Shown here one piece after another: positions 1 to 37,386 of a stretch of DNA of 37,386 bases. The translations under genes were made by a program, and so were the position numbers. The stretch is from Candidatus Riflebacteria bacterium GWC2_50_8 (GTDB lineage Bacteria > Muiribacteriota > Ozemobacteria > Ozemobacterales > Ozemobacteraceae): assembly GCA_001787855.1 (NCBI GenBank), contig MFYY01000255.1, forward strand, positions 1,410 to 38,795, in the 5' to 3' direction. A model generated the notes under the pieces. The model did no database searches, had not been told where the DNA came from, and saw only the letters and a program-made list of their open reading frames with translations. Every line of letters starts with the position of its first letter. Positions within the stretch are counted from its first letter, which is position 1.

Positions 1-622
1 GGTCCTGCTCTTCAAGAATCACGGTCTGGGGATCTTCGAGGTTTAATTCTTCTCGCGCAATGCTGTAAAATGGCTGCAGCTCCGGAATAAGCATCGGCGC
101 CGGCCGTCGATACTTCATTGAGTTCGGGCTCAAATATACTTCAAGGCCGTGCGTTTCGAAAGACTCGATTTTGCGCACATTAGGGAAGATGCCCAGCGAT
201 ATGAAGCCAAGATGCTCGAGCAAAACCTGCGGCGCAAAGCTTACTGTGCGCGTCGTCGCATAAACAACATCGCAGACACGGGTTTTCTCGGTCAAAAGTT
301 TAAGACCATGCCGGGTCATGGTGCGCATCAGATCCTGGCCACGAAACTCGTTCAAAATGGCAGCGGCGTAGGTTTTGCCGATTTTGTTTACCGGGTCGAC
401 AGCAAAGATTACCGAACCGATCAGGCGCCCATCAACCTTCGCCAGAAGCCAGAAATAACCGGGGTCTTCGACCTTGCGCGCAATTATGGCGGGGTCAGAA
501 ACTTCAGGCAAAGGGTATTTGCCTTTATAAACTGCAATGTAATGGTCTATGATCGCCTGAATATCATCTTTCGAGGCGCTGACCATTTCTACGACTCTAC
601 GATCCTGCAGTTTAAGCTGCAT
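1..622 (-). CDS. GNAT-family N-acetyltransferase, 3'-truncated by window edge
   Basis: An open frame on the minus strand starts at an ATG (622-620) and runs off the window, giving about 207 codons. I translated it by hand: it starts MQLKLQDRRVVEMVSASKDD and has an acyl-CoA-binding motif A-like stretch, NEFRGQDLMRTMTRHGL, near residue 95, preceded by the beta strand GRLIGSVIFAVD. A later segment, EHLGFISLGIFPN, resembles the usual C-terminal GNAT strand. A good ribosome site (AAAGGA, 6 nt upstream) supports the start, and an in-frame TGA lies just upstream. The family transfers an acyl group from acyl-CoA to an amine; the substrate cannot be deduced. The plus-strand frame over the same DNA is a shadow with no ribosome site. 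Family call fairly sure, function unknown. Confidence 0.75.
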   Translation of the reverse strand, partial: MQLKLQDRRVVEMVSASKDDIQAIIDHYIAVYKGKYPLPEVSDPAIIARKVEDPGYFWLLAKVDGRLIGSVIFAVDPVNKIGKTYAAAILNEFRGQDLMRTMTRHGLKLLTEKTRVCDVVYATTRTVSFAPQVLLEHLGFISLGIFPNVRKIESFETHGLEVYLSPNSMKYRRPAPMLIPELQPFYSIAREELNLEDPQTVILEEQD

Positions 623-962
623 CAGCAGTCCTTTCACGCCACAAATACTATGTTTATAAGACACCGCAAGTATAACCACAGACACCCCTTAAGTCAATAG
701 TCTGCGCCACCTGAACAGCCAGTCGACAAACTTTAAACCGTAACGGAAAACGATGCTGACGCGCACAATCTTTTTGGCAAAGACCCGAGAACGAAACAGG
801 GCAGCGCTGGTCGCTACAGCATGGCAACCGCGCACAACCAGATCTTAAAGACCTTGAGATGAGAATATCAGCGCTTACCAATGTTCCATACAATGCTGCG
901 AATGTTCATATGCGCACCAGTTGAACCGGGCAACTCAAATCAGGTAACCGTTTTAACAAATA

Positions 963-991
963 TTGACTAAGCATTCAGACAGTGCTAGCTT
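963..991 (+). promoter_or_regulatory. Candidate sigma70-type promoter for the gene at 1079
   Basis: TTGACT (963-968), a 17-bp spacer, then TAGCTT (986-991) preceded by TG at 983-984, i.e. an extended -10. This would start transcription near position 998, upstream of the leader hairpin at 1018-1043. A competing reading uses TTGACA at 990-995 with a poor -10 near 1013. Read by eye. Confidence 0.4.
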
Positions 992-1017
992 GACAATTAC
1001 GATTGTAGAGAAATAAA

Positions 1018-1043
1018 CCTGCGATTCTCAAGGAATCAGCAGG
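1018..1043 (+). promoter_or_regulatory. Leader hairpin in 5' UTR
   Basis: Ten base pairs can form: CCTGCGATTC (1018-1027) pairs with GAATC-a-GCAGG (1033-1043), with one bulged A at 1038 and a 5-nt loop. It lies 23 nt before the AAGGAG ribosome site (1066-1071) and has no T-run, so it is not an intrinsic terminator. It may stabilise the message or bind a regulator; this is inference. Confidence 0.4.
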
Positions 1044-1078
1044 AATGTGAGTGAGGTTCTATTACAAGGAGAACTCAT

Positions 1079-1777
1079 ATGCGTCTGGGATTAGTGATTT
1101 TGTGCTTTCTCTCTCTTACCTGCCTGTTACAGGCTCAGGAATTTGACCCTGCTTATGTCAAAACCTTCGGGCATGGTGTCATATTAGCCTCAAACAAAGG
1201 CTTTCCGTCTTTCTCAAAATATGACCCGGCTCAGATAAAGTTCAAAAATGGCACAAGCTTTATCAAGCCATCTGAGGGCAGCACCCTCGATCTTCGCCAG
1301 ATCAATCCAGCCGGAACAGATGTCGCGAAAATCCTCGCCAAAGTTGTTGCCGACCAGTCTGAAAATGCTAATTTCAGAGACGAAAAGAATCTCGTTTTCT
1401 GGGATTTCTGGGTCTCACACGATAACGAAGGCACTCCGCTTTTCAATACTGCCAAACCCTGGCCGACCAGCACAAAAGACATTCCGAAATGGGGCTCACG
1501 CGCATATATCTGGTATGAAGTTCCTGATGCCCCGATGACTTCAGGCGCAAGCTGGGAAGACCTCAGCTCAGAATTTTCTGACTGGCTGAGCAATGCCAAA
1601 CCAGGCTGGAAGATCTGGGTCAGCGTTTCTTATGGTTTCAAATACCAGTCTAACGCAGGGGCAGTCGAAAACAAATGGAATCCAGACAAACAGAAATTTG
1701 AACAGGTTGTATCATCAGGCGAGCTCGGCTTCGCTAAGTCTGAGCCAATTGTTGCTGGAACTATAGAAATAGAGTAA
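1079..1777 (+). CDS. Exported protein of unknown function (232 aa)
   Basis: The N-terminus is a Sec signal peptide: MRLGLVILCFLSLTCLLQAQ, with probable cleavage after AQ/near residue 19-20. The mature part (about 212 residues) is rich in Trp, Tyr and Lys, with many Trp residues in the middle (WDFWVS, WEDLSSEFSDW, PGWKIWVSVSYGF). No Cys in the mature part, no membrane span and no motif that I recognise. The start is well supported by AAGGAG 7 nt upstream of ATG. The next gene starts 38 nt downstream in the same direction and is also exported, so the two may be co-transcribed and act together in the envelope. I do not recognise the family. Confidence 0.8.
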   Translation: MRLGLVILCFLSLTCLLQAQEFDPAYVKTFGHGVILASNKGFPSFSKYDPAQIKFKNGTSFIKPSEGSTLDLRQINPAGTDVAKILAKVVADQSENANFRDEKNLVFWDFWVSHDNEGTPLFNTAKPWPTSTKDIPKWGSRAYIWYEVPDAPMTSGASWEDLSSEFSDWLSNAKPGWKIWVSVSYGFKYQSNAGAVENKWNPDKQKFEQVVSSGELGFAKSEPIVAGTIEIE

Positions 1778-1815
1778 ATATCGCTGGAAGAAAAAAAGGC
1801 TTTCAAGGAGCTAAG

Positions 1816-3891
1816 ATGAAAAGAGCTTTTCTAAGTTATCTGTCCCATTGTTTTATCATTTGTATGTTGGCACTCTCGCCGGCAATAGCCGCCGAAGGCC
1901 TGCAGGCTGTCATCAAAACAACCACCGGCAACACCATTACTGTGACCTCGATCGCGCCTGATGGCCGCATCGAGTTTACCCCCGAAGGCGGTACAAAGAC
2001 GAAAGTCTTGTTCAAAGATATTGCCAGCATCGAATGGAGCTCAGACCCGCGCGAGCACACCATAACCACTCATGACGGCAAAGTTCAGAAAGTGACGCGC
2101 GCCTGGATATTTGCCGGCAACAGCGCCTATATGAGCTTCACCGGAACCGACCAGAACGGCGAAGACGCCAACGGCACCATTACCGGCTCTGATATCGCCT
2201 CGATAGTTTTCAGCAAAGCTGCGGCAGCGCCAAAACAGCCAGAGCCAAAAGCAGCTGACAGTGCCGCTGCAGCAGCACCAAAACAGCCTGAACCCAAAGC
2301 AGCTGACAGCGCCGCTGCGGAACCGGCCAAAGCTGCCAGCACGCCAGCAGCAGATGCGACCGCCAGACCGAAGACGCCTTCCAAACGCCTGTCAACCAGC
2401 AATCTTGACTACTGTTACGATCAGATTACTGAATTTGACAAAAAAATCGATGTTATTATCGATAAATACAACAGATTCAAGTCACAGGGAAAGCTGTATG
2501 AGCCCTGCAAAAACCGTAGTGGCGAAGACTCCTGGAACTGGCTGAGCCTGCAGATCGAAATTCAGTGGCTGTTCAGCGACATCATCGGCTATTATTACAG
2601 CGCCCTGCAGGACGGTTGGGAAACGACTGATCCCGATGTTACACCGTTGCATGCCAAAATTCGCAACGCTGCCAAAAAGGCCGAACAGGCAGGATACTGG
2701 ACCTGCGCTGACACAGCCGAAAAGCTCGATGCCGCGCGCCCGGACTTCTTCAAAAACTGGGACAAAATTCGCCTGAATGCTTTCGAAGCGATGATTCTGA
2801 CCACTCAGATGAACAACGCCCAGCATGGTCAGGAAATCATGGAAGATGCCAAAAGCCGCCTCGCCAGCGCCGAAAATTATTTCGCGCAGGAAGGCGCTCA
2901 ACCGCACCCGGCCCTGCTTCGCCTGAAAGCTGAAGTGGCCCGCCTCGCAAGTGAATGTGAATCTGCATTCAAATCAGTCGGAAACGCCAAAGATGACGCA
3001 CTCGCGGCATGGGAAGCACTGCGAGCAGAACGCCAGCGCCTGAACGACATTATGTACAAGATTGAAAACGGCCAGGTTCATCCTAACGACCATGAAAGCT
3101 TCATCGAAGAGCTTGAAAAGTTCGAGAAAACTGAGTCCGCCGTGATGCGCGAGAAAATCGAAGCTCTCGGCAAAACCTGCGGCAACAATCTCGAAAACCT
3201 TGAAGCTGCCATGGAAAAGCTTCTCGGCAAAAACCCATCCGGCTGGGACTGGAGCGCTGAAGTTAAACATTTTGACAAAATCAGCAAAGCGATAGCGCCC
3301 CTGCGCCAGAGCGTTGGCGAAGACATCGCCAGCATCGCCGAACGTGACCTCAATGGCATGAGCTCTTACGATGAAGCGATCCGCCCTCAAATGTTCGAAA
3401 AGCTGAAAAAACTCGTCCAGCTGGGCTTACGTTATGATTCACACAACACCGCTCTGATTGAGCTCGCTCCCAAGGTCGAGGAAGCCGCTGTCGGTGATGC
3501 CGCTGCCGTCCAGAAACAGATTGCTGAACGCCAGTGGCCTGGCGACGACAAGGGTTTTTCTGGTCCCGGGACGCCAGCCGAACTCAACCAGGCAGCTCTT
3601 GATTACTTCAACTCCACCTGCAAGCCCACCGAAAAAGCTCTCAAAGCCTGCATCGTCGAACCCGACTGGTATTGCTTCAAACGCAACATCTTCGGCCAGC
3701 CGATCCAGTGGGCACTGACCTTCTGGGTTGCCGTCGATGTCGAAGGCGAAACCAGCAGCGACATCGTCTATGCCTGGAGCATTTCCTTCCTGACCGAAGA
3801 AAATGTCGGAGTTGAAAAAGCTCCTCCCTTCAAATTGGCAGCTTTCAATTTCAAGCAGAAAATGAAACGCGCCAACGTAACAGGCCTCTAA
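1816..3891 (+). CDS. Large exported helical protein of unknown function (691 aa)
   Basis: The signal peptide is residues 1-26 (hydrophobic core CFIICMLALSPAIA, cleavage before AEG). Residues 27-130 form a small beta-rich domain (repeated TTTGN, TTHDGK, TGTDQNGED-type turns) of about 100 residues. Residues 137-190 are a low-complexity Ala/Pro/Lys linker containing two copies of a 16-residue unit. Residues 195-600 are mostly alpha-helical and charged, with the pattern of long helical bundles, and the final 70 residues are aromatic. A strong AAGGAG (1806-1811) precedes the ATG and an excellent terminator follows at 3907-3944. The layout suggests an anchored or periplasmic structural protein, but I recognise no named domain. 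Confidence 0.8.
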   Translation: MKRAFLSYLSHCFIICMLALSPAIAAEGLQAVIKTTTGNTITVTSIAPDGRIEFTPEGGTKTKVLFKDIASIEWSSDPREHTITTHDGKVQKVTRAWIFAGNSAYMSFTGTDQNGEDANGTITGSDIASIVFSKAAAAPKQPEPKAADSAAAAAPKQPEPKAADSAAAEPAKAASTPAADATARPKTPSKRLSTSNLDYCYDQITEFDKKIDVIIDKYNRFKSQGKLYEPCKNRSGEDSWNWLSLQIEIQWLFSDIIGYYYSALQDGWETTDPDVTPLHAKIRNAAKKAEQAGYWTCADTAEKLDAARPDFFKNWDKIRLNAFEAMILTTQMNNAQHGQEIMEDAKSRLASAENYFAQEGAQPHPALLRLKAEVARLASECESAFKSVGNAKDDALAAWEALRAERQRLNDIMYKIENGQVHPNDHESFIEELEKFEKTESAVMREKIEALGKTCGNNLENLEAAMEKLLGKNPSGWDWSAEVKHFDKISKAIAPLRQSVGEDIASIAERDLNGMSSYDEAIRPQMFEKLKKLVQLGLRYDSHNTALIELAPKVEEAAVGDAAAVQKQIAERQWPGDDKGFSGPGTPAELNQAALDYFNSTCKPTEKALKACIVEPDWYCFKRNIFGQPIQWALTFWVAVDVEGETSSDIVYAWSISFLTEENVGVEKAPPFKLAAFNFKQKMKRANVTGL
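2224..2319 (+). repeat. Two tandem 48-bp in-frame repeats encoding an Ala/Pro/Lys linker
   Basis: Positions 2224-2271 and 2272-2319 encode two near-identical 16-residue units (AAPKQPEPKAADSAAA type). Most differences between the copies are third-position changes, so the duplication is not very recent or is kept at the protein level. The unit looks like a flexible periplasmic spacer. Confidence 0.75.
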
Positions 3892-3906
3892 TCACTTCTC
3901 CAAGAA

Positions 3907-3944
3907 AGAGGGCAGCTTCAAGTCGAAGCCTGCCCTCTTTTTTT
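3907..3944 (+). terminator. Strong Rho-independent terminator
   Basis: A 13-bp stem pairs 3907-3919 (AGAGGGCAGCTTC) with 3925-3938, with one bulged C at 3930 and a 5-nt loop, followed by seven Ts (3938-3944). It lies 15 nt after the stop codon of the exported helical protein and separates it from the permease gene. Confidence 0.9.
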
Positions 3945-4043
3945 ACGAAAATATCATCGCAGCTCTTCAAAAGTCCGCGCAAATCAATGTAATCCGCGGT
4001 TTCTGTCATCTTGACGAAAATTGCTGCTGTTCTCAACAAAAAA

Positions 4044-4072
4044 TTGCAGTGAGAGAACAACTCGTTTATACT
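4044..4072 (+). promoter_or_regulatory. Sigma70-type promoter of the permease gene
   Basis: TTGCAG (4044-4049), a 17-bp spacer, and TATACT (4067-4072). Predicted start near 4079 leaves a leader of about 30 nt. No PyrR site, purine riboswitch or attenuator can be recognised in this short leader. Confidence 0.6.
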
Positions 4073-4109
4073 TGCCGCAATTTACACAGATATTCCCGGG
4101 GAGGCCCGC

Positions 4110-5387
4110 ATGAATCAGGAAACCCAGATTGTCGATGACGGCATCATTGCCGAAGGAGTCGAACTGCCACTCGAAAAAAAACTCATACTCGGCCTGCAGC
4201 ACGCCTTCACCATGTTCGGCGCTACGGTCCTGGTGCCGCTGATCACCGGCCTTGATGTTTCGGTCGCCCTGTTCATGGCTGGCGTCGGCACCCTTGTCTT
4301 TCATCTGGTAACCGGCGGCAAAGTCCCGGTTTTTCTTGGTTCATCATTCGCCTTTATCGCGCCTCTGGCGGCTGTTACCGGCGCTTTCGGCACTGATGCC
4401 TTCAAGCCGGAAATGATGCCATACGCCCTCGGCGGCGCTTTTGTCGCCGGCCTGATGTATCTTCTTCTCGCCGGTCTGGTTTACGCCTACGGCTACCAGA
4501 AAGTCGTCTCTTTCTTTCCACCGGTAGTTACCGGCCCGATCATCATGGTTATCGGTCTTAAACTAGCACCAGTCGCCATTAACATGGCCAGCTCGGGTTG
4601 GTTTCTCGCCATTATCAGCTTCACCATCGTGACCTGTGTCAGCATTTTTGCCCGGGGTTTTCTCAAAGTGCTGCCGGTTCTCTGCGGCCTGATCGGCGGT
4701 TATCTGGTTGCAATACTGATGGGCAAAGTCGATTTCAGCCATCTTATGAGCAGCGGCTGGCTGGCCTGCCCGGGCTTTATCATGGCAAAATTCGATCTGC
4801 AGATAATAATGCTCGTTGCTCCCGTAGCCATTGCGACCATGGTTGAGCACATCGGCGACGTGCTCGCCATCAGCGAAACCGTTAAAAAGCGCTTTATCGA
4901 AGAACCTGGTCTGCACCGCACCCTGATCGGCGACGGTCTCGCCACCGCCCTTTCGACACTTTTCGGCGGCCCGCCGAACACCACCTATTCTGAGAACACT
5001 GGTGTTATCGCGCTGACCAAAGTTCATAATCCTCTGGTCATGCGAATTGCCGCCGTTTTTGCCATCATTATGGGCATAGTTCCCAAGCTTGGCTGCATCA
5101 TTTCCACGATCCCGGCAGCAGTTGTTGGCGGCATCTCTATAATACTCTTTGGCATGATCGCGGCAATCGGCGCCAGAAGCCTGATCGAAAACCGTATTGA
5201 CCTCAGCCAGCCGCGCAACCTGATCATCGTCGCCGTCATTCTCGTGCTCGGTCTGGGCGGCGCCGCGCTGCCCGTCGAAATCGGTTCAATCAGTTTCAAA
5301 GTCGAAGGAATGGCACTGGCCGCCATGATCGGCATCTTCCTGAACAAACTCCTGCCCGAAACATCAGACAAAGTTGATATGCCGTGA
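4110..5387 (+). CDS. uraA: Uracil/xanthine permease, NCS2 family
   Basis: A 425-residue polytopic inner-membrane protein of the nucleobase:cation symporter-2 family, normal length for UraA/PyrP. The opening [20 protein letters not shown] and the next span ending [19 protein letters not shown] are typical of uracil permeases. The family substrate loop reads [18 protein letters not shown] (near residue 290), and [12 protein letters not shown] (near 247) carries the conserved Glu of the substrate site. About 12-14 hydrophobic segments are visible. It imports uracil (or a related base) with protons for pyrimidine salvage. Start supported by GGGGAGG just upstream. It stands alone between a terminator and a convergent gene. 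Uracil is more likely than xanthine as substrate, but this is not certain. Confidence 0.9.
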
Positions 5388-5421
5388 GCTTGATTGCAAA
5401 AGAGACTCAGCGCAACAGCCT

Positions 5422-5994
5422 TCAGCGCTCGTCGACAATTCTGTAATAAATTATTGTCCCAATCTCAAAAGTTTTCAAAACGCCTTTGTCGATCAAAGAC
5501 TTAAGAGGCGCTTCAAGAGCGCTTTTTAAGGGACCCTTCGCCTTTTCCATAAGCCCATAAATTGACAGCTGGTCTTTCTTGCACTTGCAGAAAATATTGA
5601 TAACAGCCTTCTCATCTCTGCTCAGACTGCTGATTTTGCCGCTTAACCGGCGGTGTATCTCACTTTTAAATTCCTTCGCCTTATTCTTATAAAACTGCAG
5701 CAGATCGGCCAGGGCTTCTTCAGAAAGCTCAAGGTATACGTCCTCGTCAGACTCGTTGCAGATCTCGTTATCAACGTAGCGGTTGCGTTTATAAATCGTT
5801 CTGCACCTGCGGCAGCGAATAATCGAAAAATAAAATCCTTCATCGTATATTACTCTGAACTTTTCGAATTCTTCTGGCGGCACATGGTCATGATGGTAAT
5901 CGACCGTATAGTAGCTGCCAATTTTTTTGCAGAATTCACATTTCAGGGAAACCGCCGCATCGGTTGCTGGTCGCTTCTTCTTTTTTTCTGCCAT
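5422..5994 (-). CDS. Small zinc-ribbon protein, unknown function (190 aa)
   Basis: I chose the ATG at 5994-5992: it has AGGTGA 5 nt upstream, whereas the GTG at 6003 overlaps that same ribosome site. Two CxxC pairs (Cys19/Cys22 and Cys61/Cys64) form a likely zinc ribbon, separated by a His/aromatic-rich stretch (VDYHHDHVPPEEF). The middle is acidic and helical, and the last 60 residues (LKSLIDKGVLKTFEIGTIIY) look like a small winged helix. Its start lies 5 nt beyond the stop of the ankyrin gene, so the two are translationally linked. A DNA- or protein-binding role is likely; no family is recognised. Confidence 0.75.
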   Translation of the reverse strand: MAEKKKKRPATDAAVSLKCEFCKKIGSYYTVDYHHDHVPPEEFEKFRVIYDEGFYFSIIRCRRCRTIYKRNRYVDNEICNESDEDVYLELSEEALADLLQFYKNKAKEFKSEIHRRLSGKISSLSRDEKAVINIFCKCKKDQLSIYGLMEKAKGPLKSALEAPLKSLIDKGVLKTFEIGTIIYYRIVDER

Positions 5995-5999
5995 AGCAT

Positions 6000-7382
6000 T
6001 CACCTGTGTAATGAACTTAATATTCTCTGGTAAACGGTCACTTCGGTCTCGTTTGATGATGAATAGGATCTGTTAGTATCATAAAGAAACTTCAGGGCCT
6101 CTTCATCACTGTGAAAAGTCGAAACAACCGGCGGTGTAGCGCCTTCGATAAAGTCTTCAAACAAATACGCCTCGCCACGGCGCGAGAAAATAGAGTAACC
6201 TTCCTTGTTAGAGCCATATTGATGCATTCCAGCCCTGAAACTGTCGATAATGGCTTTTTTTATTTTGTCGATACCAGCCCTGTCGGCACTTTTGTAATAT
6301 GCGACCAGCGCCTGCGGATCAATATGGCAGGCAGTTTTGAGAAAAGCCTTGCTCAATGCTATATCCAGAGCGGTTTGCCCTGAGGCATCTCTGAGTTCTT
6401 TGTTGGCACCATGATCAACCAGAGCCTTCACCACAAACTCTTTGTCGCAGCGCACCGCCAGAAGCAATGCGGTGTCACCATCGGCATTGAGGGCATCACG
6501 ATCCGCACCCCCTTCGATCAGACAGTTTGTGGTTCTTTCATCTCCGGCCAGCTGGAATCTGGCGTTTACATGCAGTGGGCTGTCGCCCATAGCATTACGC
6601 AGATTCACGTCGGCACCAGCTTCAATAAGCAATTGCACTGCTTCGGCATCGACAGTGATCCTGGCAACCAGATGCAGGGCTGAATTACCTTCATTGTTTA
6701 CTGCCTGCGCCGAAGCGCCATATTCAAGCAGCAATGCGACACCTTCGCGATCCGGTTTGCCAGCGCAGTATTTTAGAAGGGCGTTGTTGCCTTGCGAATC
6801 AAGATCGTTCGGCCTGGCGCCATGCGACAGCATCAACCGCAAATCTTCGGGTTGCGAGTATGCAACCTTGTTCAGCCAGACCGTCGAAACAGTATTGTCC
6901 TTGTAATGAATAACCTCATTTATGTCAGCGCCGTGCTCAAGAAAAAACCGCATGATATCGCGGTCGTAAATGTGGGTGGCATATTGAAGTGCCGCAAAAC
7001 CAAGTTTGTCATGCATATTGATGTCAGCGCCACGCTCGACCAACTCTCTAATCCTGGCCAGATCAGGTTTATTCGAGATACCAGCGCAGGCATCAAGAAA
7101 GCACTCATTGATCTCATCAGGCGTCAACTTTGTATAATCAACAGGTTGCCCATATTCCCTGATGAATTTTTCCAGCGCAACCTGAGCATCTCGGTAGTGC
7201 TGCTTTGCAGTCTCATTGCCCGGATCAGCTTCGAAAATTATATGCTGAAAGACCTGACGCAGGTCTGAAAGTTTCAACGGAATTTCATTCGCCTGCAAAA
7301 GGTTTTCGCAGGCATCATAACGCTCAAAATAGTCCTCCGAAAGAACCGCTTCAAAGTCAGTCTGACTACCTTTAATTTCCAT
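6000..7382 (-). CDS. Ankyrin-repeat protein (460 aa)
   Basis: The start ATG at 7382-7380 has GGAGG 4-5 nt upstream; the longer frame beginning at 7445 has no ribosome site. Roughly residues 100-345 form seven or eight ankyrin repeats of about 33 residues, e.g. RDIMRFFLEHGADIN, EAVQLLIEAGADVNLRN and FVVKALVDHGANKELRD, with typical TALxxAxxxG helices. There is no signal peptide or membrane span, so it is probably cytoplasmic. The C-terminal 100 residues lack repeats (IFSRRGEAYLFEDFIEG). The repeats bind a protein partner; the neighbouring zinc-ribbon protein, whose gene starts 5 nt after this stop, is a candidate. No enzymatic domain seen. Confidence 0.85.
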   Translation of the reverse strand: MEIKGSQTDFEAVLSEDYFERYDACENLLQANEIPLKLSDLRQVFQHIIFEADPGNETAKQHYRDAQVALEKFIREYGQPVDYTKLTPDEINECFLDACAGISNKPDLARIRELVERGADINMHDKLGFAALQYATHIYDRDIMRFFLEHGADINEVIHYKDNTVSTVWLNKVAYSQPEDLRLMLSHGARPNDLDSQGNNALLKYCAGKPDREGVALLLEYGASAQAVNNEGNSALHLVARITVDAEAVQLLIEAGADVNLRNAMGDSPLHVNARFQLAGDERTTNCLIEGGADRDALNADGDTALLLAVRCDKEFVVKALVDHGANKELRDASGQTALDIALSKAFLKTACHIDPQALVAYYKSADRAGIDKIKKAIIDSFRAGMHQYGSNKEGYSIFSRRGEAYLFEDFIEGATPPVVSTFHSDEEALKFLYDTNRSYSSSNETEVTVYQRILSSLHR

Positions 7383-7464
7383 CTCGCCTCCAGATTGTAA
7401 TAACATCAAGCAACCGCCGACAGCTGTAACGTTAAGACCAACCAATCATACAACTAAGATACAA

Positions 7465-8475
7465 CTAAGCTCCAGCTGAAAGCGGCGAAGCGGCGGCCCG
7501 AAGAGTCTCGGCGCTATACTCCGGAACAGAACTGTTGATGTACATGCCGGTACCCAGCTCGAAACCAGCCGCTTTTGCGATGCGCGGAACGATGGCGAGA
7601 TACCAGTGAAAATATGGCAAATCCGCTTCCTGCGGTGATAACGAACGAATGACAAAATTGTAAGAAGGGTTGTGCAGAGCAGTATAAAGCTTGCCCAGCA
7701 CGCTGTTAAGCAAGCTCGCCAGGTCGGTCATAGCGTTCTCGCAGATTGTCGAGAAGCACGCCGAGTGCACTTTCGGAAATATCCAGACATGATAAGGCGA
7801 CAGCGATGCGAACGGAATGAACGCGACAAAGTGTTCTGTTTCGGCAACCAGACGTTTCTGCTCTTCTACCTCTTCAGCCATGGTGCTGCAAAACAGGCAC
7901 TTGCCGGTCTCGCGATACGAGCGCTCAGCAAGCTCGATACGCTGCACAACCTGACCAGGAACCACCGGCGTGCCCACTATCTGCGAATGCGGGTGTTCCA
8001 GCGAGGTACCGGCTTCAGGCCCGTGATTCTTATACAGAATTACGTGTTTCACGCGCTGGTCTTCATAATAACTCAAAAAGCGATTGCGATAAACAGAGAG
8101 CAGACCGGCAGTTTCCTGCACGCTGTGAAAGGCCATAAAATGGTTGTGCAACGGCGACTCAATGATAACTTCATGTCTGCCTACCCCGTTGATTGTTCTG
8201 CGGGTATGGTTAAGCGCAACCGGCTCGCCAGTGAAGGACAGCGCAGAAAACTTGTTGCGCACTGTGCGGATGCGCCAGCCGGCTTCCTCATCAGAGATCC
8301 TGAACTCTTCGTCGGGAGCGATATGTTCGTTACCCTTACAAAATGGGCATGTAGCAAGATACTCCGGAATATTCGCCTTGGCTGCTGCATCAGAAAAATT
8401 CATCGGGCGCTTCGAGCGCTCAACCGCAATAATAACCCAGTCTCCAGTAATAGCGTTGTAACGAATTTCCGACAT
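7465..8475 (-). CDS. galT: Galactose-1-phosphate uridylyltransferase
   Basis: A 336-residue HIT-superfamily protein of the usual GalT length. It transfers UMP between UDP-glucose and galactose-1-phosphate in the Leloir pathway (cytoplasm). Visible: the zinc pair C43-P-F-C46; NHGPEAGTSLEHPHSQIVG, with the active-site His-Pro-His near residue 160; and a C-terminal HIT-like FHWYLAIVPR. The start ATG (8475-8473) has GGGAGGA 7 nt upstream; the longer frame up to 8556 has no ribosome site. No galK or galE lies nearby. The ankyrin gene follows after 82 nt on the same strand; whether it is co-transcribed cannot be told. Confidence 0.92.
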   Translation of the reverse strand: MSEIRYNAITGDWVIIAVERSKRPMNFSDAAAKANIPEYLATCPFCKGNEHIAPDEEFRISDEEAGWRIRTVRNKFSALSFTGEPVALNHTRRTINGVGRHEVIIESPLHNHFMAFHSVQETAGLLSVYRNRFLSYYEDQRVKHVILYKNHGPEAGTSLEHPHSQIVGTPVVPGQVVQRIELAERSYRETGKCLFCSTMAEEVEEQKRLVAETEHFVAFIPFASLSPYHVWIFPKVHSACFSTICENAMTDLASLLNSVLGKLYTALHNPSYNFVIRSLSPQEADLPYFHWYLAIVPRIAKAAGFELGTGMYINSSVPEYSAETLRAAASPLSAGA

Positions 8476-8589
8476 TTGTTTTCCTCCCTGCTCTCTCAAC
8501 TTATCGCTTGTCCTATTTAACCGGGGCAATGTTTGAACTGCCTGTACTCCACACAATCGTTAATCAACACACATGGCGCATAATCGTGG

Positions 8590-8742
8590 TTAATCAAAGC
8601 CGGTCTGATAGTTATTGACAACCTGCTCAGGAAACAGGCCTTTGTTCTTATCCCAATCCTGATTTGAGCCAGTCATCCAGCCACGGGCGGCCATAGTCTC
8701 CTGAATATAGGCTTCAAATGCTTTTTCGGTGGTTGCTTTCAT
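8590..8742 (-). pseudogene. N-terminal remnant of a type I restriction HsdR-like subunit (50 codons)
   Basis: Too short for the usual ORF cut-off. It starts at ATG 8742-8740 with GGAG 7 nt upstream and stops at 8590. The peptide includes EKAFEAYIQETMAARGW and KNKGLFPEQVV, matching the N-terminal start of type I restriction endonuclease R subunits (FEAxIxxxLxxxGW...LFPxxxxxF). R subunits are about 800-1100 residues, so over 90% is missing. It lies downstream of a rhuM fragment, a gene often found inside type I restriction-modification operons. The fragment is probably non-functional. The match is from memory of the family. Confidence 0.6.
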
Positions 8743-8761
8743 ATAAATCTCCAATTATTTA

Positions 8762-8790
8762 AACCACGAAAGGCACGAAAATCACGAAAG
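8762..8790 (+). repeat. CACGAAA repeat, copy 1
   Basis: AACCACGAAA followed by two further NNCACGAAA units (9-nt period). It lies just beyond the 3' end of the broken GxxExxY gene and is inverted relative to copy 2 (9171-9198), so the two bracket that gene. Confidence 0.75.
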
Positions 8791-8794
8791 TTAA

Positions 8795-9201
8795 TCATAA
8801 GATTATCCTTTCGATTTCGGCTTTGGGATAAGCATAAAAATTCACCAGAAGTCCCAGTCGCAGTTTTGTGGCTTTTAAATAGTTCATAATTTGTGCCCGA
8901 TGGATTGCCTCAATGGCTTTGCAGACCTTCAATTCAACAATGATTGATAACAGATAAGATCGGCTTTAAAATACTGGTCTAAGAGCTCCCCCTTATAATT
9001 GAGATTTATTTCAACCTGTCTTTGAAATGGAATACCCTTTAACCGCAATTCTTTCTCCATACATTCCTGATAAACAGATTCAAGAAAACCAGGCCCAATT
9101 TCTTTGTACACTTCAAAAATCGCTCCCTGAATTGCAAAGCATTCTTCTTTAAAAAGAATTTTCTCTCCCGTTTCGTGCCTTTCGTGTTTTTCGTGGTTCA
9201 T
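8795..9201 (-). pseudogene. GxxExxY protein gene, frameshifted
   Basis: The intact 5' part (9201-8929) encodes 90 residues including ECFAIQGAIFEVYKEIGPGF followed by LESVYQECMEKELR, with the name-giving G-F-L-E-S-V-Y motif, and continues to ADLICYQSLLN then a TGA. The missing C-terminal half is present in another frame: IVELKVCKAIEAIHRAQI, then MNYLKATKLRLGLLVNF, YAYPKAEIERIIL and a stop at 8795. Together they give the usual ~125-residue family length, so a one-base change near 8945-8955 broke the gene. Its first nine codons (MNHEKHERH) are themselves encoded by the CACGAAA repeat. The family is of unknown function, common in environmental genomes. A sequencing error could also explain the frameshift. 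Confidence 0.8.
9171..9198 (-). repeat. CACGAAA repeat, copy 2 (inverted relative to copy 1)
   Basis: Read on the minus strand it is AACCACGAAA, AACACGAAA, GGCACGAAA, three units of the 9-nt period found at 8762-8790 but in the opposite orientation. It supplies the start region of the GxxExxY reading frame. Confidence 0.75.
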
Positions 9202-9579
9202 TTATTTCCCCCGATCTTTAAGCACACGGCTCGCCCATATACGAAACTGGGTCCCACGTTTTGAGCTGACCCGGTAACCAACAGAGAGAATGGCATCCAG
9301 ATTATAGAATTTAATCCGCCGGGAAACTCGTCTGACGCCTTCTGTTTGAACTACCGAGAAAAACTCGGTAGTTGCTTTTTCTTCCAGTTCCTGTTCTGCA
9401 TAAATATTTTTAAGATGCAACCCAATCGTATCACTGTCTCTGGCAAATAGTTCAGCCATCTCTTTCTGCGAAAGCCAGAGAGTTTCAGCCTGCAACCGGA
9501 CTTCTGTCTGTATCATGCCGTCTGGCGCGGTATAGATGACTATTTCGTTCTTATCCTTAGCTGAAAGTGTTTTCTTCAT
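9202..9579 (-). pseudogene. RhuM-family protein, C-terminally truncated (125 aa)
   Basis: Residues 1-120 match the N-terminal part of RhuM-family proteins: IVIYTAPDGMIQTEVRLQAE, ETLWLSQKEMAELFARD, KFYNLDAILSVGYRVSSKRG and TQFRIWASRVLKD. Full RhuM proteins are about 330 residues; here the frame breaks after VLKD and stops three codons later, one base before the ATG of the GxxExxY gene and four bases before the CACGAAA repeat. The start is good (GGAGAGGAT directly before ATG). RhuM genes often sit within type I restriction-modification operons, consistent with the hsdR remnant nearby. Function of the family is not established. Probably a remnant, though the short protein could still be made. 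Confidence 0.75.
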
Positions 9580-9946
9580 ATCCTCTCCAGAAGCACAAGC
9601 GATGATTTATTCTAACCACAAAAGTTACGAAAATCACGAAAATTGCGAAAGAAAATCACAAAAGTTTGGCGCCGGCTGCCATTTTGACTCCAGTAAAAAT
9701 CTTGGCAAGTCCATCCCGAAGCTGAACTATGGTGTTATCAATGATGTAAACATTGTCCAACAGCTTAAGGGATCTCACCTCAAGAACATTATTTAGTCAA
9801 AATGCGAAATCTGATTCAATACGAGGTATACTGTTGTTTAGTCATGCGATTGTTTGTTCTGAATCTGATCAAGATATTCCATAAGAAACCGGCTTGTTGA
9901 TCGTGGTAAAGCCGGAAACACAAAGAGAGATAACAGGTGAGATGCA
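9580..9946. other. 367-bp gap with degenerate repeat and no clear gene
   Basis: Contains CACGAAA repeat copy 3 (listed separately). On the minus strand, 9793-9662 stays open for about 44 codons (including DNVYIIDNTIVQLRDGLAKI), but it has no start or ribosome site and I do not recognise it; it may be another gene remnant. A 7-bp hairpin (CCGGCTT 9889-9895 with AAGCCGG 9909-9915) lies about 30 nt before the next gene, with no T-run. Confidence 0.5.
9614..9664 (+). repeat. CACGAAA repeat, copy 3 (degenerate)
   Basis: AACCACAAAA is followed by units TTACGAAAA, TCACGAAAA, TTGCGAAAG and a final TCACAAAAG, the same 9-nt period as copies 1 and 2 with substitutions, in the same orientation as copy 1. 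It lies upstream of the rhuM fragment, so the three copies enclose both broken genes. Confidence 0.6.
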
Positions 9947-10393
9947 ATGAGATTTAAAATCGTCGCCCTTATTCTTATGCTTTCGACGGCAGCAATGCCG
10001 GGCAAACCGTTAATGGCAGCTGAACCGCAAGCCGTCGGCAACGCCTTTTCAACAACTGCCGGCATGGCAAGCGATGTGCCCGAATTGCAGACAATACCCG
10101 AACAGAAGGAAGAAAGAAAAATGAAATACCTGATAAAAAAAATGCAGGTACCTCATTGTAAAAGAGGGCCTGAGCGGTGCGAAATCTGCCGGAAAACGAA
10201 CGAACCACGCTGGTGCCTGCTCGATATCGACCCACCAGACAAGGAAATGGTTCAACGCCCGGTTCTTGACCTGACAATTGACGGAGAACGCCACTTTCTT
10301 GTCTACGACGTTATTAAGAGCTTCGATTCAGAAGAAGAGGCCGGCAAGTTTCTTTCTGAGAACGACTTCCCAGGTTTGATCTGGGATAAATAA
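9947..10393 (+). CDS. Small exported protein of unknown function (148 aa)
   Basis: Signal peptide MRFKIVALILMLSTAAMPG..., with probable cleavage near residue 24 (PLMAAEP). A variable linker leads to a compact C-terminal part (residues 59-148) with four Cys (HCKRGPERCEICRKTNEPRWC), suggesting disulfides or metal binding, and an acidic Trp-terminated tail (PGLIWDK). AGGTGA lies 7 nt before the ATG. An alternative start at the Met of KMKYLIKK (after AAGGAAGAAAG) would give a cytoplasmic 90-residue form; both are possible. The gene is convergent with the oxidoreductase. Family not recognised. Confidence 0.7.
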   Translation: MRFKIVALILMLSTAAMPGKPLMAAEPQAVGNAFSTTAGMASDVPELQTIPEQKEERKMKYLIKKMQVPHCKRGPERCEICRKTNEPRWCLLDIDPPDKEMVQRPVLDLTIDGERHFLVYDVIKSFDSEEEAGKFLSENDFPGLIWDK

Positions 10394-10462
10394 CCAGACA
10401 GACCTGGCCCGATTTCATGCCGGCATTTAAAAGCATTATCAGCCGCTTACGGCAGAACGCCT

Positions 10463-12505
10463 TTAATTCAGGCTTTTGCCGGCAGAATTCATGCTGTCAG
10501 ACCAGCGCATCAGCAGCATATAGGCGCCGCCACGGGTTAACAGCATGTTCCATCGTGCGGATTGCTCTGGCCATGGCGCATTGAACATTCCCCGTTTCTG
10601 AAAGTCTGAAAAAATAAGGTCAGGTGCCTTTTCGAGATTTTTCTGGTTTGTTGGTGCATCGCCTCCGGCAAAGCCCTCGACACAGGTGAGAATTTTGCAG
10701 GCCATGCCAAGGTTCAAGCTGTCAGCGGCGGCGCTGAAATTATACAGCCATTGCCGGTCCTGCCTGTTCAGCTCCGAACAGGTGTTTAACAGGCGATTTG
10801 CAAAGGCTTTGCCGCCGATCGGCCGGTCGAGCCAATATTCATTTTTATAGCCACCAGAAATCTGCCCGCGCCGGCGCATATACTTCAGACCCTGGTAAGC
10901 CCAGTGATCAACCAGAACCGGCGCACGCGCACTGTTTGGCGCAATGTCGACGCCCTGCCCTGTCAACATCTCGTGCAATTCAGATATAAATAAAGGATCA
11001 GAAGCAATGAGATCAAATTGCCGACCTTTTCTTATACTTAGTACAGCAGCTACTCCAGCAGCCTGCCCGGCGGCCATGCCAACCGGAATCGTTCGTGCGC
11101 TGCTCTGGGCAAGCGCATCGAAACCTGCGCTGCGCCCGACAACCATGAGATTGCTGAACCCGACAGGAATAAGACTGCGTAGCGGAACAGCATACTGCTC
11201 AGGTTTTCCGGTTACATCTCCATGGTGATCAGGAACTTGCGCCTGGATATCAAGCGGGTATGAACCAAAACAGGCGCGGTCCACAAAATCACGGTTTTCG
11301 AGAACATCGTCAACCGTAAGAGTGTATTGCGCGAGAATTTGTCGGGATGTACGCACGTATAGCTCTGGAGCGACATCTGCAATACCTGCTGTAGACATGC
11401 CGGCAATATTTTTTTGCAAGAAAACCAGAAGCCGCGGCAACTCAGCTGTCGCCAGCTGTCGGGCCGCATGGCGTGATTCACAACTGAGTCCGTCAATACC
11501 AAATACCAGCAGGGCATTGACCAGCACGCTGCCATCGTTCTGGCGCCCAAGGTTAAGGCCACGCATGCGGATTCTATCAGTAGACGCGGTATACTTCTTC
11601 ATTACATCACTGAAACCCCAGATACTTCTTCGCGTCCCGCCCAGCAGGCCACCAGAAACTTTCTGCCCCGAGAGAGCTGCACACATTTTCTGCCAGTCAG
11701 CATCTGCAATATTATCGAGACGGAAGACAAGTGTAGTCGCCATGTTTCTCGGAACACCCCACACATCTTCGCCATAAGCTTTCCAACCGGCCCCGGCCGC
11801 TATCGCCAGGTCTGCATCCTGAGTAGCGTCAATAATGCGGTTACCATATATAACGAGCGATTTGCCTGAATCAGCGTGGATTTCAACACCATCGACAATC
11901 ACCGGTGCAATTGCGCTACGTAACGGCGGCTGAACACTGGTTATTAAATGTTCCGGCAGATCGCGATCGTCAGGATTAAGTGTCTGGCCTGGCCGAAAAA
12001 GAGGCATTGAAGCCGACCCGATAACCGGCAGAATGGTAAGAGCGCCTTTTACAACATCGAGATTTTTTTCGCGTCCGACCAGTCGTGCCAGTATTGCTTC
12101 CATTGTCGCAACATCAAATGAATGATCATCGAGTTCACGATATACTTCACCAAAAATTCCGCCGTTGAGCGGGCGGTTGAGACGATCCAGATTCAGATCA
12201 ATCGTGTTAAGCCAGCCTCTGGTAAGCAACCCGCCAAGTTTCGGGCGTGTATCAATCAGCAATGTACTGGCTCCAGCACGTGCTGCAGCTATTGCAGCGG
12301 CAATTCCCTCAGCATCTCCGCCCGTCACGATCACATCATAATGACGATGCAGACTCATCAGCAGTCTGTCTGAAGATTGAGCCAGGCCGCAAGATAAGCC
12401 CAGAGAAAAACATGCTGTCACCAGGAACAGCGTCAGTTTTCTTATAAACAGTATATTACGTCCAGTTCTCTCTGCTCTTTTCAAGGGACTTCTCATGTCA
12501 TGCAA
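10463..12505 (-). CDS. Secreted FAD-dependent oxidoreductase (680 aa)
   Basis: Residues 18-46 form a signal peptide or anchor (FIRKLTLFLVTACFSLGL). Near residue 56 is a Rossmann FAD site, HYDVIVTGGDAEGIAAAIAA, ending in the ribose-binding LLIDTRPKLGG. The layout, with a GGLLTRGWLN segment after the dinucleotide fold and a late FAD-contact region (VGFSNLMVVGRSAGFDALAQ and IPVGMAAGQAAGVAA), matches the FAD-dependent oxidoreductase family PF12831. The glycine motif reads GGDAEG rather than GGGPAG, so the usual Pro is replaced. The substrate is unknown. The ribosome site is weak (GTGAG, 7 nt before ATG); a second ATG is three codons in. The last 150 residues (after about 530) have no family I know. 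Confidence 0.82.
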   Translation of the reverse strand: MHDMRSPLKRAERTGRNILFIRKLTLFLVTACFSLGLSCGLAQSSDRLLMSLHRHYDVIVTGGDAEGIAAAIAAARAGASTLLIDTRPKLGGLLTRGWLNTIDLNLDRLNRPLNGGIFGEVYRELDDHSFDVATMEAILARLVGREKNLDVVKGALTILPVIGSASMPLFRPGQTLNPDDRDLPEHLITSVQPPLRSAIAPVIVDGVEIHADSGKSLVIYGNRIIDATQDADLAIAAGAGWKAYGEDVWGVPRNMATTLVFRLDNIADADWQKMCAALSGQKVSGGLLGGTRRSIWGFSDVMKKYTASTDRIRMRGLNLGRQNDGSVLVNALLVFGIDGLSCESRHAARQLATAELPRLLVFLQKNIAGMSTAGIADVAPELYVRTSRQILAQYTLTVDDVLENRDFVDRACFGSYPLDIQAQVPDHHGDVTGKPEQYAVPLRSLIPVGFSNLMVVGRSAGFDALAQSSARTIPVGMAAGQAAGVAAVLSIRKGRQFDLIASDPLFISELHEMLTGQGVDIAPNSARAPVLVDHWAYQGLKYMRRRGQISGGYKNEYWLDRPIGGKAFANRLLNTCSELNRQDRQWLYNFSAAADSLNLGMACKILTCVEGFAGGDAPTNQKNLEKAPDLIFSDFQKRGMFNAPWPEQSARWNMLLTRGGAYMLLMRWSDSMNSAGKSLN

Positions 12506-12642
12506 AATCTCACATCTGAATTTGATTCACAGGAATTGCGTAAAAGCTTGCAACCGCATTACATACTCATAAAAATGGCCGGCACAACCCGGCGAACCAG
12601 TGCGAGGTGAAAAACCGGCGCCATCAGCCTCATTAAAGGGTT

Positions 12643-13023
12643 TCAAGCATCAGATAATTCTTCGATCCAGTCTTTTGCTGATGCTATGTCATAAAACAAA
12701 GCAAATTCTATTTTTTCGCGCAGTGAAAAACCGGCCAGACGTCTTTCCAGTTCAAGAGACTTTGGTCTCTTTTCGTCCATCACCAGCGCGCATTTGTTTC
12801 CGATACGTTTTCGATAAGTAGTAAGAAGCTCCGCAACGACAGAGACCTCGCTCAAATCTCGATGACGAAGCGACAGGCGCGCATCAACCAGCACAGAATA
12901 AACCCTGTCATCGTCAGGACTGCCAAAAGCCTCGCGAAAAGCCTCATCAGCCTGCTCTACGGTATTTATTCCCGCAAGAGTAAAAACTACGATGTGATCT
13001 TCTTTTTCGAATGTAACTCCCAT
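12643..13023 (-). CDS. Small STAS/SpoIIAA-like protein (126 aa)
   Basis: The start ATG (13023-13021) has AGGTGA 5 nt upstream; the frame extending to 13050 has none. The protein is a cytoplasmic alpha/beta protein: IVVFTLAGINTVEQADEAF, VYSVLVDARLSLRHRD, KCALVMDEKRPKSLELE, then FALFYDIASAKDWIEEL. The order of strands and helices and the Ile-Trp C-terminal helix resemble SpoIIAA/STAS-like phospho-binding or regulatory domains, but no diagnostic motif is present. Its first 97 bp, start codon included, are repeated almost exactly at 14446-14542 on the far side of the YhcG gene. Function unknown; fold assignment is inference. Confidence 0.65.
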   Translation of the reverse strand: MGVTFEKEDHIVVFTLAGINTVEQADEAFREAFGSPDDDRVYSVLVDARLSLRHRDLSEVSVVAELLTTYRKRIGNKCALVMDEKRPKSLELERRLAGFSLREKIEFALFYDIASAKDWIEELSDA

Positions 13024-13049
13024 AGATTCACCTGCCTGCAATCCTATCA
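12927..13049 (-). repeat. Direct repeat copy A (5' end of the STAS-like gene)
   Basis: Nearly identical to 14446-14569 at an offset of 1519 bp. Over the first ~102 bp (12927-13028) I count one mismatch (G/C at 12959); beyond the start codon, in the upstream region, the copies diverge but stay alignable. The pair flanks the YhcG nuclease gene. Confidence 0.9.
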
Positions 13050-13105
13050 CCCATATTCAGTAAATTCAAATGACTACTTAAACCCTCTGGAAAACCACTT
13101 AGCAA

Positions 13106-14359
13106 TCATTCCGGAATCTCTCTTTCAGCTAATTCGCTTGTTTCGTTCTCTTCTGCAGCGGCTTCGACCAGATTTCTATCCTTCTCGATTTCATTTTGCA
13201 GCTCTTCTTCGCTTGGAAGATAGTTCAAATATTTCGAAGCAAAAATCTGCCGGCCTTCATTTAATACCGAATACCTTGCGACTGCTTCACCTTTATCCGA
13301 ACAAAGAATAAGTCCTATTGTCGGGTTATCCCCGGCAACCTTGAATCTATCTTCAAAAAATCGAACATAGCCATCCATCTGACCGACATCTTGATGTGTC
13401 AGTTTGCCGATCTTAAGGTCTATCAGCAGAAAACATTTCAAGATGAAGTTATAAAATACCAGATCGATGTAAAAATCATCTTCGTCAAAGCGAATATGTT
13501 TCTGCCTGGCCACAAAAGAAAACCCTTTGCCAAGCTCCAGAAGAAACGCCTGTAGATTATTGATAATCGCCTGTTCCAGATCACTCTCGTGTAAGGCCGG
13601 GGTGTCCGGTAGATTCAAAAATTCAAGTACATATGGTGACTTGAGCACCCGCTCCGGAGGAAAGGACTCCCCTGGCAGTCTTTCCCGGCTTGTTGAAGCA
13701 AGAGCCGTTTTTCCGCGATTGCCTATTATGCGCTCGTAATAGGATGAATGAATCTGGCGCTCAAGCTGGGCTTTGCTCCAACCACATTCAGCAGCCTCTT
13801 TTTCGTAAAAGTTTCGAGCTTCTTCATTATCAACCCGCATCAAGGCTCGATAGTGCGACCAGCCAAGGTTTGGATTGAAACCAGAACTCAGTTCGCTACC
13901 CGCCGGGTAGGGAATTGCCTGTATTACAGATTCGCTACCTGTCGGGAAGCCTTTTAAACTGGCATCAAATTCTCCACCCGAAAGGTGAGAAATCGTGAGC
14001 ACATGATATGGTTCAGAGGATTTAGTACCCGATGGGTACTGAATTATCCGATCCGGGAAAGCCAGATAAAATTTTCTGAAATTCTGAAGATTTGGAACCG
14101 AAAAGCCCTTATTATATCTCTTCGTCAGGTTCTGAGAAAGCTGTCCAAGCACCTGTTTGCCGTAATCGGCGCGCTGCTCGCCCGATTGAATTGTTTCAAC
14201 AATTTCACGACCTATGAGCCAATAAGCTGTAACCATGTTTGAGTTAACAGAACGAACAACATTAGAGTGCGCAATCTCAAGAATTGAGACAACGCGATCA
14301 AACAGGCCGTTGACGCCGGCTTTTTCAATTGCTTTCTTCTTTTCATTCATGACTGACAT
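13106..14359 (-). CDS. YhcG/DUF1016-family PD-(D/E)XK nuclease-like protein
   Basis: A 417-residue two-domain protein of the YhcG/DUF1016 family. The N-terminal domain is typical (YWLIGREIVETIQSGEQRAD, YGKQVLGQLSQNLTKRYNKG, FSVPNLQNFRKFYLAFPDR). The C-terminal domain has the nuclease core DDFYIDLVFYN and LKCFLLIDLKIG (near residues 290-312), with Asp where many members have Glu before the Lys. YhcG genes often accompany type I restriction-modification systems; a nuclease role is predicted from the fold. Between PDR and NLGWSHYRALMRV there is an insert of about 60 residues with four YPxG-like units, which in DNA are palindromes. The ATG at 14359 has a plausible AGGATG just upstream; ATG at 14350 is an alternative. 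No hsd genes lie adjacent, so it may be an orphan. Confidence 0.85.
   Translation of the reverse strand: MSVMNEKKKAIEKAGVNGLFDRVVSILEIAHSNVVRSVNSNMVTAYWLIGREIVETIQSGEQRADYGKQVLGQLSQNLTKRYNKGFSVPNLQNFRKFYLAFPDRIIQYPSGTKSSEPYHVLTISHLSGGEFDASLKGFPTGSESVIQAIPYPAGSELSSGFNPNLGWSHYRALMRVDNEEARNFYEKEAAECGWSKAQLERQIHSSYYERIIGNRGKTALASTSRERLPGESFPPERVLKSPYVLEFLNLPDTPALHESDLEQAIINNLQAFLLELGKGFSFVARQKHIRFDEDDFYIDLVFYNFILKCFLLIDLKIGKLTHQDVGQMDGYVRFFEDRFKVAGDNPTIGLILCSDKGEAVARYSVLNEGRQIFASKYLNYLPSEEELQNEIEKDRNLVEAAAEENETSELAEREIPE
13896..14040 (-). repeat. Four palindromic units inside the YhcG coding sequence
   Basis: Short palindromes at 13896-13910 (CTACCC-GCC-GGGTAG), 13934-13950 (GCTACC...GGGAAGC, imperfect), 13971-13990 (TCTCcACC...GGTGAGA) and 14024-14040 (AGTACCC-GAT-GGGTACT). 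Start-to-start spacings are 38, 37 and 53 bp. On the coding strand each stays in frame and gives a Y/F-P-x-G-type turn (YPSG, LSGG, FPTG, YPAG). Confidence 0.75.
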
Positions 14360-14431
14360 CCTTTTTTACGCTTAGAGGGCTTATCCGGCAATGTCAGATC
14401 GACACATATGCCTCCGATAAGTGGGCAAGAA

Positions 14432-14542
14432 CTAAGCAAAAACTGAAGCCTCGCGAAAAGCCTCATCAGCCTGCTCTACCGTATTTATTCCCGCAAGAGT
14501 AAAAACTACGATGTGATCTTCTTTTTCGAATGTAACTCCCAT
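14432..14542 (-). pseudogene. Duplicated 5' fragment of the STAS-like gene (36 codons)
   Basis: Starts with the same ATG and residues as the complete copy at 13023 (MGVTFEKEDHIVVFTLAGIN, then TVEQADEAFREA) and then diverges to SVFA and a stop. It keeps a good ribosome site (AGGAGA, 5 nt upstream). Copy and fragment flank the YhcG gene. It is either what is left of a tandem paralogue or a by-product of the nuclease gene's arrival. Confidence 0.85.
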
Positions 14543-14569
14543 AGATTCTCCTGTTCTGCAATCCTATCA
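14446..14569 (-). repeat. Direct repeat copy B (5' fragment of the STAS-like gene)
   Basis: Partner of 12927-13049 (offset 1519 bp). The coding part is essentially identical; upstream the ribosome site differs (AGGAGA here, AGGTGA in copy A). Homology ends abruptly at 14446 after REA codons. Confidence 0.9.
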
Positions 14570-14676
14570 TCAACAGCCTGCTAATTCAAGACTGCTCAAA
14601 CACACAACCCGGCATTGGCGCGATACGCACATCGCCATTAAACCGGCCAGAAATTGTGCGATCATGCCATATTCTT

Positions 14677-14706
14677 TTGCAGACAACCTCCGTACTATGG
14701 TATAAC
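14677..14706 (+). promoter_or_regulatory. Sigma70-type promoter of the RlmM-like gene
   Basis: TTGCAG (14677-14682), an 18-bp spacer, and TATAAC (14701-14706) preceded by TG at 14698-14699 (extended -10). Predicted start is near 14713, about 50 nt before the TTG start codon. Confidence 0.55.
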
Positions 14707-14765
14707 CTGCCTGTGAACATTTTTTGTAGTATTGTCTGGAACTGGATGACAAATGAGGTTGCCAC

Positions 14766-15845
14766 TTGACCAGAACAAACAAACTTAACGGCTACCTTTG
14801 CGCAAATGGCTGGGAAGAAGCTCTCAGCCAGGAGCTTGTTGCGGCAAAAGCCGGCGACCATTTTTATTCTCCGGCACCAGGGCTGGTAGTCGGAGAATCA
14901 AGCTCGGCCGGGCTCAGATATGAACCGGTATTTGCCGGGCAGTGGTTCCCGGATTGCATGGAGGTTGAAGGAGATTCTATTGCTGATCTCATTCAAGCAC
15001 TCGGCAACGCCCTCGACCCGATTCTCGACCAGAACCCGCTGCCATGGACACTGCACTGTTTCACCCCGGACCTTTACACTGAAGACTCGACATACTATGA
15101 GTTTCTCAGCGGCCGGTCAGCCCTGCTGCATGAAAAGTTCATGCAGCGCATGGCAAAATACCGGCGCCGCGCGCTTGAAAAATACGTGGACTGGTCGTCA
15201 ATTGACGAGAAACGCCCATGCCTGCTGATCCAGGCTGTTCTGGTCGACACCGGCTACCTCTGGGTGAGTACTGCAAAAAGACTTAAAACCGAATTGGGCC
15301 GATTCGTGCCGTTTATGCGCAGCAATTCGCCCGGTTCGATCGCCCACGACCCGCAGGCGCCCTGCCGGTCATATTACAAGCTTGAAGAAGCCTGGCAGGT
15401 GGCTGGCATTTATCCGCGCAAAGGCGAAGTCTGCATCGATCTTGGCGCGGCACCCGGCGGCTGGACCTGGGCGGCTCTCAAACGCGGAGCCAGAGTCGTC
15501 GCCGTTGATTTTGCTGACCTCAGGCCACATGTCGAAAATCACCCGCACTGCGAGCATTCGCTCGAAAACGGCTACGCTTTTATGCCCGCCAGAACCGTCG
15601 ACTGGATGTTCTGCGACATGATTGTCAAGCCGCTGGCAACGCTCGGTCTTCTCGATCGCTGGCTCGAACAGAAGGCCTGCCGAAAATTTGTCGTCAACGT
15701 AAAGTTTCGCGGCAAGCAGCCAGAGAGCATTCTGACGGCAATTGAAGAACTCAGACAGAAGCACCAGATCCCCCAGCTGATCGTTAAACACCTATACTAC
15801 GACCGCAACGAAATCACCCTGATCGGCGGCCAGCTGAAAGTCTGA
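14766..15845 (+). CDS. rlmM: RlmM-like 23S rRNA 2'-O-methyltransferase
   Basis: A 359-residue protein, same size class as E. coli RlmM (366), which methylates ribose C2498 of 23S rRNA. The N-terminal half (NGYLCANGWEEALSQEL, then QAVLVDTGYLWVST) resembles the THUMP-like part of RlmM. The C-terminal half is an RrmJ/FtsJ-type SAM domain: KGEVCIDLGAAPGGWTWAAL (motif I), the acidic VVAVDFADLRP (motif II), DWMFCDMIVKP (motif IV with catalytic Asp-Lys) and KFVVNVKFRGK. These give the K-D-K pattern expected of 2'-O-methyltransferases. The start is a TTG with GAGG 7-8 nt upstream; no ATG or GTG fits. Rather divergent, so a different rRNA target is possible. Confidence 0.8.
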   Translation: MTRTNKLNGYLCANGWEEALSQELVAAKAGDHFYSPAPGLVVGESSSAGLRYEPVFAGQWFPDCMEVEGDSIADLIQALGNALDPILDQNPLPWTLHCFTPDLYTEDSTYYEFLSGRSALLHEKFMQRMAKYRRRALEKYVDWSSIDEKRPCLLIQAVLVDTGYLWVSTAKRLKTELGRFVPFMRSNSPGSIAHDPQAPCRSYYKLEEAWQVAGIYPRKGEVCIDLGAAPGGWTWAALKRGARVVAVDFADLRPHVENHPHCEHSLENGYAFMPARTVDWMFCDMIVKPLATLGLLDRWLEQKACRKFVVNVKFRGKQPESILTAIEELRQKHQIPQLIVKHLYYDRNEITLIGGQLKV

Positions 15846-16015
15846 AACAGTCACTCCTCATCTAGCCGAGAGCCTGGCATAAGATGTATAATCTGAGTCG
15901 AATCATTGAATTCATAAAACCTGAGAAAAAAATGTAATTGGGCTCTTGTACGTTGGCGGGCATTGTGATAACCTTTGCACATCTCACAAAACACCCCCCG
16001 CCGGAGCCAACATAC

Positions 16016-16936
16016 GTGCCCGTAAACGAGCTGATAGAGCGCTATCTCGAAGTGCTGGCCAAAGAACGACTGATGTCGCCGAATACCGTGCGCGGTTATC
16101 GCAGCGATCTCGAATTTTTTAAAAACTGGCTGGCGCAGAATAACGTTACCGAGGCCGAAAATCTCGAAACACTCAGCCATGCGCTGTTGCGCTCATTCTG
16201 GGCAGAACGCCGCAACAATGGCCTCTCGCCGCAGAGCATGCGCCGTGGCCAGTCGGCACTGCGCGGCCTCTTCAAGTTTGCCCGCCGCCAGAAGCTTATC
16301 GAAGCAAATCCGGCCGCAACCATGGACTCCCCAAGGCGCCAGTTGCCGCTGCCAAAAGCACTTAGCGAAGAAGACATCAACCTGCTGCTCAACGCACCAG
16401 ACCTGCAGACCCTTAACGGCATGCGCGACCGCGCTATCCTTGAAACGCTATACGGCAGCGGCCTGCGCGTTTCAGAAGCAGCAACACTGACCATCGACAA
16501 TCTCGACCTCGACGTGCAACAGGCGCGGGTAACCGGCAAGGGCAGTAAGGATCGCATCGTGCCGCTGACTCCGCTTTCCTGCCAGACCATACATGCCTAT
16601 CTGCAGGCCAGAAACGCGCAGATGCCTCAGCAGAAGCAAAACCAGCACCTTTTTTTGAACAAATTCGGCACCGCACTCAGCACACGCTCGATGGCCCGCA
16701 TCATCGACAAATATGCGCGCCAGCTCGCGATGATGATGAACATCACACCACATCAGTTCAGACACAGCTTTGCTACCCATCTTCTCAACAACGGCGCCGA
16801 TATCCGGGCAGTGCAGGAAATGCTTGGCCACGAAAGCCTGTCGACAACACAAATTTATACGCGAATCAGCAAAGAGCGTCTGATGCAGACCTACAGACTC
16901 TCTCACCCAAGAGCAGGAGACAAAAATGACTTATAG
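16016..16936 (+). CDS. xerC: Tyrosine recombinase XerC/XerD type
   Basis: A 306-residue site-specific recombinase. I take the GTG at 16016-16018 as start: GGAG lies 9 nt upstream and the N-terminal domain then begins as in XerC/D (VNELIERYLEVLAKERLMSP). The frame is open back to 15938, but that part looks like promoter (TTGTAC at 15946 with TAACCT at 15969). The C-terminal catalytic set is complete: Arg in GSGLRVSEAATL, Lys in VTGKGSKDRIVPL, HQFRHSFATH, LGHESLSTTQIYTR with the nucleophilic Tyr. It resolves chromosome dimers at dif with a partner. Immediately followed by hslV with an 11-nt overlap, as in the Bacillus codV-clpQ-clpY cluster. XerC rather than XerD rests on this context. Confidence 0.9.
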   Translation: MPVNELIERYLEVLAKERLMSPNTVRGYRSDLEFFKNWLAQNNVTEAENLETLSHALLRSFWAERRNNGLSPQSMRRGQSALRGLFKFARRQKLIEANPAATMDSPRRQLPLPKALSEEDINLLLNAPDLQTLNGMRDRAILETLYGSGLRVSEAATLTIDNLDLDVQQARVTGKGSKDRIVPLTPLSCQTIHAYLQARNAQMPQQKQNQHLFLNKFGTALSTRSMARIIDKYARQLAMMMNITPHQFRHSFATHLLNNGADIRAVQEMLGHESLSTTQIYTRISKERLMQTYRLSHPRAGDKNDL

Positions 16937-17462
16937 AGGAACAACTATCCTGGCAGTTCTCAAAGACAATATTCTTGCCGTCGGCGGCGATGGCCAGGTA
17001 ACTCTTGGCGAACAGATCATCAAGGCAAAAGCGGTAAAAATAAGACGCCTGAACGCCTACCCGATCATTGGCGGTTTTGCCGGGCACACTGCCGACGCCT
17101 TCACTCTTTTTGAAAGATTCGAAACCCGCCTAGAATCGGCATCGGGAAACATGACGCGCGCAGCCGTTGAGCTTGCCCGTGACTGGCGCCTCGACAAAGC
17201 CCTGCGTCAACTGCAGGCCATGCTGCTGGTCGGCAACTCAGATAAAATTCTGGTCTTGTCAGGACAGGGCGATGTGCTCGAACCTGACGAACCAATAGCA
17301 GCGATCGGCTCAGGCGCACCTATTGCCACAGCGGCTGCGAAGGCCCTTTTCCGCAACACGCAGCTTTCAGCAGTCGAAATTGTCAAAAACGCCATGGCGA
17401 TTACCGCCGAACAGTGCATATACACGAATAATGAGATTGTTGTGGAGGTTCTTGAAAAGTGA
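16926..17462 (+). CDS. hslV: HslV (ClpQ) peptidase subunit
   Basis: 178 residues, usual length for the proteolytic subunit of the HslUV (ClpQY) ATP-dependent protease; cytoplasmic, two hexamers. The core signatures are present: GGDGQVTLGEQIIKAKAVKI, IIGGFAGHTADAFTLFERFE, ELARDWRLDKALRQLQAML and the C-terminal IYTNNEIVVEVL. The N-terminus reads MTYRG-TTILAVL, so the catalytic Thr is residue 6 and a 5-residue propeptide must be removed. AGGAG precedes the ATG by 8 nt. The start overlaps the end of xerC by 11 nt, and the stop overlaps the hslU start by 4 nt (GTGA). Confidence 0.95.
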   Translation: MTYRGTTILAVLKDNILAVGGDGQVTLGEQIIKAKAVKIRRLNAYPIIGGFAGHTADAFTLFERFETRLESASGNMTRAAVELARDWRLDKALRQLQAMLLVGNSDKILVLSGQGDVLEPDEPIAAIGSGAPIATAAAKALFRNTQLSAVEIVKNAMAITAEQCIYTNNEIVVEVLEK

Positions 17463-18880
17463 ACGAGAATATGATTCAGAAAGACGGCGAAATGACCCCG
17501 CAGCAGACCGTTGAAGAGCTTGACCGCTATGTTATCGGCCAGCACAAAGCCAAACGCGCGGTCGCTATTTCATTGCGCAACCGTTATCGGCGCCGCCAGC
17601 TCAGTCGCGAACTGCGCGAAGACATTCGACCCAAGAATCTGCTGCTGATCGGCCCGACCGGCGTTGGAAAAACCGAAATTGCCCGCCGTATTGCCAACAT
17701 TTCAGGTATACCCTTTGTAAAAGTTGAGGCGACCAAGTTTACCGAAGTCGGTTACGTAGGTCGCGATGTCGACTCGATGGTGCGCGACCTCGTCGAAGTC
17801 AGCATGAGCCTGCTGCGTGCTCAACGAATCGAGCAGATGGGGCCAAAAGCACGCGAACGCGCCCACGAAAAACTGCTCGACACGCTGTATCCGGAGAGTC
17901 GAAAATATCACCCCCTAAGTGGCTATGAAAAACACTCAGACAAACATGGCAACCTGTCGATGTGTATAGAAGAGACTGATTCTGTATCGGCAAAACGCCA
18001 GCAGTTATCGGAACAATTGAAATCAGGCGAACTGAACGAAAAGGAGGTAGAAATCGACGTGAACGAACAGACGACACCGATGGTCGAAGTTTTCTCCTCC
18101 CAGACCGGCTTTGAAGAGATGGGCATTAACATGCAGGGGCTGCAGAGCATGTTGGGAAATATGCTACCCAGTCGACAGAAACGCCGCCGCGTAAAAATCA
18201 GCGAGGCCCGCGACATCCTGTTTCAGGAAGAAATGAACAACCTTATCGATCACGATGAACTGCAGAAAGAAGCGCTCAGTCTGGCTCAGGAGAGCGGCGT
18301 TATCTTTCTCGACGAGATCGACAAGATTGCCTCTTCCTATACAAGCAATACCGGACCCGATGTATCACGAGAAGGCGTTCAACGCGACCTGCTGCCACTC
18401 GTCGAAGGCACCAGCGTAATGACCAAGTATGGCATCGTCAAGACTGACCATATCTTGTTTTTTGCCGCCGGTGCGTTTAACGTCAGCAAACCGTCTGATC
18501 TGATTCCCGAACTGCAGGGCCGCTTTCCGGTGCGGGTCGAATTCGACGCGCTCAACATTGAAGACTTCAAACGCATACTCGTCGAACCGCAAAACGCCCT
18601 GACCCGGCAGTATAAAGCACTGCTCGGCGTTGACGGACTTGATGTCGAGTTCACCGATGACGCGATTGAAGCCATTGCCCGCTTCGCATTTCAGGCTAAC
18701 GCTGACCACGAGAATATCGGGGCGCGGCGCCTGCACACCATCATGGAACAACTGATGGAAGAAGCAGCTTTTGATGCACCACAGAAGCTCAGCGGCAAGT
18801 ATGCAATTGATGGCGGAAGCGTCGAAAAAGCCATTGCTCCGCTGCTCAAGAACCACGACCTGGCAAGATTCATTCTCTAA
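17459..18880 (+). CDS. hslU: HslU (ClpY) ATPase subunit
   Basis: 473 residues; AAA+ unfoldase that feeds substrates to HslV. Walker A GPTGVGKTEIARR near residue 64, followed by the pore region EVGYVGRDVDSMVRDLVE; the I domain spans about residues 105-245; Walker B is VIFLDEIDKIASS; then VQRDLLPLVEG, LQGRFPVRVEF and the sensor-2 region NIGARRLHTIMEQLMEEAAF. The C-terminal DLARFIL matches the HslV-docking tail (xxFIL). Start: GTG at 17459, overlapping the hslV stop, with GGAGG about 12 nt upstream; ATG at 17471 lacks a good site. Length slightly above E. coli (443), mostly in the I domain. Confidence 0.95.
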   Translation: MNENMIQKDGEMTPQQTVEELDRYVIGQHKAKRAVAISLRNRYRRRQLSRELREDIRPKNLLLIGPTGVGKTEIARRIANISGIPFVKVEATKFTEVGYVGRDVDSMVRDLVEVSMSLLRAQRIEQMGPKARERAHEKLLDTLYPESRKYHPLSGYEKHSDKHGNLSMCIEETDSVSAKRQQLSEQLKSGELNEKEVEIDVNEQTTPMVEVFSSQTGFEEMGINMQGLQSMLGNMLPSRQKRRRVKISEARDILFQEEMNNLIDHDELQKEALSLAQESGVIFLDEIDKIASSYTSNTGPDVSREGVQRDLLPLVEGTSVMTKYGIVKTDHILFFAAGAFNVSKPSDLIPELQGRFPVRVEFDALNIEDFKRILVEPQNALTRQYKALLGVDGLDVEFTDDAIEAIARFAFQANADHENIGARRLHTIMEQLMEEAAFDAPQKLSGKYAIDGGSVEKAIAPLLKNHDLARFIL

Positions 18881-18904
18881 TTTGAATCACAAGGGAGACA
18901 CGAA

Positions 18905-19327
18905 ATGTTTGAAAGATTGACCGGAACCGCTACCCTGAACCTTCTCGCCAAAGGGCTTGAAGTTTCATCGGTGCGGCACAAGGTAATTTCCAACAACATT
19001 GCCAACGTCAACACCCCACTCTTCAAGCGCCAGATTGTCACTTTCGAAGATGAAATGGCAAAGGTTTTTGACGGCAAAATCGATCTGGTCGGCAAACGCG
19101 AGAACAACGGACATATTCCGATCGGCGAGATCAACTACCATGATGTCGGGCCGACCACGATTAAAGACCGTATTCACGTAATGCGCAACGACAAGAACAA
19201 CGTTGATATCGACGTTGAAATGAGCGATCTGGCCAAGAACACCATGACCTACCAGATCCATGCCACCCGCCTGGCCGCCATGTTTGCCGGACTGAATGAC
19301 GTAATCACCAGAGGAGGTAAAGCCTGA
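18905..19327 (+). CDS. flgB: Flagellar proximal rod protein FlgB
   Basis: 140 residues. The flagellar rod signature lies at the N-terminus: VSSVRHKVISNNIANVNTPL followed by FKRQIVTFE, and the C-terminal amphipathic helix is MSDLAKNTMTYQIHATRLAA. FlgB forms the proximal rod after export through the flagellar type III apparatus, so no signal peptide is expected. AAGGGAG precedes ATG. Starts 24 nt after hslU and overlaps flgC by one base (TGATG). In Bacillus codY sits between hslU and flgB; here there is no gene between. Confidence 0.95.
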   Translation: MFERLTGTATLNLLAKGLEVSSVRHKVISNNIANVNTPLFKRQIVTFEDEMAKVFDGKIDLVGKRENNGHIPIGEINYHDVGPTTIKDRIHVMRNDKNNVDIDVEMSDLAKNTMTYQIHATRLAAMFAGLNDVITRGGKA

Positions 19328-19767
19328 TGGGTATGTTCAGAGCAATTGACACATCATCTTCCGGTCTGACCGCCGAGCGCCTGCGTATGGACGTCATCTC
19401 GAACAACATCGCCAATGTTAATACCACCAGAACTGAAGACGGCGAACCGTTCAGACGCAAGATGGTTATATTCGAAGCGCGCAGCGCGCAGGGCCGCTGG
19501 CCTTTCCAGGATCGCCTGAACCCACAGCAGCCTGGAAAAGGCGTCAGAGTAAACGCTATCATGGAAGATATGGCGCCGTTCAAAATGGAGTATGACCCGA
19601 ATCACCCCGATGCAGACGCCGAGGGCTACATTCGTCGGCCGAACATCAACATAGTGCACGAAATGGTGGACATGATCACCGCCACACGTGCATACGAAGC
19701 TAACGTAACCTGCATCAACTCGGCAAAGGACATCACCAATGCCGCACTTGGTATAGGAGGAAGATGA
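19327..19767 (+). CDS. flgC: Flagellar proximal rod protein FlgC
   Basis: 146 residues. N-terminal rod motif SSGLTAERLRMDVISNNIAN, then VNTTRTEDGEPFRRKMVIFE, and a C-terminal NINIVHEMVDMITATRAYEA rod/hook motif. AGGAGG (19312-19317) precedes the ATG by 8 nt, and the ATG overlaps the flgB stop, so the pair are translationally coupled. Proximal rod subunit, exported by the flagellar apparatus. Confidence 0.95.
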   Translation: MGMFRAIDTSSSGLTAERLRMDVISNNIANVNTTRTEDGEPFRRKMVIFEARSAQGRWPFQDRLNPQQPGKGVRVNAIMEDMAPFKMEYDPNHPDADAEGYIRRPNINIVHEMVDMITATRAYEANVTCINSAKDITNAALGIGGR

Positions 19768-19773
19768 TAAACA

Positions 19774-20073
19774 ATGCGAGTAGTTGAACGAAATCCGTGG
19801 GTAGACATTAACAAGAAGCCAGAGAAACCATCGACCAATGCCAAAGAGCAGTGGGGTATGTTTCTCGACAAGTTTCAGACCGCTATTGACGAAGTCGATG
19901 CACTCGGCAAGACCTCGGAAAAGCTCACTCAGGATGCCGTTCTTGGTCGTGTAGACAATCTGCACGACGTCATGATTGCCGCAGAAAAAGCCAAGACCGC
20001 GATGAATCTTACCCTTGAAGTCAGGGGAAAAGTAATCGAGGCATACAAAGAAATAATGCGCATGAATTTTTAA
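19774..20073 (+). CDS. fliE: Flagellar hook-basal body protein FliE
   Basis: 99 residues, usual length. Typical C-terminal half: DNLHDVMIAAEKAKTAMNLT and LEVRGKVIEAYKEIMRMNF, with the conserved YxEIMRM end. FliE joins the MS ring (FliF) to the rod. GGAGG (19758-19762) overlaps the end of flgC and serves as ribosome site 11 nt before the ATG. The gene begins 6 nt after flgC and ends 115 nt before fliF, the largest gap in this block. Confidence 0.95.
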   Translation: MRVVERNPWVDINKKPEKPSTNAKEQWGMFLDKFQTAIDEVDALGKTSEKLTQDAVLGRVDNLHDVMIAAEKAKTAMNLTLEVRGKVIEAYKEIMRMNF

Positions 20074-20083
20074 TTTTTAGGTC

Positions 20084-20112
20084 TTTACAGATTCATTCTG
20101 TCGTACTATAAA
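20084..20112 (+). promoter_or_regulatory. Internal sigma70-type promoter before fliF
   Basis: TTTACA (20084-20089), a spacer of exactly 17 bp, and TATAAA (20107-20112), each 5 of 6 to consensus. It lies in the 115-bp fliE-fliF gap and would start transcription near 20119, giving fliF and the following export genes an expression unit separate from xerC-hslVU-flgBC-fliE. Confidence 0.65.
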
Positions 20113-20166
20113 TAATCTAGTAAACTTCCAGAGCCGGAAAAACATACATCATACACAGGGCACATT

Positions 20167-20180
20167 AGGGAGTAGGGAGT
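20167..20180 (+). promoter_or_regulatory. Doubled Shine-Dalgarno site of fliF
   Basis: AGGGAGT occurs twice in direct tandem (20167-20173, 20174-20180), the second with GGGAG 9 nt before the fliF ATG. Both are anti-16S-like, which may raise translation or be a slippage duplication. Confidence 0.6.
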
Positions 20181-20188
20181 AGCAGACG

Positions 20189-22087
20189 ATGACCGATTTT
20201 CTCAGGCAACTATGGGAACCGATTGCAAAATTACCCAGAAGCCAGCAGATAGCGCTGGCAGCAATAGTAGGCGTAGTAATTCTGGGTATCGCAACCGCCT
20301 CGATGTGGGGCACACAAAAAGAATTTACTCCGCTGTTCGAAGAAAAGCTCAAACTTGAAGATGCCGGCAAAGTAGTTGCCAAGCTTCAGGAGCTGACCAT
20401 CGAGTATAAACTCGGTGCAGATTCCACCGACATTCACGTGCCCCTTCCTGACAAGTCATACATTCTGTTGCAGCTCGCCCAGGAAAAAACCCTGCCCCAG
20501 GCAAAAGCCGGCTGGCAGACACTTATCGATCAGCGCTCAATGTTTACCGGGCAGACGCAGCAGGAATTCGACCTGAACTATGTGCGTGGCCTGCAGGCCG
20601 AACTCGAAGAGACCCTTATTCGCATGGGTCCGATCGAAGAAGCCAGCGTCAGCATCGTCAAGCCCAAAAAAGAAGTATTTAAGGAAGATCAGCGCGAGCC
20701 TTCGGCCAGCATTCTGCTGAAACTCAGACCAGGCGCCGAAGTTAACCAGGACCAGGTGCGCGCCATTCGCGACTGGGTATGCTCAGCCGTAGAAGGCCTC
20801 AACCCTGACAAAATCAGAATCGCCGACACCGAAGCCCGCGATCTGACCAGGATCATCGAAGACGAAGAAGCGATGACCCTCGACAAAGTTCAGACCGCGC
20901 AGATGAAATACACACGAAATCGCGAAAACCACCTGCGCTCAGAACTGCAGAGCCTGCTCGAAAGCACTTTCGGTTACGGCCGTGCTATTGTCAGAGTTCG
21001 TCTTGATGTTGACTTTGACCAGAAGGAAGCGGTCAGCGACGTGGTAATTCCTCCGGTAGAAGGCATGAATTCAGGCCTTAAGCTCTCAGAGAAACTCGAA
21101 GAAGAAGAATATAAAGGTAAAGACCTCGTTGAAGATGGCGAACCGGGAGTCAATTCGAATCTGCCTCCTGGTGCACCGGCTTATCCAGGAACTGAAAATT
21201 CGACCTGGAACGAATACAAGCGCAACGCTGCCATCACCAACTATGAATTCACCAGATCCAAGGAAAAGTTTGTTAAGGAACAGGGCACCATCCGACGCCT
21301 GACTGTTTCGGTAGTTTTGAACGATGACCCGACCGCCATGGGCACGCTCGAAGAAAAGATCACTGAAATTGCCAAAACAACCGTCGGATTCGACAAAGAA
21401 CGCGGCGACAAGCTCGCACTGATGGTATTACCATTCAGAAATGACGAACTTGATGCTGCCAAGGCTGCCTTTGACCTGAAGAAACAGCAGGAGAAACAGA
21501 TGTTCATGATCGTTGTAGGCCTACTCATGTCATTCCCGGTATTTCTCGGCCTGATCTACATTTTTGTCAGGGTATCGAGAGCCAGAGCGCTCACCAGAGA
21601 ACAGCAGCGCCTGGCCGAGGCCGCAGCAGAAGCCGAAGCACTCAAATTTGCGCGCGACAACGCTTCTTTGCGCCAGAATGAGCAGAAATGGCAGGATTGG
21701 GAAAGAAGATTCAAAGATATCAAGAATTTCTTCCCGGAAATTGGCGATCTTGAAGAAAAGAAGCGCAAAGTACAGGATCTGCGTCACCAGGCCTATCAGT
21801 ATGCCATGAACAACGACGGCATGCCGGGCGACTTTGAAGAAATGACGCCCGAGGAACAGTTCATCTATCGCGAAGCATTCCAGAAAAAGGACAATGGAAC
21901 TCTCGAAGAAGGCTTCAACAGACTCGACACCATTATCAAAGAACGCGACCGCGAAAGAGAAGAAGAACTCGCCAAGCTCAACGAGCAGGCGAACGCCCGC
22001 GAGCTTCTCGAACAACGCGTCAGAAATCTTGTCAGCAGCAAGCCAGAAGACGCCGTACAGGTATTGCGTCTGTGGCTGAACAAATAA
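20189..22087 (+). CDS. fliF: Flagellar MS-ring protein FliF
   Basis: 632 residues, longer than the usual ~550. First membrane span near residues 20-42 (IALAAIVGVVILGIATASMW), then the secretin-like ring-building motifs (PLFEEKLKLEDAGKVVAKLQ and SVSIVKPKKEVFKEDQREPS), the family segment ASILLKLRPGAEV and the long middle domain. Second span near 438-460 (IVVGLLMSFPVFLGLIYIFV). The cytoplasmic tail after it is about 170 residues, roughly 80 longer than in E. coli, mostly charged coiled coil. It ends with KPEDAVQVLRLWLNK, the FliG-binding motif. FliF forms the MS ring in the inner membrane. It is followed after 13 nt by fliG. Confidence 0.95.
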   Translation: MTDFLRQLWEPIAKLPRSQQIALAAIVGVVILGIATASMWGTQKEFTPLFEEKLKLEDAGKVVAKLQELTIEYKLGADSTDIHVPLPDKSYILLQLAQEKTLPQAKAGWQTLIDQRSMFTGQTQQEFDLNYVRGLQAELEETLIRMGPIEEASVSIVKPKKEVFKEDQREPSASILLKLRPGAEVNQDQVRAIRDWVCSAVEGLNPDKIRIADTEARDLTRIIEDEEAMTLDKVQTAQMKYTRNRENHLRSELQSLLESTFGYGRAIVRVRLDVDFDQKEAVSDVVIPPVEGMNSGLKLSEKLEEEEYKGKDLVEDGEPGVNSNLPPGAPAYPGTENSTWNEYKRNAAITNYEFTRSKEKFVKEQGTIRRLTVSVVLNDDPTAMGTLEEKITEIAKTTVGFDKERGDKLALMVLPFRNDELDAAKAAFDLKKQQEKQMFMIVVGLLMSFPVFLGLIYIFVRVSRARALTREQQRLAEAAAEAEALKFARDNASLRQNEQKWQDWERRFKDIKNFFPEIGDLEEKKRKVQDLRHQAYQYAMNNDGMPGDFEEMTPEEQFIYREAFQKKDNGTLEEGFNRLDTIIKERDREREEELAKLNEQANARELLEQRVRNLVSSKPEDAVQVLRLWLNK

Positions 22088-22100
22088 CAGGAGCCAGCAT

Positions 22101-23150
22101 GTGAACCAGGAAGATGGACTGCCTCCTCTCAAAATTGAAGAACTGCCGATACTCGACATACCAGGTCGAGCCAAGGCCGCAATTCTGCTGATCTTTCTTG
22201 GCCCGGAAACCAGCGGCGCCATTCTGCAGGCGCTTTCAGATTCAGAAATTGAAACCCTGACCATCGAAATTGCCAAGCAGCGCAAGATTTCGACCGAAGA
22301 TAAGCTCGCGGTGCTGTTTGAGTTTGAACAGCAGATGATGGCTCGCAAGTTCTACGCCGAAGGCGGCCTTGAATACGCCAAACATCTGCTTGAACAAACT
22401 ATCGGCCCGGGCAAAGCTCTTGAAATCCTGGCTAAAATGGGTACTTCGCTGCAGATTCAGCCGTTTGAAGCAGCGCGAACTGCCGACCCAACCCAACTGG
22501 CAACACTTATTCAGAATGAACACCCACAGACAGTGGCTCTTATTCTTGCTTACCTGCAACCCGAAAAATCTGCGGTTATTCTGCAGTCAATGACGCCGGA
22601 CACTCAGGTAGAAATTGCCAAGCGCCTGGCGTTGATGGACCGCACCAGTCCTGATATCACCCGCGAAGTTGAGAACTACCTCGAAGAGCGCCTGTCTTCG
22701 ATCATCGGGCAGGATTTCACCAGCGTCGGCGGTATCGATTCTCTTATCGGCGTATTGAACGCGGTAGAACGCGCAGTCGAAAAGAACATTATCGAAACCA
22801 TGGAAGTTCAGGAACCAAGCTTGGCCGAAGAAGTCAAGAAGCGCCTGTTCGTCTTCGAAGATGTGGTGCTTATCGACGACCGCAGTCTGCAGCGCCTGAT
22901 GAAGGAAATCGACATGAAAGACCTCTCGATCTCGCTCAAGGGCGTTACCGACGAAGTCAAAGAAAAATTCTACAAGAACATGTCGAAACGTGCGGCAGAA
23001 ATGCTCAAAGAAGAAATGGCATACATGGGTCCGGTGCGCATGCGCGATGTCGATCAGGCTCAGCAGCGTATCGTGGCCATAGTGAAGAAACTCGAAGCCA
23101 GGGGCGAGGTTGTAATTTCTCGACCGGGAGAGGAGGAACTGATTGGCTAA
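22101..23150 (+). CDS. fliG: Flagellar motor switch protein FliG
   Basis: 349 residues, normal length. N domain (PGRAKAAILLIFLGPETSGA), middle domain with the FliM-binding EHPQ in IQNEHPQTVALILAYLQ, the Gly-Gly hinge (SVGGIDSLIGVLNAVE) and the torque C domain from KKRLFVFEDVVLIDDRSLQR. Functional charges line up with E. coli K264, R281, D288/D289 and R297 as Lys (SLKG), Arg (SKRAAEM), Glu-Glu (LKEEMA) and Arg (GPVRM). The start is GTG with AGGAG 7 nt upstream; an ATG two bases earlier is immediately stopped. Cytoplasmic C-ring protein; overlaps the next gene, a FliG-C paralogue, by 8 nt. Confidence 0.95.
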   Translation: MNQEDGLPPLKIEELPILDIPGRAKAAILLIFLGPETSGAILQALSDSEIETLTIEIAKQRKISTEDKLAVLFEFEQQMMARKFYAEGGLEYAKHLLEQTIGPGKALEILAKMGTSLQIQPFEAARTADPTQLATLIQNEHPQTVALILAYLQPEKSAVILQSMTPDTQVEIAKRLALMDRTSPDITREVENYLEERLSSIIGQDFTSVGGIDSLIGVLNAVERAVEKNIIETMEVQEPSLAEEVKKRLFVFEDVVLIDDRSLQRLMKEIDMKDLSISLKGVTDEVKEKFYKNMSKRAAEMLKEEMAYMGPVRMRDVDQAQQRIVAIVKKLEARGEVVISRPGEEELIG

Positions 23151-23589
23151 GACGCAACTTGGAAACAGCACAGGCCTTGAAATACTCGCGAACATCATGC
23201 GGCATTGCGATGCCAAAACGAATCGCCATATTCTTGGCGGCCTGCAGAAGGAACTGCCACAGATTGTCAGCGAACTGCGCCGGCACATTCTTCTCTTCGA
23301 CGACCTTGCTTATGCCGATGCACGCGGTTTGCAACGCCTGCTCAAAATCATCAGAATACGTGATCTCGCGGTTTCATTGCAGGGTGCCCCGGCTGCTGTT
23401 CTTAAAAATATCGCAGCCAACATGTCACAGCGCGCCCTCAACGATCTCAAGGACGAGATTACCAGGCTTGGCAAGGCACGCGACCAGGAAGTCGATGCCG
23501 CCAGAGACCGTATCATGGCAGTCGTTGCCGAGCTGATGAACGGCAAAGAACTGTTCATTTCCCGCCCGAATGATGACCTCGTCTATTAA
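23143..23589 (+). CDS. Stand-alone FliG C-terminal-domain paralogue
   Basis: 148 residues aligning along nearly their whole length with the last ~140 residues of the preceding FliG: STGLEILANIMRHCD with GGIDSLIGVLNAVE, RRHILLFDDLAYADARGLQR with KRLFVFEDVVLIDDRSLQR, and NMSQRALNDLKDEI with NMSKRAAEMLKEEM. The N and EHPQ middle domains are missing. Of the torque residues, Arg97, Asp104/Glu105 and Arg113 are kept, but the Lys of E. coli K264 is Gln80, and Pro of GPVR is Lys. The start is TTG with AGGAGG 7 nt upstream, overlapping fliG by 8 nt, so expression is coupled. Probably a switch-ring accessory; function unproven. Distinct from full-length FliG duplicates. Confidence 0.85.
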   Translation: MAKTQLGNSTGLEILANIMRHCDAKTNRHILGGLQKELPQIVSELRRHILLFDDLAYADARGLQRLLKIIRIRDLAVSLQGAPAAVLKNIAANMSQRALNDLKDEITRLGKARDQEVDAARDRIMAVVAELMNGKELFISRPNDDLVY

Positions 23590-23603
23590 GGGAACCGCAT
23601 AAC

Positions 23604-24719
23604 ATGGGTAAAATTTACAAGCCGCACCAGATAAAAATCGACAGTCAAAAGCCGATTTTCATTGATCACCGGCAAAAAATTGCTAAGCCAGAAGTCGATC
23701 TCGAACCGGCAGAAGACGCTTTTGCTGTAGAGACTTTTCGAGCCCTGTCACCCGAACATCTCGCCGGATCTGGCGAAAAGATCTTGACAAAGCAGGCGCA
23801 GAAAGCGGCTGAACCAGGGGCGGATCAGGCAAGGCCTGACGCTGAAAAAGCAGCGGCAGAGCCGGTTTCATTTCTTTCGCCGGCAGCAAAGAAGTCACGG
23901 CATGCCGCCGCTCTTGAAGCAATAAAAATCAAGGAACTTGAACTGGAAGCTCTTGAAGAAGAGCTACGCAACTGGGAAGAAGAGCTCAAAGGCAAAGAAG
24001 GCAAGCTGACGGCACAAGAACAGGACTTCAGCCAGAACATGCTTAAAAAGCGGCACGACGCCGACTCCGACGCGAACCAGAGCGTGCAAACAGCCCGCGA
24101 AACTGCCGCTACAATTGTAGAAACCGCAAAAGCAGAAGCAGAGGCGATCAAAAAAGCGGCCAGGCTCGAAGTTGATTCGGTGCGCGATAAAGCCTATAAA
24201 GAGGGTTTCGCTCTTGGCGAAGAAAAGGGCATCGCAGCCGGTGAAAAGCAGGGCCTGCATGAAGCATCACTTGACTGGCAGAACCTCATGCTGGAAAGCG
24301 AAGCACTCATCAACGAACTGCAGACCTCCCGTATGGGCATTCTCAAGGCATCAGAAGAAGAGATGCTCAAGCTCGTCATCGCTTTTGCCCGCACGGTAAT
24401 CAAGGTCGAACCGATCGCCCAGCCCGAGATCGTTCTTAAAAATATCGATCAGGCACTCAACCGCGTATCCGAAGTCGACAAGGTGGTTTTGCGCATCAAC
24501 ATCAGAGACAAAGCAATGTGTCAGGCGCATAAAGACCAGTTCATGGCCCGCCTCGGTTCGATCAGTGAACTTCGCATCATTGAAGACCCGACTCTTTCGC
24601 CCGGCGGCATCAAGATCGAAACTGGCGTTGGCACCATCGACGCGACCATCGAATCACAGGCCCGCGAACTTGAACGCGCGCTGCTCAACAAGTTTAGAAA
24701 AACCCAGGCAAATACATGA
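23604..24719 (+). CDS. fliH: Flagellar assembly protein FliH, long form
   Basis: 371 residues against about 230 in E. coli. Residues 1-90 look disordered and basic/acidic mixed; 95-200 form a long coiled coil (IKIKELELEALEEELRNWEE) with an Ala-rich AKAEAEAIKKAARLEVDS segment; the C-terminal domain from about 240 is the conserved part, ending DPTLSPGGIKIETGVGTIDA and ESQARELERALLNKF. FliH forms a dimer that holds and regulates the FliI ATPase at the export gate. AGGGA is only a fair ribosome site. Ends in ATGA overlap with fliI. Confidence 0.92.
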   Translation: MGKIYKPHQIKIDSQKPIFIDHRQKIAKPEVDLEPAEDAFAVETFRALSPEHLAGSGEKILTKQAQKAAEPGADQARPDAEKAAAEPVSFLSPAAKKSRHAAALEAIKIKELELEALEEELRNWEEELKGKEGKLTAQEQDFSQNMLKKRHDADSDANQSVQTARETAATIVETAKAEAEAIKKAARLEVDSVRDKAYKEGFALGEEKGIAAGEKQGLHEASLDWQNLMLESEALINELQTSRMGILKASEEEMLKLVIAFARTVIKVEPIAQPEIVLKNIDQALNRVSEVDKVVLRINIRDKAMCQAHKDQFMARLGSISELRIIEDPTLSPGGIKIETGVGTIDATIESQARELERALLNKFRKTQANT

Positions 24720-26035
24720 GCGACATCTCATTTTCAGACTACGCAGCGACTCTCGCCAACACAGATCCGATAAGAGTTAACGGCAGAGTCACTCAGGTCG
24801 TCGGTCTGTTGATAGAGGCAACCGGCCCACAGAATCCGGTCGGCGATGTCTGCCACATTGTTACCCCAACCGGCCCATTGCCCTGCGAAATCGTTGGTTT
24901 CCGCCGCGGCAGCGTGCTGCTCATGCCGTTGATTCATACCGAAGGCATCAGGCAGGGCAGCGAAGTTATTCCGACCGGCACTCCGCTCACCGCGCCGGCC
25001 GGCGACGAACTGCTTGGGCGCATGATCGACGGTCTCGGCTTCCCGATTGACGAAAAAGGCGATCTTTCGCCGCAGATAGCAAGGGTTCCCATCAACCGGG
25101 ACCCCCCGAATCCGATGACTCGCAAGCGCATAAAAACTCCCCTGACAACCGGAGTAAAAGTTATCGACAGTCTGCTGACCATCGGCGGCGGCCAGCGCAT
25201 GGGTATTTTTGCAGGTTCCGGCGTCGGGAAAAGCACGCTTATGGGCATGATCTGCCGTTCTTCACAGGCAGATATCAATGTTATTGCACTGGTCGGCGAA
25301 CGAGGCCGCGAAGTTCGCGAGTTTCTCGAAAAAGACCTTGGTGAGGAAGGCTTGCGGCGCTCGATTATAGTTGTAGCGACTTCTGATCAGCCCGCGCTGG
25401 TTCGCGTCAAAGCAGCATTTACCGCAACTGCCATCGCAGAATATTTCAGAGACCGTGACAAAAGAGTAATGCTGATGATGGACTCAGTTACCCGCTTTGC
25501 GCTGGCTCAGCGCGAAATCGGCCTGGCAGTAGGCGAACCGCCAACGACCAGAGGCTATACACCGTCTGTATTCTCGCTGCTCCCCAAACTTCTTGAACGC
25601 GCCGGTACTGCCAAAAAAGGCTCAATCACTGGTATCTACACAGTACTTGTCGAAGGCGGCGACATGGATGAACCGGTTGCCGACGCAGTGCGCGGTATTC
25701 TCGACGGGCATCTGGTGCTCAGTCGCGAACTTGCTCACCAGAACATCTATCCCGCGGTCGATATTCTCGCCAGCATTTCCCGCCTTATGCCCGAAATCTG
25801 CGAAAAATCCCACCTCGAAATGGCCGGCAAGCTCCGCAACATTTATTCCACTTACGTAAAAAATGCCGACGCAATCAGCCTGGGTGCATACAAAGCCGGG
25901 TCCGATCCTAAGATCGACGAAGCAATACAAAAGCATCCGTTGATCGAGGGCTTGATCAAGCAGGGAATTAATGAAGCGGTTCCTTTCGCAAAGTGCCTTG
26001 AAGCATTGAGTAAAATTGTCGGTCAGGGCGGCTGA
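24716..26035 (+). CDS. fliI: Flagellum-specific ATPase FliI
   Basis: 439 residues, usual length. Walker A GIFAGSGVGKSTLMGMI near residue 165, then NVIALVGERGREVREFLE, Walker B MLMMDSVTRFALAQREIGLA and the family stretch RGYTPSVFSLLPKLLERAGT followed by TGIYTVLVEGGDMDEPVADA. Cytoplasmic ATPase of the flagellar type III export apparatus, partner of FliH and FliJ. The ATG overlaps the fliH stop (ATGA), so translation is coupled. Confidence 0.95.
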   Translation: MSDISFSDYAATLANTDPIRVNGRVTQVVGLLIEATGPQNPVGDVCHIVTPTGPLPCEIVGFRRGSVLLMPLIHTEGIRQGSEVIPTGTPLTAPAGDELLGRMIDGLGFPIDEKGDLSPQIARVPINRDPPNPMTRKRIKTPLTTGVKVIDSLLTIGGGQRMGIFAGSGVGKSTLMGMICRSSQADINVIALVGERGREVREFLEKDLGEEGLRRSIIVVATSDQPALVRVKAAFTATAIAEYFRDRDKRVMLMMDSVTRFALAQREIGLAVGEPPTTRGYTPSVFSLLPKLLERAGTAKKGSITGIYTVLVEGGDMDEPVADAVRGILDGHLVLSRELAHQNIYPAVDILASISRLMPEICEKSHLEMAGKLRNIYSTYVKNADAISLGAYKAGSDPKIDEAIQKHPLIEGLIKQGINEAVPFAKCLEALSKIVGQGG

Positions 26036-26037
26036 TC

Positions 26038-26490
26038 ATGGCATTTGTTTTTCGCTTTCAGCAGATACTGCAGATCTGCCTGCACGAAGAGAACGAAGTT
26101 AAAACGCGTCTTGCCCAGAAAGACGGACAAATTGCCGGAATCAAGGCAGAAATCAAAAAATTTAAAGACGAATATGCTCAGGCCCTCGACAATAAGATTC
26201 TCGATCTGCAGGCCGGAAATATGACCAAAGTTCAAATGTATCCGGCTTACCTGGCGCGGCTTCAAAGAGCATGGGAGTTTAATGAAGAAGAACTTGAGCG
26301 ACTCGAAAAGCAGCGCCAGAAAATTGTCGACGAGCTTATGGTCAAGCGCCGCAGTCGCATGACCTACGAAAAAATGCGCGAAAAAGACGAAGCCGCCTAT
26401 ACCAAGGAAATGCTTAAAAAAGAGCAGAAAAAGCTCGATGAATACGGCAACCGTATTCGCAAATCGGCAGGAGATAACGACGATGCTTGA
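26038..26490 (+). CDS. fliJ: Flagellar FliJ-like export chaperone
   Basis: 150 residues, almost wholly coiled coil, starting FVFRFQQILQICLHEENEVK, the usual FliJ opening (FxFxLQxLLxxRxxxE). Charged heptads continue to KRRSRMTYEKMREKDEAAYT. The family is low in sequence conservation, so the call rests on pattern, length and position directly after fliI (2-nt gap). Promotes export by the FliI ring and FlhA. Overlaps the next gene by 8 nt. Confidence 0.9.
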   Translation: MAFVFRFQQILQICLHEENEVKTRLAQKDGQIAGIKAEIKKFKDEYAQALDNKILDLQAGNMTKVQMYPAYLARLQRAWEFNEEELERLEKQRQKIVDELMVKRRSRMTYEKMREKDEAAYTKEMLKKEQKKLDEYGNRIRKSAGDNDDA

Positions 26491-27076
26491 AAATATGAAC
26501 AAAATCCTCGAACGCATCGACGGCCTTAACCAGAGTTTTAAAGGCATGGCACACAAGCGCGCGCGGCGCCAGCAACAGACTTTCGCGGCAGCCATGATTG
26601 AAGCCACCAAAACCCCGGTATCAGCCGGAATAAATGCCACGCCAGCAACCAACCCGGCAGCAACCAGCATTGCCAACAATATCAAATCCGATGTCGAAAC
26701 GCTGATTGAGAAGTATTCTAAAGAGCACAAACTCAGCCCGCAGCTTGTGCAGCAGCTGATTGCCGTCGCTTCAGGCAACAACCCGCAGGCTGTCGACAAG
26801 CAGGGGAATCTCGGTCTGATGCAGGTTAAACCTGAGATTTTCAACGAACTGGGCGGAGAAAATCCGCTCGATCCCGAACAGAATATAAAAGCGGGCACCA
26901 AACATCTTGCTGACATGCTGCAACGCAACGGTGGCGACGTATCGCTCGCACTCGCTGCCTACAACAGTGACCCGGCCACGGTAAAACGCTTTGGCGGCGT
27001 GCCGCCCTTCCCTTCGACACAAAATTTTGTCAGCCAGGTTCTTAGCGGACTGGGCACCGAAGACAAAACAAAATAA
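26483..27076 (+). CDS. Transglycosylase-like (SLT) protein lacking the catalytic Glu
   Basis: 197 residues from the ATG at 26483, which has AGGAG about 10 nt upstream; the longer frame to 26438 has none. Residues 1-65 form a helix and linker. Residues 70-185 match the SLT lysozyme-like fold: LSPQLVQQLIAVASGNNPQA, VDKQGNLGLMQVKPEIFNEL, NIKAGTKHLADMLQR and LALAAYNSDPATVKRFGG. The family's catalytic Glu sits in ...xESGFNPxA; here the aligned residue is Ala96 (VASGNNP), so cleavage of peptidoglycan is unlikely. No signal peptide. It overlaps fliJ and precedes the ylxF-like gene, so a role in rod passage through the wall, perhaps as a binding protein, is likely. Confidence 0.8.
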   Translation: MLENMNKILERIDGLNQSFKGMAHKRARRQQQTFAAAMIEATKTPVSAGINATPATNPAATSIANNIKSDVETLIEKYSKEHKLSPQLVQQLIAVASGNNPQAVDKQGNLGLMQVKPEIFNELGGENPLDPEQNIKAGTKHLADMLQRNGGDVSLALAAYNSDPATVKRFGGVPPFPSTQNFVSQVLSGLGTEDKTK

Positions 27077-27088
27077 GGAAATCTTTTC

Positions 27089-27997
27089 ATGCCTGAAAAA
27101 AAAGAAACTCCGGCAGTTGAGCCTATAACCGCTGCACAAGGGGCAAACAAGCAGGCCCTGGTCGAGCAGGAGCAGGAAGAGCGCAAACCCTCGCGAATTT
27201 TTCTTGCGCTCAGCCGCCTGATGTTCTTGTTCCTGCTTGGTTCACTCGGTATCGCCATCTTCCTGTCGATTCTGACCGTCGATTTTCTCAACTTCTACCC
27301 GATTCGTCATCGGATCCCGGAGAGCTGGCGCAACACATGGCCGTTTGAACAGTATTTCGATTTTGTGCAACTACACCAGCTCCCGGAAGAAGAACGCTAC
27401 CAGCAGCTTATGCTGCAGGAACAGGAGCGTTTCAACCGACTGATCACCGAAGGCAGCAAAGATCTTGAAGCCCGCGCCAAGTCTCTAGAAGACTCATATC
27501 GCGGACTGATAAGATCGCAGAAGGAACAGTACGGCCGCGAAATGGAAGAATTGCGCAAACAGAGAGAAGAACTGACTCTCGAACAGAAAAAACTCGCCGA
27601 CGATCGGGCTGATCTCGAAAAGCGCAAGGTTGCCGTTGACGAACTCTCGAACCGCCTGGCCTCAGAAACTCTCAATCTTGAATCAAGTCTGATCCGGTTT
27701 ATGGAGCAGGATAATCGGCTTGATCAGGTGCGCAGCATCGCAGCTCAGATGGAACCAAAGTCGCTGTCGACAATTTTCGACGAAGTCCCTGACGACAAGC
27801 TTATTTACGAAATCCTTTCCGGGATGATCCCGCAACATTCCGGGAAAGTGCTCGGATTCATGGACCCGGAAAAAGCCGGCAAGATAATGAAAGTCGGAAA
27901 CCAGCCGCTTCTTCTGCCAGAGCCCGGGCCGTCAAGAACCTATGTTCCACCGAGTCTGCAGAACCTCATCGACGAAACTCAGTCAAATTTGCGTTGA
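27089..27997 (+). CDS. YlxF/MotE-like flagellar operon protein
   Basis: 302 residues. One membrane span near residues 40-62 (LMFLFLLGSLGIAIFLSILT) follows a short charged cytoplasmic N-terminus. Residues 92-210 are coiled coil (EELRKQREELTLEQKKLADD). Residues 222-272 resemble the MgtE N-terminal-type domain of YlxF/MotE (AAQMEPKSLSTIFDEVPDDK, IYEILSGMIPQHSGKVLGFM, DPEKAGKIM). In Bacillus ylxF directly follows fliJ; here one gene separates them. MotE-type proteins are thought to help stator function or folding. It ends the flagellar run in this window. No fliK is seen. Confidence 0.82.
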   Translation: MPEKKETPAVEPITAAQGANKQALVEQEQEERKPSRIFLALSRLMFLFLLGSLGIAIFLSILTVDFLNFYPIRHRIPESWRNTWPFEQYFDFVQLHQLPEEERYQQLMLQEQERFNRLITEGSKDLEARAKSLEDSYRGLIRSQKEQYGREMEELRKQREELTLEQKKLADDRADLEKRKVAVDELSNRLASETLNLESSLIRFMEQDNRLDQVRSIAAQMEPKSLSTIFDEVPDDKLIYEILSGMIPQHSGKVLGFMDPEKAGKIMKVGNQPLLLPEPGPSRTYVPPSLQNLIDETQSNLR

Positions 27998-28037
27998 TTC
28001 GCTTGTCAGACAAGCAAAAACGCTATAGCATGGGGTA

Positions 28038-30053
28038 ATGCAAAAATCATTTTTTAATCCGTTTTCTCACGGCTTTTTCAGATGTGCGGCGGCAACTCCG
28101 CTGGTCGGCCTTGCCCGGCCCATGCATAATGCCTCATGTCAGATCATCATGCTCAAACAGTGTCATGAAAAGCATGTAGGCGCCGTTGTTTTCCCAGAAC
28201 TGAGCCTGAGCGGTTACACGGCCCAGGACCTGTTTCATCAGCAGAGCCTGCTAGACGAATGCGAATCGGCTCTGCTCTCGCTGGTAAGCGCCAGCGCCAC
28301 TTATGACCCTTTGATCGTTACCGGTCTGCCTCTGATGCTTTCCGGGCGGCTGTTCAATTGCGCTGCTGTTATCCAGGGCGGGCGCCTTCTTGGCCTGGTG
28401 CCTAAAACCTACCTGCCCAACAACGGTGAGTTTTACGAAAAACGCCATTTTTCGCCGGCAAAAGAGTTGCAGCACCAGTATATAAATATCTGCAACCAGA
28501 CTGTCGCCATCGGCAGTGATATTTTGTTCCGCTGTCAGGAGAACCCCGACGCGATTATCGCCGTAGAAATCTGTGAAGATCTCTGGGCCCCGGTGACGCC
28601 ATCGAGCTGGCTGGCCATGGCAGGCGCCACGATTATCTGCAATCCTTCAGCAAGCAGCGCGATCATCGGCAAGCCGGAATACCGGCAGCTGCTGTTAAAA
28701 TCGACTTCAGCCCGTTTGCTCAGCGCCTATATCTATAGCGGCGCCGGCCAGGGCGAGTCAACGACCGACCTGGCCTGGGATGGACACGCTCTCATCGCCG
28801 AAAACGGTCAGATTCTCCAGGAAAACGAACGCTTTGACGCCTCCGGCTCGCTTATAATCAGCGACATCGACGTCGAGAAACTGCAGCTGGAGCGCATGCG
28901 CAACAGCAGCTTCAAAGATTGCTCAGCCGAGCATAATTCAGAAACCCGCAAATTCAGGACTGTTGAGTTCAATGTCACCAGGGTCAAAGCTGATGAACCA
29001 CTTTTGCGAGATGTCGCGCGCTTTCCTTTTGTTCCGGACTCTCCGACTGTTCGCCTGCAACGCTGTCAGGAAGTGTTGAACATTCAGATACAGGGTCTGG
29101 CAACCCGCGTGCAGAGCTGTGGCATTGAGCGTCTGGTTGTCGGGGTTTCTGGCGGACTCGATTCGACACTTGCGCTGATCGTAGCCTGCAAGGTTTTTGA
29201 CCGCTTAAGCATTTCGCGCAGTAACATTATCGCCTGCACAATGCCTGGCTACGCCACTTCCGACAGCACAAAGAGCAGCGCGCTCGATTTGATGAAAACT
29301 CTTGGCGTTGGCGCCAGAGAGATAGACATAAAGCCTTCCTGCCTGCAGATGTTCAAAGACATCGAGCACCCTTTTGCTCATGGCGAGAAGCTTTACGATA
29401 TAACCTTCGAAAACGTTCAGGCCGGCGAACGGACATCTCACCTGTTCAGGCTTGCTAATGCCAATAACGCACTGGTGGTTGGCACTGGCGATCTCAGCGA
29501 ACTTGCGCTTGGCTGGTGCACTTATGGAGTCGGTGATCATATGTCGCACTACAACCCCAATGCCTCGGTGCCCAAAACTCTCGTGCGCTACCTGATCAAC
29601 TGGTTTATCGACAACAACGAGTTTGGTGACAAGGCATCGAAAATTCTTCGCGGAATTGTCGATGGCCAGATTTCACCAGAACTTGTGCCGGGCGAAAATA
29701 ATTCTGAACCGGCACAGATCACCGAAGACACGGTTGGCCCCTATGAATTGCAGGATTTCAACCTGTATTACCTGTTAAGATACGGGTTCAGGCCATCCAA
29801 AGTCGCCTATCTGAGCTGGTGCGCCTGGGGAAAAGGCAAAGGTCGCTACGATTTTGCCACGATAAAAAAATGGCTGGCAGTATTCATAAAACGCTTTTTT
29901 GGTCAGTCACAATTTAAACGCAGCTGCGTGCCTGACTCACCGAAGGTAGGTTCGGGGGGTGCCCTTTCTCCACGCGGTGACTGGCGAGCGCCAAGTGATG
30001 TGTCCGCCGAAATATGGCTTAACCAGCTGAAAAACAACACCCCTGAAAGCTGA
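28038..30053 (+). CDS. nadE: Glutamine-dependent NAD+ synthetase
   Basis: 671 residues, the size of the two-domain NadE type (e.g. Mycobacterium, about 680). The N-terminal nitrilase-like glutaminase has its Glu in VVFPELSLSGYTAQDLF, Lys in LVPKTYLPNNGEFYEKR and Cys in IIAVEICEDLWAPVTPSSWL. The C-terminal synthetase has the P-loop VVGVSGGLDSTLALIVACKV near residue 370, GTGDLSELALGWCTYGVGDH and SPKVGSGGALSPRGDWRAPS. It makes NAD+ from nicotinate adenine dinucleotide with glutamine-derived ammonia, in the cytoplasm. The ribosome site (GGGG close to ATG) is poor. Same direction, 40 nt after the flagellar block, perhaps by read-through. Confidence 0.93.
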   Translation: MQKSFFNPFSHGFFRCAAATPLVGLARPMHNASCQIIMLKQCHEKHVGAVVFPELSLSGYTAQDLFHQQSLLDECESALLSLVSASATYDPLIVTGLPLMLSGRLFNCAAVIQGGRLLGLVPKTYLPNNGEFYEKRHFSPAKELQHQYINICNQTVAIGSDILFRCQENPDAIIAVEICEDLWAPVTPSSWLAMAGATIICNPSASSAIIGKPEYRQLLLKSTSARLLSAYIYSGAGQGESTTDLAWDGHALIAENGQILQENERFDASGSLIISDIDVEKLQLERMRNSSFKDCSAEHNSETRKFRTVEFNVTRVKADEPLLRDVARFPFVPDSPTVRLQRCQEVLNIQIQGLATRVQSCGIERLVVGVSGGLDSTLALIVACKVFDRLSISRSNIIACTMPGYATSDSTKSSALDLMKTLGVGAREIDIKPSCLQMFKDIEHPFAHGEKLYDITFENVQAGERTSHLFRLANANNALVVGTGDLSELALGWCTYGVGDHMSHYNPNASVPKTLVRYLINWFIDNNEFGDKASKILRGIVDGQISPELVPGENNSEPAQITEDTVGPYELQDFNLYYLLRYGFRPSKVAYLSWCAWGKGKGRYDFATIKKWLAVFIKRFFGQSQFKRSCVPDSPKVGSGGALSPRGDWRAPSDVSAEIWLNQLKNNTPES

Positions 30054-30164
30054 TTGGCAGATCGTATTTTTTTTGTTACAATTTAAATTAGATCTGAGAG
30101 GATAAGAGTCTTTCCTGTTTTATGCGAGCGATTTTGTTGTCCCGTTTTAGCATGTGAAAAGCGG

Positions 30165-30291
30165 TTGACTTATAAAAGCTCGTTAACAACGGCCCTCACT
30201 GAAAAGTTTACTTTTCAGTAGACCTTGCAAAAGGTCGAGTAACCCAACAATATCCCTTTATGAGCTGCTCGAAAAGGCGGCTCTTTTTTTT
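30165..30291 (+). ncRNA. Candidate structured RNA with terminal hairpin (or nadE 3' UTR)
   Basis: After TTGACT (30165-30170) come several hairpins in about 110 nt: CGTT-AAC-AACG (30181-30191), a 9-bp stem ACTGAAAAG/CTTTTCAGT (30198-30219), a 6-bp stem GACCTT/AAGGTC with a GCAA loop (30221-30236), and a terminator (30262-30291). No open frame fits. I cannot identify a -10 for an own promoter, so it may be only the nadE 3' UTR. No known riboswitch matches by memory. Confidence 0.35.
30262..30291 (+). terminator. Rho-independent terminator after nadE
   Basis: GAGCTGC (30262-30268) pairs with GCGGCTC (30277-30283), seven pairs with one G-T wobble, followed by eight Ts (30284-30291). Ends plus-strand transcription before the convergent lipoprotein cluster. 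Confidence 0.85.
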
Positions 30292-30305
30292 GCCTGTTCG
30301 GATTC

Positions 30306-30890
30306 TCAGGGAATCTGAGCCACCATGCCGTTAATCTGCTGCGCATTTTCATGCACACCACGGGTTGCCATCTGAACTTTGCGGCGAAGTTCGGCATACT
30401 TTTCCTGCCGTTGCGCGCGTTCCTGTTCGAGCTGATGAGCGGCATCGGCAACAAGCGACGCGGGCAGCACCGACGGCTCAACACTCGCCACAGACGGTGA
30501 CTTGCCTGTCTTTGCCTTCACAGAAGCAGCAGGCGCCTGCGCTTTCGCAACATTATTGTCGCCTTGCTCCAGAGCAGCCGAAAAGCCTGGGTTAACAGCA
30601 TTTTCAGAATAATCCGCGTCATGAAATAATACAGTAACCGCAACATCCTTGCGTGATTCAAATTCTTCAACAAGCTGTTCAAATTTGACTTCGACAGTTT
30701 CGTTCTCGTTGATCAGTGCCACTTTCTGAGGCTCTTTGCGCACGCGCGCAAGCTGATAATTCTGCAGTCTGTTTCTGAGAGCATTTATTCGCGCGTTCAT
30801 ATCTTTATTTGAGGACTTCTGTGCATCAGCACTGCCAGCTGACGACAAAATCAGACCTGCCAGAACAAACCAAATACCAAAGCTGCGCAT
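30306..30890 (-). CDS. Exported coiled-coil protein of unknown function (194 aa)
   Basis: The start ATG at 30890-30888 has GGAGG 6 nt upstream; the longer frame to 30935 has none. Signal peptide MRSFGIWFVLAGLILSSAGS, cleavage after SADA. The mature part has charged helical stretches (MNARINALRNRLQNYQ and QLEQERAQRQEKYAELRRK) around a Pro/Ala/Ser-rich middle. It is the last gene of the lipoprotein cluster (70 nt after its neighbour) and probably shares its periplasmic or envelope location. No recognised family. Confidence 0.75.
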   Translation of the reverse strand: MRSFGIWFVLAGLILSSAGSADAQKSSNKDMNARINALRNRLQNYQLARVRKEPQKVALINENETVEVKFEQLVEEFESRKDVAVTVLFHDADYSENAVNPGFSAALEQGDNNVAKAQAPAASVKAKTGKSPSVASVEPSVLPASLVADAAHQLEQERAQRQEKYAELRRKVQMATRGVHENAQQINGMVAQIP

Positions 30891-30959
30891 TATTAACCTC
30901 CGGAATCTCTTGTGTTCTTCTGGAAGTATCGGCACTCAGCCTGGCAAACTTGAGAAAAT

Positions 30960-32930
30960 TTATGTGTCGCTGCCGTAGGCGCCAAGCTGGCCATTGCGGT
31001 CAGAAGCCGAAACCAATGGCGAATCTGCTTTCAGATTATAATCAAATTCACTGGCGCTGCCGCCGACGAACTGCGGATCGGCATTGATGATCGGCGCTCC
31101 GAGCTGATCACAGTTGCGCGTAGCCTGCAAAAAGCCATAGATATTGTTATACACATAGCTTCTGCCTAAGGTTTTCTCGTCGATGCCATAGCCAGCGCCC
31201 GGCTGCTGTCGGTTCACAACAATACAGTTCTTTAAATTCTGAACATCGGCACCATCGATGATAACGCCGTTTGCCGCATCAACAGTAATATACTGGTGGT
31301 CGCCGCTGCAACCGCCGATCAGCAGGCCGGTCTTCATCGACTGCAGCAGACCATTGCGCAAGCGCGGTAGCGAGCGGTCAACAACCCTAACCGCAACTTC
31401 ACGAACGTTTCTGACATCAAATTTCGTCAGAGAAAAGTCGCTGTTACCAGCCAGGCTGAGCCCGGTCTGACCGCCCCTTACCCTGACATTCTCAAGACTG
31501 CAGTTATAGGTGCTTTCGGCCCTGAAACTGCTGTCACAATCTTCAAAGGTCATATCCAGCAATGCCGTTCCGCTCGCTCCCTGTAGCGCAATACCTGTCT
31601 GGCAGTATCTTACCGTGACATTCTCAATCTGATAATCGCCATTATAGACAGTCAATCCCTTTTCTGCGCCAGAAATTACCAGATGACGCAAAATACTCTG
31701 ATTCTGAGCGGCACCCGGCACCATGCGTATGCCGTCCCAGTCGGTTTTTCCAGCCAGAGCAGCTGCCGAAATAAATCTTATCGGCTCGGTTAAGCTGCCT
31801 TCGGCAAGAAGAGTGCCCTCTACGATCAACTCGCAGATTTCCGGACGATAACCAGCCTGGCCTTCATCAATGTTACTGAAACGAATGGTTACACCGGGTT
31901 CAATTGACATGGTGCGCCCGGCCGGCACAATCAGGTCGCCGTTGAGCGAAATCGGGCTCCAGCTCTTTTTCCAGACCAGATCTTCACTTATCTTTCCCGC
32001 CGGCACAATGCTGAGACTGGCCGACATTGATGAAACGTTGCCATCAAGATCAACGGCCTGCATGGCATAACGATAAAGCCGCCCTGGCACAGTGTCGTCA
32101 TCGGAAAAGCTCTCTTCAACGGCAAAAAGCATGCTCTCGTCGTTGATCAGAGCAAAACTGCCATCGCCTTCCCCACGAAAGACACGAAAGCCTGCTAACG
32201 GGTCAATGCCCAGATATTGCCATTTTAACACTGGCCCGCTGCTGCCCTGACTGACCTTGAAATTGCTGACCGCATCGGGCGCACCGGCGAGATCACCGCG
32301 GGGCACTGTCTTAAACGAGCCCTGCTCCGATATGAATCTGCGGCCATCGGCAGTCAGACCTTCAACTTCAAACAAATAGTCAGCGCCGGGGAAAAGCCCG
32401 TCGAGAATAATCTGATGTTTCGCCAGCACCTGCGTCGGCAAAGTCTGCACGCGCGCACTGTGCCTCTCACGCCAGCCAAGCCATACCGACAGCGGTTCCA
32501 GACAGGTAATATCAATAACAGCATCAGTGCTGCCACGGCGCGAAACGACAAAACTGATCATATCGTCAAGTGGCTCAAGTTTGAAGTTGACGCCCTCCTG
32601 AACCAGCCCGTAACCCAGCTCTATGGTCTTTGAAGCGAGAAAATATCCGCTTCTCTCTACTTTGAGCCGATGCGTCCCGACATCGAGTGATGTAAACGAA
32701 TAATTGCCCTTTTCATCGGTCTCTGCTTTAAACAGTGAACGATGTGAAGTTACCACGGCACCACTGATCAGGTGACCGTTCATGTCGGTTATCAGACCCG
32801 AAACAGCACCGCGTTGCGTTCCCATTTTGTTCTCACAGCCAACGAGCAGCAGAGCGGTAAGCAGAAGCATCGCCAGCAGTCTTCCCTGACGTGAACCGAG
32901 GTAAGCTTGAACGCATTTAATCAATTTCAT
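30960..32930 (-). CDS. Beta-helix lipoprotein, paralogue A (656 aa)
   Basis: Lipoprotein signal ending LLTALLLVGC with lipidated Cys32. Residues 38-115 form a carboxypeptidase-regulatory-like fold (GAVSGLITDMNGHLISGAVV with KGNYSFTSLDVG), residues 120-215 an Fn3-like part, residues 220-310 a second Fn3 domain (VSNFKVSQGSSGPVLKW, LYRYAMQAVDLDGNVSS), and 335-640 a right-handed beta helix of short LxxxxLxNxxxxG-type rungs. It ends with NADPQFVGGSASEFDYNLK and GQLGAYG, the usual close of such helices. The start follows the upstream gene by 3 nt (stop TAA, then CTG, ATG). Probably a lipid-anchored surface or periplasmic carbohydrate- or protein-binding protein; catalysis not shown. Confidence 0.85.
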   Translation of the reverse strand: MKLIKCVQAYLGSRQGRLLAMLLLTALLLVGCENKMGTQRGAVSGLITDMNGHLISGAVVTSHRSLFKAETDEKGNYSFTSLDVGTHRLKVERSGYFLASKTIELGYGLVQEGVNFKLEPLDDMISFVVSRRGSTDAVIDITCLEPLSVWLGWRERHSARVQTLPTQVLAKHQIILDGLFPGADYLFEVEGLTADGRRFISEQGSFKTVPRGDLAGAPDAVSNFKVSQGSSGPVLKWQYLGIDPLAGFRVFRGEGDGSFALINDESMLFAVEESFSDDDTVPGRLYRYAMQAVDLDGNVSSMSASLSIVPAGKISEDLVWKKSWSPISLNGDLIVPAGRTMSIEPGVTIRFSNIDEGQAGYRPEICELIVEGTLLAEGSLTEPIRFISAAALAGKTDWDGIRMVPGAAQNQSILRHLVISGAEKGLTVYNGDYQIENVTVRYCQTGIALQGASGTALLDMTFEDCDSSFRAESTYNCSLENVRVRGGQTGLSLAGNSDFSLTKFDVRNVREVAVRVVDRSLPRLRNGLLQSMKTGLLIGGCSGDHQYITVDAANGVIIDGADVQNLKNCIVVNRQQPGAGYGIDEKTLGRSYVYNNIYGFLQATRNCDQLGAPIINADPQFVGGSASEFDYNLKADSPLVSASDRNGQLGAYGSDT

Positions 32931-32933
32931 CAG

Positions 32934-34910
32934 TTACAACCTTGAACTGCCATAGCGACCCATTTCTGAGCCATAATAGTCCTGCAGGCGCAGTGTAGAG
33001 TCAGGCGCCAGATTATAATCAAACGGGTTGCCGCCAACAAACTTTGGATCAGTCTGTACCGCGCCGACGCCGGCAGAGCAGCCCTGATAAGCTGTGTTAA
33101 AGCCATAAACGTTGTTAAAGTCATATTCGGGGGCAAGAAACGAGCTGTTGTTTATGCCAACACTACCCTTTTGCAAACGATTAATGACAATGTTGTTCTC
33201 AATTGTCACTTCGCCCTGCTCGACGAGAATGCCGTTGTATGCATCGATCGTGCAATGATCGATAAAGTTTTCGCGGCTGTTGAGAAGTTTCTCAAGTTTA
33301 ACCGCAAGCCCGGTTTCGGCGACAATAAGGACATTGTAGATTTTCGACTTGCCGAAAGTCCCGGTTATGCCCGTCTGCAGACAATCTATGAATGTGTTGT
33401 AGACCATCAGCTGGTCGTCGGCATAGTCGGTAAAATTCTCGATCGCCATGCCAACTTGAGAAAATTCTGTATCATAAACAAGCACACGCCGGCATTTGTT
33501 GATCTTGAGCGCCACTCCGGCAATCTCTTTAAAGCTGCAGTTCTGAAGTTCCAGCGTATCCTTCAAGCCCGCAAGTGACACGCCATTTTCTGAATGTGTT
33601 ATCACCAGATTCGTTATCTGTATGCGATCTGCGGCTACTTTTAAAGCATATCCGCTGCAGCCAAACATTTGAGTATTATTGATTTCTGAAACGCCGGTCA
33701 TACTCGACAGAACCCGAATGCCTGCCCAGTGGTCGCGCTGGCCAGATCCTTGCAGAGGCCCGAATTTAACCGGGTTTTCTGCTGTACCCTGCAATGAAAT
33801 TCTTCCGTTAACCTGTATTTCAACCCTCTGCTCATCGAGCCCTGCCGCGAACGCGTCAGTGTCGGCGATCAGAAATTCGCTGCCAGCTTCAACCGCGAAC
33901 GTTACTCCAGCGGCGATGACCAGGTCAGAATGAATTGATACCGGTGAATCGGCGACACTGATAGTCACATTTCTGTTTATGATGCCAGGAACAAAAACTA
34001 CTTCAGACACTCTTTTGTCCGATTCGGCACCAAATGAATTGACCGCAGTAATCGCGTAACGGCAGAAAGTTCCTGATTCAGCGTTAATATCGGCAAAAAC
34101 GCGTTCGCGCAGACCGGCCGCACTATCGTTTATTCGTTGCCATTCATCGTCGTTAACCTTGCGATAAATATTGTAACCCTGCACCGAAGAGCTCGAAGAC
34201 GCGGCATCCCACTCAACTTCGACTACCCCAAGAGCAACAAGCGGGCGCAGACGTATGGCAGACGGCGTGTCAGGCCGATCAGAATCTTCGGTCTGAAAGG
34301 GAAAATCATACGAGTAATGGCTTATGGCGCCATCGTCGATATACTGAACCCGAAAATGGTAAACCGTTTCGGGCTGCAGATCGGTCAAAATCACGGCATG
34401 CTGTTCGGCCGGCCGTTCCTCGCGATAGATAGTGCCATAACTCATGGTAGTGCCATATTCGACATTGCAAATTACGCTACGATAGGTGTTCCAGGTAATG
34501 CGTGCGCTTGTCGAAGCAACATCAGCGACCTGTACATTGAAAATACGATGCGGCGCGTTGGCACGATCAAGCCTGATCGACTCAATGACGGTAGCATCGC
34601 CTGATTTAATCTCGATTTGCCGCTCTTCAAGAGCAAAATCGTTGTGCATCACCACGATATTATTCAAGCCTGCCGGCAGTTCAGAGAGATAAAACCCACC
34701 GTCAACTCCGCTGTAAACTTTTTCCTGCTCAGCAAAGATCGAAAACACCACGGCGTTAACCACGGCATTGCCATCAGCATCTATGACCCGACTGCTCAAA
34801 CTGCCGGTCTGCGACTGACGCAGACCACAACCAGACAACAACGCCAGCAAAAGCAGCATCGCTGTTAGAACGCTCACCGGCAGGAAGTTTTTACGTTCAG
34901 TCAGGAACAT
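32934..34910 (-). CDS. Beta-helix lipoprotein, paralogue B (658 aa)
   Basis: I start at the ATG 34910-34908, with GGGAG 7-8 nt upstream; the frame extends to 34937 without a ribosome site. The lipobox LLLLALLSGC gives Cys28. Domain order equals that of paralogues A and C: regulatory-like (TGSLSSRVIDADGNAVVNAV), an Fn3 with purple-acid-phosphatase-like features (TSARITWNTYRSVICNVEYG), a second Fn3 (VEVEWDAASSSSSVQGYNIY) and a right-handed beta helix from about 300. It ends QTDPKFVGGNPFDYNLAPDS and MGRYGSSRL. It overlaps the end of paralogue C by 14 nt, so they are one transcript. Probable envelope or surface adhesin-like or glycan-binding role; uncertain. Confidence 0.85.
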   Translation of the reverse strand: MFLTERKNFLPVSVLTAMLLLLALLSGCGLRQSQTGSLSSRVIDADGNAVVNAVVFSIFAEQEKVYSGVDGGFYLSELPAGLNNIVVMHNDFALEERQIEIKSGDATVIESIRLDRANAPHRIFNVQVADVASTSARITWNTYRSVICNVEYGTTMSYGTIYREERPAEQHAVILTDLQPETVYHFRVQYIDDGAISHYSYDFPFQTEDSDRPDTPSAIRLRPLVALGVVEVEWDAASSSSSVQGYNIYRKVNDDEWQRINDSAAGLRERVFADINAESGTFCRYAITAVNSFGAESDKRVSEVVFVPGIINRNVTISVADSPVSIHSDLVIAAGVTFAVEAGSEFLIADTDAFAAGLDEQRVEIQVNGRISLQGTAENPVKFGPLQGSGQRDHWAGIRVLSSMTGVSEINNTQMFGCSGYALKVAADRIQITNLVITHSENGVSLAGLKDTLELQNCSFKEIAGVALKINKCRRVLVYDTEFSQVGMAIENFTDYADDQLMVYNTFIDCLQTGITGTFGKSKIYNVLIVAETGLAVKLEKLLNSRENFIDHCTIDAYNGILVEQGEVTIENNIVINRLQKGSVGINNSSFLAPEYDFNNVYGFNTAYQGCSAGVGAVQTDPKFVGGNPFDYNLAPDSTLRLQDYYGSEMGRYGSSRL

Positions 34911-36906
34911 TCTCTGCTCCCACCGTCTCAAAATCATAACCCATGCCCTTGAGCGGGCTGCCGGAAGATGGCACGTAGCTGTAACTCAGCTTTGGAAACT
35001 CAGCGAACGGGTCGCCGCCCTCAAGAGCCGGGCCACTTGCCTGAGTAAACGACAGGTCAGCTGATGCAGCCAGCACAGTGCCATCTGAATTCGCATACTT
35101 GCTGGCCAGCGACGTTACGTTCCAGACTGCGTTGTTCTGAATCGTCACCGTATTGCTGGCAGTAGCGATATTATAGGGCACAGCGCCGGTATAAAGCACT
35201 CCAATACCGTTACGCGATTTATCGACCAGCATCAAATTGCTTCTGATAACCGCTTGAGCGGTATCTCTTATCTCAAGGCCAATATTAGCATGCAGAGTAT
35301 TGCGCCGAATCTCGTCGCGACCACGACAGATAAGGCCGGTGCCGGTTGAACCCCAGCCGACCGTATTGTATCTGACGATAGAAGTTACACCAGTATTTCC
35401 AACATCAAGGCCGCTGACCCCTGAAAAGCTGATCTGGTTGCGCTCAACCGCAGCATACTTGTTATCGCGGCAGACAATGCCATAAACACTACGGATAACC
35501 TTGTTATCGGTTATTGTCACGTTAACATTGTTCTCACGTATCAGCATGCCCGAAGTACAGCTGTCGATGGTAAGCTTCTCGATCAGCAGATCAGAACGGG
35601 CTGCAGCACATTTTATGCCAGCCACACGACAGCTGATAAAACTCGATGCGGTTACCTGTGGCAGTCCTGAAAGGCCGTCCAGACCACACTCTGCCAATGA
35701 CAGATGCAGTCCCTTGATCAGGCTGGCGCCAAGATCAGAGGCAACATCAAAAATGATTCCCTGCCAGTCTCCAGCTGCCGGAGCACCGCTGCTTGAGGTC
35801 ATTACTACCGGCTGATCGGCTGTACCCTGTATCAGCAGTGTTCCCTGAACGCGAAGCTCAATCAGGTCATCAGCAGACTCTGAATCCCACTGGTTTCCGC
35901 GCGACACGTTTATGGTGACACCTTTGTCAATAACCAGGCTTGCTCCGGGAACCACGGTAAGATCACCAGTAAGCTGATATGGCGAATTCTGGGCTCTCCA
36001 CACCGCGTTCTGCGTCATTACCCCAGGCATCAGAAATGATTCGACAGCAGAAGGCGAAGACTCTTCACCGCTGCCAGCAAGCCTGGTAATGCGGTAATAG
36101 TATTTGACTCCGGGAGTTACGCTGTTGTCAGAATAACTGTTCTGGTTAACTGATCCGGCAAGAGTAAACGGGCCCTGTGCTGATTCGGCGCGGTATACTT
36201 TGAATCCGGCAAAGTCAGCAGCTGTATCGCTGTCCCAGTCGATCTTGACGATGTTCGAGTTGGCAACCTTGCTGAGCATCAGACCGGTAGGCGCTTCTGG
36301 CCGCAACGTATATGCCGTGTTGAAGGTAATCAGGCTTGATTCGATATTGCGACCAGCCTCATCAGTGGCAACACATTTGAGTCGGTAAGTGCTGGCCGGC
36401 ACCAGTCCGGTCAATGAATACTGGTGTGTAAAAATCGCATCAGTATCGCTGAAGGTTGAGTCCTCGAGCATGGCGCTGCGCCCGTATTTAACATAACCTT
36501 TTGCCTTCTGGCGCGTATAGAAAATCACCGAGGCAGAAGTCGAAGTAATCGAACTGACCTGAACATCAAAAATGTCGCCGTCAGATACCAGTGCGAATGT
36601 CACATTGTCAACAGTTTCGCCACTTATCACATCAACTGCACGCGTCTGTGTCTGATAGTTTTCACGCGAAACTGTCAGCTCGGTAGTTTGCGCAGGCAAA
36701 GACTCCAGCAGCCATTTCCCATAAATATCAGACAGGGTCGAGGCTTCGGGAGCGGCGACTCGAACGCCGCTCAACGGGTTGCCGTAAGAATCGGTCACAA
36801 TACCGGCAATCCCACCACGACCCGCCGTTTCTGAGTTCATGCAACCGGCGTGCGCGAGCAGTACAACAAACAGCAAAAGTGTCAGAATAATTCTAATTTT
36901 TTTCAT
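34897..36906 (-). CDS. Beta-helix lipoprotein, paralogue C (669 aa)
   Basis: First gene of the lipoprotein cluster. Signal peptide with lipobox LLAHAGC (Cys22). Regulatory-like domain (GRGGIAGIVTDSYGNPLSGV), Fn3-like (ITSTSASVIFYTRQKAKGYV), Fn3 (VKIDWDSDTAADFAGFKVYR, VKYYYRITRLAGSGEESSP), then a right-handed beta helix (VTITDNKVIRSVYGIVCRDN and similar rungs) from about residue 320. It differs from A and B at the C-terminus, which is shorter in the FVGG/FDYN closure (GGDPFAEFPKLSYSYVPSSG). The ribosome site is weak. A and B follow on the same strand. Function unknown; likely envelope surface. Confidence 0.85.
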   Translation of the reverse strand: MKKIRIILTLLLFVVLLAHAGCMNSETAGRGGIAGIVTDSYGNPLSGVRVAAPEASTLSDIYGKWLLESLPAQTTELTVSRENYQTQTRAVDVISGETVDNVTFALVSDGDIFDVQVSSITSTSASVIFYTRQKAKGYVKYGRSAMLEDSTFSDTDAIFTHQYSLTGLVPASTYRLKCVATDEAGRNIESSLITFNTAYTLRPEAPTGLMLSKVANSNIVKIDWDSDTAADFAGFKVYRAESAQGPFTLAGSVNQNSYSDNSVTPGVKYYYRITRLAGSGEESSPSAVESFLMPGVMTQNAVWRAQNSPYQLTGDLTVVPGASLVIDKGVTINVSRGNQWDSESADDLIELRVQGTLLIQGTADQPVVMTSSSGAPAAGDWQGIIFDVASDLGASLIKGLHLSLAECGLDGLSGLPQVTASSFISCRVAGIKCAAARSDLLIEKLTIDSCTSGMLIRENNVNVTITDNKVIRSVYGIVCRDNKYAAVERNQISFSGVSGLDVGNTGVTSIVRYNTVGWGSTGTGLICRGRDEIRRNTLHANIGLEIRDTAQAVIRSNLMLVDKSRNGIGVLYTGAVPYNIATASNTVTIQNNAVWNVTSLASKYANSDGTVLAASADLSFTQASGPALEGGDPFAEFPKLSYSYVPSSGSPLKGMGYDFETVGAENVPD

Positions 36907-36978
36907 TCAACCATAGTTCTCGGAAAAAATCGCAAGAATCATTAGAAACAAAAGGTTGAAAGAAAAACAAAAATGGAG

Positions 36979-37007
36979 TTACATTTTTCTGGCGAATAAG
37001 CTATTGT
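36979..37007 (+). promoter_or_regulatory. Candidate promoter of the aminotransferase gene
   Basis: TTACAT (36979-36984), 17-bp spacer, TATTGT (37002-37007). Matches are moderate. It leaves room for the palindrome at 37021 between the transcription start and the ribosome site. Confidence 0.4.
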
Positions 37008-37020
37008 GAACAAAAGAACT

Positions 37021-37033
37021 TGAGGTTACCTCA
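37021..37033 (+). promoter_or_regulatory. Palindrome, candidate operator
   Basis: TGAGGT-T-ACCTCA is a perfect 6-bp inverted repeat around one central base. It sits directly after the predicted transcription start and before the AAGGAAAG ribosome site of the aminotransferase gene, a typical place for a repressor site. The regulator is unknown. Confidence 0.45.
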
Positions 37034-37049
37034 GGAAAGGAAAGTGTTG

Positions 37050-37386
37050 ATGAAAAAGATTTCGCTTAGAGCTGAAGAAATGCAGGCTTCTCCGATCCGC
37101 AAACTTATACCCTTTGCAGTTGCGGCCAGAAAGAAAGGCATTAATGTTTTCCCGCTCAACATCGGTCAGCCAGACATACCCACCCCACTGCCAATTCGCG
37201 AGGCAATTCGCAATTTTGACCAGGAAGTTCTTGCCTACAGCCCGTCGCAGGGCGAAGATTTTCTGGTAGAAGCCTTTTCCGGCTATTACCGCCAGAACCG
37301 TATTGAACTTGCCCCCGAAGACATTATCGTTACTACCGGCGGCAGCGAAGCAATCTTTTTCGCTTTTCTTTCGATCTGCGATCCGG
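37050..37386 (+). CDS. PLP-dependent aminotransferase, class I/II, 3'-truncated by window edge
   Basis: The first 112 codons of an aminotransferase: MKKISLRAEEMQASPIRKLI, then PFAVAARKKGINVFPLNIGQ with the substrate-pocket NIGQPDIPTP, LAYSPSQGEDFLVEAFSGYY and the PLP-phosphate loop beginning ITVTTGGSEAIFFAF-like (IIVTTGGSEAIFFAFLS). This matches the aspartate/aromatic-type fold type I N-terminus. The catalytic Lys lies beyond the window. AGGAAAGGAAAG precedes the ATG. Divergent from the lipoprotein cluster. Substrate cannot be told. Confidence 0.9.
   Translation, partial: MKKISLRAEEMQASPIRKLIPFAVAARKKGINVFPLNIGQPDIPTPLPIREAIRNFDQEVLAYSPSQGEDFLVEAFSGYYRQNRIELAPEDIIVTTGGSEAIFFAFLSICDP

Follow-up and report, generated by a model that had tools for sequence, protein, structure and literature searches.

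In the Ozemobacteraceae, a family of uncultured bacteria in the phylum Riflebacteria, the flagellar gene fliG is directly followed by a small gene whose product corresponds to the C-terminal half of a FliG protein alone, hereafter half-FliG. This gene is real and conserved, and it is not described in the literature that we searched. The example analysed here lies in the window, i.e. a stretch of 37,386 nt of Candidatus Riflebacteria bacterium GWC2_50_8 (MFYY01000255.1), to which coordinates refer (Table 1). Our preferred reading, with a probability of roughly 0.45, is that half-FliG arose by a single ancestral duplication and binds the ARM_M surface of FliG through its own ARM_C repeat, as a subunit of the switch ring with an accessory or assembly role.

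Table 1. Flagellar operon of the window and elements of the half-FliG gene.
Feature	Position	Strand	Basis
flgB, flgC, fliE	18905..20073	+	Pfam
fliF	20189..22087	+	YscJ_FliF, YscJ_FliF_C
fliG, intact full-length FliG, 349 aa, GTG start by ORF call	22101..23150	+	FliG_N, FliG_M, FliG_C; TIGR00207
AGGAGG ribosome-binding site within the 3' coding end of fliG (...GEEELIG)	23131..23136	+	direct reading
8-nt overlap TTGGCTAA of the half-FliG start with the fliG stop	23143..23150	+	direct reading
half-FliG paralogue (ARM_C + C1-6 domain), TTG start, 148 aa	23143..23589	+	ORF, Pfam, TIGR00207, fold, 20 complete orthologues
predicted ARM_C part, about residues 4-46 (helices 11-19, 24-37, 39-46)	23153..23280	+	AlphaFold2 pLDDT about 75-81; alignment
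predicted degenerate MFXF hinge (ILLF) and C1-6 torque domain, about residues 47-141	23281..23565	+	pLDDT mostly >93; 1qc7_A
fliH	23604..24719	+	Pfam FliH 4.1e-25; spacing
fliI	24716..26035	+	ATP-synt_ab, T3SS_ATPase_C
fliJ	26038..26490	+	Pfam FliJ 1e-14

The initial annotation had described a 148-residue protein that aligns with the C-terminal domain of FliG and is devoid of the N-terminal and EHPQ middle domains, and both parts of this description are confirmed. Half-FliG matches the Pfam family FliG_C (PF01706) with an E-value of 2.4e-22 and 79.7 bits, above the gathering threshold of 23.3, and the Pfam search returns no other credible match. It can be aligned without any gap to residues 211-345 of the adjacent FliG, with 33% identity over 135 aa, and a sequence search of the PDB leads to FliG structures. 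Along the NCBIfam model of FliG (TIGR00207, 338 positions), half-FliG covers positions 197-334 only and reaches 80.2 bits, below the curated cut-off of 226.7 for a full FliG, whereas the adjacent FliG reaches 388 bits. Pfam detects in half-FliG neither FliG_N, the domain docking on FliF, nor FliG_M with its EHPQ motif; both are present in the neighbouring FliG, which reads NEHPQT. The absence of a FliG_C fold had been named as a reason to abandon this assignment. It does not apply, as the FliG_C family is clearly matched by all 20 half-FliG orthologues (E<=0.01).

Half-FliG is more than a torque domain, because the ARM_C repeat (residues about 11-46) is also present, i.e. the part that in FliG forms the surface stacking on ARM_M. 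The AlphaFold2 model of half-FliG, a monomer built from the 20 orthologues, has a mean pLDDT of 84.9 and a pTM of 0.69. When it is compared to known structures with Foldseek, it matches the C1-6 domain 1qc7_A (rmsd 1.4 Å, 94 columns), and the best full-length agreement is obtained with 8wiw_3, a FliG of the clockwise-state C-ring (TMq 0.79, rmsd 2.1 Å, 132 columns). The model confirms the predicted ARM_C + C1-6 fold; as AlphaFold training included FliG structures, it says little on the orientation of the two domains.

The start of the gene is also as first annotated, with a TTG codon, a strong ribosome-binding site and an overlap of 8 nt with fliG, the perfect AGGAGG being located 6 nt upstream of the TTG. 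Wherever the fliG 3' end can be read, i.e. in 21 Ozemobacteraceae genomes, the TTG start and the ribosome site are the same, and all 21 junctions retain GAGGAGGA at synonymous positions of fliG. In most of these genomes, a stop codon immediately precedes the TTG. A frameshift or a read-through that would turn the two frames into one longer FliG had been put forward as a possible objection; it is rejected, as the TTG start and a full-length, intact FliG are conserved in all readable genomes of the family. The junction is no sign of a programmed frameshift either, as fliG and fliH of E. coli also overlap by 8 nt, and as the FliH-like gene that follows fliG in genome G043 and in the Riflebacteria family f5 has a TTG start and an overlap of the same length. 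The TTG start and the overlap are thus nothing special to half-FliG. Since this junction corresponds to the fliG-fliH coupling of other bacteria, half-FliG sits where fliH would start and has taken over an existing junction. In the window genome, fliH starts 14 nt after the half-FliG stop, without overlap.

The operon is otherwise ordinary, in the order flgB-flgC-fliE-fliF-fliG-[half-FliG]-fliH-fliI-fliJ. Judging from gene content, the rest of the Ozemobacteraceae motor looks standard. Another contig of the source genome carries fliL, fliM, a FliY-like gene, cheY and fliO, read from the sequence, FliM being assigned by family search; in a congener, the same fliL-fliO cluster, also read from the sequence, continues to fliP and fliR. 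Pairs of motA and motB are read likewise in congeners, with MotA assigned by family search. A duplication of FliM was considered and rejected, as the second, weak FliM match adjoining fliM is FliY-like. An extra stator set was equally rejected as an explanation, as the MotA_N matches are weak or single in most genomes and show no pattern following half-FliG.

Some other features of these motors can be mentioned. A second type of MotA, with a strong MotA_N match (E about 1e-20 to 1e-22), is encoded in G007:C507 and G010:C22 (L075); it adjoins a MotB-like gene in G010, and the MotA of other family members scores weakly. At L072 8158-9210 and L076 6913-8259, a FliY-like protein contains a long linker made of Gly/Met/Pro/Gln repeats (GMGMPGQMPGMGMQG...). 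Directly upstream of flgB, positions 15938-18880 of the window encode a XerC-like integrase, HslV and HslU, an order that recalls the codV-clpQ-clpY-codY-flgB arrangement of Bacillus.

Looking beside fliG in related genomes, as had been advised, shows that half-FliG is not a chance occurrence. A complete ORF of 146-152 codons, always with a TTG start, directly follows fliG in 20 Ozemobacteraceae (family f1) genomes, and the relatives that possess it include Ca. Rifleibacterium, Ca. Ozemobacter and an Ozemobacteraceae bacterium. The start of the gene is present in a 21st genome (G018), in which the contig ends just after. The other three f1 genomes are uninformative: fliG meets the contig end in G004 and is not found in G007 and G016. 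Elsewhere in the phylum, among the Riflebacteria families that could be inspected, there is no FliG_C match directly after fliG, and the gene found at this place is FliH-like in families f2, f4 and f5, with unrelated genes in f3.

The 20 half-FliG proteins form one clade (support 100/100), and their distances track those of the N and M domains of FliG (Mantel r 0.79, 0/5000 permutations). These results show that half-FliG was gained once and then inherited vertically. Its BLAST scores are mostly higher to Riflebacteria FliGs (families f1-f4) than to those of other phyla; grouping it with the f1 FliG is not rejected (AU p 0.475), and the tree does not place its exact origin within FliG. Half-FliG is under purifying selection, yet it evolves much faster than FliG. 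Its pairwise dN/dS values of 0.05-0.29 compare to 0-0.12 in the corresponding FliG_C pairs; several pairs are saturated in their synonymous distances. Pairwise dN indicates that half-FliG evolves roughly 3-30 times faster than FliG_C. The 20 orthologues, their dN/dS and the 21 conserved junctions all support the separate FliG-C paralogue that was initially described, and show that it is conserved, selected and translationally coupled to fliG. It is extremely improbable that the gene is an artefact or is decaying, i.e. that it is a frameshifted or degenerating duplicate devoid of function: the adjacent frames and the high divergence could suggest it, but this is already contradicted by the complete orthologues of constant size, by a dN/dS well below 1, by the conserved start and ribosome site proper to the gene, and by the intact full-length FliG of the same genomes.

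Three of the four torque positions known from E. coli FliG had been reported as kept in half-FliG, which is correct for the sequence of the window but not for the family. In the protein of the window (E. coli numbering), R281, D288 and R297 are kept, D289 is replaced by E and K264 by Q. Across the 20 orthologues, K264 is kept in only 11, R281 in 13 (N in the 7 others) and R297 in 12 (S in 6, K in 2), which requires at least five, three and three changes on the tree, respectively, whereas all three residues are invariant in 22 cognate FliGs. Position 288 is D or E in 13 of the 20 proteins and position 289, acidic (E) in 19, is the only constrained torque position; the five positions are about as variable as an average site within half-FliG. 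The charges that are conserved in FliG (K264, R281, D288/D289, R297) are thus, position 289 apart, not conserved across the half-FliG family, and the torque residues were rejected as evidence of a torque function of the family. The ARM_C part is retained; its variability does not exceed that of the remaining protein, and its positions 198, 199, 202, 218 and 229 are invariant.

The drift in half-FliG of K264, R281 and R297, three residues that do not vary in FliG, makes a dedicated torque role appear unlikely from the sequence comparison, though still conceivable, as FliG is known to tolerate single charge changes. The mixed switch ring, the modulator and the FliG antagonist initially put forward are hypothetical. 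Half-FliG might nevertheless be a torque-competent or torque-modulating rotor subunit, whose C1-6 head would face MotA beside the FliG heads and create a mixed torque surface, resulting in a gear change, a bias or a brake. The conserved C1-6 fold, the nearly constant acidic residue at position 289 and the retention of R281 and R297 in many orthologues, including that of the window, are consistent with such a role, as is the clockwise-state FliG found as best full-length fold match, the domain orientation given by AlphaFold being weak evidence. We regard it as unlikely, given the repeated changes at three positions that never vary in cognate FliG and the lack of an N domain for tethering to FliF. 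Half-FliG could alternatively act on the side of the stator or of FliM, as a decoy FliG head that would bind MotA or FliM and limit the motor, like YcgR-type brakes. A free FliG_C head could in principle occupy the stator or the switch site, and the divergence and fast evolution of half-FliG would fit, but the protein has no regulatory domain, its stator-contact residues are not preserved and a constitutive, coupled start would be odd for a brake, which makes this role quite improbable. Half-FliG more probably serves the motor ring as an accessory or assembly subunit than as a second source of torque.

How half-FliG could act as an accessory or assembly subunit is suggested by the domains that it has kept. 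Assembly and switching of the ring have been linked to the stacking of ARM_C on ARM_M, which in FliG takes place either within a subunit or between subunits (PMC7355467, PMC7505661). Half-FliG possesses the ARM_C donor but neither the ARM_M acceptor nor the FliF anchor, and the start of its gene is coupled to fliG; the simplest account would be that it docks on the ARM_M of FliG. Through one duplication in the ancestor of the Ozemobacteraceae, the 3' half of fliG would have been copied to a site between fliG and fliH, and this copy would have taken over the ancestral translational coupling of these two genes. Half-FliG, composed of ARM_C and C1-6, would then be made in step with FliG, and its ARM_C would bind the ARM_M surface on which the ARM_C of a FliG normally docks. 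It could thereby cap or hold the FliG ARM_M before or during ring assembly or, alternatively, be present at sub-stoichiometric sites in the finished ring, the torque generator remaining the full-length FliG. The binding to FliG, the surface used and the accessory or assembly role are all what we infer from these features.

As every ARM_M of a closed ring is already partnered by an ARM_C, half-FliG must either displace one of them or act before closure. Its fast evolution could argue against docking on ARM_M and reflect a different partner, and the maintenance of the C1-6 domain, which capping would not require, is an argument against pure capping of ARM_M. It is conceivable, though doubtful, that the FliG ring of the Ozemobacteraceae is heteromeric, with half-FliGs in ARM_M sites and a rotor bearing both torque heads and non-torque heads. 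This would be, if true, a natural change to an otherwise homomeric ring. In the usual view, FliG is a full-length ring protein present in a single copy, and the ARM_M/ARM_C exchange is what drives assembly and switching. As a donor without acceptor, present in every readable member of the family, half-FliG offers a natural test of this domain-swap idea, and it would be, if it binds FliG, an assembly factor or a second ring subunit. Our literature search for a FliG assembly factor or second ring subunit of this type, for free FliG_C fragments and for truncated FliG paralogues found nothing relevant.

When compared to known systems, half-FliG shares its fold and an ungapped, 33% identical alignment with the C-terminal half of FliG, and differs from FliG by the absence of FliG_N and FliG_M, the low TIGR00207 score (80 bits vs 226.7), the unconstrained torque residues and the degenerate MFXF hinge. 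Two FliG paralogues also coexist in one genome in Borrelia, where FliG1 and FliG2 are both full-length FliGs, whereas one of the Ozemobacteraceae paralogues is reduced to the C-terminal half. Borrelia FliG1 is reported to be involved in torque generation and FliG2 to be needed for flagellum synthesis (PMC7225975). In the injectisome, the C-terminal part of a C-ring protein is likewise produced as a separate piece in addition to the full-length protein, and this free piece, YscQ_C, is required for C-ring assembly (PMC4295842). SctQ_C, however, is encoded by the gene of the full-length protein itself, through an internal start, and is a FliN-like domain, whereas half-FliG is encoded by a diverged, duplicate gene and is of the FliG_C type. 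In the Campylobacter jejuni C-ring, a FliN/FliY duplication has divided the role of a core component (PMC6946799), these proteins being SPOA-domain proteins and not FliG. By analogy, YscQ_C and Campylobacter FliN/FliY show that arrangements similar to the one proposed here occur in other C-ring components.

Half-FliG could finally have kept only its position in the operon, its fold having been taken over for a non-rotor function, e.g. in the export apparatus via FliH or as an adaptor. We consider this improbable, as the gene is strictly linked to fliG and fliH in the Ozemobacteraceae and its inheritance tracks that of FliG, although FliG_C domains do occur in apparently non-flagellar settings in the phylum and unlinked solo half-FliGs exist in two genomes outside it. 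In a sample of 251 genomes, at least two complete solo FliG_C proteins are indeed encoded outside the phylum, in G170 (150 aa; L069 6763-7215, minus strand) and in G090 (175 aa; L070 3406-3933). Like the Ozemobacteraceae protein, they are composed of ARM_C and C1-6 only but, unlike its gene, theirs are not beside fliG in the stretches read; their grouping with the Ozemobacteraceae clade is neither supported nor rejected (AU p 0.378).

Within the phylum, a 244-aa protein of family f3 (L039 4952-5686, minus strand) consists of an N-terminal Glyoxalase_4 and a C-terminal FliG_C domain, and this fusion suggests that the FliG_C fold can be reused outside the rotor. More FliG_C proteins are encoded in f3, without any evident flagellar operon, at L040 7313-8062 (minus strand), L041 6740-7870, L042 7072-8082 and L043 (rc 4824-5870), that of L040 having an apparent C-terminal transmembrane helix. 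Two ORFs of 84-87 aa in genome G024 (L044, L045) give weak FliG_C matches only. In the sample of 251 genomes, FliG_C is also matched by open frames that exceed a normal FliG in length, with about 450-740 aa, in genomes G102, G106, G229, G232, G080 and G150.
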